Below, in pieces: positions 1 through 64,000 of a DNA stretch of 64,000 bases (its first letter is position 1; the number at the start of each line of letters is the position of its first letter). The position numbers were made by a program, and so were the translations under genes. The notes beneath the pieces are model-generated. The model worked only from the letters and a program-made list of their open reading frames with translations. It did no database searches and was not told where the DNA came from. The stretch is from Candidatus Acidiferrales bacterium. GTDB taxonomy: Bacteria; Acidobacteriota; Terriglobia; Acidiferrales; UBA7541. The stretch spans positions 1 to 64,000 of the forward strand of contig JASHQB010000038.1 in NCBI GenBank assembly GCA_030037775.1, in the 5' to 3' direction.

Positions 1-1458
1 CGCCACTTGCTTCGTCAGCGACGCGAGCTCGTCGTTGCCCGGCGTAGGAATCGCCTCGAATCCGCCTTTGTTCAGTTGCAGAATGTATTCGTTCTGTGCG
101 TAACAATCATCCAGCCCGCCGCGTGCAATCGAAGTCGTGTTCCGGCATCCTCCCGGGTCCGGCCCCGGCACGCTCTTTGTGTCCAGCAGGTACAGCATTT
201 TGCCGTCCTTGCTCACGCTCACCGAACTTGGATACCACCCCGTCGGTATCAGCCCACTTACCGCATTCTTTGCGGGCGTCGAAGTCTGGTCTGTAAAGAT
301 TCCTTGCAGATTAGCCACTGCAATCGAATTCGCCCCGCCATTCGTCACGTAAAGAGTTTTTTCATCAGGCGACAGCGCCAAACTGTTCGGATTGCTTCCC
401 ATGAGCTTTTGCGGATTCGAGAAAATCGAGTGCGGTGCCGTCGTATCGATGACGACATTCACCAAGTTTGAGGTACCAATCACCGCCACCTCATCATCCG
501 TTGCCAGCGCCGCGTACAAATATTCTCCCTCCCGATCCAAAATCATCTTCCCCGGCTCACCCGGCACTTTGATTCGCTCCTTCACCTTCGGCTCGCCCGA
601 AATATCCAGCACTACAATCTGCCTGTCCCGCGGGCTCGACACATACGCCGTATCATTTCCCTTCGTCACCACCCAGAAAGGAAACTCTCCCCCCGCCTCT
701 CCGGTCTTTTTCGCGTCTTCCTTCCCTGGACGCAAATCCAGCTCCGCAATTTTCTGCCGTGCTGCCACATCCACTACGCTCACCGAATCATTCTCGAAAT
801 TCGCTACCACCAGCTTTTTTCCATCCGCCGTCACGCCAATTCCCGCCGCTTCCGGCTTCACGTCGATGCCCAACCCATGCTCGTGCCCCAGCTTGATCGT
901 CGGTCCAGCTTCCGCCTCTGCCCATTCGTCGCCGTTTTTCGCGAACACATGCACATCGTCATCAACGCCGCCCGCCACATAGAATTCCTGTCCGTTCGGA
1001 TTCCAGGCAATCCCGTCAAACGTATTCGCTACCTGCAGTACCTGCGTTTTCCGCGGCGTATCCTGCGAAACATCGAACACAAACACATACTCATTCGAAT
1101 CCCGCTTCATCCGCCTCCCCAACGCATCGTCCATCTCGTTGTACCCGCTGGTCAGCACGAGCAGCGTCGCTCCGTCCGGCGACATCACCGACGTTACCGG
1201 CTGCCCCGCCGCATAATCCGGAAAATCCTCTAGCCCAGGATTGAGCGGCACATAAAATGACCCCTGCGCCGCCATCGGCGTAATCGTCATCCCCGTCGGC
1301 AGCACCGCGCGGCTCTCCAACGACGGGCTTGCCTGAAAATGCCCCGGCCGCGCCTCTCCACTCTGCCGCCGCGCGCCCGCTTCGTGCCGCGTCGCAACAA
1401 ATACCGCCAGCACAATCGCCACAATCATCGCCGCCGTGCCCGCCGTCGTCCGTTTCAT
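1..1458 (-). CDS. YVTN/YncE-like beta-propeller protein, 3' part outside window (possibly the propeller half of a YncE-phosphoesterase fusion)
   Basis: Manual reverse-strand translation from ATG at 1458 is open to the window edge: MKRTTAGTAAMIVAIVLAVFVATRHEAG...; repeated propeller motifs such as SPDEKTLYVTNGGANSIAVANL and GITADGKKLVVANFENDSVSVVDV-type blades. Confidence 0.8.
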   Translation of the reverse strand, partial: MKRTTAGTAAMIVAIVLAVFVATRHEAGARRQSGEARPGHFQASPSLESRAVLPTGMTITPMAAQGSFYVPLNPGLEDFPDYAAGQPVTSVMSPDGATLLVLTSGYNEMDDALGRRMKRDSNEYVFVFDVSQDTPRKTQVLQVANTFDGIAWNPNGQEFYVAGGVDDDVHVFAKNGDEWAEAEAGPTIKLGHEHGLGIDVKPEAAGIGVTADGKKLVVANFENDSVSVVDVAARQKIAELDLRPGKEDAKKTGEAGGEFPFWVVTKGNDTAYVSSPRDRQIVVLDISGEPKVKERIKVPGEPGKMILDREGEYLYAALATDDEVAVIGTSNLVNVVIDTTAPHSIFSNPQKLMGSNPNSLALSPDEKTLYVTNGGANSIAVANLQGIFTDQTSTPAKNAVSGLIPTGWYPSSVSVSKDGKMLYLLDTKSVPGPDPGGCRNTTSIARGGLDDCYAQNEYILQLNKGGFEAIPTPGNDELASLTKQVA

Positions 1459-1672
1459 CCTGCTCTCCTGATCGCTCGAACCCGTGCTTCTGCAGACAAA
1501 ATCGCCGCCATTTTGTCACAACTCGCGGCATCCGCGCTCCGCTGAATTCGCCTTCGCGCCAACGCCACCCGCGCCACATTACAGCCGCATTACAACTTCG
1601 ATGTCTCTCTGTTTTGAACTGGAGTAAAATGCCGCGCAGACCGGACGGCATCGCGCTCGCGGAGGACAAAGC

Positions 1673-2998
1673 ATGCGCTACTTTTTCTGCGTCATTCTAT
1701 TTTTGCTTCTCTTCATTGCGCCAGCCGCTTCCGCGCAAACCACTATTCCAGACACGCCCGCCGGCCGCACCTTCAGCGCCTGGCTTCAAGCCTTCAACAG
1801 CGGCGATCAAGCCCAGCTCGACGCCTACTACCACAAATACGATCCCGGCAAATCCGCCTCGGACATCATGTCCTTCCGCAAACAGACTGGCGGCTTCGAG
1901 CTCCTGCAAATCCTCAAGAGCGAGCCTCTCCACCTCGAAGTTCTCATCAAGGAAAAGCTGAGCGACACCCGCGCCCTCGCAAATCTAACCTTGAAAGACG
2001 CGTCCGGCACCGTCGCTGAACTTTCTCTTCGCGCGCTTCCTCCCGGCGCCACCGTTGCCCAACTCAACTACAAACTCGACGCCGCCACTCGTACCGAAGT
2101 CATCGACGGCGCCATCGCCGACCTCAACGAATTTTACGTTTCCCCCCAAGTCGCCACGCAAATGTCCGACGCCGTCCGCGCCCGCCAGAAGCGCGGCGAA
2201 TTCGACTCCATGACCGATGGCGACGCCTTCGCCATGAAGCTCACCGAGGATTTTCGCGCCGTCAGCCACGACAAGCATCTTCGCGTCGATTTCAGCCCCG
2301 TGCCCATCCCGCCGGAAACCTCCGCACCTGATCCCAAAGCCGAAGCCGAATATCGCAAGGAAATGGAACGCGCCAATTGCGGCTTCGACAAGCTCGAAAT
2401 CCTTCCCGGCGACATCGGCTACGTCAAATTCGATTTCTTCGCCGACCCGGGCGTCTGCGGCCCTACGGTCATCGCCGCCATGAATTTTCTCGCCAACACC
2501 GACGCCATCATCTTCGACCTGCGTGAAAACGGCGGCGGCGATCCTGAGATGGTCACCTACATTTGCTCTTATTTATTCGACCAGCCGACCCACCTGAACG
2601 ACTTGTGGACTCGCAAAGGGAACTCAACTCACCAGTATTGGACGCTGCCTTACGTCTCCGGCAAGCGCCTCGCCACGCAGCCGGCCTATGTCCTCACCGC
2701 GCACCGCACTTTCTCCGGCGGCGAAGAATTCACCTACGATCTCCAGCAGCTCAGGCGCGCCACCATCGTCGGCGAAGTCACCGGAGGCGGCGCGCATCCC
2801 GTCGCCGGCCATCGCATCAATGACCATTTCGAAATCGGCGTCCCCTTCGCCACCGCCATCAATCCCATCACGCATACCAGCTGGGAGGGAACCGGCGTCA
2901 CTCCCGATGTCAAAGTGCCCGCCGCCGACGCCCTCTCCACGGCCCAAGACTTAGCCACCAAAAAACTCACCAGCTCCAACAAATCCTCCCCGCAATAG
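1673..2998 (+). CDS. S41 family peptidase (C-terminal processing protease-like), secreted
   Basis: Signal peptide; DAIIFDLRENGGGDPEMV and TAHRTFSGGEEFTYDLQQLRRATIVGEVTGGGAHP motifs. Confidence 0.9.
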   Translation: MRYFFCVILFLLLFIAPAASAQTTIPDTPAGRTFSAWLQAFNSGDQAQLDAYYHKYDPGKSASDIMSFRKQTGGFELLQILKSEPLHLEVLIKEKLSDTRALANLTLKDASGTVAELSLRALPPGATVAQLNYKLDAATRTEVIDGAIADLNEFYVSPQVATQMSDAVRARQKRGEFDSMTDGDAFAMKLTEDFRAVSHDKHLRVDFSPVPIPPETSAPDPKAEAEYRKEMERANCGFDKLEILPGDIGYVKFDFFADPGVCGPTVIAAMNFLANTDAIIFDLRENGGGDPEMVTYICSYLFDQPTHLNDLWTRKGNSTHQYWTLPYVSGKRLATQPAYVLTAHRTFSGGEEFTYDLQQLRRATIVGEVTGGGAHPVAGHRINDHFEIGVPFATAINPITHTSWEGTGVTPDVKVPAADALSTAQDLATKKLTSSNKSSPQ

Positions 2999-3098
2999 CT
3001 CGCAAGTCGCACCGCGTCCGGTGTGGGCCGTCGCTTGTCAACGTCGCGCGAATCGCGCCCGGCTCTCTCATGTAAATTAGTGAACTACTTACCTGTTT

Positions 3099-3335
3099 GT
3101 GATATACAGAGGCTCGCTAAGAGGCCAATTACACTTGTCACTTCAGGACCGTCGCACCGTCGCCGAGATGATCGGCGAACTCTTGCGCGATGCCAGTGTC
3201 CTCGTTGCTGTTTTTGCGCCTCTTGAACGACTCATCAGCGGCAAATCTTTGACATTCCTCGGTGTGTTTATCATAATAGCTTTGGTGCTTGTACTTGCAG
3301 TAGCAGGAATAGCGATCGAGGTAAAGCGCCTATGA
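3099..3335 (+). CDS. small membrane protein, unknown function
   Basis: 78 aa ORF with C-terminal TM helix (FLGVFIIIALVLVLAVAGIAIEV); its stop overlaps the next ATG (ATGA). Confidence 0.5.
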   Translation: MIYRGSLRGQLHLSLQDRRTVAEMIGELLRDASVLVAVFAPLERLISGKSLTFLGVFIIIALVLVLAVAGIAIEVKRL

Positions 3336-3508
3336 CTAACCTGATGATCTTCCTCCCTGTTGCAATCTGCAGTCTAATCGGGTCGATCGCGGGATTCCAC
3401 TTCGCGCGCTTAGAGCGTAGCCGCATGCGTGCTCTTCGACACGAGCAACGCGCAACAGAGAATGCCGAACCGTACTTGCCCTTTGCCGAAATGACTCACC
3501 CCCGCTAG
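3332..3508 (+). CDS. small membrane protein (58 aa), unknown function
   Basis: ATG overlaps previous TGA; MTNLMIFLPVAICSLIGSIAGFHFARLERSRMRALRHEQRATENAEPYLPFAEMTHPR. Confidence 0.4.
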   Translation: MTNLMIFLPVAICSLIGSIAGFHFARLERSRMRALRHEQRATENAEPYLPFAEMTHPR

Positions 3509-3517
3509 TCTTTTCGA

Positions 3518-4378
3518 CTAGTCGCATCCACCTACTCCGCCGTCGTGTACTTCGCGCCATGACCCGCCGTAGCGCTTATATATGTCGAATTCCTCGTCTT
3601 CATAACCCCTCAACTCCACTACAGTTTCATCGACCCCGTCTCCATCGAGATCTAACTGGTCAATAAAAATATAATCCTCTCCGTCCGTTGCCTCCGTCAG
3701 GTCGATGCTCTTGTTGTATTGGACGAGTTCGGCTGTCGCGTTTGACACGCCTATCTTGCCGATCAGAAATGCCTCGTGGAGCGCGCTCTTGGTCCTCAAA
3801 GAGAGCGAGCCAATCAGGAATTGGCTATTGCTCTCGTCTATTTTGGTCACGATAAGTCGGTCTATCTTAACGTCGCTCGCCATCCCCGCCGAGACACCAT
3901 GTTTTCGAAACTCGTTCATGGCCAGTTCTACAGCATACTTGCGTTCTTGGGCGTCGGGGTGACGTTGACCGCTTTCGTGCGTTCGAATGCTTCGCGCATT
4001 GGATGCAAGCACCTTTGCATCCTTCTGCAGATGAAAACCTTGATCCGGTGACACGAGCGCGGCCGACGAGTCGCACTGAAAGTTGGCAATTCTCTTGACC
4101 GTTACCTCACCCATCTTGTGGCCCTTGGCAAATAGGGCCAATCGCTCGCCCGGTCTGTAAGCACTTTCGTCGTCGTCGGCACGGGCTTTGGGATTAAAAA
4201 TCTCGATTGCAATCAGATCGCCGAATCTTGGCGTCGTGCCACCAAAATCCTCGCCATAATTGTTCTGCGTCACAACGTAGACGGGTTGGTCGGGCCCCTT
4301 CCAAACAGTTCTCTCTTTGTCAGCTTGAGCCAGAAACGGAACGAGCAATAACACTAGGACACAGCCGGGTCGATTCAT
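3518..4378 (-). CDS. hypothetical secreted protein with C-terminal DLDGDGVDE motif
   Basis: Signal peptide MNRPGCVLVLLLVPFLAQA; Asp-rich DLDGDGVDETVVEL resembles FG-GAP/VCBS calcium loops. Confidence 0.65.
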   Translation of the reverse strand: MNRPGCVLVLLLVPFLAQADKERTVWKGPDQPVYVVTQNNYGEDFGGTTPRFGDLIAIEIFNPKARADDDESAYRPGERLALFAKGHKMGEVTVKRIANFQCDSSAALVSPDQGFHLQKDAKVLASNARSIRTHESGQRHPDAQERKYAVELAMNEFRKHGVSAGMASDVKIDRLIVTKIDESNSQFLIGSLSLRTKSALHEAFLIGKIGVSNATAELVQYNKSIDLTEATDGEDYIFIDQLDLDGDGVDETVVELRGYEDEEFDIYKRYGGSWREVHDGGVGGCD

Positions 4379-4496
4379 GGGAGTCTCCTCCATCATTCGA
4401 CCACATCGTCCAGTTTCTGTGACTGGACGTAGGTACAGTCTATTACATACGAGTTAACAGCACTGAAGATACCGAGAACACCGCTCGCTTTTGTCA

Positions 4497-4518
4497 GGGC
4501 ACGACTTCAGCCGTGCCG
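4497..4518. repeat. intergenic short palindrome GGCACGACTTCAGCCGTGCC
   Basis: Hairpin GGCACG/CGTGCC in intergenic DNA; related hairpin at 30400-30424. Confidence 0.5.
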
Positions 4519-4594
4519 AAATAGAACATCCTGTCTTGCGTAATTTCCGTGCAACGTATTCGCTTCTCCTGCCTGCCTCCCTGCCTCGATGCCT

Positions 4595-7165
4595 TCACGC
4601 CTCCTTCACCCTCCTCTCCAACTCCCTCGCAATTTCCTCCGCATTCTTCTCCGCACCAAACCTCACCGGCTCGCCAATCGTCACCTTCACCGCTCCGTGA
4701 CGCACCGGCTTCAACCTCAGCCACGGATTTGCCAGGCGCGCCTGCGCCAGCTCCCACAATCCATCGATGCGCACCGGCACCACCGGCAAATCCAATTTCG
4801 TTGCCAGCAATCCAATCCCGCCGCGAAATTTTCCTACTTTCCCGTCCTTCGTCCGCTCGCCCTCGGGAAACACCAGCACGTTCCATCCCTTGTCCGCCAA
4901 CTCTCCCGCGAACGCAAAACTCTCGCGAAACCCGGTCATCTTCGGCAGCGGAAACACATTGAACAGCGCAATCACCAAGAAATAATCCATGCGATTCACC
5001 GCGCGCATGAACCATCCCATCCCTGACGGATGCCGCATCCCCCACAGCCGCTCCGCCTCCATCGCCGTCGCCAGCCGGTTGCGAAATTTCCGCGGCAGCG
5101 CCGCCAGCACGCACCCAATGTCCACGTACGTCACGTGATTCGCCACCACCAGCACCGGCCCGCGCACGCCCCGCAAATTCTCCCGCCCGCGAATCTCCGG
5201 ACGCGCCAGCAGCATCGTCGCCGGCCACGTCAGCGCGTAATACACGGCCAGTCGGATCCACGTCACCGGCCATCGCTGCGCCCAGCGCGAAAATTTGTGC
5301 GTCTGCGGACGCGCCCTCGGCTCGCGCAGCAATTTTTCCAGTTCGCCAACCGTCTTCGCCTCCGCAAATCGCGTTTCGCTCAGGTCCACCTGATACTTTT
5401 CTTCCAGCGCGCTCATCAACTCCACTTTGTCTAGCGAACTCATCTGCAAATCCCGCTCGAGATTCGCATCGCCGCTCACGTTCCCGCCCCGCCCCATAAC
5501 TCGCGCAATTAGTTCGCCGAGCGATCCCTCTGCCCCGGCGCTTTGGGTCGCGGACCCATCTACTCGCGTTCCAAATTCCCGCGCCGCCGCATCGCGAATC
5601 TTCGGCAGCATCGGCTTCTGCGTCGGAGTCCGCGGGAAATCCGCCTCCTTCCACACCACCCATCGCCGCATGCGCTGGAATTCCGCTAGCCCCGCGTTTG
5701 CTCGCTCCACAATTCTCGCTGCATCCACGCTCGCATCCCCCAGCAGCAGCACCGCGCACGCCTCCGCATTTCCATCTTTCTCGATTCCCACCACCACCGC
5801 GTCCCGAACGCCCGGCTGTTTCCGCAGCTCCGCTTCCAAATCCTCGGGATAAACATTCATTCCCGCCGGCGTCACAATCACGTTCTTGCGTCGCCCTTTG
5901 AAATACAAATTTCCCTGCGCGTCCACCTCGCCCAAATCACCGGTGCGAAACCATCCTTCTTCGCCGGCCACCGGCTCCAGTTTCGCGCCCTGAAAATATC
6001 CCGACGCCACGTTTTCCCCGCGCACCAGGATTTCTCCGCCTTCACCCAGCTTCATTTCCATCCCCGGCAGCAGCTTCCCAATCGACCGTTTTCCCACGCT
6101 GAACGGGTTGTTCACGCTCACCAGCGACGTCGTTTCCGTCAGCCCGTAGCCCTGCACCACCGCATATCCCAGCCGGTTCCAGAAAACTTCCACTTTTTCG
6201 GGCAGCGCCGCGCCGCCAGAAATAAACGCCCAGAATTTCCATCCCAGCCGCCGGTGAATTCTCCGAAACCTCCACACTCGCCGCAGAAATTTCTCGCCAT
6301 CCGCTCGCGCAAAATTTCTTTGAAGCTTTCCTGTGCGCCCTGCCGCCTCGATTTCCCGCTCGATCTGCCCCTCGAGCGACTCGATCATCCGCGGCACGCT
6401 CACCACCGCGGTCACGCGCTCGCGCGGGATCGCCCGCGACACTTCCGCCGGGCTCATCGTGTCCCAGAAAATCACCGTCCCGCCCAGCAGCGGCGGAATG
6501 AACATCCCCATCAACTGCCCGAACACGTGGCTCAGCGGCAGCAGATTCAAAAATCGCAGCGGATGAAAAAATCTCTCGTACTTCAAATATTTCCCGATCT
6601 CCGTTTCCATCGGCTCGATGTTCGCCAGAATGTTTCCGTGCGTCAGCACCACTCCGCGCGGCTCCGCCGTCGTCCCTGAAGTAAAAACAATCTCCGCGGC
6701 ATCGCTGCGTTTCGCATTGCTCATGGCAATCGTCAAGCGTCGCGCAGTGTCCTCGTGATCCTCTGTATCTCCCTCTCCCAGTTCTTCCAGCGTCACGCTC
6801 TCCCGCCCAATGCCGCTGACGTCCAACGCACGCGAATGCACGACCAATTTCGCATCTACCGTCGCTGCCACGCGCACCACAAAACTTGCATCCGCCGCTT
6901 CATCCATCGGCACCACCACCGCGCCCGCCAGCACGCACCCGAAAAACGCCGCCACCCACTCCGCGCAATTCTCGCCCCACAACATCACGCGCTCGCCCGG
7001 AGCTACACCGCGCTGCCCCAGCCTCGCCGCAAAACTCCGCGCCACGCCGCCGACGCGCGCGTAGCTCCACCGTTCCATCCGGTAGCCGCGCCGGTACGCA
7101 ATCGCGATCTCGCTTCCGCGCCGCGCGTACTCCTCGATAAATTCAATCAGTGATTGCCGTGCCAT
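4595..7165 (-). CDS. trifunctional AMP-dependent acyl synthetase / acyl carrier protein / PlsC-type acyltransferase fusion
   Basis: AMP-binding motif VFTSGTTAEPRGVVLTHGN; ACP motif DLQMSSLDKVELMSALEEKY; PlsC motifs NHVTYVD (HX4D) and FPEGERTKDG. Confidence 0.9.
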   Translation of the reverse strand: MARQSLIEFIEEYARRGSEIAIAYRRGYRMERWSYARVGGVARSFAARLGQRGVAPGERVMLWGENCAEWVAAFFGCVLAGAVVVPMDEAADASFVVRVAATVDAKLVVHSRALDVSGIGRESVTLEELGEGDTEDHEDTARRLTIAMSNAKRSDAAEIVFTSGTTAEPRGVVLTHGNILANIEPMETEIGKYLKYERFFHPLRFLNLLPLSHVFGQLMGMFIPPLLGGTVIFWDTMSPAEVSRAIPRERVTAVVSVPRMIESLEGQIEREIEAAGRTGKLQRNFARADGEKFLRRVWRFRRIHRRLGWKFWAFISGGAALPEKVEVFWNRLGYAVVQGYGLTETTSLVSVNNPFSVGKRSIGKLLPGMEMKLGEGGEILVRGENVASGYFQGAKLEPVAGEEGWFRTGDLGEVDAQGNLYFKGRRKNVIVTPAGMNVYPEDLEAELRKQPGVRDAVVVGIEKDGNAEACAVLLLGDASVDAARIVERANAGLAEFQRMRRWVVWKEADFPRTPTQKPMLPKIRDAAAREFGTRVDGSATQSAGAEGSLGELIARVMGRGGNVSGDANLERDLQMSSLDKVELMSALEEKYQVDLSETRFAEAKTVGELEKLLREPRARPQTHKFSRWAQRWPVTWIRLAVYYALTWPATMLLARPEIRGRENLRGVRGPVLVVANHVTYVDIGCVLAALPRKFRNRLATAMEAERLWGMRHPSGMGWFMRAVNRMDYFLVIALFNVFPLPKMTGFRESFAFAGELADKGWNVLVFPEGERTKDGKVGKFRGGIGLLATKLDLPVVPVRIDGLWELAQARLANPWLRLKPVRHGAVKVTIGEPVRFGAEKNAEEIARELERRVKEA

Positions 7166-7267
7166 CCTGCGGGACAGTTTCTCTTATCCAGCGTCGTTTT
7201 TGTAGCGCTGCGTGCGCACCCCGCCAGCCTCACGCGAAATCAGCGTCATTCAGCGCCATCCGCGCCT

Positions 7268-7308
7268 CAAAAAACAAAAAGCCCGGCCGCAGGGTTTCTG
7301 CGCCGGGC
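7268..7308 (-). terminator. intrinsic terminator for the 7333-9045 gene
   Basis: GCCCGGC...GCCGGGC stem; on the minus strand followed by TTTTTGTTTTTT. Confidence 0.7.
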
Positions 7309-7332
7309 CTCCACCAAAAATCTTGTGCCAGC

Positions 7333-9045
7333 TTACGGGTTCTTCTTCGCCGTATCCTGTTTCGCCGGATCCGCTGCCGCGGCATCCCCGGGGTTCTGAT
7401 AGCGCGTCAAATACGGCATGAACGGCGTCACCTCCAGCGGCATTTTCTCGCGCGCCGAAAGCAGCTCCACCGGCTTCGACTTCGCCATCTCGATCGAGTC
7501 GTCCCACGAATCCAGCACGATTCGCGACCCCAGCGGCAGCGCCGCGATCTGGTCCAGCTTCGTCGGCTGCAGCTGCGGCGCCGTCTCCATCAGCTGTTGC
7601 GCCATGAAAACGTGATTGCCCAGATTCGCGCTGATCAGCCCCGGCAGCTGTTTCTGCTCCGCCGCCAGCTGTTTCAGGAAAAGTCCCGCCGTCCCCAGCT
7701 GATTTTTGTAAATCGAATTCTTCAGCAGCTCGATGGCCTTCTTCGCCGCCACTTCCTCGTCCGCTTCCGAAGTCCGGAACGACATCCGCTTCAGCGTCTC
7801 CTGCGGCGAAAGCATGGTCGTGTCGTTGAACGAATATTCGTCCGGAAGCGACGCTCCGGTAATCACCGATCCCAATTGGTGCGCCAGAATCGCCGCGATG
7901 CTGGCCTCATCCGGCAGCACGTCCAGCAATCCCCGCGTAACCACGATCGTATGCCCGATGGCAAAAGCCTCGAGCGTTGACGTCATCAGCACCCGGCACC
8001 GCACATCCGGCTCGATGTCCAGATTGTTCGGCACTTCCAGATTGTTCACCACCTGGTCCAGCGCCTTGTCCACCGGCCCCGGAGGCGAAATCAATCCGTT
8101 CCGCTGCAGCCGGTCCAGCACGTTGTCTTCGCCCTCGCGCTGCCATTCGCGCTCCGCCATCACCGGCGACACATCCTGCGAAGCCTGCGCCTGGTCCTGC
8201 ACCTGCGGCGCTTCCACCGTCAAATTGCTGAACTCCGTCTCGCGCGACGCCAGCTTCAGGTTGAATCCCCACAGCCGCGTCTGCGAACGGTAGCGCACAT
8301 GCCCAAACGGAAAATCCTTCAGGTCCGATTCCGCGCTGTAGATGTACGACGGAATCCATAGATTCGGCGCCACGTTCGTCCGCCAGCTGTCGAAGTGCAA
8401 ATTCCACCCGAACGTCCGTGCCACCGGCACGAACACTCCGTTGAACCGCACAATCGCATAGCTCTGGTCTTCTACCCAGATGCGTCCCTGGAACCGTCCG
8501 TCTCCCGATTTCGGCAGCGGCGTCACGTCGAACACCAAGCAGCGCACCGCACCCAGAAATTCCCGCCGCACATAATCGAATCGGTAATGCTGCCGGTCGA
8601 AATCGATCGGATCTACGAAGATCATCTGCAGGAAGCCCGCCGGCACGTACGAATTTCCCAGGAACGATGTCAGGTCCTTGATGGGATTCAGCTTGTGCAC
8701 CCATCCCGCGTTCGCGTCCCGCAGCATCGTGCGGTCCTCTACGCCCCGGCTCAGGTCTGCGACCCCCAGATAGTAGTGGTCGTCTTCCGGAACCGCACCC
8801 AGTTGCGGGTCCCATTTCATGTCTTGAACGTAGGTTTCAACGATCGGGCTGTAATGCCGTAGTGTCGCCACTTCCTGATGCTCACGCGCCAGGATGGCAT
8901 TCACCACCTGATCCACAGTGGTCGGCTGGCTTGGTGTTACGACTGGCGGATTCGCCGTCTGTGCTGGCTGGGTCTGTGCAAATGACGTCCCCGCGAGACA
9001 CAATGCGAGAGCCGCAGTTAGAATACCGCGATTCCCCATCCCCAT
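7333..9045 (-). CDS. M48-metalloprotease-like secreted protein with degenerate zinc motif
   Basis: Signal peptide; EASIAAILAHQLGSVITG at the position expected for HExxH; downstream EADEEVA. Confidence 0.65.
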   Translation of the reverse strand: MGMGNRGILTAALALCLAGTSFAQTQPAQTANPPVVTPSQPTTVDQVVNAILAREHQEVATLRHYSPIVETYVQDMKWDPQLGAVPEDDHYYLGVADLSRGVEDRTMLRDANAGWVHKLNPIKDLTSFLGNSYVPAGFLQMIFVDPIDFDRQHYRFDYVRREFLGAVRCLVFDVTPLPKSGDGRFQGRIWVEDQSYAIVRFNGVFVPVARTFGWNLHFDSWRTNVAPNLWIPSYIYSAESDLKDFPFGHVRYRSQTRLWGFNLKLASRETEFSNLTVEAPQVQDQAQASQDVSPVMAEREWQREGEDNVLDRLQRNGLISPPGPVDKALDQVVNNLEVPNNLDIEPDVRCRVLMTSTLEAFAIGHTIVVTRGLLDVLPDEASIAAILAHQLGSVITGASLPDEYSFNDTTMLSPQETLKRMSFRTSEADEEVAAKKAIELLKNSIYKNQLGTAGLFLKQLAAEQKQLPGLISANLGNHVFMAQQLMETAPQLQPTKLDQIAALPLGSRIVLDSWDDSIEMAKSKPVELLSAREKMPLEVTPFMPYLTRYQNPGDAAAADPAKQDTAKKNP

Positions 9046-9066
9046 GACTTCGCCCCCTCAGTCCAA

Positions 9067-10110
9067 TCAGTACGCTAGTTCGAAATCGATTCGAACGTTC
9101 GCGGGAAAATCCACTGGTTGCCCGTCCTGCTTGGCCGGTGTGAACTTGATCCGCCGCGCTGCCACTTCCGCGTTCTCGTCCAGGCCATGGCCCAGACCCT
9201 GCAGCACCCGAAGAACCTCCACTTCACCCGATGCCCTGAAAATCACTTGCAGCACCACTGCGCCCTGGATTTTCGCTTCCTTTGCTTCGGCGGTGTATTG
9301 CGGTTCAGGCTTGTAAAGAATCACCACGCCATCCTGCGGCGCCGCATCGCTCACTTTTCTCGCGTGCGGAGCATTCTCGTCTGGCCGGTCGTCCGCGAAC
9401 GATCCCGTCTGCACTTGCCCGCCGTTTCGCGGGCCGCCCGCGATCGCCGTGCCGTTCCCAAAGCCTGCGCTCTCCACCACTCCCTGCACGCCCTTCGCTC
9501 CGCCCGTGCCGTTTCCTTTGCCCGGCCCTTCCGGCATATCGAAGCCGCCCGCCGCGTTCACGTTCACCGGCTGGGTCATTTTTTTCGTGGTCGCTGCCAA
9601 TCCGTTGGGATCTCCAAAGCCGCCGGTCTGCACCGGCGCTCTGGGTTTCTTCAAATCCGGCGCGGCGGAGCTTCCCAGAGAAACCGTCGGCTTATCCGGA
9701 ACCATTCGCGCGAATTCGTTAATCTTCGGTGCTGGCGTGGGATTGTGCTTCACCACCGGACGCTCCACATTCAGCTTGGCAAACACCGGCTCGATCAGCT
9801 TCGGTTTCGGCGGGTCTGGAATCACCACTGGCTTCGGGATTTCCCTCACCACTTCCCTATGCCTCGCCACCTTTGGCTGCACCCTCGGCTGCGGCTTGAA
9901 AGGCTCGAGTTCCGGCAGGCTGATTCGCGTCACCATATACTGCTTCGCTTCCGCCATCTGCTTTGGAAACAGCGCAGGAATCCACAGCGCGCACGCCAGC
10001 ACCAGCAGCTCGATGCCAAACCCCGCGCTAAACGACCGCCAGCGCGGCTTGCCGGACGCGAGCAGCGTGAAACCCGAATCCGGGCTAAAATGAGAGCCGT
10101 AGGCCGACAT
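9067..10110 (-). CDS. TonB family protein (energy transducer)
   Basis: N-terminal TM; Pro/Lys-rich middle; C-terminal YKPEPQYTAEAKEAKIQGAVVLQVIFRASGEVEVLRVLQGLGHGLDENA typical of TonB_C. Confidence 0.9.
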   Translation of the reverse strand: MSAYGSHFSPDSGFTLLASGKPRWRSFSAGFGIELLVLACALWIPALFPKQMAEAKQYMVTRISLPELEPFKPQPRVQPKVARHREVVREIPKPVVIPDPPKPKLIEPVFAKLNVERPVVKHNPTPAPKINEFARMVPDKPTVSLGSSAAPDLKKPRAPVQTGGFGDPNGLAATTKKMTQPVNVNAAGGFDMPEGPGKGNGTGGAKGVQGVVESAGFGNGTAIAGGPRNGGQVQTGSFADDRPDENAPHARKVSDAAPQDGVVILYKPEPQYTAEAKEAKIQGAVVLQVIFRASGEVEVLRVLQGLGHGLDENAEVAARRIKFTPAKQDGQPVDFPANVRIDFELAY

Positions 10111-10235
10111 TTACCCCTACCCCTTCCCCATTTGAGAATCTGGCTGCTGGGAACTTGCTCATTGTAGTACTGCCGTGCGGACCTGGGTGAATAGTACGAA
10201 TGTACTACTGTCCAAAGGCTTTGCCTTAAGCGACA

Positions 10236-10312
10236 ATGCAACTCCTCGCCGCCATGCTTTACCGGATGGCCACCCTTCTCTGAGAAACACCAATCCCGCA
10301 GCCGAGTTGCAT
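10236..10312 (-). ncRNA. candidate structured 5' leader upstream of tonB
   Basis: 9-bp closing stem ATGCAACTC (10236-10244)/GAGTTGCAT (10304-10312) enclosing hairpins GCCAT/ATGGC and TTCTC/GAGAA; no matching riboswitch class recognised. Confidence 0.3.
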
Positions 10313-10560
10313 CCTCCGTGGGGAACCCCCAGCACAATCTGCTCCAAAACAGAGCATTATGCCTCTATCTCCAAGATTTTATATGAATACGCCTGCAACC
10401 CTTTGTCAATCAGGAGCGAAGTGTATTGCGGTCCAAAAAAGTATCCACGCAAATTCAAGTACTTACGGACTTCCTCATGCCAAGAATCTGCGCTGGCAAG
10501 GAATTTCCTACCTTGGCGGTGCATTTTTACACCGCCTGCCTCAGTTTCCCCATAACCACG

Positions 10561-10600
10561 AAAAAACAAGAGCCGGCATCACCTGGAATCATGCCGGCTC
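10561..10600 (-). terminator. intrinsic terminator for htrA/degP-like gene
   Basis: GAGCCGGCAT/ATGCCGGCTC stem followed on the minus strand by TTGTTTTTT. Confidence 0.8.
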
Positions 10601-10621
10601 CCTCTAAACTGCCCTTGAACG

Positions 10622-12184
10622 CTACTGCTGCTGCGGTTGAATCAGAATATAGATTGTCTGGCCATTTTGGTTCTGCGGTATCACCAGCAGAAGCACAGGT
10701 TGATCGTCGGATCCCGCAAGTGCGTTGCGGAAGTCGGACATGTTACTGACGGGCTTGTGATTCACTTCCTGAATCACGTCTCCGCGTACAAGTCCGCCCT
10801 CGGCCGCAGCGCTTCCCGGGTCCACGCTGCTCACCACCACGCCCTTCGTCCCCATCGGCAGACTAAGTTGCTGCGCGATGTCCGGCGTCAAGTTTTGAAC
10901 TTGTACGCCCTGCAGCGCCTTTCCGCCGTTCTCCTGAGATTCGCCGCTGCCCTCATTCCCGGACTGCGGCTCGTTCGGCATGCCCGCATACGCACTGCCC
11001 GGCGCCAGCGTTACGGCAACGTCAAACGTCTTTCCCTCCCGGAACACTTTCAAGTGGACCGTCGTTCCCGGAGACATGCTCGCGATCTGCGCGGTCAAAT
11101 CATTGGAACCGGTGATTGGTTCGCCGTTGAGTCCCAGCACGATGTCGCCTCGCTTGATGCCGGCCTTTTCCGCCGGGCTTCCCGGCGCTACGCTGTCAAT
11201 CAGCGCTCCCTCGCCGCCTCCGGTATAGCCAAACTCCTTGGCCATATCCGGCGTCAATGGCGTCAGACCGATACCGATGTGTCCGCGCTCCACTTTTCCG
11301 TGCTCGATGAGCTGCTCCATCACGCTGCGCGCCATGTTGATCGGAACCGCGAATCCGATTCCTTCGTTTCCGCCTTCCTCTTGCCCGCCGCTGGTCAGGA
11401 TCGCTGTATTGATTCCCACCAGGTCGCCGTGCAAATCAATCATCGCGCCGCCTGAGTTTCCCGGATTGATCGCCGCGTCCGTCTGAATAAAATCCTCGTA
11501 ACTTCGCGGCCCCTCGATTCCGATGCCGCGGCCCGTGGCGCTGACGATTCCCATCGTCGCCGTTTCGCCGATTCCGAAGGGATCGCCAATCGCGAAGACC
11601 ACATCGCCCACGCGCAGCTTCGACGAATCGCCAAACGTCAGCGTCGGTAGATTTGTCGCGTTAATCTTCACCACGGCGATATCCGTCTGCGGATCGGTTC
11701 CCACCACTTTGCCCGGATAGTTCTTGTTGTTCCACACCACCGTGATGTCGCTGCCGTGCTCCACCACGTGATTGTTGGTCAGGATGTATCCGTCCGGATT
11801 GATGATTACACCCGAGCCGAGACTGTGTTCTCTCTCGGTTTGCGGCTGTTGCGGTCCGAACTGATTGCCGAAAAACTGTTGGAAAAACGGATCGTTGAAG
11901 AAACCGGGGCCTTGCTGAACCTTGACCACCCTGGTCGTCGAAATATTCACCACTGCCGGCAGCGCGGGGCCCACCACGGATGCGAATCCGTTCCCAAACT
12001 CGCCCAGCCGCACCGGATCCACGGCTCCCGCCACTTTCACAGGAACCGCCGGCGCGCTGAACACCTGGTGACCGGCCCAACGCACCGCCCATGTTCCTAC
12101 AAACGCACCGGCAATGAGCGCCACCACCACAATTGCCATCGCGGCTCCCCGCCGCAGTTGAATCACTTCCCTGCTCATGATCAC
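10622..12184 (-). CDS. Do/DegP-HtrA family serine protease with two PDZ domains
   Basis: GSGVIINPDGYILTNNHVV, catalytic INPGNSGGAMID; two PDZ regions. Confidence 0.95.
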   Translation of the reverse strand: MIMSREVIQLRRGAAMAIVVVALIAGAFVGTWAVRWAGHQVFSAPAVPVKVAGAVDPVRLGEFGNGFASVVGPALPAVVNISTTRVVKVQQGPGFFNDPFFQQFFGNQFGPQQPQTEREHSLGSGVIINPDGYILTNNHVVEHGSDITVVWNNKNYPGKVVGTDPQTDIAVVKINATNLPTLTFGDSSKLRVGDVVFAIGDPFGIGETATMGIVSATGRGIGIEGPRSYEDFIQTDAAINPGNSGGAMIDLHGDLVGINTAILTSGGQEEGGNEGIGFAVPINMARSVMEQLIEHGKVERGHIGIGLTPLTPDMAKEFGYTGGGEGALIDSVAPGSPAEKAGIKRGDIVLGLNGEPITGSNDLTAQIASMSPGTTVHLKVFREGKTFDVAVTLAPGSAYAGMPNEPQSGNEGSGESQENGGKALQGVQVQNLTPDIAQQLSLPMGTKGVVVSSVDPGSAAAEGGLVRGDVIQEVNHKPVSNMSDFRNALAGSDDQPVLLLVIPQNQNGQTIYILIQPQQQ

Positions 12185-12648
12185 TTCCTCCTCGAATTTC
12201 TCTCGGGCATCAAGCCCTTATGATTTTATGGACGTGCAAAAACGAAAAAGGTCTCGCATCCACATTCACGCCATCGAAACGTTCCGTTGCGGCCGTGTCC
12301 GGCGTATGTCCAGCCCACGCGGCGGGCATAAGTTCAACCTGCGAATCGAATTTTACCTGCGGCGGGAAACAAACTGCTACTGCGGAGTTTGCGATGGATT
12401 GCCTTCGCACCTGCCGCCTGCTTTGGCAGGCGGTTTCCCGCCCGTCTCTATCTCTTCCCCTTCGCGCACCTCGGGCAACACTAGCTTAGATGCACGCGGA
12501 ACGCTTTGCGTTCTCCCCAAATTCTACCGCAATTGCTTGCGCCGGATGCCTGCCTTTGCCAAAATATCACCCCTGCCGGATGCGAAATCTTTGCGGCGAG
12601 CGCGGACCTCAAGCCATTGCGGAGGGCGCGCGGAAGGAAACTCGAAAA

Positions 12649-14175
12649 ATGAAACGCCTCTTCGTTCTTTTCGCCGTGGTCGCCGCAACCTCTTTTTTCT
12701 GCGTCGCCATCGCGCTCGCCGCCACGCAAAATAATTCCGCGGCTGCGCTCAATGACGGCACCATGCCCGCGCTCTCCGCCATCGCCGGCCAGGGCATGAT
12801 GGATTCGCACGCCTACCAATTCCTCGGAGAGCTCAGCGACGACATCGGTGCGCGCGTCACCGGCTCGCCGCAGTGCAACGCCGCCGTTCAGTGGGGACTG
12901 CAAGGAATGCGCGTCCTCGGCCTGCAAAATGTCCACGCCGAGCCCTGGCAAATTTTCCGGGGCTGGACGCGCATCTCCGCCGCGGCAGCTATCATTTCGC
13001 CCACGCCCCACAAACTCATGATCGACTCCATGGGCTGGGTCGGCTCCACGCCGCAGGGCGGAGTTGACGCCGAGGTTGTTCCCGTAAACGGCTACCAACT
13101 TGATCAAGAGCTTGCCCAAAATTCCGGCAACTGGAACGGCAAAGTTCTGCTGGTCGTGCAAAAGGGCACGCCGCCGGAAGACAGTATGGCCAATTTCGCG
13201 AAGTTCGGCCTGTTCCTCATCAAAGCGCATGACGTCGGCGCCGTCGCCGTCATCGGCGGCCAGGGCGGCGCGAAATCCGAAGGCATGCACCTCACCCACA
13301 CCGGCGCGCTCGGCTTCGCCACTTCCTACGACATTCCCGTCGTCAGCATGTCCGCCGAAGATCAAGACCTCCTCGAGCGCTTCCTCCACCGTGGCAAAAG
13401 CGTCCGCCTGCACATCGACGTGCAGAATCGCTTCACCGATGGCCCCGTCGACACCGCCAACGTCGTCGGCGAAATTCCCGGCACCGAGCATCCCGAGCAA
13501 ATCATCGTCGTCGGCGGCCACCTCGATTCCTGGGATCTGTCCGAGGGCTCAACCGACAACGGCATGGGCACGTCCACCACTCTTGGCGCGGCGGAAGCCA
13601 TCGTGCGCTCCGGATTCAAGCCGCGCCGCACCATTCGCTTCGTTCTTTTCACCGGCGAAGAAGAGGGCCTGCTCGGCTCGATCGCCTACGTGAAAACTCA
13701 CAAGGACGAAATGAAAAATCACGTCGCCGCGGTGATTCTCGATAACGGCCAAGGCCCGGTCACCGCGCTCAACATGGGCGGCCGCGCCGACCTGCTTTCC
13801 GCCGTCGATCCTTTTGTCGCCATGCTCAGCGCCTTCGGAAAAATCACCGCCAACGACGACACGGAATTCGGCACGGACACCGGCCCTTTTATTATGCAAG
13901 GCCTGCCGGGCATCAATCTCGATCAGGACTCGCCCGAGTATCGCTACACGCACCACTCCAACGTCGACAGCTTCGACAAAATCAACGAAGCGGTGCTCGA
14001 CCGCGACGCCACGGTGCAAGCGCTGGTCGCTTTCTGGATCGCCGACCGGCCCGAGCGGCTGGCTTCGCCCTGGCCGGCGGAGAAAACCGCGCAGATGCTC
14101 GTCGAGAAGCACGACGACGTGTTTCTGAAGCTCTTCAACTTGTGGCCCTTCGGCAACATGGGCCAGCAAAAGTAA
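12649..14175 (+). CDS. M28 family peptidase, secreted
   Basis: Signal peptide from ATG 12649; metal ligand motifs VVGGHLDSWD, TGEEEGLLGS; ORF extends upstream to 12490 but the signal peptide argues for the later start. Confidence 0.9.
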   Translation: MKRLFVLFAVVAATSFFCVAIALAATQNNSAAALNDGTMPALSAIAGQGMMDSHAYQFLGELSDDIGARVTGSPQCNAAVQWGLQGMRVLGLQNVHAEPWQIFRGWTRISAAAAIISPTPHKLMIDSMGWVGSTPQGGVDAEVVPVNGYQLDQELAQNSGNWNGKVLLVVQKGTPPEDSMANFAKFGLFLIKAHDVGAVAVIGGQGGAKSEGMHLTHTGALGFATSYDIPVVSMSAEDQDLLERFLHRGKSVRLHIDVQNRFTDGPVDTANVVGEIPGTEHPEQIIVVGGHLDSWDLSEGSTDNGMGTSTTLGAAEAIVRSGFKPRRTIRFVLFTGEEEGLLGSIAYVKTHKDEMKNHVAAVILDNGQGPVTALNMGGRADLLSAVDPFVAMLSAFGKITANDDTEFGTDTGPFIMQGLPGINLDQDSPEYRYTHHSNVDSFDKINEAVLDRDATVQALVAFWIADRPERLASPWPAEKTAQMLVEKHDDVFLKLFNLWPFGNMGQQK

Positions 14176-14262
14176 GCTGCGAAATAAAAGCGAAACAAGA
14201 CAGGGGCCGGTACGGGCCAGATTGTCTCTTTCCACGGGCAAAAACGGGTGAAATTGGACTGG

Positions 14263-14293
14263 AAGGGCAGTCCATTGAAAATTGCCCTTTTTC
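14263..14293 (+). terminator. probable intrinsic terminator after M28 peptidase
   Basis: AAGGGCA/TGCCCTT stem followed by TTTTC. Confidence 0.5.
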
Positions 14294-14522
14294 GTGCGTT
14301 TTGAGGGCGCAAAATTTTCATTTTTTCGAAAAACGGCCAGAAAACGTGGCTTTTCGGTACATACGCCCTGCGCGAACTGTGTCGCCAGCGCAAGATGGGA
14401 AGCAGGCCAATTCTGAAAAAATGGTGAAAAATGAGCAGGCATTTACATAAATCGTTTAGGGGAGCAGGGAAACGTTTACCTGATGGGGGGCGGCGGCGAA
14501 GGGGAAAAAGTGAAGGGGCGGC

Positions 14523-14957
14523 CTATTTGATTTTGGCGAGGCCGTCGGAGGTAAAGAGCGGCCCGGGCGCGTTGCCTTCGGCCGCCGACTTGAGGCGGAA
14601 CATCAATTCGCCCCAGGTTGCGGTACACATCGAGAAGTACTCGGTCTCCGCCTTCCAATCGGCATGGGCAAAGCGCAAAACGGTGGCCGACTTGGCCGGC
14701 GTTAATGCAAAAAGAATACGCGTGCCGGCCCATTCCTGGCCGGACAGGACGCGCCATTCGGCTTCGCGAGGTTCCGCGCTGCGGGCGAGCTGCAAACGGT
14801 AGACGGTGGAGCGGTTGAAGAAACCGAGGTCGACAGCGCCGGCGTTTTCGGTTGCGTCGGCGGCCCACCACGCGGAAAAGCCGCGCGGAGTCGCAATCAG
14901 GGGAAAGATCCTTCCCGGAGGAGCGTCGATGGAGACTGCCATTTTGATGTCCGGCAT
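14523..14957 (-). CDS. SRPBCC (AHSA1-like) domain protein
   Basis: MAVSIDAPPGRIFPLIATPRGFSAWW... typical SRPBCC start. Confidence 0.75.
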   Translation of the reverse strand: MPDIKMAVSIDAPPGRIFPLIATPRGFSAWWAADATENAGAVDLGFFNRSTVYRLQLARSAEPREAEWRVLSGQEWAGTRILFALTPAKSATVLRFAHADWKAETEYFSMCTATWGELMFRLKSAAEGNAPGPLFTSDGLAKIK

Positions 14958-15022
14958 TTGCTTTGCGCCTCGCGCTGTGAGCTTCCGTTACGGCAACGAG
15001 CCCGAGCCCAGATTCGCTGCCG

Positions 15023-15901
15023 CTATTTGATTTTGGCGATGCGGCCGTCGGCGGAGGTGGGGTATTTGTCGAACTGGGCCGCATCGTGGCCGGGAATGAC
15101 GCGGTCAGGATTGCCTCCGGCGAGCTGGATCATGCGCGCCTGATTCTGAATGTTGGCGGGCCAGTAGTCTTTGGTGAACGTGGCGCTGGCCTTGTGCTCG
15201 GCGAGATTGCGGTAGAGATAGCAATTGTCGGAGGCGAGGACGAAGGGCGGATTGCCGTCGACGCGCAAATACTGTGAAGCGAAAGTGTGATGGCCTCCGG
15301 TGTAGGCGCGAATGCCGGGGAAGATTTCGACGTTGTCACCGTTGACGAAGCGCACTCGGCCTTCGGTGTTGAGTTTCACGAGCTCCTGAATATCGGCGGG
15401 ATCAATGCCGCCGTGGTCGCCGCCGGGCTGCCAGGCCGGGCCGGTGTAGTAGCGATACTCCTCTTCCTGAATCCAGACGGTCGCTTTGGGGAAAAGATCG
15501 ATGCCGCCGAGATGGTCCCAGTGCGCGTGGCTGATGACGACGTCAGTGATTTGGTCAGGCTGGACGCCGGTGAGTTTTACCGCTTCGTCGGGGCGAATGT
15601 AGCCGGTCGAGGGGAAGTATTTCAGGAACGTGTCGCGGTGATAGCCGCTGTCCAAGAGGATGTTGCGGCCGCCGCCGCGAACGAGCCAGACGGCCATGGC
15701 GAGGGTAATCTTTTCCTTGGGTGCGCCCATGACGAGGTTAGCAACGTTGTCCGGGGCGGAGGCGTAGCGAATGGCCTGAATGGTGTAGTCGGGAGTGGCG
15801 GCACTTTGCGCGCGGGCGCTATGCGATGCGACGACGGGAAGAAAAGCGACGGCGAGGAGAATCAGTAGCGTGCGAAGGGGCGGAAGGCGTCTCAAGTGCA
15901 T
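15023..15901 (-). CDS. MBL-fold metallohydrolase (N-acyl homoserine lactonase family-like), secreted
   Basis: Signal peptide; ISHAHWDHLGGIDLFP; GGHHTFASQ; VIPGHDAAQF. Confidence 0.9.
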   Translation of the reverse strand: MHLRRLPPLRTLLILLAVAFLPVVASHSARAQSAATPDYTIQAIRYASAPDNVANLVMGAPKEKITLAMAVWLVRGGGRNILLDSGYHRDTFLKYFPSTGYIRPDEAVKLTGVQPDQITDVVISHAHWDHLGGIDLFPKATVWIQEEEYRYYTGPAWQPGGDHGGIDPADIQELVKLNTEGRVRFVNGDNVEIFPGIRAYTGGHHTFASQYLRVDGNPPFVLASDNCYLYRNLAEHKASATFTKDYWPANIQNQARMIQLAGGNPDRVIPGHDAAQFDKYPTSADGRIAKIK

Positions 15902-15976
15902 CTCCTTTTGCGCGGAGTATACACCAGGAGGGCAGTGGCGAGTGGCTAGTGACTAGCGAACAGACAGGCCGCCCTC

Positions 15977-16180
15977 TCAGTTCCGGCGGAAGTCTTCGAG
16001 AGTAAGTCCTGCATCCTTAAGAATCCGAAGAAATAGTCCTTTCGGCAGATCTCTCGCATGGACAGGAATCACAAGTGTTTTTCCGTTGGAATGTTCGAGG
16101 ATGAGGTGCGAGCCGGTCTGACGAGCTTTGTGGTAGCCGTGGCGAAGGAAGAAACGGATGAGTTCGCGAGCGGGAACCAT
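15977..16180 (-). CDS. hicA: HicA family type II toxin
   Basis: 67 aa; LIRFFLRHGYHKARQTGSHLILEHSNGKTLVIPVHARDLPKGLFLRILKDAGLTLEDF. Confidence 0.88.
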   Translation of the reverse strand: MVPARELIRFFLRHGYHKARQTGSHLILEHSNGKTLVIPVHARDLPKGLFLRILKDAGLTLEDFRRN

Positions 16181-16408
16181 TCAGTCAAGCGCTAGCGTGA
16201 CCGTCTCAGCATAGACGGTGCGAGCTTCTGGAACAGGCTTGCCCTTTTTGCGGCATTGTTGAATGTAAAGCCGCATCGCTTCAAGGATGCTGATCTTGGC
16301 TTCGTCGATGGATTTGCCAAGGCCATACACGCCCGGGAAATCCTCGCTGTAGGCATAGTAGCGCTTTCCTTCGCGCTCGACGGTAATCGGATAGCTGTAG
16401 AAGGTCAT
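16181..16408 (-). CDS. hicB: HicB family antitoxin
   Basis: 75 aa; YYAYSEDFPGVYGLGKSIDEAKISILEAMRLYIQ; stop TGA abuts hicA ATG. Confidence 0.88.
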   Translation of the reverse strand: MTFYSYPITVEREGKRYYAYSEDFPGVYGLGKSIDEAKISILEAMRLYIQQCRKKGKPVPEARTVYAETVTLALD

Positions 16409-16531
16409 TCTAAGGTTATTTTACCATGAGCGAACAGCAGTGGCGAGTGGCGGGTGACTAGTAAAAACCAGGCAGAGTAGCGGTTCCCGAGGAGCGACTC
16501 GTGGCGTGAAGCGCGACTCAGGGCGACGGGC

Positions 16532-16551
16532 GGGCGCAGCAAGCAGCGCCC
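16532..16551. repeat. REP-like palindrome GGGCGC-AGCAAGCA-GCGCCC
   Basis: Perfect 6-bp stem directly abutting the stop codon of the DpnI-like gene; followed by CCTACGA. Confidence 0.5.
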
Positions 16552-17316
16552 CTACGAAAGACGGTAGTGGCCGGGGGCAAGGAAGGTGAGGAAGCCGAGG
16601 TCGCGCAATTGCTGCAATTGTTGGCGGATTTTGGGCTTTACATGCCGATTCAGCACATGGAGTGCCCGGAGTTCCGCTTCGTGTGCATAGACCTCGTCAA
16701 GATGAAATTCCCGCTTTTGAAGGGACTCAACAATCAACAGGACGTCCAGAGTCCAACCACGCGCTTTGCTTTTCACGCGATGGAGGGGCTTCAAACGTTG
16801 AAACTCCCGCCGCACTGCTACTGACGATGCTGGAAGTCCGTCCGAGACAACAGGGATTCGTGCGCTCCTAGGAATTGCGCCAAGCAGGATGTCACATCCG
16901 ACCCAATCGTGTCGCTCCGCGGCGGGAGAGAGCGGCGGCCGTTTGAAAATATCTTTCAGGGAATACGCAAAGCGAGGGATCAGAGTCAGATTGCTCACAG
17001 TCCATTTTTTCATGTCATAGTGGAGGGCAAAGATGTTCGGGGTTTGGTCCTTCCGAATGGCTTCCACCATCTTGGAATAGGCGGCGTCGGCGATGCGCGC
17101 CCCGAATGGGGACCTACCGCTTTTCAGCTGGAATCTTTCCTCGCATAGCGGGCAAACAAAATCGCTCGCAGGAGTGTTGGGTTTAAGAGGGTCGAGGCGT
17201 GGAGAAGAGCAATTGGGACAGTATAGATTCGCTACCGCCCAAGGCTCTGTCGAGACGCGGGCTTTCTGCGTCGGGTTCTTGTATTGGGGCGCTGGAACGG
17301 GCAGTGTCAAATCCAC
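16552..17316 (-). CDS. DpnI-like methyl-directed restriction endonuclease (GTG start)
   Basis: 254 aa, collinear with DpnI as recalled: YK(N)xxQKAR(V/I)xTExW, YCPNC, P-x-x-DFxCxxC, FxLKS, PLxPxAxRxxWxGC(D/N)I, SxxRGWTxxxL, C-terminal KxKIRQQLQxLRDxGxxxF-xxGxYR. Confidence 0.92.
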   Translation of the reverse strand: MDLTLPVPAPQYKNPTQKARVSTEPWAVANLYCPNCSSPRLDPLKPNTPASDFVCPLCEERFQLKSGRSPFGARIADAAYSKMVEAIRKDQTPNIFALHYDMKKWTVSNLTLIPRFAYSLKDIFKRPPLSPAAERHDWVGCDILLGAIPRSARIPVVSDGLPASSVAVRREFQRLKPLHRVKSKARGWTLDVLLIVESLQKREFHLDEVYAHEAELRALHVLNRHVKPKIRQQLQQLRDLGFLTFLAPGHYRLS

Positions 17317-17328
17317 GCGGGGATTAGA

Positions 17329-17674
17329 TCACGTTCCGTCCTTCAGATAAATCTCCGTTTCGGTCTTAATGATGAACATAACTTCTGACGAACTGCGCGA
17401 GCTGAGAGCGAACTTGTTCCAGGCTTCTTCGAGGGAGTCGGCGGGAGCGGAGTAAATGACTTCACGGCAAAGCGAGCCGACGAAATAATAGTTGCGTTCT
17501 CGGCGAACGAGCGAAGATGAGGTCGATGCTGGCGGCGGGGATGGCGGCGAGGATTTGGAGGCAGTCGCCGTGGAAGATTTTGATGTGATGGCGGGGGTCG
17601 TGGAAGGCGGGAAGGGGAAGTTCCGCGTGGGAGTTGCCGGAGAAGGACGGAGATGGAGTGGGGGCGCGAGGCAT
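17329..17674 (-). pseudogene. truncated amino-methyltransferase N-terminus joined out of frame to a short C-terminal ORF
   Basis: 70-aa frame reads HHIKIFHGDCLQILAAIPAASIDLIFA, i.e. the segment just before a DPPY motif, then breaks to RSPRTQLL; a second frame continues RNYYFVGSLCREVIYSAPADSLEEAWNKFALSSRSSSEVMFIIKTETEIYLKDGT to a stop 12 nt before the DpnI-like start. Confidence 0.6.
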
Positions 17675-17795
17675 TTTGGGGGTTTTGAAGGCAACCCACC
17701 CTTCGGAAGGCGCGAAGGATGGGGCACCCGCAAAAGCGATTCGGATCGTTGATCAAAATGGAGTGATGATCAAGTGGTATCGAAGGTCAGGGTTG

Positions 17796-17849
17796 GGTCA
17801 GTTTGAATTTTGACTCTTTGTGTCACGAACAAGAAAATTCAAACTGGCC
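17796..17849. repeat. inverted repeat resembling insertion-sequence termini
   Basis: GGTCAGTTTGAATTTT (17796-17811) / AAAATTCAAACTGGCC (17834-17849), 15 of 16 complementary. Confidence 0.5.
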
Positions 17850-17888
17850 CCCTACGAGGGGCAGTGCGAGGTGTGGGGCGGCGAAGGG

Positions 17889-18590
17889 CTAGCGCATGTT
17901 GACGAGACGCGCGAGGAAGAAGGCAGCGGAGGCGGCGAGGCCGCCGACGAAGGCGGTCTGGAGCGCGCCGCGCAGAGGCGAGATGCCGGTGAATTTGGCC
18001 TTGAAGAAGCCGAAGGCCAGCAGCGCGAAAAGAGTGACGCCGACGGAGAGCCACAGCGCGGTGAAAATGTGGCCGAGCAGCATGTAGGGCGCGAGAGGAA
18101 TCAGGCCGCCGACGATGTAGGAGGCGGCGATGGTGGCGGCGCTGCGCGCGGCGCGCGTGGGGTCGGGCTCCTCAAGGCCGAGCTCGAAGCGCATCATGAA
18201 GTCGACCCAGCGCTTCTGGTCGGAGACGATGGCGTTGACGACGGGGCGGACGTGCTCTTCGGCGAGGCCGTAGCTGCGAAAGACTTTCGCGACTTCCTCT
18301 TCTTCCTGGTCGGGGATTTCGACGGTCTCGTCGATTTCGCGCTGCACCTCGGAGGCGTAATGCTCGGCGTCGGTCTTGGCGGCGAGGTAGCCGCCGAGGC
18401 CCATGGCGATGGAGCCGGCGACGATTTCAGCGAGGCCGGCGGTGACCACGATGCGCGCGGAGGCGATGGCGCCGGTGATGCCGGCGGCGAGGGCGAAGGG
18501 CACGGTGAGGCCGTCGGCCATGCCGATGACGATGTCGCGTACCGAGGCGACGGAGATGGAGTGCCTTTCGGTGTGGGCGATGGTGGGCAT
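17889..18590 (-). CDS. VIT1/CCC1 family transporter
   Basis: SVRDIVIGMADGLTVPFALAAGITGA, GLGGYLAAKTDAEHYASE, and two C-terminal TM helices. Confidence 0.9.
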   Translation of the reverse strand: MPTIAHTERHSISVASVRDIVIGMADGLTVPFALAAGITGAIASARIVVTAGLAEIVAGSIAMGLGGYLAAKTDAEHYASEVQREIDETVEIPDQEEEEVAKVFRSYGLAEEHVRPVVNAIVSDQKRWVDFMMRFELGLEEPDPTRAARSAATIAASYIVGGLIPLAPYMLLGHIFTALWLSVGVTLFALLAFGFFKAKFTGISPLRGALQTAFVGGLAASAAFFLARLVNMR

Positions 18591-18730
18591 GCGCCGCTCC
18601 TTTGCTCTGGTTGCGCTGGCTGCGTTCAGGAATTTATCTCATAAATGCGGAGGCGGGCGCGGGGATTTTCGCAGGGCGCTGCGCCCGGAGAAATGCGGCG
18701 GCGAGAAGCACGGACGAAACGGGAGATGGG

Positions 18731-21559
18731 ATGTATAATCCCGCGACTTCGAAACCAAATGCATTGCTGACACCAGGAACAAAGCTTGGGGCGTATGAAG
18801 TTGCCGCGGCGCTCGGCGCGGGCGGCATGGGGGAAGTATACCGCGCGCGGGACACGCGGCTGGGGCGCGACGTGGCGCTCAAAGTCTTGCCGGAGGCGCT
18901 TGCCCAGGACGCGGAGAGGCTGGCGCGATTCCGGCGCGAAGCGCAGGTGCTGGCGTCGCTTAATCATCCGAACATCGCGGCGATTTACGGCTTCGAAGAT
19001 TCCGGCGCCAGGCACGCGCTGGTGATGGAACTTGTTGAAGGGCCCACGCTGGCGGAGCGGATTGCCGGCGAACGAAAGGGATCGAGCAGCGCGGGAACGC
19101 GTTCCGACGCAAAGGTCAGCACTGCACAACAAAGCCGGTCAACGCCGATTGCGATGGATGAAGCGCTGGCGATTGCGAAACAGATTGCGGAAGGGCTGGA
19201 ATACGCGCATGAGCGCGGCGTGGTGCACCGGGATCTGAAACCTGGAAACATAAAAATCACAAATAACGATGCGGTGAAGATTCTGGATTTTGGATTGGCG
19301 AAGGCGCTCGAAACGGATGCGAGTTCAGTGGACATTTCCAGTTCGCCGACGATTACGCGGATGGCGACGCAGGCCGGAGTGATTCTGGGGACGGCGGCGT
19401 ATATGTCGCCGGAGCAGGCCAAAGGCAAATCGGTGGACCGGCGGACGGACATTTGGGCGTTTGGCTGCGTGCTGTACGAAATGCTGACGGGGAAAATGGC
19501 GTTCGGCGGCGAGACAGTGACGGACACGCTGGCGGCGGTGATTCGCGCGGAGCCGGAGTGGAGCGCGCTGCCGAAGGATACGCCGACGCACGTCCGCGTG
19601 CTGTTGCAGCGCTGCTTGCAGAAGGATGCGAAGCAGCGGCTGCGCGATATCGGCGATGCGCGGATTGCGATTGACGAGGTATTGAGCGGCGCGGCGGCAA
19701 CCGTCGAGAAGCAATCGCTCGCCACAGTGAAAACGCCGCAACGCGCCGGACGGGCGTGGTTGCCATGGGCAGTGGCGGCGGTGTGCGCGCTGGTGGCGGC
19801 GGGACTCGCGGCCTATTTATATTTTGGGGCGCATGTCGAGCCGGGCGAAAGCACGACGCTCGATGTTGCGCTGCCGCAGGGCGTAAGCATTGTCACGCGA
19901 GACGCGCACAGTGTGGCACTTTCGCCAGACGGACGAGAAATTGTGTTCATGGGAACAAAAGGAAGTTCAGCGCAACTCTACCTTCGCTCATTGAATGAGC
20001 CTGGAGCAGGGCCGATTTCCGGAACCGAGAATGGAGCGAGTCCGTTTTTCTCTCCCGACGGGAAATGGATCGGCTTCTTTGCGGATGGAAAACTCAAAAA
20101 AATCCCGGTCGAGGGCGGGACGGCGCAAGTTCTGGCTGATGCCTCGAATCAGCGCGGGGGAAACTGGGCGAAGGACGGAACGATTATTTTCGCTCCGGAT
20201 TATACGGGGGGGTTGATGAGGGTTCCGGACTCCGGCGGACAGCCGGAAGCGCTGGCGACGCCGGACGCGAAGAAGGGAGAGCGAACGTACCGCTGGCCGG
20301 ACGTGCTGCCGAATGGGCAGGGAATGATCTTTACGATCGGCATGGAAAATAGCGCGGCGAGCTACGATGATGCGGAGATTGTGGCGTATTCCTTCGCTAC
20401 GAAGAAAATTCGGGTGCTGACGCACGGAGACATGGCGATTTATTCACCGGCGGGATACTTGCTCTATTACCGGGCTGGAGTGCTTTTCGCGGCGCCTTTC
20501 AGCCAGAGCCGAATGGAATTCACAGGCGAGCCGCTGCAGTTGCCGGAACACGTGAGCGACGATCCTACGAGCGGGGCGACGTACGTGGGAGTCGCGTCGG
20601 ATGGCACGATGGCGTACCTGAGCGGGGGTTCCGCGACATCCATTCGAACGATTGCGATAACGGATCGCAAAGGAGAGTCGCACGTATTGCCTCTCGCGCC
20701 ACGCGGATATGCCGTTCCGCGATTCTCGCCGGACGGCAAGCGGCTTGCGTTGATCGTCAGCGACGTCACCAACTTTGCGGCGAACGGCCGGGGCGACGTG
20801 TGGATTTATGACTTCGCGAGCGGAAGCATGAGCCGGCTGACGTTTGACGGCACGGATGACTATGACACGTGGTCGCAGGATGGATCGAAAATTTATTTTG
20901 ATTCGAGCCGCGGGAGTGGCGGGGGGCTGTATGCGAAGCGAGCGGACGGTACAGGAAGCGAACAAGCCGTGATGCCGAATGAGGGCAACTCGTATTTCAA
21001 TCCGGATACGATTTCGCCCGATGGGGAGAACATCGTTTTGACACAGCCGGGAGGCACCATTGGCGACCTGTGGATGGCCGGGCTTGGAGACAAGCCGGGG
21101 CCCAAGCTGCTCAAAGCAAACGCTGCAGGGGCGGAGTTCTCACCGGACGGGAGGTACATCGCCTACTCGTCGTATCAATCGGGCATGTATCAGGCATTTG
21201 TGGATACTTTCCCTATCGGCGGAGGGGAATGGCAAGTCTCGCTGGAAAACGCGGCCTATCCCCGTTGGTCCAAGGGAGGGCGTGAACTGGTGTACTACGA
21301 GGCGGGGCAAAATATCATGATGAGCGTTGACGTGGAATTGAAGCCGACGTTCCATGCCGGGCCTCCGCATGAGCTGTTCACGCTAGCGGCCTCGGAATTC
21401 AGCCCGATGCAAACGAATCCGGCGGTGAATTTCGACGTTTCGGCAGACGGGGAGAGGTTCGTTTTCTTGCAGGCGAGCAACGGGGCCGAGCAGGCATCCG
21501 CGACGCTGAGCGTGACGCTGGATCTGCCGGAGCAGATTCGTGGGCTGATGAAAAAATAG
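18731..21559 (+). CDS. serine/threonine protein kinase with C-terminal TolB/WD40-like beta-propeller
   Basis: GAGGMGEVYRARDTRLGRDVALKVLP, VVHRDLKPGNIKI, DFGLAKAL, MSPEQA; propeller repeats LSPDGREIVFMG, FSPDGKWIGFF. Confidence 0.93.
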   Translation: MYNPATSKPNALLTPGTKLGAYEVAAALGAGGMGEVYRARDTRLGRDVALKVLPEALAQDAERLARFRREAQVLASLNHPNIAAIYGFEDSGARHALVMELVEGPTLAERIAGERKGSSSAGTRSDAKVSTAQQSRSTPIAMDEALAIAKQIAEGLEYAHERGVVHRDLKPGNIKITNNDAVKILDFGLAKALETDASSVDISSSPTITRMATQAGVILGTAAYMSPEQAKGKSVDRRTDIWAFGCVLYEMLTGKMAFGGETVTDTLAAVIRAEPEWSALPKDTPTHVRVLLQRCLQKDAKQRLRDIGDARIAIDEVLSGAAATVEKQSLATVKTPQRAGRAWLPWAVAAVCALVAAGLAAYLYFGAHVEPGESTTLDVALPQGVSIVTRDAHSVALSPDGREIVFMGTKGSSAQLYLRSLNEPGAGPISGTENGASPFFSPDGKWIGFFADGKLKKIPVEGGTAQVLADASNQRGGNWAKDGTIIFAPDYTGGLMRVPDSGGQPEALATPDAKKGERTYRWPDVLPNGQGMIFTIGMENSAASYDDAEIVAYSFATKKIRVLTHGDMAIYSPAGYLLYYRAGVLFAAPFSQSRMEFTGEPLQLPEHVSDDPTSGATYVGVASDGTMAYLSGGSATSIRTIAITDRKGESHVLPLAPRGYAVPRFSPDGKRLALIVSDVTNFAANGRGDVWIYDFASGSMSRLTFDGTDDYDTWSQDGSKIYFDSSRGSGGGLYAKRADGTGSEQAVMPNEGNSYFNPDTISPDGENIVLTQPGGTIGDLWMAGLGDKPGPKLLKANAAGAEFSPDGRYIAYSSYQSGMYQAFVDTFPIGGGEWQVSLENAAYPRWSKGGRELVYYEAGQNIMMSVDVELKPTFHAGPPHELFTLAASEFSPMQTNPAVNFDVSADGERFVFLQASNGAEQASATLSVTLDLPEQIRGLMKK

Positions 21560-21665
21560 GGTGCATGCCACGAGACAAACGAGTGAGTCAGTTATCCCTG
21601 ATATACCAGACCAGCCCTCTGCGGGCGGCAGCGACGCGTATGCCTGAACTGCACGAGGAGCTGCG

Positions 21666-22589
21666 ATGAAGATGTACCTTTCCCGACGCAGTTTGCTTAT
21701 CCGTTCTGCCGCGGTTTTCGCCGGTGCACACGCTGCTGGCCTTACGCGTTTATGGGGTGGCGGCGCGAAATCGAAGCCGGGTGTGCAGATGTATATGGTG
21801 ACTCCGGAATACCGGAAGGATCCTTCGGGCACGCTCGCGCAGCTGGCAGCGATCGGGTACGGATATGTGGAGGCATTCTCGATTACCAACATCAGCGCTT
21901 TCAGGAAGATGCTCGGTAATGCGGGACTGGGCAGCCCTTCCGAGCATTTCTTCTTTGGGTCTGAGGACACGGAGAAACTGCTGGACGACGCGAGCGCTCT
22001 GGGCGTGAATTACGCGGTGAGTACGTTTCTGCCGCCTGAAAGGTGGAAAATGAGCGACTTCGCCGCGACGCTGGAGAGGCTGAATCATCTGACGGCCGAC
22101 GACTTCCGGCGGATCGCGGCGTTTGCCAATCAGATTGGCGAGAGCGCCAAGAAGCGCGGTTTGGAATATGCCTACCATAATCACAGCTTCGAGTTCCGCA
22201 GATTCGAGCGCGGAGAGACGGGCTACGAGATTCTTCTGAAGGAGACAGATCCCCAGCTGGTCAAGCTAGAAGTGGATGCAGGGTGGATGGCTGCGGGCGG
22301 CACTGATCCAGTAGCACTGATTACCGCGAATGCCGAGCGGGTGCGGTTGTTGCATTTCAAAGACTTCAGCGCCGTGACACCGCCATTGAACGAGATCGGA
22401 GGAGCAGCAGGGGCGCATATTGTGGATCTTGGAAGGGGAGTGGTTCCGCTAAAGGCGGCTTACGAAGCAGCGCGGAGGGCGGGCGCAGAGTATTTCATCG
22501 TGGATCACGATCCGCCGTTCCACGGGCAGACCGCGTTAGAAGCGGCGAAGACGGACTACGATTATGTCGCCGGGCTGATGGTTTCGTGA
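21666..22589 (+). CDS. sugar phosphate isomerase/epimerase (TIM barrel), Tat-like signal
   Basis: SRRSLLIRSAAVFAGAHAAG; YAYHNHSFEFRRFERGETGYEILL; LKLEVDAGWMAAGG; LLHFKDF. Confidence 0.88.
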   Translation: MKMYLSRRSLLIRSAAVFAGAHAAGLTRLWGGGAKSKPGVQMYMVTPEYRKDPSGTLAQLAAIGYGYVEAFSITNISAFRKMLGNAGLGSPSEHFFFGSEDTEKLLDDASALGVNYAVSTFLPPERWKMSDFAATLERLNHLTADDFRRIAAFANQIGESAKKRGLEYAYHNHSFEFRRFERGETGYEILLKETDPQLVKLEVDAGWMAAGGTDPVALITANAERVRLLHFKDFSAVTPPLNEIGGAAGAHIVDLGRGVVPLKAAYEAARRAGAEYFIVDHDPPFHGQTALEAAKTDYDYVAGLMVS

Positions 22590-22630
22590 CGGGCGGAGCT
22601 GAATGGCCTTACTTATAAATTTTGCGTTAT

Positions 22631-22660
22631 TTACACTGCGCCGCGCGGCGGGAGTATAAT
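22631..22660 (+). promoter_or_regulatory. putative promoter of superoxide dismutase gene
   Basis: TTTACA ... 19 nt ... TATAAT at 22655-22660. Confidence 0.35.
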
Positions 22661-22692
22661 TACACGGTACGAACGCAATTTGAGGAGGAAAA

Positions 22693-23334
22693 ATGACAGA
22701 TGCTCAAGGAGCCGCACAGGCAACGGCGTTTAAGTTGCCGCCCCTTCCCTATCCATTCGACGCGCTGGAGCCGTATATCGACGCGAAGACGATGGAAATT
22801 CATCACGACAAACACCATGGCGGGTACGTGAATAACTTGAACAAGGCGCTCGAAGGACACGCCGATTTGCAGAAGCTTTCGCTGGAGCAGCTGCTGCACG
22901 GAATCGAGAGAGTGCCGGAGACCATTCGCACCGCGGTGCGCAACAACGCCGGCGGGCATGCCAACCATTCGCTCTTTTGGCCGAGCATGAAAAAAGGCGG
23001 CGGCGGAGAGCCGAAGGGCGAAATTGCCGAAGCGATCAAGTCGGCGTTCGGGAGCTTCGCGGATTTCAAAACGAAGTTCAACGACGCGGCGACGAAACGG
23101 TTTGGCTCCGGCTGGGCGTGGCTGTTGATGAGCGGCGGAAAGCTCGGGATTGAGTCCACGGCGAACCAGGACAGCCCTCTGATGGAAGGCAAAAAGCCGG
23201 TGCTGGGACTGGACGTGTGGGAGCATGCGTATTATTTGAAGTATCAGAACCGCCGGCCGGATTACATCGAGGCGTGGTGGAACGTGGTGAACTGGGACCA
23301 GATCAACCAGAATTTGGCGGCGGCGAAGAAATAA
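22693..23334 (+). CDS. superoxide dismutase [Fe/Mn type]
   Basis: [77 protein letters not shown]. Confidence 0.97.
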
Positions 23335-23372
23335 GGCAGCCCGACAAGCCGGCGAAAACAAAAGCAGGTCCC

Positions 23373-23409
23373 TGCCTGCCCGCCACGGCGGGCAAGCGGC
23401 AGGCAGGCC
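23373..23409. repeat. REP-like nested palindrome
   Basis: CCTGCCTG CCCGCC ACG GGCGGG ... CAGGCAGG nested stems between sod gene and its terminator. Confidence 0.5.
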
Positions 23410-23470
23410 TCACTGCCATCGCGCAGACAACGCGCGCTGGGTTCGGGATGACAGCGTAAACGCAGAGAAC

Positions 23471-23510
23471 GCGGATTCGCCCAGAAGCGTGCGGCGAATC
23501 CGCGTCGTTT
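23471..23510 (+). terminator. intrinsic terminator after superoxide dismutase
   Basis: GCGGATTCGCC/GGCGAATCCGC 11-bp stem then TTTTTT. Confidence 0.8.
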
Positions 23511-23512
23511 TT

Positions 23513-24127
23513 TCAGTGATGATTTATAGCGCGCCGCCGCTTCACTAGTCGCCGTGAGGCGGGCAGCACGGATGCGGACACGGCGGGCACGGCGGCGGGC
23601 AGCACGGATCGGTTGCCACGAGCGCGGGGAGCGCGCTCACAGCAGGCGTCGCCGTCACAGCAGTTACCGCGTATTTGATTGTTCGCATTGCTTTTTCCTC
23701 CTGCGGATTTGCATTCCGGCAAACCAGCGATGAGGCTGCAGACCTCGCCGCACTCGCCGCTGGAGCACGAGCAGCGCTTCCATTCCCGTTCAATGCGCTT
23801 GAGCCGTTGCAGCAGCGCCGACAGCTCGCGGATCTGATCGGCGACGGACTTCGCACGCGCTTGCGTCCAACTGAAAACGTCGGGGCACGGACAGCGACCG
23901 CTGCGCGCGAGATGCAGAATTTCCTGCATCTCGGCGAGGGTGAGCCCGATGGCCTTGGAGCGCTGGATGAAAGCGACGTAGCGAAGCGCGGCGGGGTCAA
24001 AGACGCGGTAGCCGGTGTGGCTGCGAGCGGCTTTCGGGAGCAATCCAAGGCTTTCCCAGTAACGGATGGTCTTGGAGGGCACGCCGGAGCGTTTGGCAAA
24101 AGCGGAAATGGTGAGCGCGTCGCCCAT
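23513..24127 (-). CDS. MerR family heavy-metal-type regulator with atypical C-terminal extension
   Basis: ALTISAFAKRSGVPSKTIRYWESLGLLPKAARSHTGYRVFDPAALRYVAFIQRSKAIGLTLAEMQEIL; Cys-rich CSCSSGECGEVC. Confidence 0.88.
   Translation of the reverse strand: MGDALTISAFAKRSGVPSKTIRYWESLGLLPKAARSHTGYRVFDPAALRYVAFIQRSKAIGLTLAEMQEILHLARSGRCPCPDVFSWTQARAKSVADQIRELSALLQRLKRIEREWKRCSCSSGECGEVCSLIAGLPECKSAGGKSNANNQIRGNCCDGDACCERAPRARGNRSVLPAAVPAVSASVLPASRRLVKRRRAINHH
23545..23688 (-). CDS. 47-aa Cys/Pro-rich peptide nested out of frame in merR 3' end
   Basis: MRTIKYAVTAVTATPAVSALPALVATDPCCPPPCPPCPHPCCPPHGD; preceded by AGGAGG with 8-nt spacing to ATG. Confidence 0.55.
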   Translation of the reverse strand: MRTIKYAVTAVTATPAVSALPALVATDPCCPPPCPPCPHPCCPPHGD

Positions 24128-24295
24128 GATTTGCCTTTCCGAAGATGAACCTTCCCGCGGGAGGAAGGTGCAAGTACTAGATGCGGGAGATTCGAGGTTG
24201 GAAGCCAGAAAAGCGAGAAGCAGAAGAAAGACGAATGCAGATTCCTCGTTGGATGCTCGTCGCATCCTCCTCGGAATGACAATGAGGCCGCGAGG

Positions 24296-25585
24296 TTATA
24301 TCCCGGGGAAAAAGTGGGCTTCGGCGGCGAGGAGGGCGATGGCGAGAAGGGACGTAGCGACGGTGACGAGGAGGCCGACGCGGGTGAATTCCCAGAAACT
24401 GATTTTTGTTTTCCAGGCCGCTTGCTGGAGAACGATGAGGTTGGCGACGGAGCTGATAGGCGTGGCGTTGCCGGCAAGAGTGCTGGTGCTGGCGACAGCG
24501 AGCCACAGGAAGTGGGAGTTGCCGAAAGAGGCGAGGAGCGGGCGCACGAGAAGGACAGCCGGGACGTTGCTGACGAGATTGGAGAGGACCAGCATGGTGC
24601 CGCTGATGGAGAAGAGCTGCGTAGCAACGGAGCCTTTCAGGCCGGGCTCAAAGAAGCGGATGAGGTAGCTGGCCGCGCCGGAGCTTTCGAATCCCTGCAT
24701 GACGACGAAGAGCGCGGCAAAAAAAAGAAGCAGCTCGAAATCGACGCGATGGTAGACGTTTTCGGATTTGACGCGGCCGATGATGAGAATGAGCGCACCG
24801 ACGGTGGCCGCGGCGAGAGCGAAAGAAAAATTCAGAATCCAGAGAACGAGGACGAGCGCGGAGACGATGACGCACTTCGTAAGCAGGATCCGGTCGACGG
24901 TGACGACCGGCGGATTGGGACGGTGCTGAAGAGGAGGGACGTTCCAAAGCTGGCGGCGAAAGATGAAGGCGAGGATGGCGACGTCAAGGAGCAGGCCGAG
25001 GAGCGCGACCGGCGCGAGGTGCTCGAGGAATTCGAGGAAAGTGAAATGCGCAGTGACGCCGACGAGAGCGTTCTGCGGATTGCCGGTGACGGACATGACC
25101 GAGCCGATGTTGGCGGAGGTGGTGAGCGCGAGTAGATAGGGAAGCTTGGGGAGGTTGAGGCGTTCCGTGGCGATGAGAACGATGGGGGTGAACATGAGGC
25201 AGACGGTGTCGTTGACAAAAAACGCGGCGAGGATGCCGGAGGTGAAAACGAGGAGGACGAGGAATTGAAAGGGAGTCTTGGCGATGATGGCGATGCGAAA
25301 CGCGATCCAGTCGAAGAAATGAGCGATCTGGAAATGCGCGACGAGAATCATGATGCCGAGGAGGAAGACGATGGTGTCCCAACTGATGGCGGTGTAGGCG
25401 GCGGAGAGCGAGACGACTCCGGCGAGAACCATGGCGACGGCGCCGCAAAAGGCGGAAGCGGTGCGGTCGAGATGGCTGCCGCGGCCCGATTCGACAGCGA
25501 TTAGGATGTAAGTGACGAGGAAGATGGTGATGGGAAGCCAGTGGAGATTGCCGGGATGGAGGATGGCAAAGGAGTGCGTGAGCAT
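24296..25585 (-). CDS. SLC13/ArsB-NhaD superfamily anion permease
   Basis: GIMILVAHFQIAHFFDWIA; NDTVCLMFTPIVL; TSANIGSVMSVTGNPQNALVG; C-terminal GNATPISSVANLIVL. Confidence 0.9.
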   Translation of the reverse strand: MLTHSFAILHPGNLHWLPITIFLVTYILIAVESGRGSHLDRTASAFCGAVAMVLAGVVSLSAAYTAISWDTIVFLLGIMILVAHFQIAHFFDWIAFRIAIIAKTPFQFLVLLVFTSGILAAFFVNDTVCLMFTPIVLIATERLNLPKLPYLLALTTSANIGSVMSVTGNPQNALVGVTAHFTFLEFLEHLAPVALLGLLLDVAILAFIFRRQLWNVPPLQHRPNPPVVTVDRILLTKCVIVSALVLVLWILNFSFALAAATVGALILIIGRVKSENVYHRVDFELLLFFAALFVVMQGFESSGAASYLIRFFEPGLKGSVATQLFSISGTMLVLSNLVSNVPAVLLVRPLLASFGNSHFLWLAVASTSTLAGNATPISSVANLIVLQQAAWKTKISFWEFTRVGLLVTVATSLLAIALLAAEAHFFPGI

Positions 25586-25705
25586 CGGGGAGAGAGCTTA
25601 GCGTGGCTCAGGGCGCGGGGACAACGGAAGGTTTTCATGCGAGGCCGGACGCCTGGGAGGAGCGGGGCGGGCCGACGGGGAAAGTTTTCAGGTAAAATTC
25701 GGGCA

Positions 25706-26932
25706 TTGAGCGAAGCGATCGAAACGCGGTGCTGCATTGCGGGCGGCGGGCCGGCGGGAATGATGCTGGGGTTTCTGCTGGCGCGGGCGGGCGTAGACGT
25801 GGTGGTGCTGGAAAAGCACGCGGACTTTCTGCGGGATTTTCGCGGAGACACGGTGCATCCGTCGACGCTGGAGCTGATGTACGAGCTGGGGATCCTGGAA
25901 AAGTTCTTGAAGCTGCCGCACCAGGAGTTCCGCGAATTGTCCGGGCTGATCGGCAACGAAATGGTGCCGCTGGCGGACTTCACGCATTTGCCGACGCACT
26001 GCAAATTTATCGCGCTGATGCCGCAATGGGATTTTCTGGATTTCATCGCAGAGGAGGCGAAGCGGTATCCGGGGTTTCGTCTGCGGATGCGGGCGGAGGT
26101 GACGGATTTGATTCGCGAAGGCGAGCGCGTGACCGGCGTGCGAGCGAAGACGCCGGAAGGGATGCTGGAAGTGCGCGCGGCGCTGACGGTGGGAGCGGAC
26201 GGACGGCATTCGGTGGTGCGGGAGCGTGCGGGACTGAAAGCGATCGATCTGGGCGCGCCGATGGACGCGCTGTGGATGCGGCTGAGCCGAAAGGAGGGGG
26301 ATCCGCCGCAAACGTTCGGGCACATCGATGCGGGGAAGATGCTGGTGATGCTGAATCGAGAGGACTATTGGCAGTGCGCGTTCGTGATTCCGAAAGGCGC
26401 GTTCGAGGAAATTCAGCGAAGAGGGTTGGAGGCGCTGCGCAAAGAGATTGCGGATTTGTCGCCGTATATGAAAGACCGCGTGGAGGAGTTGCGCGAGTGG
26501 AAGGACGTGAGCTTGCTGGTGGTGAAGGTGGACCGGCTGGAGCGCTGGCATTTGCCGGGGCTGCTGTGCATCGGGGATGCGGCGCACGCGATGTCTCCGA
26601 TGGGAGGAGTGGGAATCAATCTGGCGATACAGGACGCGGTGGCGGCGGCGAATATTTTGAGCGCGAAGCTGCGCGAAGGAAGCGTGAGCGAGAACGATTT
26701 GCAGGCGGTGCAGCGGAGGAGAATGTTTCCGACGCGGGCGACGCAGCGATTGCAGGTGGTGGCGCAGAACCGCATCATCAAGCGCGTGCTGGGAAGCACG
26801 AAGCCGATTACGGCGCCGTGGCCGGTGAAGCTGATGAGGAGATGGCCGGCTTTGCGGCGGATTTTGCCGCGGATCGTAGGAGTGGGGTTCCGGCCGGAGC
26901 ACGTGAGAACGGCTGAGGCGAAACGGGCCTAG
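25706..26932 (+). CDS. FAD-dependent oxidoreductase (PHBH/UbiH-like monooxygenase family)
   Basis: CCIAGGGPAGMMLGFLLARAGVDVVVLEK; TVGADGRHSVVRE; LLCIGDAAHAMSPMGGVGINLAIQDA; start codon (TTG 25706 or ATG 25637) uncertain. Confidence 0.88.
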   Translation: MSEAIETRCCIAGGGPAGMMLGFLLARAGVDVVVLEKHADFLRDFRGDTVHPSTLELMYELGILEKFLKLPHQEFRELSGLIGNEMVPLADFTHLPTHCKFIALMPQWDFLDFIAEEAKRYPGFRLRMRAEVTDLIREGERVTGVRAKTPEGMLEVRAALTVGADGRHSVVRERAGLKAIDLGAPMDALWMRLSRKEGDPPQTFGHIDAGKMLVMLNREDYWQCAFVIPKGAFEEIQRRGLEALRKEIADLSPYMKDRVEELREWKDVSLLVVKVDRLERWHLPGLLCIGDAAHAMSPMGGVGINLAIQDAVAAANILSAKLREGSVSENDLQAVQRRRMFPTRATQRLQVVAQNRIIKRVLGSTKPITAPWPVKLMRRWPALRRILPRIVGVGFRPEHVRTAEAKRA

Positions 26933-27010
26933 CGGCGACTCTCGCTGGGTTAGGGCGAAGGGGCGCAGTTTTTCATTTTCCGCCCTTCATTTCTCACCGT
27001 AAACAAACCC

Positions 27011-27844
27011 CTAAGGCTGCGGCAACTGAAGCTTCAGGGTGACCTGGCCGTCGGCGGGACCGTCGACGACTTGGTAGTCCGGAGGAACCTGAAACAGCGA
27101 AGGATCCGGTTCAGCGCGATTGATGTTGACGAAATGGGTGGTCCTGTCGCCGCCGAGGGGGTCGGAACAGTCGCGGACGATATCGGTGGCCAAATCCCGA
27201 GAGTACCAATAGTCGCAAGTGGTGGTAATCGGACGGTCATTGTCCATCGCGCCGACGGGGACAACGGTGGTCATGCGGCGGCCCTCGACAGAGAGTCCTT
27301 CGATCACCTCCGTCCCAAGGGACTCCGTAGTGGTCTGCGACTGGCGCGTATCATTTGGAGTCGAGGGTGGCGTCACGGATGCGGATTTGACCTGTGGTGA
27401 AGGGACCGGCGAAGGCGCAGACGCGGCGCTAGGAAAGCGATAAGCGATGTGGTTCTGCGGGTCAAGGACGTACTGAAAGCCGGCGACGGGATCGGAGATT
27501 TCGATGACCTTCAAATTCGACCCACCGGAAGCGCGTGAAGTGAATACTGGCCGTTCGGTGCGCACCCTGCCGGCAGAATCGCGATAAAAGGAAATGGTGA
27601 AGGGTTTCGGGGTAATGCGCGTGCCGTCCGCGAGGAGGCGGGTGCCTTGAGAAACTTCGTCATAGGAGACGGGCGAGCCGGTGACGGGCGGACGGCGGGA
27701 GTTGAGGGATATATGCGTGTTCCAGGTAACGGTGCGAGCTGAAATTTGCGAGGAAACGGAAGACGATCCGACCTGGGCAAGAAGTCCTGCTGGAGAAAAG
27801 AAAAGCAAGAGGAAAAGAGGGGTGAAGCGAAGAGCGGATTTCAT
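27011..27844 (-). CDS. hypothetical secreted protein
   Basis: Signal peptide MKSALRFTPLFLLLFFSPAGLLAQ; no family recognised. Confidence 0.65.
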   Translation of the reverse strand: MKSALRFTPLFLLLFFSPAGLLAQVGSSSVSSQISARTVTWNTHISLNSRRPPVTGSPVSYDEVSQGTRLLADGTRITPKPFTISFYRDSAGRVRTERPVFTSRASGGSNLKVIEISDPVAGFQYVLDPQNHIAYRFPSAASAPSPVPSPQVKSASVTPPSTPNDTRQSQTTTESLGTEVIEGLSVEGRRMTTVVPVGAMDNDRPITTTCDYWYSRDLATDIVRDCSDPLGGDRTTHFVNINRAEPDPSLFQVPPDYQVVDGPADGQVTLKLQLPQP

Positions 27845-27988
27845 GGTCACCTCCGAAGGGGGCGTATCCGGGGAACCAGTTGCAGAGTTTATCAAAACGC
27901 AAAGATAGACGCAAGATAAGGGTGAAGAGTTGCCTTGGGAAGAAAAAGGGCGGCGCTGAAGCGCGCTCCTGTGAAATGAAGAGGCGGG

Positions 27989-28831
27989 TTAGTGGGCCCA
28001 GAGTTTGTTGGGGTCGGATTCGTACGGGTAGACGTGGACCATCCAGTTGAAGACGACGGGGATGAAGTGGCCGCCGGCGGCGGAGCAGGCTTGCGCGGTG
28101 GCGATGCTGCCGTTGGGGCCGAATTTGGAATGATCGACCTGCGATTGCGGAGTGCCGAAAGGAGCGAGGCAGAAATTGACGTGCTTGTGCCAGCGGGCGA
28201 CGCTGAGCGGAACGCGCTGGTTGAGCTGGGCCTCGGTGTAGCGCAGGGGCGCGGTGTACATGGCGCCGAGGAGCTGGTAGCCGTCGGCGACTTTTTTGTA
28301 GAGGAGCGAAGTGGGGCGCGTGGGATCGAAGGTGAATTGCGCGCGGAGGGCGTTGCTGCGGCTGGTGAAGTGGTAGATGGGCTGCGGAACATTGGGCGCG
28401 AAAATTTTGAAGCCGCCGGCGAGGGCGACTTTGTAGTCTTTGTATTTATCGATGGCGGGGCGAAGAACGGCAACGATTTGCGCGGCGCGGGCTTCATCGG
28501 CGGGGTTGGCGGGGCGCAGAGGGGTCATGAACATGTGGGCCATGTTCATGTGCATATCCATGTCGTCCATGTCGGCGTTGGCGGCGCGAGCCGTGGGAGA
28601 GTTGGGATTGGTGGGAGTTTCGGGCATGTTCATGCCGGGCATGTTGCTCATGCCGGAAGAGGGCTTTGCGGGCGGCGCAGATTGCGATTGCGACTGGGCA
28701 GGGATGGCGGCGCGGGCATCTCGGGCGTGGAGGCGCGCGGCGAACAAAAGGGTCAGCGTGAAACAGATGGCGAAGAGAGCGGCGATGATTCTTGCTGAAA
28801 GCGTGGCGGAGGTTTTTGTAGTGTGGGTCAT
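27989..28831 (-). CDS. hypothetical secreted protein with Met/His-rich segment
   Basis: N-terminal TM; GMSNMPGMNMPE...DMDDMDMHMNMAHMFM; well-formed ORF. Confidence 0.7.
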   Translation of the reverse strand: MTHTTKTSATLSARIIAALFAICFTLTLLFAARLHARDARAAIPAQSQSQSAPPAKPSSGMSNMPGMNMPETPTNPNSPTARAANADMDDMDMHMNMAHMFMTPLRPANPADEARAAQIVAVLRPAIDKYKDYKVALAGGFKIFAPNVPQPIYHFTSRSNALRAQFTFDPTRPTSLLYKKVADGYQLLGAMYTAPLRYTEAQLNQRVPLSVARWHKHVNFCLAPFGTPQSQVDHSKFGPNGSIATAQACSAAGGHFIPVVFNWMVHVYPYESDPNKLWAH

Positions 28832-28964
28832 GGGCGATGGCCTCGATTTCTCTGGCTACTTAGTTAACGCACGGAGGCGGGAAAAGTTTCGGGGAGTTGG
28901 CGGGCCTGAAGCGGCAAAGTACTGGCCAGCAATAGGAAGTTTGGCAAGGCATAAAACGACTCGC

Positions 28965-29002
28965 GAGTCGCCCACCTAGGCGGGGCAGGCGATGGGCGAC
29001 TC
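28965..29002. repeat. intergenic palindrome
   Basis: GAGTCGCCCA (28965-28974) / TGGGCGACTC (28993-29002), perfect 10-bp arms. Confidence 0.6.
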
Positions 29003-29038
29003 TACGAAGACGCGAAGCAACCAACAGGGGACGGCGGT

Positions 29039-29506
29039 TTAGTGGACAGTGAGGACCTCATCGAAGGTGGCGACGCAATTGCTTTCCGGGTCGTCGGTGA
29101 CGGTTTTGGAGACGGTGCCGCTCTTGATGTGAAATTCGAGAGGCTTTTTGGGGAAATTGGGCAGGCCAGTGAAATTGGCTTTGCCGTTGCTGTCGGTGCC
29201 GACCTGGAGGTCAGTTTTGCGCATGTTCATGAAGCCGTAGCGCAACTCGACGGAGATTTGCGCGTTGTAGAGGGGCTTGTTGGAGCCGTCGTGAACGGTG
29301 AAGCTGGCGGTGCAGGCACCAACGCCGCCGTCGATTTTGGGAATGGCCGACGTGGTTTGCGGGGGATTTTGAGTTTGCGCGGCTTGCTGCGAAGACTGCT
29401 GCTGCGCCGCTTGATTTTGAGAATGGGCGCCGAGAGCGACGCTGCCGAGACAGAAAAAAATTGCCAAAGAAGAAATTTGCAAGGGCCGAGCGCGAAGAAG
29501 AGTCAT
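29039..29506 (-). CDS. hypothetical secreted protein, possible carboxypeptidase-regulatory/Ig-like fold
   Basis: Signal peptide; NKPLYNAQISVELRYG...GKANFTGLPN. Confidence 0.6.
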   Translation of the reverse strand: MTLLRARPLQISSLAIFFCLGSVALGAHSQNQAAQQQSSQQAAQTQNPPQTTSAIPKIDGGVGACTASFTVHDGSNKPLYNAQISVELRYGFMNMRKTDLQVGTDSNGKANFTGLPNFPKKPLEFHIKSGTVSKTVTDDPESNCVATFDEVLTVH

Positions 29507-29700
29507 TCGAATTGCCTCCCGAGAATAAGGTCTTCACAAAAAAGATACGCCGGCGTGCGCGGGGTTGCAAATTGCGGCGAGCCAACGCACTCCAAGAAAC
29601 TGATCACAGCTGACAGGCCTGTGCGGTAGCGGGCCAGTTTCCGGTAAACACTGTTCATCAGTCTCTAAAGTTGGCCGCAGTTTGTCGATGCGTGGACGTT

Positions 29701-30261
29701 TCACGAAGTACGGATCGGCGCTGGCGGTACGACGACCTCAACAAGTCCGGTCGCAACATCATAGACGAGGCCGGATACAAGCCACGCGGCCGGCAATGCA
29801 GGAATCGCCCGAAGGATGGCAACGTCGACGGCAACCGCGGCGCGAGGGTTGGCGACCGCTTTTGTCTTGACCTCGCCTTCCTTTATTTGAAAATAGTTCG
29901 CCAATTTGTCGAGATCTCCGGCAAGGCGACCCATGCCGCAGTCGGTATGGTGAAGCACAATGATGTGAAACTCTCCGCCGCCCCCCGGAATCTCTTTGGC
30001 TACCTCGCCAATTCGCCCGAGCAGAGCCAACTGCTCCAACAATCCCGGCGTGACTCGACCGCCGATGTTACGGATCACAACGGCCTCGCCCGGCTTAATT
30101 CCAAGTACATGAGCCGGGTCTGCACGCATGTCGGCGCAGCCGATGATAATTGCCCTGACCCCTGGCAGCGCCCGCGAAAGCGAAGGCATAAGTGTGCCCG
30201 CGGCGGACTGCTGAGCAGCGAAATCTTTGTTACGCTGCAACATGTTGTCGAGATTGCTCAT
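29701..30261 (-). CDS. beta-carbonic anhydrase family protein
   Basis: IIGCADMRADPAHVLGIKPGEAVVIRNIGGRV (CxDxR) and VLHHTDCGMGRL (HxxC). Confidence 0.85.
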   Translation of the reverse strand: MSNLDNMLQRNKDFAAQQSAAGTLMPSLSRALPGVRAIIIGCADMRADPAHVLGIKPGEAVVIRNIGGRVTPGLLEQLALLGRIGEVAKEIPGGGGEFHIIVLHHTDCGMGRLAGDLDKLANYFQIKEGEVKTKAVANPRAAVAVDVAILRAIPALPAAWLVSGLVYDVATGLVEVVVPPAPIRTS

Positions 30262-30399
30262 TTTGATCCTCCCTGAGGCTTGTTCTAACACTAAGGATGA
30301 TCGTGAAGCGTGGCGGGTCTCACGGGAATCGAATCGAGACAGATTTCAAGTTCAAGTTCCGATTCGCTGGGCTATCGGAGACTGGCCACCAACGAACGG

Positions 30400-30424
30400 G
30401 GCACGGGCTGAGAGCCTGCGCCAC
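30400..30424. repeat. intergenic short palindrome GGCACGGGCTGAGAGCCTGCGCC
   Basis: Imperfect hairpin in intergenic DNA; same architecture as 4497-4518. Confidence 0.45.
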
Positions 30425-30524
30425 ACCCCCGGCAAAGTGGCTTCCGGACGGGAGTTGGATTAGAATGCCGGGCAGCGTTTAGGACCCTCTGCTCGATCCC
30501 CGCGGGCGGAAGCCTACAAGAAGC

Positions 30525-31379
30525 GTGAATCCCTGCGAAGGGCCGAAGATCGAAAACACGATGAGCTTATTTCAATTGGTATCGGCAGACTGGGTGGCGG
30601 AGCGGCTGGAGTCGCCGGAATTTCTGGTGATCGATCCGCGGTCGGTGCTGCGGTATACGTCCGGGCATCCGAAAAATGCAGTGAATTTCCCGGTGGCGAA
30701 GCAGCGCGACCCCGAGGGGCGTTTGCTGGGAGCGGAGGAGTTGGCGCGACGGCTGGGAAACGCGGGACTGGACGCGCGGCGCACTCCGGTGATTTATGAC
30801 AACGCGGACGGGCGCAGCGCAGCGTTTCTGGCGTGGATGCTGGCGTATTTGGGGCGGACGGATGTGCACGTGATGGAGACGTTTTGGGAGCGGTGGGTCG
30901 CGGACGGGCGCGAGGTGTTTTACCGGCCGGTGCAACCGACCGCGCGGGAATTTGTGGCCAGACTGAGACCGGAGCTGCGCGCGACGATGGCGGATGTGCA
31001 GAAAAACGCGGCCTGGCTTGTGGATTTGCGCACGGCAGACGAATTTTCGGGAAAAGCGGAGATCGATGCGCGGCCGGGACGGATTCCGGGCGCGGTGAAT
31101 TTGAGCTGCGAGCAAATTGGCGCGAATGGAAGAATTCTAAGCGCGCCGGAGCGGTTGGAAGAGATGTTCGCGGCGCGCGGCGTGAAACGAGGAGACAGCG
31201 GGATCGCGTATTGCCGCACCGGCGTGCGGGCGGCGCTGGGGTTTTTGGCGCTCGAGCGGCTGGGCTACAACGTGGCGCTCTACGACGGGTCATATGCGGA
31301 GTGGAGCGGCAGCGGCTTGCCGGTGGAAAAAGATTTCGAGAAAACTGAAACTGAAAAGGGAGAGGGCGCACATGTCTGA
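30525..31379 (+). CDS. sulfurtransferase, tandem rhodanese domains (thiosulfate/3-mercaptopyruvate type)
   Basis: Two rhodanese domains; active loop YCRTGVRAA. Confidence 0.93.
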   Translation: MNPCEGPKIENTMSLFQLVSADWVAERLESPEFLVIDPRSVLRYTSGHPKNAVNFPVAKQRDPEGRLLGAEELARRLGNAGLDARRTPVIYDNADGRSAAFLAWMLAYLGRTDVHVMETFWERWVADGREVFYRPVQPTAREFVARLRPELRATMADVQKNAAWLVDLRTADEFSGKAEIDARPGRIPGAVNLSCEQIGANGRILSAPERLEEMFAARGVKRGDSGIAYCRTGVRAALGFLALERLGYNVALYDGSYAEWSGSGLPVEKDFEKTETEKGEGAHV

Positions 31380-32553
31380 GAAAAAATTATTTCCGGTGAC
31401 CGTCGTGGGGAGCTGGCCGCGGCCCGCTTGGCTGATTCAGGCGCTGCGGAAACGGCAGGCGAGCGGGTGTGCGGAATCGGAATTCCAAGCGGTGGCGGAT
31501 CGCGCGGTGGTGGAATGCCTGGACGCGCAAGAAAAGGCCGGCGTGGACATTCCGTCGGACGGGGAGCAGCGGAGAGACAATTTTTATTCGTTCGTGGTGG
31601 AGAAGCTGGGCGGGATGCGACTAATGAAGGTTTCGGAGCTGATGGACTACATGAAGGACCGCGCGCGATATGAAGAGGTGCTGCGGGCGCTGGACGTTCC
31701 AGCGTTCGCGATCAAGAGCCCGATCGTGGTGGAGCGGCTGACGGAAAAAAATGGATTGGCGCAGGACGAAGTGGATTTCGCGAAGAAGCATACGACGCGA
31801 CCGCTGAAAGTACCGCTGCCAGGGCCGTATATGCTGACGCGGTCGAGCTGGTTCGAGGGACTGTCGGATAAGGTTTACGGAGCGCCGGAAGAGCTGGCCA
31901 AGGACGTGGTGAAGATTTTGCGCAAAGAAGTGCAGGCATTGAAGGCCAAGGGAGTGGAGTTCATACAATTTGACGAGCCGATTCTGAGCCAGATCGTTTA
32001 TGGAGCGGAGAGCACGGAGACATTTATGTGCGCGGCGCTGCCGAACCGGAGAGATCCCAGCGATGAGTTGGCGCTGGCCGTGCGGCTGATGAACGAAACG
32101 ACGGAGGGAATCGACGGGGTGCGATTTGGGGTGCATGTTTGCAGGGGAAACTGGAGCCGGAAAGAAGAAGTGCTGCTGAAAGGAAACTACGGGCCGATGC
32201 TGCCGTACTTGATGCAGATGAATATTCACCAGCTGGTGCTGGAGTTTGCGACGCCGCGAGCGGGCGAGCTGGAAGTGTTCAAGGAATACAAGAATGAGAA
32301 AGAGATTGGATTGGGAGTGGTGAATCCGCGCACGGATGAGATCGAAACGCCGGAGCAGATTGTGGCACGGGTGAAGGAGCTGGCGAAGTTTTACGATCCG
32401 GAGAAGATTTTCCTGAATCCGGACTGCGGTTTTGGTACGTTTGCCGAACGCAACGTGAACACGGCGGAGATCGCGACGAAGAAGATGGCGGCGATTTCCG
32501 AGGCAGCGAAGCAGTTACGCGGGGAATTTCAGGGAAAAGCTGCGGCGAGTTGA
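31372..32553 (+). CDS. short cobalamin-independent-type methionine synthase (MetE C-terminal/UROD-like)
   Basis: FPVTVVGSWPRPAWL; zinc ligand pattern VHVCRGN ... LEFATPR ... NPDCGFGT; 8-nt overlap with rhodanese stop. Confidence 0.88.
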   Translation: MSEKKLFPVTVVGSWPRPAWLIQALRKRQASGCAESEFQAVADRAVVECLDAQEKAGVDIPSDGEQRRDNFYSFVVEKLGGMRLMKVSELMDYMKDRARYEEVLRALDVPAFAIKSPIVVERLTEKNGLAQDEVDFAKKHTTRPLKVPLPGPYMLTRSSWFEGLSDKVYGAPEELAKDVVKILRKEVQALKAKGVEFIQFDEPILSQIVYGAESTETFMCAALPNRRDPSDELALAVRLMNETTEGIDGVRFGVHVCRGNWSRKEEVLLKGNYGPMLPYLMQMNIHQLVLEFATPRAGELEVFKEYKNEKEIGLGVVNPRTDEIETPEQIVARVKELAKFYDPEKIFLNPDCGFGTFAERNVNTAEIATKKMAAISEAAKQLRGEFQGKAAAS

Positions 32554-32719
32554 AAGCGGTGACGAGTGGCAAGAAAGAGTGAAAAACAGTGGTCAGGGCC
32601 AGTGGTCAGCAAGCGAAGACATTGCGCCTGCGTGCGGGGTAGTGGTTGGGGAGCAGTGGAAATCCGGGCCATGTTAGCCACACCAGCAAGAATGAATGAC
32701 TGAGAAAGAGGAGAAAAAA

Positions 32720-33262
32720 ATGGCAGAGGCAAAGATGTCGGGAGAAAGACTGAATGGATTGCGGCCCGAGAAGCTGAATGAGATTTTGTGTTCGATGAAG
32801 CAGCCGGAAGTGCTGCAAGGCATCAGCGGGCCATGGAAGTCGCGGGTGGTGTGGCAGGACGGGTTTCGCGCGAAGGCGTACATGCGCACGCACGCGTCGG
32901 AGATGGACGAGCCGGGCGGGCTGGACGCGACGGACCTGGCGGCAAGCGCGCACGAGCAGCTGTTGTCGGCGATTGGCGCGTGCATGACGGTTGGATTCGT
33001 GCTGAACGCGACGAAGCGCGGAGTGAAAATTCACGACCTGGAGATCGCGCTTGAGGGGAATTTCGACAATATTTTGAAGTGGGCGGGGCTGGATGATGCT
33101 GGGAATCCGGGATACCGCGGGATCAAGGCCAAGGCGTTTGTGCGCGCGGACGCGGATGAAAAGACGCTGCGGGAGATTTGGAAGCTGGCGGTGGATGGGT
33201 CGCCGGTGACGCAGTCGGTGGTGCGCGGGACGCCGGTGACGACGGAAATTGAGGTGGTGTGA
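32720..33262 (+). CDS. OsmC family protein
   Basis: EQLLSAIGACMTVGFVLNATKRGVKIHDLEIALEGNFDN; SPVTQSVVRGTPVTTEIE; SD GAGGAG upstream of ATG 32720. Confidence 0.88.
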   Translation: MAEAKMSGERLNGLRPEKLNEILCSMKQPEVLQGISGPWKSRVVWQDGFRAKAYMRTHASEMDEPGGLDATDLAASAHEQLLSAIGACMTVGFVLNATKRGVKIHDLEIALEGNFDNILKWAGLDDAGNPGYRGIKAKAFVRADADEKTLREIWKLAVDGSPVTQSVVRGTPVTTEIEVV

Positions 33263-33508
33263 GTAAGACAGTTGTCAGTGAATAGTGACCAGTGGGTCAG
33301 CAAGAGAAAACTTCGCGCCCTTCGCGAAAATCGCTCAGAAGCGGCGCGATAGGGAGATACCCACCGGTCGGAGCGATTTGCTTCCTAGTATGGATGCACC
33401 CCGGTAGTGCGTAACCAATCCATTTGGTGCAGTACGAGCGTACGAGAGTCAGCGGCGCGAATCCGGCGCAGGAGTCTGTACGGCGAGCGAAATTCCAGGA
33501 GAGAAAAA

Positions 33509-34132
33509 ATGAAAAGAGCAGCGGGATTCCTGGTGGTGACGGTACTGGGGTTGTTGGCGGGCGGCAGGACGGCTTTGGGGCAGCAGACGACGCCGATGAA
33601 GAAAGCTGCGGCGCCGCCGACGATCGCGTCGGTCATGCAGACGCAACTGGGAATTGTGGAGCATGAATTCGTGGGGGCGGCGGAGGCGATGCCGGAGGAC
33701 AAGTACAACTTCGCGCCAACTGAAGGAAATTTCAAAGGAGTGAGGACATTCGCGCAAGAAGTGAAGCACGTGGCGACGGTGAACTACGCATTCTTCAGCG
33801 CGATTCTGGGGCAGGCTCCGCCGCCGGGAGTGAGCGCGAACGAGCAGATGAACGGGCCGGATGATATTCAAAGCAAAGAGCAGATTGTGAAGTATCTGAA
33901 GGATTCGTTCGCGCTGGGACACAAGGCGATTGCGACGCTCACCATGCGGGATGCGGTGACGCCGCTGCCCAAGCCGCCGATTTCGTTCCTGAACACGGGG
34001 CTGGCGCTCGCGAGCTTCAGCTGCACGCACGCGTTCGACCACTACGGACAGATGGTGGAATATTTGCGGATGAATGGAATTGTTCCGCCTGCGAGCCAGG
34101 GAGCACCGCCAGCGAATCCGGGAGGGAAATGA
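33509..34132 (+). CDS. DinB family protein (copy 1), secreted
   Basis: Signal peptide; LGIVEHEFVGAAEAMPEDKYNFAP; HAFDHYGQMVEYLRMNGIVPPAS. Confidence 0.88.
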   Translation: MKRAAGFLVVTVLGLLAGGRTALGQQTTPMKKAAAPPTIASVMQTQLGIVEHEFVGAAEAMPEDKYNFAPTEGNFKGVRTFAQEVKHVATVNYAFFSAILGQAPPPGVSANEQMNGPDDIQSKEQIVKYLKDSFALGHKAIATLTMRDAVTPLPKPPISFLNTGLALASFSCTHAFDHYGQMVEYLRMNGIVPPASQGAPPANPGGK

Positions 34133-34181
34133 ACGCCGTGCTGGAGTTCTTGCTTTAGAGGCTGTCTGAGGAGCGAAAAAA

Positions 34182-34805
34182 ATGAAAAGAGCGGCGGGAT
34201 TCCTGGTGGTGGCGATGCTGGGAATGTCGGGGGCCGCGGCGACGGCTTTAGGGCAGCAGACGACGCCAATGAAGAAAGCCGCGGCGGCGCCGACGATCGC
34301 GTCGGTGATGCAGTCGCAACTGGGAATTGTGGAGCATGAATTCGTGGGGGCGGCGGAGGCGATGCCGGAGGACAAGTATGATTTCGGGCCGACGAACGGC
34401 GAATTCAAGGGAGTGAGGACGTTCGCGCAGGAAGTGAAGCACGTGGCGACGGTGAATTTTGCTTATTACAGCGCGATACTTGGCCAGCCTATGCCGCCTG
34501 GCGTCACCTTTAGTGAAGCGGCGAACGGACCCGATTCGATCCAGACGAAAGAACAGATTGTGAAGTACTTGCAGGATTCATTTGCGCTGGGCCACAAAGC
34601 GTTTGCAACCATCACGATGCGGAACGCTGTGACTCCCATTGAGCATCCGCCTTTGCCATTTTTTAATACGCGGCTGGCGCTGGCGAGTTTTGGGTGCACG
34701 CACGCGTTCGACCACTACGGACAGATGGTGGAGTATCTGCGGATGAACGGAATCATTCCGCCAGCGAGCCAAGGAGCACCGCCGGCGAATCCGTCGGGGA
34801 AATGA
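34182..34805 (+). CDS. DinB family protein (copy 2), tandem paralogue
   Basis: Near-identical to the preceding ORF including signal peptide; equal length (207 codons). Confidence 0.88.
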   Translation: MKRAAGFLVVAMLGMSGAAATALGQQTTPMKKAAAAPTIASVMQSQLGIVEHEFVGAAEAMPEDKYDFGPTNGEFKGVRTFAQEVKHVATVNFAYYSAILGQPMPPGVTFSEAANGPDSIQTKEQIVKYLQDSFALGHKAFATITMRNAVTPIEHPPLPFFNTRLALASFGCTHAFDHYGQMVEYLRMNGIIPPASQGAPPANPSGK

Positions 34806-34832
34806 ATCGCGGCGAGTGGCGGGCGCTGGCAG

Positions 34833-35441
34833 TTAGTCCCCGAGCGGGGTCACGTCCTGGATTTGCACGCTCTGCTGTTCAAATTTGCGGCCGTTCCAAT
34901 GGAAATGCACGACGTCCATGAATTTGGGGCAGCAAACCGGCGTGCCATCTTTGCTGCGAGCGCGGATGATGAGGCTACCTGATTTCGGGTCGAAAGTGAC
35001 GCCCGCGCCGGGAGCCTGGGAATCGAAGGTGAACTGCTGCAGAACGTGCATGTGACGCGCGGTGACGGTGATTACCTGCACGATGCCGGTGATTTTGGTA
35101 TCGCCTCCCGAGTCGGTTTCGTTCCCGTCGAGAAGAGCATAATTCGGACCACTTCCTGTGGCGCCAAAGAACCGCGGGGGAGCCAAAGATATGCGGCTGT
35201 CTCCGAAATCCTGGCGCTCATGGTGTGCGCCGTTCTTCAAGCGCACGGAACGCTGGACCTTGCCATCGATGTCGAAGATGACGAAATCGAAGTGGGTGAA
35301 GTCAAAGTCACGAAGCGAATCGACGCGCTGAGCGTACTGATAGTCGGGAGCGACGAGATCAACGGCCGGCGGGAGTTTCGGCTGCGGATTCGATTGCGCT
35401 CCGCCGATCAAAAGGAAAAGGCTCAACAGGAAAGGGAACAT
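34833..35441 (-). CDS. hypothetical secreted protein
   Basis: Signal peptide MFPFLLSLFLLIGGAQS; well-formed ORF. Confidence 0.6.
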   Translation of the reverse strand: MFPFLLSLFLLIGGAQSNPQPKLPPAVDLVAPDYQYAQRVDSLRDFDFTHFDFVIFDIDGKVQRSVRLKNGAHHERQDFGDSRISLAPPRFFGATGSGPNYALLDGNETDSGGDTKITGIVQVITVTARHMHVLQQFTFDSQAPGAGVTFDPKSGSLIIRARSKDGTPVCCPKFMDVVHFHWNGRKFEQQSVQIQDVTPLGD

Positions 35442-35487
35442 GAGGAAATGTTACATGGCTGCGCCGCGGCGACGCAATATTCGCGAA

Positions 35488-36615
35488 TCAGGGTGTGCCG
35501 GAATCGGCAGGTTCGGGCTTGCGGGGTTTCGAGCTTAACTTGGGAATGAGAAATTCCTGCAGGAGGTTGTCGGCGGCGGTTGCGGCTACGCCGACGGCGG
35601 TGACTTCGAAGGTCAATCCCACGCCATTGCGATTTTGCGGCGGGTAATAGGTGTTGGCGAGCGCGCCTGAAGCCAGATTCCCCAAAACACTCGAGTAATT
35701 GGGCTGCCAGCGGCCGTTGTCGCCCTTGCAGATAACGGCATTGGCGATGGCGTAGAGGATGCGCTGGCGTTTGCTGCCGGTGGCTTTGTAGAAATAGCGT
35801 GGGTCCTGTTTCAGGATGGAAGGAAAAATGACGCTGCCGAAGAGAGTGCCGGTGGCGAAGTCGGCGTAGGAAGCGCCGTAGCGTTTGCCGTAGCCCTGCG
35901 CGCCCTGGCCGTATCCGGGAAACTGATTGACGGCTTGTTGAATTCCGGCAGTGGCTCCGATCAGCACGAAGGTGACCGGATCGATGGCGTCCCTCCAGGA
36001 GAGTTGGAATTTCTGCTTGGTATTCAGGGGCGCGGCGTTGGGGACGTAAGTGACGTAGAAATTGGGAATGACCTTGAGGACGCGCTGCTGCTCTTCCTGC
36101 TTGAGCTGATGTTCAGCGATGACCGCCTGCGGCTGGACGCGCACGACGGTGTTCACGGTGGCGAGGACCAAGATGATCGGCGGGATGATGAAGCTCTGGC
36201 CGGAAGCGACGGTGCCGGAAGCGGTTTGGTCGGCGAAGGGCGGCGCGGTGACGCTCAATTGGAAAGGACCGGGAGAAACGTTCGTAAAGGAGAATTCTCC
36301 GTTGTCGCCGGTGAGGACCTGCTGCTTCGCAGGCGAGTTCCCGTGGGTGAGGGTGACCTGAGCGCCGATGACGGGGTTGCCGTCCTTGTCGGTGATGGTG
36401 CCGTTGATGCTGGCGGGCGGTTGCTGAGGGGCAGGCGCAGCGGCTTGCGCCGGCGGCTGCTGTTGCTGTTGCGCTCGTGTGGGGTAGCCGAGGCAAGAGA
36501 AGGTCACTGCCAAGGCCACGAGAACAAACGGGAGCGCCGACCGGCTCAAGGAGACCTTCCCGGCATCGCCGGCCCGCCGGGAAGCGCGCGGGACCGGTGG
36601 AGAATTGTCACGCAT
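35488..36615 (-). CDS. carboxypeptidase-regulatory-like domain protein
   Basis: SINGTITDKDGNPVIGAQVTLTHGNSPAKQQVLTGDNGEFSFTNVSPGPFQLSVTA. Confidence 0.8.
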   Translation of the reverse strand: MRDNSPPVPRASRRAGDAGKVSLSRSALPFVLVALAVTFSCLGYPTRAQQQQQPPAQAAAPAPQQPPASINGTITDKDGNPVIGAQVTLTHGNSPAKQQVLTGDNGEFSFTNVSPGPFQLSVTAPPFADQTASGTVASGQSFIIPPIILVLATVNTVVRVQPQAVIAEHQLKQEEQQRVLKVIPNFYVTYVPNAAPLNTKQKFQLSWRDAIDPVTFVLIGATAGIQQAVNQFPGYGQGAQGYGKRYGASYADFATGTLFGSVIFPSILKQDPRYFYKATGSKRQRILYAIANAVICKGDNGRWQPNYSSVLGNLASGALANTYYPPQNRNGVGLTFEVTAVGVAATAADNLLQEFLIPKLSSKPRKPEPADSGTP

Positions 36616-37093
36616 GGGGAGTGAAGTTCCCGAGCAAGGTCATCGCCTAAGCTCCCGTCCCAAACAAGAGATGACGACGGCGGTTAGAAGGTTTCTTGGC
36701 GGTGTTGGAGACGAAAGGGCGAGCCAAAATACAGGCCAGGGCATGGCCCAAGAGCGCGAGCCGAGCGGGCAGAAATGAGAGGATGGGCGCGCGATACGGT
36801 TGGCTCATGGTCATCGATCATCTCGAAATAATTGTCACAAGTTTCCGGCGAAAAGCCAGAGGTTTATGCGGAAGCGGTTTCCAAGCTGCTGGGTGCGCGG
36901 CGGAAGGAAGGCGGACGCGATGTTCCGTCATGGACACGATTTGGCGTAGAGGGTTATACTCCCGGTTCATTTGTCGCAAGTTTCAGGAGCAGGATTTCCG
37001 CAGGTGCGTTTGAGCAAGCGCGTCCGTGCGCGGAAACATTCACAACCACTTTTGCGTATCGCAAGGGGACGTTCTCACAGAGGAGAGATTTGC

Positions 37094-40000
37094 ATGAAGA
37101 AAGCTATCTTTGCGGTGATGGTGTTGCTGCTGGCGGGAATTTGCTACGCGCAAACGGAACCGGGGCCGCTGCTGCTGCAGCAGCCGACGATGAACAGCAC
37201 ACAGATTGTGTTCGTGTATGGCGGCGAGCTGTGGAGCGTGAGCCGCAACGGCGGTGACGCCGTGCGGCTGACCACGGGAGTGGGGATTCAGTCGGACCCG
37301 CATTTTTCACCGGACGGCAAATGGGTAGCTTTCACGGGCGATTACGGCGGGAACCCGGATGTGTACGTAGTGTCGGCAGATGGCGGAGTGCCAAAGCGGC
37401 TGACGTATCACCCCGATCCGGACACCGTGGCGGGATGGACGAGGGACGGCAAGAGCGTGCTGTTTGCCTCGACGCGGGACAGCTTCGCGAGCGGCGTGGG
37501 GGGTCTGTACACCGTCTCGGTGGACGGCGGGTTGCCGGAGAAGCTGCCGTTTCCGCTGGCGTATGAAGGCTCGTATTCGCCGAACGGGGACGAGATTGCG
37601 TACCGGCCGGTAGCGTTTCCGTGGGGAACGTGGTCGCATTACCGCGGCGGAACGGAGTCGAAAATTTGGGTCGCGAAGCTGGCGGATTCGAGTTACGACG
37701 AAATTCCGCGGGGCGATTGGAACGAATTCGACCCGATGTGGATCGGGGACAAGATTTACTTTTTGTCGGATGAAAAGGGGCCGTTCACGCTGTACGAGTA
37801 CGACGCGACGACGAGGAAAGAAACCGAGGTAGTGCCGAACGATGGGCTGCCGATCAAGGAAGCGTCGGCGGGTCCGGACGGGATCATCTATTCGCAATTC
37901 GGTTCGATCCACATCTACAACCCGGCGACGCATAGCGAGCACGCTGTGGCGATTCACGTGGCTGGCGATTTCCCGCAGCTCATGCCGCATTTCGAGAGCG
38001 TGGAAGGAAATATTCTTTCGGCGGACATTTCTCCGACCGGCGCACGCGCGGTATTTGAGGCGCACGGCGAAATCCTGACCGTGCCGGCAGAACATGGCGA
38101 CGTAAGGAACATCACGAATTCGCCGGCGGTGGCGGACCGGTATCCGGCGTGGTCGCCGGACGGGAAATCGATCGCGTACTTCTCGGACGAATCGGGCGAG
38201 TACGCGCTGCACATCAAGAACCAGGACGGCATGGGCGAGGTGAAAAAGGTCAGCTTGGGCGAGCCGCCATCGTTTTTCTACAACCCGACGTGGTCGCCGG
38301 ACAGCAAGAAGATCGTGTACACGGACAAACGGCTGAGCGTGTGGTACGTGGATTTGGACAAGGGCACGCCGGTGAAAATTGATACGGATGTGTTCGAGAC
38401 GCCGCAAATGACGCTCAACCCGTCATGGTCCCCGGATAGCGAATGGATTGCCTACACAAAACTGATGGGGAACCACATGCATGCGGTGTTTGTGTACTCG
38501 CTGGAGACGGGAAAGAGCACGCAGATCACCGACGGACTAAGCGACGCTAGTTCGGCAGTGTGGGACAAGAACGGCAAGTGGCTGTATTTCACGGCGAGCA
38601 CAAATGCGGGACCCACGACAGCATGGCTGGACATGTCGAGCGAAGGACACGCAGTGACGAGCGCGGTCTACGTGGTGGTGCTGGCGAAGGATCAGCCGTC
38701 ACCGCTGGCGCCGGAGAGTGACGAGGAAAAGACCGCGAAGGCTCCGGAGGGTGGCGCAGGCGCCGGGGCGGCGGCAACCGCGGACAAAGGAAAGAAGGAG
38801 GAAACGCCCAAGGTCACCATCGATTTCGAAAATATTGACCAGCGAATTCTGGCGCTGCCATTGCCGCAGAAAGACTATGCCGGACTGAATGCCGGCAAGA
38901 CAGGGGAACTATTTGTGAGTGATGTCCCGCCGGGGCAGGATTTCGAGTTCGGGCCTCCGGCGATGGAAGTCGTGAAGTTTGACATGAAAACACGGAAGCC
39001 AATGCCGTTCCTTTCCGGCATTCAGGCCTTCGCCCTGTCGTTTGACGGAGAGAAGGCGCTGTATTCACAGATGGAGCACTGGGCCATCGTGGCGACTGCC
39101 GCGCCGCCGAAACCCGGCGAAGGCACGCTGAATATGGCGGACATGAAAGTGTGGGTGGATCCGAAGGCGGAATGGAAACAGATGTTCCATGAAGTCTGGC
39201 GGATCGAACGGGATTTCTTTTATGCGCCGAATTATCACGGTCTCGACCTGAACAAAGCGGAAGCGGAATACGCCAAATACCTGCCTGGACTGGCGAGCCG
39301 CGAGGACGAGAATTTCCTGTTCAACCAAATGCTGAGCGATTTGAATGTGGGGCACATGTTCGTGCGTGGCGGAGCGATCCCGGAGGTGCCGCCGGTGAGC
39401 GTGGGCCTGCTCGGGGCGGACTATTCGATTGAAAACGGGCGCTATCGGATCGCAAAGGTGTATTTCGGCGAGAACTGGAACCCGCAGCTGCACGCTCCGC
39501 TGACGCAGCCGGGCGTAAACGTGCAAGCCGGCGAGTACATTCTGGCCGTGGACGGACGGGAACTGCACGGGTCGGACAACATTTACAGCTTCTTCTTGGA
39601 CAAGGCGGGCAAGCAGGTGATTCTGAAAGTGGGGCCGAGCGCGGACGGAACGGGCTCGCGCGAAGTGACCGTAGTTCCGATTGCGAACGAGCTGAACCTG
39701 CGGCATCGCGACTGGACCTATCACAATTGGGAAACAGTGACGAAACTGAGTGATGGGAAGCTGGCGTATGTGTATCTGCCAAACACCGCGGGAGGCGGGT
39801 TCACGAACTTCAACCGCTACTACATGGCGCAGGTGGGACGCGAAGGCGCGGTGATGGATGAGCGGTTCAACACCGGAGGGCAAATCGCCAATTACATCAT
39901 CGAGATCATGCAGCGGAAACTGACCAGCTACTGGTACACGCGGCAAGGGGAGATTTTCAGCTCTCCGCTCGACGCGATCTTTGGGCCGAAGGTGATGATC

Positions 40001-40369
40001 ACGAACCAATTCTCGGGCTCAGGCGGCGACTGGATGCCGTGGGCGTTCAAGCACGTAGGCGTGGGGCCGACCATTGGCGAAAGAACTTGGGGAGGGCTGG
40101 TGGGAATCTACGGATACCCGGAGCTGATTGATGGGGGGGCAGTGACGGCGCCGCGCGTGGCGTTCTTCAATCCGAACGGCACGTGGGATGTGGAAAACCA
40201 CGGAGTGCCGCCGGATGTACCGATCATTCTGGACCCGAAGGCGTGGCGCGAAGGGCACGACGTGCAACTGGAGAAGGCCATTTCTGTGGCGATGGAGGAG
40301 TTGAAGAAGAATCCACTGCCGAAGCCGAAGGTGCCGGCGTTCCCGAACTATTCGAAGGATGCGCACTAG
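37094..40369 (+). CDS. tricorn protease-like S41 family peptidase with PDZ and propeller domains
   Basis: Signal peptide from ATG 37094; propeller repeats ([29 protein letters not shown]); [34 protein letters not shown]. Confidence 0.92.
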   Translation: [1091 protein letters not shown]

Positions 40370-40398
40370 AAGCTGGATTGGTATTTTGGGAAGCAGAG

Positions 40399-40440
40399 AG
40401 ACGGCTCGCAGCGAAACAAGGCGGCGAGCCGTTTTCTTTT
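40399..40440 (+). terminator. intrinsic terminator after tricorn-like gene
   Basis: ACGGCTCGC/GCGAGCCGT stem then TTTCTTTTT. Confidence 0.8.
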
Positions 40441-40501
40441 TGGAAGGAGAATCGCGGAGCGTTGGCGCGCATCCGATCACTTTTCGAGGAGGAGAGAGCT
40501 T

Positions 40502-40921
40502 ATGCCATCCACTTCAAAAAGAATTTCGTTTCCGCCGCCATCAGCACTTGGGCCATTGCCATTTTCGAATGGTGTGCTTGTTGGCGATACGTTTTACATG
40601 AGCGGGCACCTAGGGCTCGATCCGGCGACAAAAAAGCCGCCGGCAGATGCGGAGCAGGAAGCGCGGTTGGTGCTGGACGGGTTCCGCGAGACGCTTTCGC
40701 GGGCGAAGCTGGGGATGGAGGATTTGGTTTTCGTGCAGGTGTTTTGCTCGGACGTTACGCTCTTCGATAAATTCAACGCGGTCTACCGGACATATTTTTC
40801 GGGAGAATTTCCGGCGCGGGCGTTTTTGGGATCGGGGCCGCTGCTGTTTGGGGCGAGGTTTGAGGTTCAAGGGATTGCGGTGAAACAACTGAAGCGCCGG
40901 AGCAAGAAGCGCCGAGGGTGA
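40502..40921 (+). CDS. RidA family protein
   Basis: PFSNGVLVGDTFYMSGHLGLDPATKKPP...RAFLGSGPLLFGARFEVQGIAV. Confidence 0.9.
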   Translation: MPSTSKRISFPPPSALGPLPFSNGVLVGDTFYMSGHLGLDPATKKPPADAEQEARLVLDGFRETLSRAKLGMEDLVFVQVFCSDVTLFDKFNAVYRTYFSGEFPARAFLGSGPLLFGARFEVQGIAVKQLKRRSKKRRG

Positions 40922-41065
40922 ACGGTCCGGTCAAAGGCAATCGAGCGGGGCCCATCCATACTTAGGCCAGCCAAAATGTCTTTTTGCGTGAGCGGCTGAG
41001 GCTGGCACCTTACTGAATTGTTCCCGTAACATTTGAAGCTTGGCGAGAAGTTGAGCGAGGCGACC

Positions 41066-41554
41066 ATGCATATTGAAAACGCCGATGCGCCGGAATTTCT
41101 CGAGACGGTGCGGAAATTGTTTCACGAATATGAAGCGAGCATCAAGGTGGATTTGTGCTTTCAGGGATTCGAGAAGGAGCTGGCGGAGCTTCCGGGAGAA
41201 TACGCGCGGCCAAGCGGGCGATTGCTGCTGGCGTTTGATGGCAGCGAAGTAGCAGGATGCGGGGCGCTGCGGCGGCTGGACAGCGATATCTGCGAGATGA
41301 AGCGGCTGTATGTGCGGCCGGAGCATCAAGGAAAGTCGATTGGGGCGGCGCTGGCGCGTACGCTGATCGAGCAGGCAAGAGAAGCGGGCTACGCACGGAT
41401 GCGGTTGGACACCATGCCGTCGATGGCACGAGCGATTGCGATGTACTGGTCGCTGGGATTTCGAGAGATTGCGGCGTACCGATTCAACCCCGTGCCGGGC
41501 GCACTGTTTTTTGAATTGGCGCTCGCGGAAGCAAAGTTTTCGCGCAAGCTATGA
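41066..41554 (+). CDS. GNAT family N-acetyltransferase
   Basis: EMKRLYVRPEHQGKSIGAALARTLIEQAREAGYARMRLDT. Confidence 0.92.
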   Translation: MHIENADAPEFLETVRKLFHEYEASIKVDLCFQGFEKELAELPGEYARPSGRLLLAFDGSEVAGCGALRRLDSDICEMKRLYVRPEHQGKSIGAALARTLIEQAREAGYARMRLDTMPSMARAIAMYWSLGFREIAAYRFNPVPGALFFELALAEAKFSRKL

Positions 41555-42586
41555 AGACGAAAGTTTCGACGAGGGCGAATTCTCAGCGCCGACTTCGATA
41601 TGGGCCGCGATGTTGCGGGAGGCAGGCAAGCGTCCCAAGAGAAAAGCGACAAGGCCGGCGATGAGGCCGCCACTGATGATGACGGCTTCCCAGGCGAGGC
41701 CGACGGCGACGGTTTTGACGGGAGGCGCGCCGAAAGGAACGAGCAGGACGACGAGAGCGGCTTCGCGTACGCCGATGCCGCCCTGGGTGATGGGAATCAG
41801 GGCGGAGAATTTGGCGAGAGGCCAAGCAAAAAGCCAGGCGCGGAACAACAGATGCAAGCCGGTGGCGCCGGCGACGCGCGAAGTGAGCCAGATAAAGCTT
41901 CCCTGAGCCATCAATCCCAAGCAAAGAGCGGCAGCGACGTTTTGTGGCTTGCGTCGCATGGAACGCGCCGCGCGGCGCAACCGGATGACGCGGCGGCGCA
42001 ACGAGAAGGATGTTTTGCGCGCGGGAAACCACAAGATCGCCGGCAGAAGCAGCGCGAGAAGTACGGCGAGGACAATCCCAGAGATTACGAAAACGCGACG
42101 GGCCTCAAGAGGCAGCGCTCCGGGAACCAGGACAGCCCCGAGAATAATGAGTAGCGCGAGCGCGGCGAAATCGAGGATGCGGTCGAGAAGGCCTCCCAGG
42201 AAGACTGCGGCCCTCCCCTGACCGCTGCGGAGAGCGAGCGCGCCACGAACTACATCACCACCGACGATGGAAGGCAGAAAAAGGGTGCTGAAAAGGCCGG
42301 AGAAGTAGAAACGCACGGACTGGCGAAAGGTGAGGCGTGCGCCGGCCAAGTTCACCAACATGCGCCATTTATTGAGGGCGATGAGATGCGCGCCCAAGTA
42401 GCCGGCGATCACCAGCAGCCAGAGATGCGGAGGCAAGCGGCGGAGGGTGCTCCAAACTTCGGCAAGGGGCAGGAAACGAAAGAGGACGAAAAGGGCGAGG
42501 ATGCTGCCACAGACACGCAGCATGGCGACAAGCCACGGGTGGCGGGCGAGAGCCTTTTTCAGGGTTAGGAGCAGGGTCACGGTCAT
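41549..42586 (-). CDS. flippase-like (lysylphosphatidylglycerol synthase TM region family) membrane protein
   Basis: Multi-TM; RFYFSGLFSTLFLPSIVGGDVVRGALAL; ITQGGIGVREAALV. Confidence 0.88.
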   Translation of the reverse strand: MTVTLLLTLKKALARHPWLVAMLRVCGSILALFVLFRFLPLAEVWSTLRRLPPHLWLLVIAGYLGAHLIALNKWRMLVNLAGARLTFRQSVRFYFSGLFSTLFLPSIVGGDVVRGALALRSGQGRAAVFLGGLLDRILDFAALALLIILGAVLVPGALPLEARRVFVISGIVLAVLLALLLPAILWFPARKTSFSLRRRVIRLRRAARSMRRKPQNVAAALCLGLMAQGSFIWLTSRVAGATGLHLLFRAWLFAWPLAKFSALIPITQGGIGVREAALVVLLVPFGAPPVKTVAVGLAWEAVIISGGLIAGLVAFLLGRLPASRNIAAHIEVGAENSPSSKLSSS

Positions 42587-42606
42587 TGCCTATTCAGCGA
42601 GCCATT

Positions 42607-42667
42607 ATGCCTGCATTCGGAAATGAATGTGGCCGGAGGCAAGCGAAGTGCTTGCGCCACAAGGCAT
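42607..42667. repeat. intergenic extended palindrome
   Basis: ATGCCT ... GTGGC(N)GCAAGC-GAAGT-GCTTGC-GCCAC ... AGGCAT; plus direct repeat GCATTCGGAA at both edges. Confidence 0.5.
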
Positions 42668-42716
42668 TCGGAATTAAGGTACTGGCTCGGCTAGACCGCC
42701 GAAGCTGGGAGACTTT

Positions 42717-43733
42717 GTGACCAAAAAGAAGATTCGCGTGGTGCAGTACGGGGTTGGGCCAATTGGGGCGTCGATTGTGCGCCTGATGAGACAAAAAAAC
42801 GCGGTGGAAATTGCAGGAGCGATCGATTCGGATCCGGCGAAGGCGGGACGGGATTTGGGCGAAGTGGTGGGAGCGCCAGACGCTCCCTGGGGAATCGCCA
42901 TATCGGCGGACGCGGCAAGCGCGCTGGGCGGGCAGGTGGACGTGGTGATGCATTGCACGTCGTCGTACTTGAAGGACGTGGCCGGGCAATTGCTGGCGTG
43001 CATCGAGGCGGGATGCTGCGTGGTTTCGACGTGCGAGGAGCTGGCGTACCCATTCCGGAAACATCCGGAGCTTTCGGCAAAGCTGGACGAGGCGGCGAAG
43101 GAAGAAGGAGTAGCAATTGTGGGAACGGGCGTGAATCCAGGGTTCGTGATGGACAAGCTGGTGCTGACGTTGGCGGCGGTGTCGCAGCGAGTGGACTCGG
43201 CGCGCAGCATAAGGATCGTGGACGCATCGAAGCGGCGGCTGCCGTTGCAGAAGAAGATTGGCGCGGGGATGACGCCGGAAGAGTTTCGCGAACGAGTGGC
43301 GGCGGGAGTGATCAAACATCATGGCTTGCCGGAGTCGGTGGCGATGGTCGGCGACGCTTTGGGCTTTGAGCTGGAGCAGATTACGGAGACGATTCAGCCG
43401 GTGATCGCGGAAGAGGCGGTGCAGACGGAATACCTCCGCGTGGAAGCGGGCCAAGTGGCAGGAGTGCATCAGGTGGCGCGCGGGGTTGGCGGAGGCGCGG
43501 AGAAGATCTTCATGGAGCTGAAGATGTATGTGGGCGCGAAGGATCCGGCGGATACAGTGGCGCTGGCGGGAGAGCCGAATATCAGTTTGACGGTGCCGGG
43601 CGGAACGCACGGCGACATTGCGACCGCGGCAGTGGCGGTGAACGCGATTCCGACCATCCTGGCCGCGGTGGCAGGGTTGCGCACCGGGCGGGATTTGCCG
43701 TTTAGTTACTTTGCGCCAAACGCGGCGCCGTAA
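42717..43733 (+). CDS. dihydrodipicolinate-reductase-like NAD(P)-binding protein
   Basis: IRVVQYGVGPIGASIVRLMRQKNAVEIAGAIDSDPAKAGRDLGEV; GTGVNPGFVMDKL; GTG start. Confidence 0.82.
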   Translation: MTKKKIRVVQYGVGPIGASIVRLMRQKNAVEIAGAIDSDPAKAGRDLGEVVGAPDAPWGIAISADAASALGGQVDVVMHCTSSYLKDVAGQLLACIEAGCCVVSTCEELAYPFRKHPELSAKLDEAAKEEGVAIVGTGVNPGFVMDKLVLTLAAVSQRVDSARSIRIVDASKRRLPLQKKIGAGMTPEEFRERVAAGVIKHHGLPESVAMVGDALGFELEQITETIQPVIAEEAVQTEYLRVEAGQVAGVHQVARGVGGGAEKIFMELKMYVGAKDPADTVALAGEPNISLTVPGGTHGDIATAAVAVNAIPTILAAVAGLRTGRDLPFSYFAPNAAP

Positions 43734-43829
43734 CACTAGTGATGCGGTTCTGGCGCAAAAGAAGCCACCCGAAAATGAGCAAGGTCTCCAGCGGCACCTT
43801 GCGCGAGAAGATCCAGCGCGCTTGGACTG

Positions 43830-44633
43830 CTATCCACGCTGAATTTCGAGCGTGAAATCGGGATTCATCAACGACGCGCCGCCATCCACGGCGATTACTT
43901 GGCCAGTGACCCAGCCAGCTTCTTCCGAAGACAGAAGGGCCACGGCGTTGCCGATGTCCGCAGGCGTTCCCAACCGGCCCATCGGCGTCCAACCTGCTAG
44001 GTGCCAAGCACGCAACCCGTCCTGCACGGCTTGTGGCAGGGCATTCAAGACGCTGTCCTCGGTAACGCCGGGACTGAGAGCATTCACGGTGATACCGCGG
44101 CTGGCCAACGCCACAGCGAAGTAGCGAACCAACGACTCCAGCGCTGCCTTAGCTGATCCTTGGGCGACATAAGGCTGCCAGCCACCGGTGAGACCGGCAG
44201 GACGGTAGGTGATGGCGATGATCCTGCCGCCCTTGCCCATGAGCTGGGCCGCCTCCTGCGCTCCCACGAGAAACGCCTTGGCCTGCGAATCGACGGCCCT
44301 GTCCCACTGTTCTGGTGTGATCTCTAAGGGAGGCCGATAGTAGGTAAAGATCTCGCCGAGAGCGTTGCTCACAAAGATGTCCAAGCGGCCGAAGGCGGCT
44401 TGAACTTCTTTGAGCATCCGGCGTACATCCTCAGGGCGCGAGACGTCGGCCTGGATAATCAAACCATCGGAGCCTCGTTCGCGAACCTTCGCGAGCGTAT
44501 CGCTAGCAGCAGCCTTATCCTGGCGATAGTTGATGGCTACCTTCACACCCTTCTCGGCCAGCTTCAAAACAATACCGCGACCAATTCCGCGTGAGCCTCC
44601 GGTGACCAGCGCATGTTTTCCTGTGAGTGACAT
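43830..44633 (-). CDS. SDR family oxidoreductase
   Basis: LTGKHALVTGGSRGIGRGIVLKLAEKG; VNALSPGVTEDSVL. Confidence 0.93.
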   Translation of the reverse strand: MSLTGKHALVTGGSRGIGRGIVLKLAEKGVKVAINYRQDKAAASDTLAKVRERGSDGLIIQADVSRPEDVRRMLKEVQAAFGRLDIFVSNALGEIFTYYRPPLEITPEQWDRAVDSQAKAFLVGAQEAAQLMGKGGRIIAITYRPAGLTGGWQPYVAQGSAKAALESLVRYFAVALASRGITVNALSPGVTEDSVLNALPQAVQDGLRAWHLAGWTPMGRLGTPADIGNAVALLSSEEAGWVTGQVIAVDGGASLMNPDFTLEIQRG

Positions 44634-44861
44634 ACGACCCTCCTCTGCTGAAGTCGGTGAATGGCAAAGTTTCCTTGGGGCCGTTAGCCGGGGGGAATTG
44701 ACATCGCAACCTCGTCGGCTGCGTGCCCAAGAGTTTAATCACGAAAACCTTGTTATGCAAAGGAACGGCGGGCGCTGAACCGGTGGTAATCGTGAGCAAA
44801 GCCGAGCGCCAATCTAGTTGTCAGTTCTTTGCGCCTAGGGGAGTGCTGTGACGCTTAGAAT

Positions 44862-45731
44862 TCAGTTTTTCTTCCAGTAGGAGGCGATGGCGGCGTAGTC
44901 GACGTCGGATTTTGCCGCGGCTTTGACGGCGGAATAGGCGTGGTAGGCAGCCGCGCCCGCAGGAAGTTCGATGCCGTTTTCCTTGGCAAGCTCCATGGCG
45001 AGGCGAATGTCTTTGAGCATGAGCCGCAAAGGGAAACTCGGAGTGAAATCACGTTTGAGCATGAACGGAGCTTTGACGTCGAGAACCGCCGCGCGGCCCA
45101 TGCTGGATTGCAGGACTTCGATGAGCTTGGCGGGCTCGACGCCGGAGCTGGTGACGAGCTCGAGGCCTTCGGCGAGGGCTTCGACTTCGAGGGCCAGGAT
45201 CAAGTTCATGGCGAGCTTGACGGTTTGGCCGGCGCCGTTGGGACCGAGAAGGAAGAAACGCTTGCCGACGGCTTGAAGGATGGGCTCGACGCGGTCGAGG
45301 ACTTCTTTTTTTCCGCCAACCATGAAAATCAGCTCGCCCTTTTCGGCGCCCCAGGTGCCGCCGGTGACGGGCGCGTCGAGGAAATCGACGGATTGGTCAG
45401 CGCAAGCTTTGGAGACGCGGCGGGCGAGGGCGGGAGAAACGGTGCTGGAATCGATGAGCACACTGCCCTTCTTGAGACCGGCGAGTGCGCCCTGATTGCC
45501 CCAAAGAACTTCTTCGAGCGCCGGAGGGTCGCTGACGATGGTGAATAAGACATCGGCCTGAGAGGCGGCATCCTGCGGGGACTTGGCGACGCTGGCACCC
45601 TGGGCGGCGAGTTTTTGCGCTTTTTCGGCGGTGCGATTCCAAACGGTAAGCGGAAATCCGGCCTTGAGTAAGTTTGCGCCCATCGGCGCGCCCATGAGTC
45701 CGAGTCCGATGAGTCCCACGCGTGGCTTCAT
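44862..45731 (-). CDS. NAD(P)-dependent oxidoreductase (3-hydroxyisobutyrate dehydrogenase family)
   Basis: VGLIGLGLMGAPMGANLLKAGFPLTVWNRT; FLDAPVTGGTWGAEKGEL. Confidence 0.95.
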   Translation of the reverse strand: MKPRVGLIGLGLMGAPMGANLLKAGFPLTVWNRTAEKAQKLAAQGASVAKSPQDAASQADVLFTIVSDPPALEEVLWGNQGALAGLKKGSVLIDSSTVSPALARRVSKACADQSVDFLDAPVTGGTWGAEKGELIFMVGGKKEVLDRVEPILQAVGKRFFLLGPNGAGQTVKLAMNLILALEVEALAEGLELVTSSGVEPAKLIEVLQSSMGRAAVLDVKAPFMLKRDFTPSFPLRLMLKDIRLAMELAKENGIELPAGAAAYHAYSAVKAAAKSDVDYAAIASYWKKN

Positions 45732-45828
45732 GACGTTTTCCTCCCGTTTGCCGAGGGATGACTATACCTGCTGAAAGATGCGGGAGAAAACGAAATCGTG
45801 GCCGGGAGGGAGAGTTGCGGGGCGCTAG

Positions 45829-46062
45829 CTAGGCGGCCGGGGCGGGTTCGGGCTGGTGGAGAATTTCGCGGATGCGCAGGATCGCGGCATAGGGGATGGC
45901 GATGCGCACAGTGCTTTGGCGGCCAAACTGAGAGAAGCGGTCTTCGAGATGAATGTGCTGGCCCGAGTCGCTCGCGAGGGTTGCAGTGACGCACATATGG
46001 ATGTCGGCAGCGCGGTAACTAACTTCTACACGTTTACCGAGGAGGTAGGCAAACGATGACAT
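45829..46062 (-). CDS. hypothetical protein
   Basis: MSSFAYLLGKRVEVSYRAADIHMCVTATLASDSGQHIHLEDRF...; short plausible ORF. Confidence 0.5.
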   Translation of the reverse strand: MSSFAYLLGKRVEVSYRAADIHMCVTATLASDSGQHIHLEDRFSQFGRQSTVRIAIPYAAILRIREILHQPEPAPAA

Positions 46063-46142
46063 GGAGGCAGAGTAAAGAGGCACAGGGGAGGGGTCAATAG
46101 TACGAACGGGAAAGCTGTGGAAAACGTAGAGGGGCGAACGAG

Positions 46143-48605
46143 TCAGGCGAGGACGCTGAATTCGACGCGATTGCGGAAGGAGTCGATGCGCTCGGCGCGG
46201 ACGCGCAGGCGGCCACCGAGATGGAATTCGCGGCGGGCGCCCGAGTTTTTGCGGGAGCGGAGGGATTCGGCGACGATGGCGTGGTCGCTTTCGCGATAAC
46301 GGAAACGGGCGCTGAACGTTTCTTCGAGGCGGTCGATGGGGACGAGGCCTTCGACGAAGACGTCAAAAAGTTCGACGAAGAAGCCGAATTTTTGGACGGA
46401 GATGATGAGGGCGTCGTATTCCTCGCCGAGATGGCCTTCCATGTACTGGACGGTCTTCCAGTCCATCAATTCGCGCTCGGCGGCATCGGCGCGGCGCTCC
46501 GCTTCGGAGGTTTCCACGGCAATTTCCTGCAATTCGGATTCGCGATAAGGACCTTTGGTGGCGGAGGGATTTTCGAGGGCCCATTTGAGGATGCGATGGA
46601 CGATGAGGTCCGGATAGCGGCGGATGGGCGAAGTGAAATGGGTGTAATGATCAGCGGCGAGGGCGAAATGGCCGAGCGGCTCGGCGGCGTAGCGGGCCTG
46701 CTTGAGAGAGCGAAGCATGAGGTAAGAGAGGATGCGCTCCTCGGGCTTGCCGGCGATTTTTGCGGTGAGGCGCTGATAGTGCTGCGGGCGGATGGCGATG
46801 TCTCCGGAGGGAAGAGCGACGTGCATGGGGCGCATGCGGCTGTGGCGCTCGCGGCCGGCGGGACGCACGCTGCCGTGGCGGACGGCGATGCGGCGCTCGG
46901 AGAGGTCTTCGACGCCGAAGGAGTAGCCGAAGGCGCGGGCGAGCTCCTCAAATTCGAGGACCTTTTTGGCGTCGGGCTTTTCGTGAACGCGATGCAGCGA
47001 GGGGATTCCGCGGCGTTCGAGATAAGCGGCGACGGCTTCGTTGGCGGCGAGCATGAACTCCTCGATGATGCGGTGGGCGATGTTGCGCACGCTGCGGGAG
47101 ATGCCGATCATTCGGCCGGCGGCGTCGAATTCAATGATGGGCTCGGGCAAATCGAAATCGATGGAGCCGCGAGCGACGCGGCGGGCGTTGAGGGCCAGGG
47201 CGAGAGTTTTCATGCGGCGGAAATTTTCGACAAGCGAAGAGTAACGCGCGGTCATTTCGGCGTCGCCTTCGAGGACTTTGTGGACGTTGGTGTAGGTCAT
47301 GCGCTCGACGGAACGGATTACGCCGGGAGTGAACTCGGTGCTGAGGGTATTGCCTTCCGCGTCGAGCTGAAGAATGGCGCTCATGACCAGGCGGTCGACG
47401 CGAGGATTGAGAGAGCAGATTCCGTTGGAGAGCTCTTCGGGGAGCATGGGAACGGCGCGGTCGGGGAAATAAACGGAGGTGCCGCGCAGACGGGCTTCGC
47501 GGTCAAGTTCGGAGGCGCGGCGAACGTAATGGGCGACGTCGGCGATATGCACCTGAAGCTCGAAACCGCCGCCGGGGCGAGGCGCGACGTGGACGGCGTC
47601 GTCGAAATCCTTGGCGGTCTCTCCGTCGATGGTGACGATGGAGAGATGGCGAAAATCGCGGCGGCCGGAAAGATCTGCGGGCTGGACTTGCTGAGGGATG
47701 GCGCGGGCTTGGGCCAGAACTTCATCGGGGAAGATGTGAGGGAGATGGTGTTTGCGAATTACGATTTCGACGTCGACTCCCATTTCGCCGTGACGACCAA
47801 GAATCTCGACAACGCGGCCCGCGGGAGCCGCGCCGCCGCGCGGGTAGCGCGTGATTTCGACGTCGACGACGGCGCCGTCGAGTTCAGGGAGGCGCGAGCG
47901 GCGGCTGGCGCGGGGTGCTTCGGCGGGAGAGAGCTTGAGTTTTTCGCGCAGCGCGGGCGTCAGTTCGTCGCCGGGCGGAATGATGATTTCGTGGGCGAGG
48001 CGCGTTTCGTAAGGCAGCACGACATTGCCGTGCGGGCCGTAACGGAAGAGGCCGACGACGGTGGGATGAGCGCGCGCGGTGACTTTTTCGATGCGGCCTT
48101 CGAAGCGACCATCGGGATGACGGCGCACGATGCGGGCGAGGACGTGGTCGCCGTGCATGGCGTCGCCCATGGCTTCTGAGCCGACGAAGAGGTCGCCGTC
48201 CATGTTGGGTATGGGTTTGTCGGGAACGACGAAGCCGTAGCCGTCACGATGGGCGACGAGGCGGCCAGCGATGAGATTGAGGTCCTGGCGAGCGTGCCGG
48301 GTTTCGCGTACCGGCGCGGCGGGCGCGGGGTGTGGCGTGCGCGCGGGCACCTTGCGATCGGGACGCTGGCCGGTGAGACGGAAGCGGCCATGCGATTCGT
48401 CAACGTCGCCGCTGCGTTTCAGGCGAGAGAGCAGCTTAGGTAAAGAGCGGCGGCCCCAGTGGCGCAGGTGCAGCGCGGAGGCAATTTCGCGAATGCTCTG
48501 CGAGCGGCCGACCGTGGAAAGATGGGCCAGCAGGCCGGCTTCGTCGATTTCCTCGGGCGGCGAAGGCGGACGGTTTTGATCAGAGTGGCGGTCTTTTTTC
48601 TTCAT
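46143..48605 (-). CDS. rnr: ribonuclease R (RNB domain, S1 domain)
   Basis: VTIDGETAKDFDDAVHV; HIADVAHYVRRASELDREARLRGTSVYFPDRAVPMLPEELSNGICSLNP; HFTSPIRRYPDLIVHR; likely start MKKKDRHSDQ. Confidence 0.93.
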   Translation of the reverse strand: MKKKDRHSDQNRPPSPPEEIDEAGLLAHLSTVGRSQSIREIASALHLRHWGRRSLPKLLSRLKRSGDVDESHGRFRLTGQRPDRKVPARTPHPAPAAPVRETRHARQDLNLIAGRLVAHRDGYGFVVPDKPIPNMDGDLFVGSEAMGDAMHGDHVLARIVRRHPDGRFEGRIEKVTARAHPTVVGLFRYGPHGNVVLPYETRLAHEIIIPPGDELTPALREKLKLSPAEAPRASRRSRLPELDGAVVDVEITRYPRGGAAPAGRVVEILGRHGEMGVDVEIVIRKHHLPHIFPDEVLAQARAIPQQVQPADLSGRRDFRHLSIVTIDGETAKDFDDAVHVAPRPGGGFELQVHIADVAHYVRRASELDREARLRGTSVYFPDRAVPMLPEELSNGICSLNPRVDRLVMSAILQLDAEGNTLSTEFTPGVIRSVERMTYTNVHKVLEGDAEMTARYSSLVENFRRMKTLALALNARRVARGSIDFDLPEPIIEFDAAGRMIGISRSVRNIAHRIIEEFMLAANEAVAAYLERRGIPSLHRVHEKPDAKKVLEFEELARAFGYSFGVEDLSERRIAVRHGSVRPAGRERHSRMRPMHVALPSGDIAIRPQHYQRLTAKIAGKPEERILSYLMLRSLKQARYAAEPLGHFALAADHYTHFTSPIRRYPDLIVHRILKWALENPSATKGPYRESELQEIAVETSEAERRADAAERELMDWKTVQYMEGHLGEEYDALIISVQKFGFFVELFDVFVEGLVPIDRLEETFSARFRYRESDHAIVAESLRSRKNSGARREFHLGGRLRVRAERIDSFRNRVEFSVLA

Positions 48606-48781
48606 GAAAGGTGCGGAGGCAAAGGGACCATTCGGCGTCGAAACTTCGCGCCGATTCTCCGATTTCATTGTATGGCCCCGGCGCGGAATCGCCCGCAACT
48701 TTTTTCGGAGGGCGGGGTTTGATTCGGAGTCAAATCCGTTACCTGCCCCCAAGCGGGAACGGGACTCACACCCCAGGGACA

Positions 48782-48817
48782 TGGGAGGCGATTTGACAAG
48801 TCGCCTCCCAGTTTTTT
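48782..48817 (+). terminator. orphan plus-strand intrinsic terminator
   Basis: TGGGAGGCGA/TCGCCTCCCA 10-bp stem then GTTTTTTC; no plus-strand CDS upstream. Confidence 0.6.
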
Positions 48818-48992
48818 CAGCGAACCGTTCCACGAGGGCTGTTCTGCTTCGCGCTTGTACGCGCGGCCGGGGTTGGAGATGACCTGACCTGTCCTGCGCC
48901 GGTCAGCTGTCCTTTGGAACAAATAACCCTTTAGAAGCGAATCGAGTGACGGCCACTCGAATGGCCAAATATTCCGCTATGCTTGGTTTCGC

Positions 48993-50186
48993 ATGCTGGC
49001 GCTTTTCTACATCCTCGTGCTGCAGCAGATCGCGCAGGGACTGGTGTCACTGTGGGACGGCTGGAAATGGCTGTTGATGGTCCGGCGGCGGCTGAGCACC
49101 CATGCGGGCTTTTACGCGCCGCGCGTGGCTTTGATCTGCCCGTGCAAGGGGTCGGAGCAAGGACTGGAAGGAAATCTGGCGGCGCTCCTGAATTTCGATT
49201 ATCCGAATTACGAAACATTTTTCGTGCTGGCCAGCGCGCTGGATCCGGCGCGGACGGTCATCGACCGAGTGTCGTCTTCGAAGCAAGAGCGCGCGCATGT
49301 GGTGATCGCCGGCCCGCCAAAAGAACGCGGCGAAAAAGTGAACAACCTGAGGGCCGCGGTGCACGAAGCGGCAGCGAAATTCGATGTGTTGGTGTTCGTC
49401 GATTCCGACTCGCGGCTGGGGCGCTCCTGGCTGGCGCACATGGTGGCGCCGCTGGCGGATGGCAACCTGGGCGCGGCGACGACCTATCGCTGGTATTTCC
49501 CGAATAAGGGCGGGGTTGCGAGCAGCATGCTTTCCGCATGGAACGCGGCGATCGCGACGCAACTGGGAGAGCACGGACGGAACTTCTGCTGGGGCGGCGG
49601 GACGGCGATCCGGCGGGAAATGTTTGAGCGCGCGCAAGTGTTGGAAGCGTGGGAGGGAGCGGTCAGCGACGACTGGGCGCTGACCAATGCGCTGGAACGC
49701 GCGGGGCTGCGGATTCTCTTTGTGCCGGAGTGCCTGGCGCCGACCGTGGGCGACGTGGCTCCCGAGCAGCTGTTGGAATTCACGACCCGACAACTGATCT
49801 TGACGCGGGTTTACGCTCCGCGGCGTTGGGCTTTGGCGGGGCTGGCGCACTTTTCGTATTGCGTGACGCTGCTGTACGCGGCGTTCGCGGTTTTCGCGCA
49901 AATGCTCGGCGGGTTTTCGTGGGTGGGGATGCTTCTGCTTGCGCTGCTGATCGTATTGCTGTCAGCGGCGAAGGGCGCGATGCGGGCGATCGCAGTGCAG
50001 GATATTCTGCGCGAATGGCGAGCGAAGTGCGAAGAAAACAGCTGGGCGTGGATTGCGCTGGCGCCGGTGGTGCCTGCGTTGTTCCTGTGGAATTTCGTGA
50101 TTTCAGCGTTCGAGCGGCGCATTCGCTGGCGCGGCGTGCGTTATGAACTGGTGTCGGATACGCAGACACGCGTGCTGTCACACTAG
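48993..50186 (+). CDS. glycosyltransferase (GT2/GT21-like), membrane
   Basis: PRVALICPCKGSEQGLEGNLAALLNFDYPNYETFFVLAS; VFVDSDSRLGRSWL; TM segments at both ends. Confidence 0.88.
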   Translation: MLALFYILVLQQIAQGLVSLWDGWKWLLMVRRRLSTHAGFYAPRVALICPCKGSEQGLEGNLAALLNFDYPNYETFFVLASALDPARTVIDRVSSSKQERAHVVIAGPPKERGEKVNNLRAAVHEAAAKFDVLVFVDSDSRLGRSWLAHMVAPLADGNLGAATTYRWYFPNKGGVASSMLSAWNAAIATQLGEHGRNFCWGGGTAIRREMFERAQVLEAWEGAVSDDWALTNALERAGLRILFVPECLAPTVGDVAPEQLLEFTTRQLILTRVYAPRRWALAGLAHFSYCVTLLYAAFAVFAQMLGGFSWVGMLLLALLIVLLSAAKGAMRAIAVQDILREWRAKCEENSWAWIALAPVVPALFLWNFVISAFERRIRWRGVRYELVSDTQTRVLSH

Positions 50187-50249
50187 GCCATCTGCTGGAC
50201 CCTCTCCTTCGATCCAACCTCTGAACACTTGGCCGGCCGCGACGCTCCG

Positions 50250-51035
50250 TCAGTGACCGATGCTGCTGAGAAACGGGTAATGTTCCGAGGCCGCCATGAA
50301 AAAGAGCATCGGAAAAGAGAGCCAAAAGGCGGTACGCGTCGCGAAGGTGGAAAACTGAACCATCTTGGCGGCCTTTTCCGGGATGGGCGTGTCGCTTTCG
50401 AAGCTGGCGCGGGTCCACGCAATCATGCGTTTCTGCACCCGCCAGATGATGCCCCAGGCGTTCATCAGCATGATCAGGCCCAAGCCTCCACCGACGCTGA
50501 TGCACAAATGAGCGTTAGAGACTTCGGGGCCGGCATTCCACGCGAGAATCAGCCATGAGGCAGCGATGACGACGAGGGCGATGAGAATTGCGCGCAGCCA
50601 GCCGCCCGCGAGCGGGCCGCCAAACGGCATCTGCAGCGCGTAGATAATGGCGTAGGCGACGAGCCACACGAGGAACCATTCGCCAAGCCAGCGCCACTGC
50701 AGGCCCGGGTTGCCGGAGTTTTGCGCGTCGGCCTGCAGCAGAATCATGTAATAGCGCAAGCCGACAAGGACGGTGATGAGCGCACTCCAGCGGATCCAGA
50801 GCATCGACCGTGAGATCAGCGCCGGGTAGACTTTGCGGCGCGTGACGTCTTCGAGCCCCTTCAGTACGGGCGTGCCGACCAGAACGACAAAGTAGAGCAA
50901 GCCAATCCAAATGATTCCCGCGACGATGTGAATCCAGCGTAAGACGATTTCCTCGTTAGCGACGGGGCTTCCGGGGAAGCTGAAATGCGGCTGGGCCGCG
51001 ATGAAGTGAGAGATGGAGCTGCCTAGCGTGATCAT
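50250..51035 (-). CDS. PuuD-like urate hydroxylase membrane-domain family protein
   Basis: EEIVLRWIHIVAGIIWIGLLYFVVLVGTPVL; RWSALITVLVGLRYYMILL; start chosen at MITLGSSISHF. Confidence 0.7.
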   Translation of the reverse strand: MITLGSSISHFIAAQPHFSFPGSPVANEEIVLRWIHIVAGIIWIGLLYFVVLVGTPVLKGLEDVTRRKVYPALISRSMLWIRWSALITVLVGLRYYMILLQADAQNSGNPGLQWRWLGEWFLVWLVAYAIIYALQMPFGGPLAGGWLRAILIALVVIAASWLILAWNAGPEVSNAHLCISVGGGLGLIMLMNAWGIIWRVQKRMIAWTRASFESDTPIPEKAAKMVQFSTFATRTAFWLSFPMLFFMAASEHYPFLSSIGH

Positions 51036-51051
51036 TTTTCCTCCATGTGAG

Positions 51052-52263
51052 TCATGAATGTCTTGCGGCGCGGTGCGATCCGCTGTCGCGCGAACTCTGC
51101 GCGGAAGGAGCAGCGCGGAGGCGGGCGAGCGCCCAGGCGGCATGTTCGGCGAGAAGCGCGTCTTCTGCCGAGGCGAGTTTCTCAAGATGCTGCACGATAC
51201 ACGGATACGCCGGATTTTCAGGGGTGATGGCGGAGTTTCCCAATGCCACGCAGGCGTTGCGGAGCAGACCGCGCCACTTGGCGCGTTTGACCGGACTGGC
51301 GCGAAAGACACGGCGAAATTCGTCTTCGGTGAGAGACACGAGCCATTCGAGGACAGGCATGAAGAGTGAAACATCCTCCGAAACGGAAGATTCTGCGCGG
51401 GCATGAACGACGCCGGCCGTGATCTGGCGGGGAAGAAATTCCGCGAGCGGCGTAGGCGGGGATTTGCGATTCCAGGGGCAAACGTCCTGGCAGATGTCGC
51501 AGCCGAAAACCATCGGGCCCATGGCGGGACGGAATTCCTCGGGAATGGCGCCGCGAAGCTCGATGGTGAGATACGAGATGCAGCGGCGGGCGTCGAGGAC
51601 ATAGGGAGCAGCGAAGGCGCCGGTAGGACAAGCGTCGATGCAACGGGTGCAGGTGCCGCACAAATCCCGGGGCGGCGCGTGCTCAGCCGCCAGCGTGGGA
51701 GCGAGGTCCAAATCGGTGAGGATCACACCAAGAAAAAGCCAGGAACCGAGCTGCTGGTTGATCAAACAGGTGTTTTTTGCGAGCCAGCCGAGACCGGCGT
51801 GTTTGGCAGCGAGGCGTTCGAGGACCGGGCCGGTATCGACGTAGACGCGGGACTGAAAATCCTGATGGAGTTCAGAGCGGAGCCAGGACTCGAGCTGCTC
51901 AAGCCTGGGCTTCAGCACGTCGTGATAATCGTGGCCCCAGGCGTAGCGAGAGATCCAGGCGCGCGGGGCGGAGGATGCGCCATCGCTGCATGCTTGACTC
52001 GCAAACGCGGCGGTGGAATACGGCGGCGCGGTGTTGTAGTTGAGCGCGCAGACGATCACCGAACGCGCGCTGGGCAAGACGCCGGAGACGCTGTGGCGGC
52101 GCGCGTCGTGGAGGTAGCGCATTTCGCCGGCGTATCCGCGGGCGAGCCACTCCGGCAAATGCTCCGGCTCGCCGTAATTTTCCGCTGGGGCCACGCCGCA
52201 GAGATCGAAGCCGATGGCGCGGGCTTGCTGGGCAAGCCGAGCGGTGATGGAGGCATCCAACAT
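51052..52263 (-). CDS. queG: epoxyqueuosine reductase
   Basis: ARAIGFDLCGVAPAE; VDTGPVLERLAAKHAGLGWLAKNTCLIN; CGTCTRCIDACPTGAF; CDICQDVCPWN. Confidence 0.95.
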   Translation of the reverse strand: MLDASITARLAQQARAIGFDLCGVAPAENYGEPEHLPEWLARGYAGEMRYLHDARRHSVSGVLPSARSVIVCALNYNTAPPYSTAAFASQACSDGASSAPRAWISRYAWGHDYHDVLKPRLEQLESWLRSELHQDFQSRVYVDTGPVLERLAAKHAGLGWLAKNTCLINQQLGSWLFLGVILTDLDLAPTLAAEHAPPRDLCGTCTRCIDACPTGAFAAPYVLDARRCISYLTIELRGAIPEEFRPAMGPMVFGCDICQDVCPWNRKSPPTPLAEFLPRQITAGVVHARAESSVSEDVSLFMPVLEWLVSLTEDEFRRVFRASPVKRAKWRGLLRNACVALGNSAITPENPAYPCIVQHLEKLASAEDALLAEHAAWALARLRAAPSAQSSRDSGSHRAARHS

Positions 52264-52381
52264 GCCGCTATGATGCACCAAGTGCCGACGGCTTGGCTGC
52301 GCTATCTAATGGTGCCGATGCGGAGGAACAGCGGACGCTTGCGCTGGTGCGGGCGCTTATCCATTGATACAATCGCCAGCC

Positions 52382-53518
52382 ATGGCAAACTGGCGGCAAA
52401 TCCAAGGGCGTATTCGCAGGGCGCGCACCAGCAGCGATCCCGCGGGCAAGCTGAACGAACTGTTTCAGAAGACCCGCGACGCGATGGTGGCGTTCGAGGC
52501 CGGGACAGTGGAAGAAAAGGCCGGGCGAAGCGACGATGCGATTCGCTGGTACACGATTGCCGCACAACGTTTTCGGCGCGCGGATTGGCGGCAAAAGGCC
52601 GCAGAAGCGCTGACGCGGCTGGGCGCGTCTGTGCCGGAAGAAACGGTTTCGGCGGCGGGAAATTCGCCGTCCCGCACGGACAACGGCAATGGTGAGAGCG
52701 GCGCAAGCGTAGCGGCAGAGGCGCCATTTGATGCTGGAGGCGCCAGTGCGGACACCGGTGAAAGGGCTGAGCGCGAAATGGCTTCCGAGGCCGCGATGGC
52801 GGGCGGGCCAAGCACGTCGACTGTGACGCGTGCTGCGGGCGAGCACACGCGACGCAGACGGGGACGGCGCGGAGGGCGGCGCCACCGGCGCGGCGGAGCT
52901 CGCGACGCCGGGGCGAAGGCCGGCGCACCGCACGCGCATACGACGTTGCATGGTGAGCAGCCGCACATGAGATCGGTGGCCGCGAGCGAGGAAGAAACAA
53001 GTTCGACGGAAAGCGCTCCCGCCAGCGAGGGAATCGCAGCCGCGGCAGCGCGGTTCGTCCCCGAACCCACCGGGGCGTTTGTGGAACGCGCGACGTATAT
53101 ACGCGCGGGCGACCCGGCGCTGGCTTCACGATTTGCGCAACTGGAATCGCTGCTGCGGCGGCTGATTTCCTCGCCGCTGCATCGCCTGGATGAAGTGGAG
53201 GATGCGCCGGCCGGACCTGGGGTGTTCCTGCTGTCGGATTCCGACCTGATGACGAATTACTACATCGAGGCGTGCAAAACGCTGCGCATCGGCACCAGCC
53301 AATTGGCGCGCGCAGGACGTGCAGGGCGCGGCGCGCGGTCGGAGGGCAAAACCTCGCTGCGCAGCCAACTGGCCGAGCATCTGGAGATTAATGACACGCA
53401 GGTGAGCGACTACCTGCGCAAGCACTGCGTGGTGCGGTGGCTGCAACTGGATGAAGACGCCGCGCACGTGGCGCATTTCGCGATTGCGTTGCTGCGGCCA
53501 GCGCTCAACGCCGAGTAG
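52382..53518 (+). CDS. hypothetical protein with low-complexity Arg/Gly-rich linker
   Basis: MANWRQIQGRIRRARTSSDPAGKLNELFQKTRDAMVAFEAG...; middle TRRRRGRRGGRRHRRGGAR. Confidence 0.7.
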   Translation: MANWRQIQGRIRRARTSSDPAGKLNELFQKTRDAMVAFEAGTVEEKAGRSDDAIRWYTIAAQRFRRADWRQKAAEALTRLGASVPEETVSAAGNSPSRTDNGNGESGASVAAEAPFDAGGASADTGERAEREMASEAAMAGGPSTSTVTRAAGEHTRRRRGRRGGRRHRRGGARDAGAKAGAPHAHTTLHGEQPHMRSVAASEEETSSTESAPASEGIAAAAARFVPEPTGAFVERATYIRAGDPALASRFAQLESLLRRLISSPLHRLDEVEDAPAGPGVFLLSDSDLMTNYYIEACKTLRIGTSQLARAGRAGRGARSEGKTSLRSQLAEHLEINDTQVSDYLRKHCVVRWLQLDEDAAHVAHFAIALLRPALNAE

Positions 53519-53532
53519 CGAACTTCGGAAAG

Positions 53533-53572
53533 AAAGAGGCCCTGATGGCTCGAGCCATCAGGGCCTCTTTTC
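53533..53572. terminator. bidirectional intrinsic terminator between convergent genes
   Basis: AAAGAGGCCCTGATGGCTCGAGCCATCAGGGCCTCTTT perfect palindrome with A/T tracts on both sides. Confidence 0.95.
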
Positions 53573-53605
53573 ATTCTTGGGCTGCAACCGCTGCGTTCAA
53601 GGGCC

Positions 53606-56600
53606 TCAGAAGGAGAAGTGCAAGCCCAACTGCAGGAAGCGCGGGCTACCGACGGTGTGCTGAATAACCCCCAGGCTGCCCTCTGGCGGGATTGAAGGCG
53701 GACCTTCGTAATAGGGGAAGAAGTCCACGTCGTTGTTTGGGTCATCGAAATCGGGATGGTTGAATATGTTAAAGGCATCGGCTTCAAAGCGCAGAGTGTA
53801 ACGCTCTTTGATTGGAAATTGCTTGGCCAGCCCCATATCGAAGCGCGTCTGGAAAGGACCGCGGAAAATATTACGTCCCGTATTCCCGAAGAGCGACTCG
53901 TAAAGATCGCAGCCGGAAGCGTCGCACGGCGGAACTCCGTTCGTGCCGGGGGCGACGAATTGCGGTGCAAAGTCCGCAGCATTGAGCACGGGAGTCGCGG
54001 CATTGACACCGAGAGTGCCCTGTAGCTGCGCTTGCTTAGCGGTTACGCCGGGCACGAGGGGTACGATCGGGTTTGTAATCTCATCGTCAGTACCGAAATA
54101 CAAGCTGCCCACCGAACCCGAATAATCGTAAACGCTATACGGCTCGCCGCTTTCTGCTACGGTCTGCCCGCTGATAACCCATCCGTTGACCACGTAGCCC
54201 AATCCTTCGTTCTTTGTCACCGTGGGAATGGCGTAGCTGTAATTGATGAGAAAAACGTGGGTTTGATCGAAATCCGAGGAAGCATAGCCGGACTTGGGAT
54301 CGAGCGCGTTGTTTCCATTGAAGAATAGGCCCAGCCCGCTCTGCTCGTCGAGCGAATGCGACCAGGTATACGCACCAGTTAATTGCAACCCGAAAGACAT
54401 GCGTTTGTGTACCTGCGCCTGCAGAGCATCGTAATTGGAGATGCCCTCCGCCTCGTAGAGGACTGAGTTCATGTCGTAGCCAATATAGGGCACGCGAACC
54501 GGAGCGTTGCCGGAATACTCGTTTGTGTAGATGGGTTCGTTGTCGAGGCAGGTGGTGTAGCAGTTGGCCGGCGATAGAGGGCTAGTACCGCCATAAGAGG
54601 AGGTTTGGCCGTTGACTGGATTCGTTGGCGTGGCGATTTCCGGCTGGTTGAACGGAATCGGCAGCACTTCATGCGTGCCGTGGTTGCCTACGTAGCCCAG
54701 TTCGAACATCCAGTTGTTGGTGGCTTGGTATTGCAAGTCGAGGGTCCAGTTCTGCGTATAAGGGAGCTTATTGTTGGCGTCATAGCCGCCAAACAGGAAA
54801 GGCCCAAAGAGATTGCCGGTCGGCCAGCATCCCGGGAAACCACATTCGGTCTGCGCCAAATTGGGAAGCAAGGCAAGAAAACCGGCGGCGGTGGCTGGCA
54901 GCGGTGGTGGCAGCGCCGTCCCGTAAGGCTCCGAGAGATTGGCTCCCTTTGCAGCAGCAATCGGCTCGACGAACGGCGGCGCCAGCGTCACGCCAAATGG
55001 CCCGTTGAAGCCCGCTCCCGCGCTAGGCGAAAGGTAACTGAAAAATTCGCCGCGGTCATAGTAGATGCCATAACCGGCCCGGACGGTCAGTTTGGTGAGA
55101 GGCGACCAGGCGATTCCGATACGCGGAGCAAAACCCCACTGGTGATGGTTCATCAGCGTATCGCTGGCACCGGGGGTAGCTGCGGTCGGGTTGTTGCCGG
55201 CAATTTCCAGCCCGGAATTGGTGATGGTATCGCTGGCTGCATCGTATGAATAGAGACTCGGATCAAAGGCGGTCAGGTGGCCATATTTCTCCGAGAGCGG
55301 CCCGTCGAAATCCCAACGCAGACCGTAGGTGACCGTCAGATTGCTGCGAAGCTTGAAATTATCGTTGCCGTAGAGGCCCGCGGTATCCGACCGATAATAG
55401 CGAGAAGCGGAGCCCTCGAACGCATCTCCGCCGTGAACGTCGCCTTCCAGGAGAGTGAGGAAGGAAGTGAAGTCGAGCGTGTCGGTGCTCGTGTTATTGT
55501 TGATGATATTCAGCTGGGTGTGCTCCCACATACCGCCAAAGCTGAAAGTGTGCCGCCCTCGCACCCAATTCACAGTCGATCCGTATTCCCACTGATTCTG
55601 GAACATGCCGGCGTTGCCAAAACTGGTGCTGGGGCCGAACTCCAAGCCCTCCTCGATCTGCGGATCCGCGGTGGTGATATCAAACTGCGGGAATGTCGCT
55701 GAACCTGGTAGGGTGATGCCTTCTTCGCCCGGAGTGAAAGCGGCCTGAGTGTTCGCGTAAGCGCGCAGGCGGGTAAAACCAACGTGCTGTTCCCAGGTAA
55801 GGTTTGGAGACAGCACGGTCGTGTTGGCGAGGGAGACTACCTGGCTGCCGGCCGCGAGTTCTTGGGGAAAGCCGAGCAAAGAGCCCACTGCGCCGAATGG
55901 GTTGGTGGTCGGGTCATCCTGGAAATAATATCTTCCGGACAATCGATCCCTGTCACTGACCTGGTAATCCACATCACCAATGGCCTGGTAAACCCTCGAC
56001 TGGGTATTCGGCCCTCGTATCACGGCATCGTAGCCGAGGTTTACCGCCTCGGTTACATTCGTGATTTGCGGGGCTGGGATCAGATATTGCCCGTTGGCGA
56101 GTTTGGCGTTTAACAGATTACTTGCGGCGGGATTAATCGTGCCGGAAAAGCATGCCGGTTGCCCGGTGGTACCGCAAGTCCCGGTTGGATCGATAAAGTA
56201 GTTCGCGGCAGCAATCAATCCAGCGTTGCTGCGGTCGTTGGTAAGGCCGAGGGGTACGGTCGTGTCCTTGGTAGAGGCGGCCTGATCCGCGATATTCACG
56301 CCTTGATAGGATCCGAAGAAGAACAATCTGTTATGGATAATTGGTCCGCCGAGGGTGCCTCCGTACTGATTCCGATTAAGGTATGGTTTGGGAAGCAGCG
56401 GCTGCCCAGCGCTGTTCCTGCCGGTGGCGTTGTAGAAGAACGGGGTTGCGTTCATAGCGCTGTTCTGGAACTGCTCCCAAGCGGATCCGTGGAGATTGTT
56501 GGTGCCTGATTTGGTGTCCACGCTGATTTGCGCGCCGCTGTTGTTGCCCTGGGTCGCGTCGTACATCGAGGCATTTACGGTGATCTCCTGGATGGCGTCG

Positions 56601-57370
56601 GGAGGGGGGGTAGGGAGCGCTTGGCCGATTGCGCCATACACGGAAGTGCTCGTGAGGATCTGCCCGCCCGCCCCAAAATTCTCGCCAGTATTGAGGACGA
56701 AGCGGTTCTCTCCCACTTGGCTGGTGGAGTTTCCGTTGAACAGGTTGTTCGTGCCGGTACCGTTCAAGGAAAAGCTATTGCTGGTGTCGCGGTTTCCGTT
56801 GGCAAAAATCGCCTGGTTACCAAGGCCGGTATTGGATCCATCGCCGCCCAAGAAATCGGCGTGAACGCCGGGGCTCAGAATCGCGAGTTGCGTGAAGCTG
56901 CCCGTTCCTAGAGGCGTGTTCTGGATGGTCGTGGTGTCCACGACGTATCCGTTGGTGGTGTCGGTTTGGTTCATGAGGGGCGTGCCTTGGACCTCGACGG
57001 TGGTGGAGATCTCGCCCGGCTGGAGCGCGGTATTCACCGTAGTCGCACGATTGCCCTGCACGATAATTTGCGTGTGGGTTTCCGTCTTGAAACCTTCCTT
57101 GGAAATGGTGACGCTATAAGTGCCGATGGGGAGATCGACGATGCTGAAGGAGCCGTCGCCCTCAGTGGTGGCCTTCACAGTCAAGCCTGTGCCGAGGTTC
57201 TTTGCTTCCACCTGGGCTTTGGAAATCACAGCGCCCGAGGCATCCGTGATCGTGCCATTGATAGCGCCAAGAGTTTGCTGCGCCCGGGCAGGCTTAGAGC
57301 ACAGGGCACACAGCGCGATTGCACACACCAGGCAGACGAAAATCAATTGGCCAACTTGCTTTTTCATCAT
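53606..57370 (-). CDS. TonB-dependent receptor with N-terminal carboxypeptidase-regulatory domain (Oar-like)
   Basis: TLGAINGTITDASGAVISKAQVEAKNLGTGL; plug and barrel segments; C-terminal FLQLGLHFSF. Confidence 0.95.
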   Translation of the reverse strand: MMKKQVGQLIFVCLVCAIALCALCSKPARAQQTLGAINGTITDASGAVISKAQVEAKNLGTGLTVKATTEGDGSFSIVDLPIGTYSVTISKEGFKTETHTQIIVQGNRATTVNTALQPGEISTTVEVQGTPLMNQTDTTNGYVVDTTTIQNTPLGTGSFTQLAILSPGVHADFLGGDGSNTGLGNQAIFANGNRDTSNSFSLNGTGTNNLFNGNSTSQVGENRFVLNTGENFGAGGQILTSTSVYGAIGQALPTPPPDAIQEITVNASMYDATQGNNSGAQISVDTKSGTNNLHGSAWEQFQNSAMNATPFFYNATGRNSAGQPLLPKPYLNRNQYGGTLGGPIIHNRLFFFGSYQGVNIADQAASTKDTTVPLGLTNDRSNAGLIAAANYFIDPTGTCGTTGQPACFSGTINPAASNLLNAKLANGQYLIPAPQITNVTEAVNLGYDAVIRGPNTQSRVYQAIGDVDYQVSDRDRLSGRYYFQDDPTTNPFGAVGSLLGFPQELAAGSQVVSLANTTVLSPNLTWEQHVGFTRLRAYANTQAAFTPGEEGITLPGSATFPQFDITTADPQIEEGLEFGPSTSFGNAGMFQNQWEYGSTVNWVRGRHTFSFGGMWEHTQLNIINNNTSTDTLDFTSFLTLLEGDVHGGDAFEGSASRYYRSDTAGLYGNDNFKLRSNLTVTYGLRWDFDGPLSEKYGHLTAFDPSLYSYDAASDTITNSGLEIAGNNPTAATPGASDTLMNHHQWGFAPRIGIAWSPLTKLTVRAGYGIYYDRGEFFSYLSPSAGAGFNGPFGVTLAPPFVEPIAAAKGANLSEPYGTALPPPLPATAAGFLALLPNLAQTECGFPGCWPTGNLFGPFLFGGYDANNKLPYTQNWTLDLQYQATNNWMFELGYVGNHGTHEVLPIPFNQPEIATPTNPVNGQTSSYGGTSPLSPANCYTTCLDNEPIYTNEYSGNAPVRVPYIGYDMNSVLYEAEGISNYDALQAQVHKRMSFGLQLTGAYTWSHSLDEQSGLGLFFNGNNALDPKSGYASSDFDQTHVFLINYSYAIPTVTKNEGLGYVVNGWVISGQTVAESGEPYSVYDYSGSVGSLYFGTDDEITNPIVPLVPGVTAKQAQLQGTLGVNAATPVLNAADFAPQFVAPGTNGVPPCDASGCDLYESLFGNTGRNIFRGPFQTRFDMGLAKQFPIKERYTLRFEADAFNIFNHPDFDDPNNDVDFFPYYEGPPSIPPEGSLGVIQHTVGSPRFLQLGLHFSF

Positions 57371-57808
57371 TTTTCTCTCCGACACACCTGTTTAGTCTGG
57401 CGACGCGTTTTACTATCAGTTACGCCAGCCGGTCAAGCCGTCCTGTGGATATCTCTGCCTGATTCGGCGGGGGATGCGTTGCAGATATGGCAGACGGCTT
57501 ATAAAAAGCCACATCGGTGCGCTTTCATCCCAGCTTCCGCGGCAAGCGATTGTTATTGGTGACGATTAACGGTTTGTGTCCAGTCCATTACGCGGATGTG
57601 AATACTGGATTTGGGGCTCTTTTTGACGCAAAATCGACGCCCTGGGGCGTCGCCGTTGGCTGCCTAAACCTGCCGTTTAACCCCTGTGACAACCGTTTGG
57701 ATGTTTGGGCTGGACGAAACGGGTCTGAGCCTGCAAACTATGGGTGGGTAAAGATTTAGGGGGAAGTTGTCTGTACGGGCAGTCCGCATGGGCAGCTTGA
57801 ATATCATC

Positions 57809-57833
57809 TTTAGCTAAATTAGATTTCGCTAAA
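57809..57833. promoter_or_regulatory. dyad-symmetric operator candidate upstream of radical SAM gene
   Basis: TTTAGC-T-AAAT-TAG-ATTT-C-GCTAAA: TTTAGCnAAATnnnATTTnGCTAAA is fully palindromic apart from the n positions; 47 bp from the ATG. Confidence 0.6.
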
Positions 57834-57879
57834 ACGCTGCAGTTCTCTGTGTGACTGAGGAAAGAGAGGTCTGCGAACA

Positions 57880-60078
57880 ATGGGATCATTGACAGTTCGT
57901 AACCGCATGTGGAAATCATTGGACTGGGTGATGTGCAAGAGCGCTGGCGTCGCCTTCGATACCATTCAGTTTTTCAATAAATACAATCCTAATCCGTCGT
58001 TCACACCGAAGTGGTCGGACAAGCCCATGCTGAAGTCATGGGAGAAGAGCAAGCCCACGCTGGGCTGGCCGCGCACCACGGACTCGCTGTGCCCGGGATG
58101 CGTCAAGGATGCGCGCGAAGCCATTATCAATGGCAAAAAGGACTGGACGGACCTGGTTCACGAGAAGGTGGGCGAGATCAAGGCGCAGATTGTCGAGCGC
58201 GACGGCCAGGTCTGGATGGTGAAGGAGTGCCCCATCCACGGCAAATGCGAAGACCTGATGGCTGTCGATGCCAAGTTCCTGGAATGGATTGAGAAGAATT
58301 TCCCCGGGCGCGACATCCCGGCGCACAACGACGAAGACCTGCACAAGCACGGTTCGAGCACGGTGCGCTATGGCCGCGGAGCGGTGCTTACCGTCGACCT
58401 GACCAACCGCTGCAACATGATGTGCGACCCGTGCTTCATGGACGCCAATCAAGTTGGCTATGTGCACGAGTTGAGCTGGGAGGAAGTGCAGGAAATCCTG
58501 GACAACGCTCTGAGGATCAAGCCGCGGCGGCAGATGTCGGTGCAGTTCTCCGGCGGCGAGCCGACCATGAGCCCGTACTTCATCGACGCGGTGCGATATG
58601 CGCGCAAGGTGGGGTACAACAGCGTGCAGGCCGCGACGAATGGCATCGAGTTCGCCAAGAGCAAGGAGTTCTCTAAGAAAGCCTTCGAGGCGGGCTTGCG
58701 CTATGCGTATTTGCAATTCGACGGCATCGGCAACGACGCGAACAGCCACCGGCAGGTGGGTAACCTGTTCGACGTGAAGCTGCGCGCCATCGAAAACATG
58801 CACGAGGCGGGCATCGAAATCGTGCTGGTGACGACCATCGTCAACAACGTGAACAACGATCAAGTGGGGCCGATCGTCAAGTTTGCGATGGAAAACCCGA
58901 AGAAAATCGCGTTCGTGTCGTTTCAGCCGGTTTCGTTCACGGGCCGCGACGAAGACATCACGCCCGAGCGCCGCATGCGGCAACGCTATACGCTTTCGCA
59001 TCTGGCCAAGGACGTCAGCGAGCAAGTGGGCAAGATCGAGCCGACGCGGGACTGGTTCCCGCTGTCGTTCATCGCGCCGTTTTCGAACTTCTCCGACCAC
59101 GTCCACGGGCCGGACGCCATGTGGGGATCGCTCTCGTGCGGATGCCACCCCAATTGCGGGGTAGGCACGGCAATGATGGTCCACAAAGAGACCAAGGAGT
59201 GGGCGCCGATTTCCCGCTTCTTGAACGCCACGCAGCTGGTGAAGGATGTAAACGGCATCACCGACGCGGCACGCGGAAAGAAGTTCTCGGCGTTCATGCT
59301 GGCGCTGGCGATGCTCAAGAACTACAGCCCGTTTGAGGCGCCGCCGAATCTGCGAATCAAGGACATTTTGAAGAAATTCGACAAGACCTGGGCGGTTTCG
59401 AAGAACTCGGACAAGAAGTATGGCCGCACGAATCCGAACCGTACGTACGAAGACGCGATGAAGCGCCGTTCGGAAGATCCGTGGAATATGCTGTTTATCG
59501 CCGGCATGTGGTTCCAGGACCTTTTCAACTATGATTTCCGCCGCACGGAAATGTGCATCATTCCGTACGCCACGCAGCAGGGCGAGATTTCCTTCTGCGC
59601 GTACAACACGGGCATCGGCTGGCGGAAAATTATCGAGAACATGCACAAGAACGCGACCGTCGCGCAGTGGTACAAGGAGCACGGCCGGCACGAAATCTAC
59701 GCCAAGGGCAAGAAAGTCAATCTGGAGCATTACGAGCACTCGCTCAAGGTTGACGCCACGGACGCCGCGCGCGTCCGGCATCTGGAGCACGACATTCCGC
59801 TCACGGCGGCCGAAGAGGATCGCGCACGGCGTCGCCAGGCCATGGAAGAGGCGGCCAAGGTTCGCGCGATTTACGAGGAGTTGGTGCTCAAGCGGCCCAA
59901 GGAAGAAGTGGTGCAGATTGGCTCGCTGACAGCGATGAAGACGGCGGTTCCGGGGACCATTGCGAAGCCCGTGCAGATCGAGGGCGCCAATGGGAACGGG
60001 AATGGCCACGCGAATGGCAATGGCAACGGAGCGGCTAAGACAGTTGAAGCCGAACCGGAGCACGTCGCCGGCGACTAG
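57880..60078 (+). CDS. radical SAM protein, Tes / membrane-spanning lipid synthase-like
   Basis: CNMMCDPC (CX3CX2C); N-terminal SLCPGC...VKECPIHGKCED resembling Tes-family Cys motifs; further Cys CGCHPNCGVG; C-terminal NGNGNGHANGNGNG tail. Confidence 0.8.
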   Translation: MGSLTVRNRMWKSLDWVMCKSAGVAFDTIQFFNKYNPNPSFTPKWSDKPMLKSWEKSKPTLGWPRTTDSLCPGCVKDAREAIINGKKDWTDLVHEKVGEIKAQIVERDGQVWMVKECPIHGKCEDLMAVDAKFLEWIEKNFPGRDIPAHNDEDLHKHGSSTVRYGRGAVLTVDLTNRCNMMCDPCFMDANQVGYVHELSWEEVQEILDNALRIKPRRQMSVQFSGGEPTMSPYFIDAVRYARKVGYNSVQAATNGIEFAKSKEFSKKAFEAGLRYAYLQFDGIGNDANSHRQVGNLFDVKLRAIENMHEAGIEIVLVTTIVNNVNNDQVGPIVKFAMENPKKIAFVSFQPVSFTGRDEDITPERRMRQRYTLSHLAKDVSEQVGKIEPTRDWFPLSFIAPFSNFSDHVHGPDAMWGSLSCGCHPNCGVGTAMMVHKETKEWAPISRFLNATQLVKDVNGITDAARGKKFSAFMLALAMLKNYSPFEAPPNLRIKDILKKFDKTWAVSKNSDKKYGRTNPNRTYEDAMKRRSEDPWNMLFIAGMWFQDLFNYDFRRTEMCIIPYATQQGEISFCAYNTGIGWRKIIENMHKNATVAQWYKEHGRHEIYAKGKKVNLEHYEHSLKVDATDAARVRHLEHDIPLTAAEEDRARRRQAMEEAAKVRAIYEELVLKRPKEEVVQIGSLTAMKTAVPGTIAKPVQIEGANGNGNGHANGNGNGAAKTVEAEPEHVAGD

Positions 60079-60108
60079 GTCAGCTTCGATTTACAATGCA
60101 GCGTTGTG

Positions 60109-60142
60109 AAACGGCCTCGACCCAGCACCGAGGCCGTTTTCT
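60109..60142 (+). terminator. intrinsic terminator after radical SAM gene
   Basis: ACGGCCTCG/CGAGGCCGT stem then TTTTC. Confidence 0.8.
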
Positions 60143-60207
60143 TTTCTACGTGATGCGTGTGGATTCGCTGCTAAAATCCTCCTTCCTTTCGTTGTAGAAT
60201 CCTCGGC

Positions 60208-61191
60208 GTGAGTGCGCCGCGTCCGCTGCGAATCGTCCTTCCTGGAGGCAACGGCCAAGTCGGCAACATCCTGGCGCGGCATTTTCATGCGCAGGGGCAC
60301 GTCGTCACTGTGCTAGCGCGCAAGGCGTACGCTGCGCCGTGGCGGGTGGCCGTGTGGGACGGCGTCACTCTGGGTGAGTGGACGCGGCAACTCGAAGGCT
60401 CGGACGTGGTCGTGAACCTTGCCGGGCGCAACGTGAACTGCCGCTACACCCCCGCGCATCGCCGCGAAATCATGGATTCGCGCGTAATTTCCACGCGAAT
60501 CCTTGGCGAAGCTATCGGCCAGCTTTCCGCGCCGCCACGAGTGTGGCTCAATTCCAGCACGGCGACGATCTACCGACACGCGTTTGACCGGCCGATGGAC
60601 GAGACTACCGGCGAGATCGGCGGCAACGAGCCTGACGCGCCGCAATCATGGCGTTTCAGCATTCAAGTGGCCACCGCGTGGGAAGAGGCGTTTTTCGCGG
60701 CGAGCACGCCGAACACACGCAAAGTCGCGCTGCGAAGCTCGGTGATTCTGAGCCCGGACCGTGGAGGCATCTTCGATGTATTGCTGCGGCTGGTGCGGTT
60801 TGGACTGGGCGGCGCGTCGGGGTCGGGCAAGCAATTCGTTTCGTGGATTCACGATGCGGATTTTGCGGGCGCGGTCGACTTCCTGGTTCAGCGGGGAGAG
60901 CTGAGCGGCGCGGTCAATGTGGCGTCGCCGAAACCGCTGCCGAATGCTCAGTTCATGCGCGAACTGCGTAAGGCGTGGGGCGCGCGGATTGGCTTGCCGG
61001 CGACAGAATGGATGCTCGAAGTTGGCGCGATTTTCATGCGTACGGAGACCGAGCTGGTCTTGAAGAGCCGCCGGGTGGTCCCAGGGCTCCTGCTGGCTGG
61101 CGGTTACAACTTTCAATTTCCCGAATGGCCAGCTGCCGCGCGCGACCTGGTGCAGCGCTGGCGCGACGGCGTGCAGTCCTCTGGAAACTAG
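60208..61191 (+). CDS. TIGR01777-type epimerase (SDR superfamily, DUF1731)
   Basis: IVLPGGNGQVGNILARHFHAQGHVVTVLARK; VNLAGRNVNCRYTPAHRREIMDSRVISTRILG; GTG start. Confidence 0.9.
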   Translation: MSAPRPLRIVLPGGNGQVGNILARHFHAQGHVVTVLARKAYAAPWRVAVWDGVTLGEWTRQLEGSDVVVNLAGRNVNCRYTPAHRREIMDSRVISTRILGEAIGQLSAPPRVWLNSSTATIYRHAFDRPMDETTGEIGGNEPDAPQSWRFSIQVATAWEEAFFAASTPNTRKVALRSSVILSPDRGGIFDVLLRLVRFGLGGASGSGKQFVSWIHDADFAGAVDFLVQRGELSGAVNVASPKPLPNAQFMRELRKAWGARIGLPATEWMLEVGAIFMRTETELVLKSRRVVPGLLLAGGYNFQFPEWPAAARDLVQRWRDGVQSSGN

Positions 61192-61265
61192 CGCCTCAAG
61201 CAGCCTATGTGATAATTTTTCAGCCGCGACGGCGCACCTTCCGCGCCTTGATCCAGGAGCGTTCC

Positions 61266-64000
61266 ATGAAAACTCGTGTGGCAATCGCCTGCTGCGCATT
61301 TCTGTTGCTGTTTGCCGGCCTTGTTCCCGCTTTCGCGCAGGACAAGGCAACGGCGCCCGCTTCGCCGAAAAAGCAAATGACGCCGGAAGACATTATCTAT
61401 GCGGAGTTCGCGGGCCGAGCGAGCCTCTCGCCCGATGGCAAGTGGGCGGTGTGGGTCAAGGTCACGCCGGACAAGGACAAGGACGGCTACGCCACGTGCC
61501 TGATGCTGTCCAGCCTGACCTCGGACAAGGAGATCCAGCTCACGCGCGGCGAGGACAACGTCGGCGCTCCCCGCTGGTCTCCCGACGGCACGAAGATCGC
61601 CTTCATGACTTCGCGCGCCTTGCCCAAAGACAAGCAGAAGCCCGACGCCGCGCACATGCAGCTCTGGATGATCAGCCCCTTTGGCGGCGAAGCCTGGCCA
61701 GTCACTTCCGTTGATCGCGGCATTCAGCAGTACGAATGGTCCGGCAACGACACCATCATCTTTTCTGCCGAAGAAGAAGCCACACTCTACGAAAACGAAA
61801 CAAAAGAGCGTAAAGACGATACTGACGTTGTGGATGACGCCGCGCACACCGCCCCGGTGCGCCTGTTTTCCTACAGCGTGAAAGACGGAAGCAGCGCCCG
61901 CATCACGCGCAATAACGACTGGATTGATTCCTTCGACGTCTCCCGCGACGGCAAATTTGCGGTGACCATCAATTCCCGCGAGCTCAGCTACGCCTGGGAC
62001 GAGAAGACTCCGGCATCCATCAACATCGTCAACATGGCCACGGGGGAAAGCCGTCAGATTCTGGCAGATGGAAAAATTCGGGTGCAAGAGGCGCGCTGGG
62101 CGCTCGATAATTCCGGGGTTTATTTGATCGCTCCGTTTTTTTCGGACCCGCGCTTCGATTACGGCTCGATCGAAAAGGCCTATTTTTACGAGGCGGCGTC
62201 GGATCACGTGATGCCGATTGATCTTTCCTGGGATAACGGGCTGGGCTTCGGTTTGGAGGTCACCAACGACGGATTCTACGCGTTGCTGGCCGACGGCGTG
62301 CGGTTGAAACTTGGCCGCTATGTGAAAAGCGGGGATTCATGGACGCATCAATGGATTACGGGCGAGCACGCGGCGCAAATTTTCGGAATCTCGGCGAGCG
62401 AAGATGGCACGACGCTCGTCTACGAACATTCCGCGCCGAACGAGCCGCCGCAACTGTATCGCGCGCATGTGGCCGGTGGCGCGCTCACCGACGTGGCCCA
62501 GGTGACGCACCTGAATCCGCAACTCAAGGACAAATTGATGGCGCGCGCCGAGGTCTACCAGTGGAAGGGCGCGAACGATGAAATGGTCGACGGGCTGCTC
62601 TACTATCCGACGGACTATCAACCCGGGAAGAAGTATCCGCTGATGCTGGCGATTCACGGCGGACCGGCGGGAGCGGACCTGGACAGCTGGGACGAGAACT
62701 GGGCTTATCCGACGGATCTCTACACGGAGCGCGGTGCTTTTGTGTTCAAGCCGAATTATCACGGCAGCTCGAATTACGGGCTGGCGTGGGTGAGCTCGAT
62801 TTGCTGCGGCAAGTATTACTCGCTGGACGTGGAGGACATTCAAAAGGGCGTGGATTCGCTGATCAGCAAGGGCATGGTAGATCCCGACCGCGTGGCCAGC
62901 ATGGGCTGGTCGAATGGCGCGATTTTGACCATCAAGCTGACCACGGTGGACCCGCAGCGATACAAAGCAGCGGCCGCGGGCGCAGGCGAAGTGGAATGGA
63001 TCAGCGACTGGGCCAACGTGGATTTCGGGCAATCGTTCGACACGTATTATTTCGGCGCATCGATGCCCGATGATCCGGAAGTGTATTTGAAAATGTCGCC
63101 ATTGCTGGACCTCGGCAAAGTACGCACGCCCACGTTGATTTTTCAGGGCACCGCGGACCGCAACGTGCCTCCGGACGAAGGTTGGACCTACTACCGCACG
63201 CTCTATTACTACAATCGGGCTCCGGTGAAACTGGACCTTTTCCCCGGCGAACCACATGGCCCGCAAAAGCTTTCGCACCAGATGCGCAAAGTGAATGATG
63301 AGCTCGCGTGGTTCAATCAGTATTTTTTCAAGACAGCGCCGCCGGAGAATGAAGCGTTCAAGAAAGGATCGCCGCTCGATGACGCGCTGCGCTTGCGCGC
63401 GGCGAAGAAGTCCGAAGGGCTATATGGCGACACCGTGAAGGGTGCTCTGATTCCGGAGGTGGTGAAGCATGGTGATTTGCAGATTGGCCGGTTCGAAGTG
63501 ACGCGCGCGCAGTTCGCCGCCTTCGATAAGAATTACCGCTATGACGCGGAGACCGGGAACTTTCCGGCAAATGGAATCACGTTTGAGCAGGCGAAAGCTT
63601 ATTGCAAGTGGCTGAGCAAAATCACCGGCGCGTCCTATCGCTTGCCGAATGAAAATGAAGTGGCGCTGCTCTTCAAGGAAAATGCCCACGGAAACGAGAA
63701 CACGCTGGACTATTGGGCGGGGTACACCCTCAATCCGGATGACGCGCGGCGGCTTGAAGCGAAAATTGGCGATCTGCCGGGAAATGCTCCGCTCTTGAAG
63801 CCGGTCGGAAGCTTCGCGGCGGAAGGCGGCGGCGACGAAGAGTTGATGTTTGACCTGGGTGGCAACGTCGCGGAATGGGCGGTGAAAAGCGACGGTTCGG
63901 GAGAAGCGCTCGGCGGGAGCGCCGATCGCGCGGCGGACCCGAAGGCGCGCTATGCGGCGGCGGATGTGCAATATACGGGATTGCGAGTGGTGCGCGCCCA
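61266..64000 (+). CDS. S9 family prolyl oligopeptidase-like peptidase fused to a formylglycine-generating-enzyme (SUMF1) domain; 3' end outside window
   Basis: Manual translation from ATG 61266 open to the end; signal peptide; SMGWSNGAIL (GxSxG), FQGTADRNVPPDEG, GEPHGPQK; then GRFEVTRAQFAAFD...ITFEQAKAYCKWLSKITGASYRLPNENEVALLF...FDLGGNVAEWAV...GLRVVRA. Confidence 0.88.
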   Translation, partial: MKTRVAIACCAFLLLFAGLVPAFAQDKATAPASPKKQMTPEDIIYAEFAGRASLSPDGKWAVWVKVTPDKDKDGYATCLMLSSLTSDKEIQLTRGEDNVGAPRWSPDGTKIAFMTSRALPKDKQKPDAAHMQLWMISPFGGEAWPVTSVDRGIQQYEWSGNDTIIFSAEEEATLYENETKERKDDTDVVDDAAHTAPVRLFSYSVKDGSSARITRNNDWIDSFDVSRDGKFAVTINSRELSYAWDEKTPASINIVNMATGESRQILADGKIRVQEARWALDNSGVYLIAPFFSDPRFDYGSIEKAYFYEAASDHVMPIDLSWDNGLGFGLEVTNDGFYALLADGVRLKLGRYVKSGDSWTHQWITGEHAAQIFGISASEDGTTLVYEHSAPNEPPQLYRAHVAGGALTDVAQVTHLNPQLKDKLMARAEVYQWKGANDEMVDGLLYYPTDYQPGKKYPLMLAIHGGPAGADLDSWDENWAYPTDLYTERGAFVFKPNYHGSSNYGLAWVSSICCGKYYSLDVEDIQKGVDSLISKGMVDPDRVASMGWSNGAILTIKLTTVDPQRYKAAAAGAGEVEWISDWANVDFGQSFDTYYFGASMPDDPEVYLKMSPLLDLGKVRTPTLIFQGTADRNVPPDEGWTYYRTLYYYNRAPVKLDLFPGEPHGPQKLSHQMRKVNDELAWFNQYFFKTAPPENEAFKKGSPLDDALRLRAAKKSEGLYGDTVKGALIPEVVKHGDLQIGRFEVTRAQFAAFDKNYRYDAETGNFPANGITFEQAKAYCKWLSKITGASYRLPNENEVALLFKENAHGNENTLDYWAGYTLNPDDARRLEAKIGDLPGNAPLLKPVGSFAAEGGGDEELMFDLGGNVAEWAVKSDGSGEALGGSADRAADPKARYAAADVQYTGLRVVRA

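Follow-up and report, generated by a model that had tools for sequence, protein, structure and literature searches.

The window (the whole stretch of DNA that was analysed, 64,000 nucleotides) comes from a soil bacterium of the Acidobacteriota and carries an intact DpnI-type gene in which a glutamine stands in place of the active-site glutamate. Directly upstream of this nuclease gene lie the pieces of a decayed methylase gene, which the original prediction had overlooked, just as it had left out the strand (minus) of the nuclease. The locus is composed of the following features:

16552-17316, minus strand: DpnI-like endonuclease gene, 254 aa, GTG start, stop included
16771-17316, minus strand: N-terminal PD-QxK catalytic domain (PF06044), approximately residues 1-182, with the border placed as for DpnI in PMC4117772
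16555-16770, minus strand: C-terminal winged-helix domain (PF17726) with KIRQQLQQLRD, approximately residues 183-254
17161-17163, minus strand: codon of Asp52, equivalent to DpnI Asp53 in the alignment to DpnI
17128-17130, minus strand: codon of Gln63 (CAG), replacing DpnI Glu64 in the alignment to DpnI
17122-17124, minus strand: codon of Lys65, equivalent to DpnI Lys66 in the alignment to DpnI
17510-17620, minus strand: methylase remnant, N-terminal 37 aa, ending in DLIFA, the start of motif IV (76% identity)
17344-17511, minus strand: methylase remnant, last 56 residues, from the C-terminal extension (61% identity), lying one frame off the N-terminal piece

A HicA toxin (15977-16180) and a HicB-like antitoxin (16181-16408) are encoded on the minus strand just downstream of the nuclease. 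The flanks hold genes for a VIT1-family protein (17889-18590) and a metallo-beta-lactamase-fold protein (15023-15901), again on the minus strand and unrelated to restriction.

Judged from its sequence, the window protein is a member of the DpnI family, homologous over both the catalytic and the winged-helix domains. In a phmmer search against the PDB it matched DpnI (4esj and 4kyw) collinearly over residues 11-252 (E 2.1e-56), with its segment SDFVCPLCEERFQLKSGR aligned opposite ADFYCNHCSEEFELKSKK of DpnI. Both Pfam domains scored above cut-off (PF06044, DpnI, 169 bits; PF17726, DpnI_C, 90 bits) and PADLOC called the protein mREase_II (3.8e-63); the NCBIfam search assigned no family to it. An AlphaFold2 model of the window protein, for which 43 window and locus sequences served as input (pLDDT 96), superimposes on 4esj with TM 0.85-0.91. 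These results bear out the original prediction of a 254-aa protein collinear with DpnI that keeps its zinc-finger cysteines and winged-helix tail and reads D-x10-Q-x-K for D-x10-E-x-K: the zinc-binding cysteines (C33, C36, C55, C58) are retained 4/4, and the DpnI columns D53/E64/K66 are occupied by D52, Q63 and K65. Equivalents of the m6A cleft residues (Leu129, Arg135, Trp138, Gly140) and of the G-contact Arg126 are all present, while DpnI Gly137 is changed to Asp and Ser17 to Thr. Compared with R.DpnI of Streptococcus pneumoniae, the protein thus shares the zinc cysteines, the catalytic Asp and Lys, the GATC and methyl contacts and the winged helix, but differs in Gln63 for Glu64, in overall sequence (about 37% identity) and in the decayed DpnA-like methylase upstream.

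Homologues were collected from GTDB species genomes, Acidobacteriota sets, and plasmid, phage and viral collections, the last three of which held few relatives, mostly of the winged helix only. The active-site column of the alignment (57 rows, fragments included) contained 36 Gln, 18 Glu, one His and two gaps, and the tree of the 50 full-length rows comprised 32 Gln and 18 Glu types, a distribution requiring two state changes. One Gln clade unites the Gln types of Acidobacteriia with a single long-branched thaumarchaeal member, and the other consists of three Bacillota sequences. In the family to which the host belongs, all full-length homologues recovered carry Gln, and the same class also holds Glu types (six sequences from another family). 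A unique mutation or sequencing error is ruled out by this lineage-wide occurrence. Alignment and tree indicate that Gln is a stable natural variant, normal in a conserved branch of the DpnI family, and no lesion. Because it is normal in 32 of the 50 tree members, a strict Glu does not define the family, even though the triad of the window protein departs from D53-E64-K66. The original prediction had put its emphasis wrongly on a replacement in a single gene, since the whole family of the host is of this type and the state has two origins on the tree. It had also held that a Gln both common and functionally neutral among DpnI orthologues would speak against it, and of these two properties commonness is the one that we found.

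DpnI is described as a PD-ExK enzyme (PMC12707154). No QxK DpnI was found in the searched literature, whose passages on QxK concern only other families, although such an absence is no proof. The earlier statement that QxK is known in Mrr/MspJI-type enzymes is supported and extends to BisI: active members of all three families have Gln where PD-(D/E)xK calls for Glu, the same residue as in the window protein, and established examples of QxK enzymes cut modified DNA (PMC12707154 and PMC11347163). No overall homology to these families is claimed, as the DpnI fold of the window protein, with its zinc site and winged helix, is distinct.

Catalytic and DNA-contact sites were tabulated by group, with residue roles taken from DpnI (PMC4117772). 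Among the 32 full-length Gln types, the equivalents of Gln18, Asp53, Lys66, Arg126, Leu129 and Arg135 are invariant, and Trp138 and Gly140 are kept in 29 and 30 members, respectively; the exceptions are His/Leu in two methylase-bearing members and Tyr for Trp138 in one. The zinc cysteines are also kept. Closer Gln-type pairs gave dN/dS values of 0.085-0.14 and one more diverged pair 0.23, while a Glu-type pair gave 0.096 and a Gln-type pair without methylase 0.095. Gln-type genes are therefore under strong purifying selection (dN/dS about 0.1). The window gene is too distant for dN/dS, and its differences are concentrated at third codon positions (0.60-0.66 vs 0.30-0.35). Its branch on the 50-row tree (0.63) is longer than those of its sisters, and given this longish branch and the Gly137 and Ser17 changes, some decay of the gene may have occurred.

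The cassette that the nuclease forms with a DpnA-like methylase, broken in the window and intact in relatives, is a more interesting result than Gln itself. An all-against-all comparison of 21 neighbourhoods revealed only one recurrent real neighbour, a same-strand ORF just upstream of the nuclease that spans roughly 385-460 aa from stop to stop. This ORF is a PF01555 methylase that carries the motifs ADPPYFLSN and NLSCRYFTHATET as well as a C-terminal extension. Sequence identity of the Acidobacteriia methylase amounts to 58% with the enzyme encoded next to drg in Neisseria gonorrhoeae, 52.6% with M2.LlaDCHI (a GATC enzyme of pSRQ700), 52% with the product of the central gene in comparable staphylococcal operons and 48% with a CcrM-like sinorhizobial sequence. 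On sequence grounds, its target is likely GATC. The extension of the Acidobacteriia methylases, LVxRERKYFFVG...IIKTETEIYLAQ (e.g., L114, 8550-9599, minus strand), has no Pfam match and is retained in the window remnant.

A complete or partial methylase is encoded on the strand of the nuclease in 20 of 29 Gln-type Acidobacteriia loci (short fragments, the window and a locus interrupted by an assembly gap are not counted), usually 12-137 bp upstream; among these 20 loci, one methylase lies at a distance of 3.4 kb, and in two the nuclease is split. The 18 other DpnI-type loci examined (six Glu Acidobacteriia, eight other Glu, three Gln Bacillota and one thaumarchaeal Gln) all lack the methylase. 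Methylase presence differs between Gln and Glu Acidobacteriia (Fisher p 0.003), with both traits being clade-level and the observations not independent. Gln is not dependent on the methylase, which is missing from the Gln-type Bacillota. In one genome (L146 of G914), a second, SPPY-type PF01555 methylase (5123-6145) occurs 22 bp upstream of the Gln-type nuclease, the DpnA-like one being the distant copy.

Two known arrangements resemble that of the window. Drg/NmeBII, encoded by the Neisseria dam-replacing gene, belongs to the DpnI family (32% identity to the window protein) and adjoins a DpnA-like methylase gene that carries an internal stop in the gonococcal record inspected, a parallel to the window; however, it keeps Glu64 and has His for Trp138 and Met for Gly140, unlike the window protein. 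In DpnII-type operons (DpnM-DpnA-DpnB; LlaDCHI of pSRQ700), a DpnA-like methylase precedes the nuclease, as in the relatives of the window, but a Dam-family methylase comes first, the nuclease is no DpnI homologue, and the Acidobacteriia methylases bear an additional C-terminal extension.

About 255 codons are missing between the two mutually out-of-frame methylase pieces of the window, and no intact cognate methylase stands beside its nuclease, while many relatives have intact copies. The host genome (91% complete) showed no match to PF02086 or PF01555, the two methylase families searched, so its GATC sites are probably unmethylated. If expressed and active, the nuclease could not be cutting unmethylated GATC, of which the window alone contains 255 copies. 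Nine further Gln-type loci have an intact nuclease with no intact methylase beside it, and in four of their genomes (G926, G948, G935 and G210, 94-99% complete) neither a DpnA-like nor a PF02086 methylase was found. That these nuclease-only relatives are intact and conserved likewise argues against cutting of unmethylated host GATC.

We consider it on balance probable that the product of the window gene is a DpnI-family endonuclease that is catalytically competent, depends on N6-methyladenine, has a PD-QxK site and acts in this host as a stand-alone defence. This reading is favoured because fold and homology are full-length, the key residues are invariant, and Gln, having originated twice, was retained. 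On the model of DpnI, the catalytic domain would bind Gm6ATC through the cleft formed by Arg126, Leu129, Arg135 and Trp138 and cut inside the site, and the winged helix would read a second methylated site. Gln63 would take the place of Glu64 as metal-1 ligand, as in Mrr, MspJI and BisI; as PD-QxK is the normal catalytic site of these enzymes, we infer that Gln-type DpnI enzymes cut DNA. With the neighbouring DpnA-like methylase decayed, the nuclease would serve as a stand-alone defence against GATC-methylated incoming DNA. The Glu-type relative Drg cuts only GmeATC (PMC4269198). The nuclease-only data (four genomes without either methylase, dN/dS of 0.095) fit methyl-dependent cutting and do not fit a conventional restriction enzyme.

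It is unlikely that methylase and nuclease form an ordinary restriction-modification pair, in which the methylase protects and the Gln-type fold has lost or inverted its methyl requirement to cut unmethylated GATC or another site. The methylase-then-nuclease order does resemble that of DpnII-type operons, and the gap between the genes is only 12-25 bp in nine of the 16 loci measured with full-length matches to both. Divergence of methylase and nuclease is moderately correlated (Mantel r 0.34, p 0.0025), a Mrr-type nuclease fills the slot behind the same methylase in genome G937, and the three members with altered Trp138 or Gly140 all bear a methylase. Against such a pairing stand the nine loci and the window with their unaccompanied intact nucleases, the four nearly complete genomes without either methylase, and the purifying selection on the nuclease that persists without methylase. 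Moreover, the methyl cleft is retained with or without methylase, and none of the inspected sites separates the two contexts. GATC avoidance is no discriminator, the observed/expected ratios of methylase-bearing and nuclease-only groups being alike (0.78 and 0.77).

The methyl-dependent cutter must also be weighed against a protein that binds methyl-GATC and does not cut, Gln having abolished metal binding. In DpnI, Glu64 coordinates the metal directly (PMC4117772), and a reader of this kind could coexist with a methylase and would tolerate every combination of methylase and nuclease seen. We nevertheless regard this alternative, which the original prediction had entertained as a methyl-binding non-cutter, as rather improbable: the Asp53 and Lys66 equivalents, needless for a binder, never vary among the 32 full-length Gln types, dN/dS, at about 0.1, matches that of Glu types, and in Mrr, MspJI and BisI a Gln serves as a functional ligand (PMC12707154 and PMC11347163). 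Improbable to a still greater degree is that the window gene is the leftover of a decaying cassette, intact by sequence and out of use. The methylase is the remnant of an out-of-frame deletion, several relatives have the nuclease itself cut down to winged-helix relics, and the branch of the window gene is longer than those of its sisters; however, the 254-codon reading frame is uninterrupted, none of the key residues is lost, and the differences fall mostly at third codon positions.

For the preferred reading of a methyl-dependent cutter, the difficulty lies in the relatives. The coexistence of an intact methylase with a Gln-type nuclease presents an apparent paradox, the methylase seeming to mark the very sites that a DpnI enzyme destroys, and the presence of an apparently GATC-type methylase in 20 of 29 relatives counts against a DpnI-like cutter because the combination would be suicidal if the methylase makes fully methylated double-stranded GATC. 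Possible escapes include a single-strand methylase, another target site, alternating expression and inverted specificity. Pneumococcal DpnA methylates single strands (PMC3573125), and hemimethylated GATC is a poor DpnI substrate (PMC12707154). Tentatively, and with rather less confidence than for the window protein, we suggest that the Gln-type DpnI and the DpnA-like methylase could constitute in Acidobacteriia a self-contained GATC writer-cutter cassette, undescribed in the searched literature, whose nuclease would be either a restriction enzyme of inverted preference or a methyl-dependent cutter tolerating a single-strand or other-site methylase. Resolving the paradox of a GATC writer beside a Gm6ATC cutter would show either a flip of methyl-dependence within one fold or a means of avoiding suicide. 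Furthermore, an extensive naturally occurring QxK branch whose methyl cleft is intact would supply new m6A-dependent enzymes and a way to probe the role of the second acidic metal ligand.

In genome G937, of the same genus as the window, the DpnA-like methylase is followed by a Mrr enzyme (PF14338 and PF04471) and then by a winged-helix relic of a DpnI-like gene (L155, 4464-6755), which indicates an exchange of the nuclease in this slot. Short stretches, ORFs or relics, whose similarity is confined to the DpnI winged helix were seen at L158, L156, L157, L159, L103, L118, L122 and L146, some beside an intact nuclease gene and some beside a broken methylase; they may be relics or small m6A readers. 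Finally, in two related genomes (L142 and L143) a methylase-free Gln-type nuclease is separated by about 20 bp from an upstream ORF that, by eye, we take to be dnaN, the DNA polymerase clamp.
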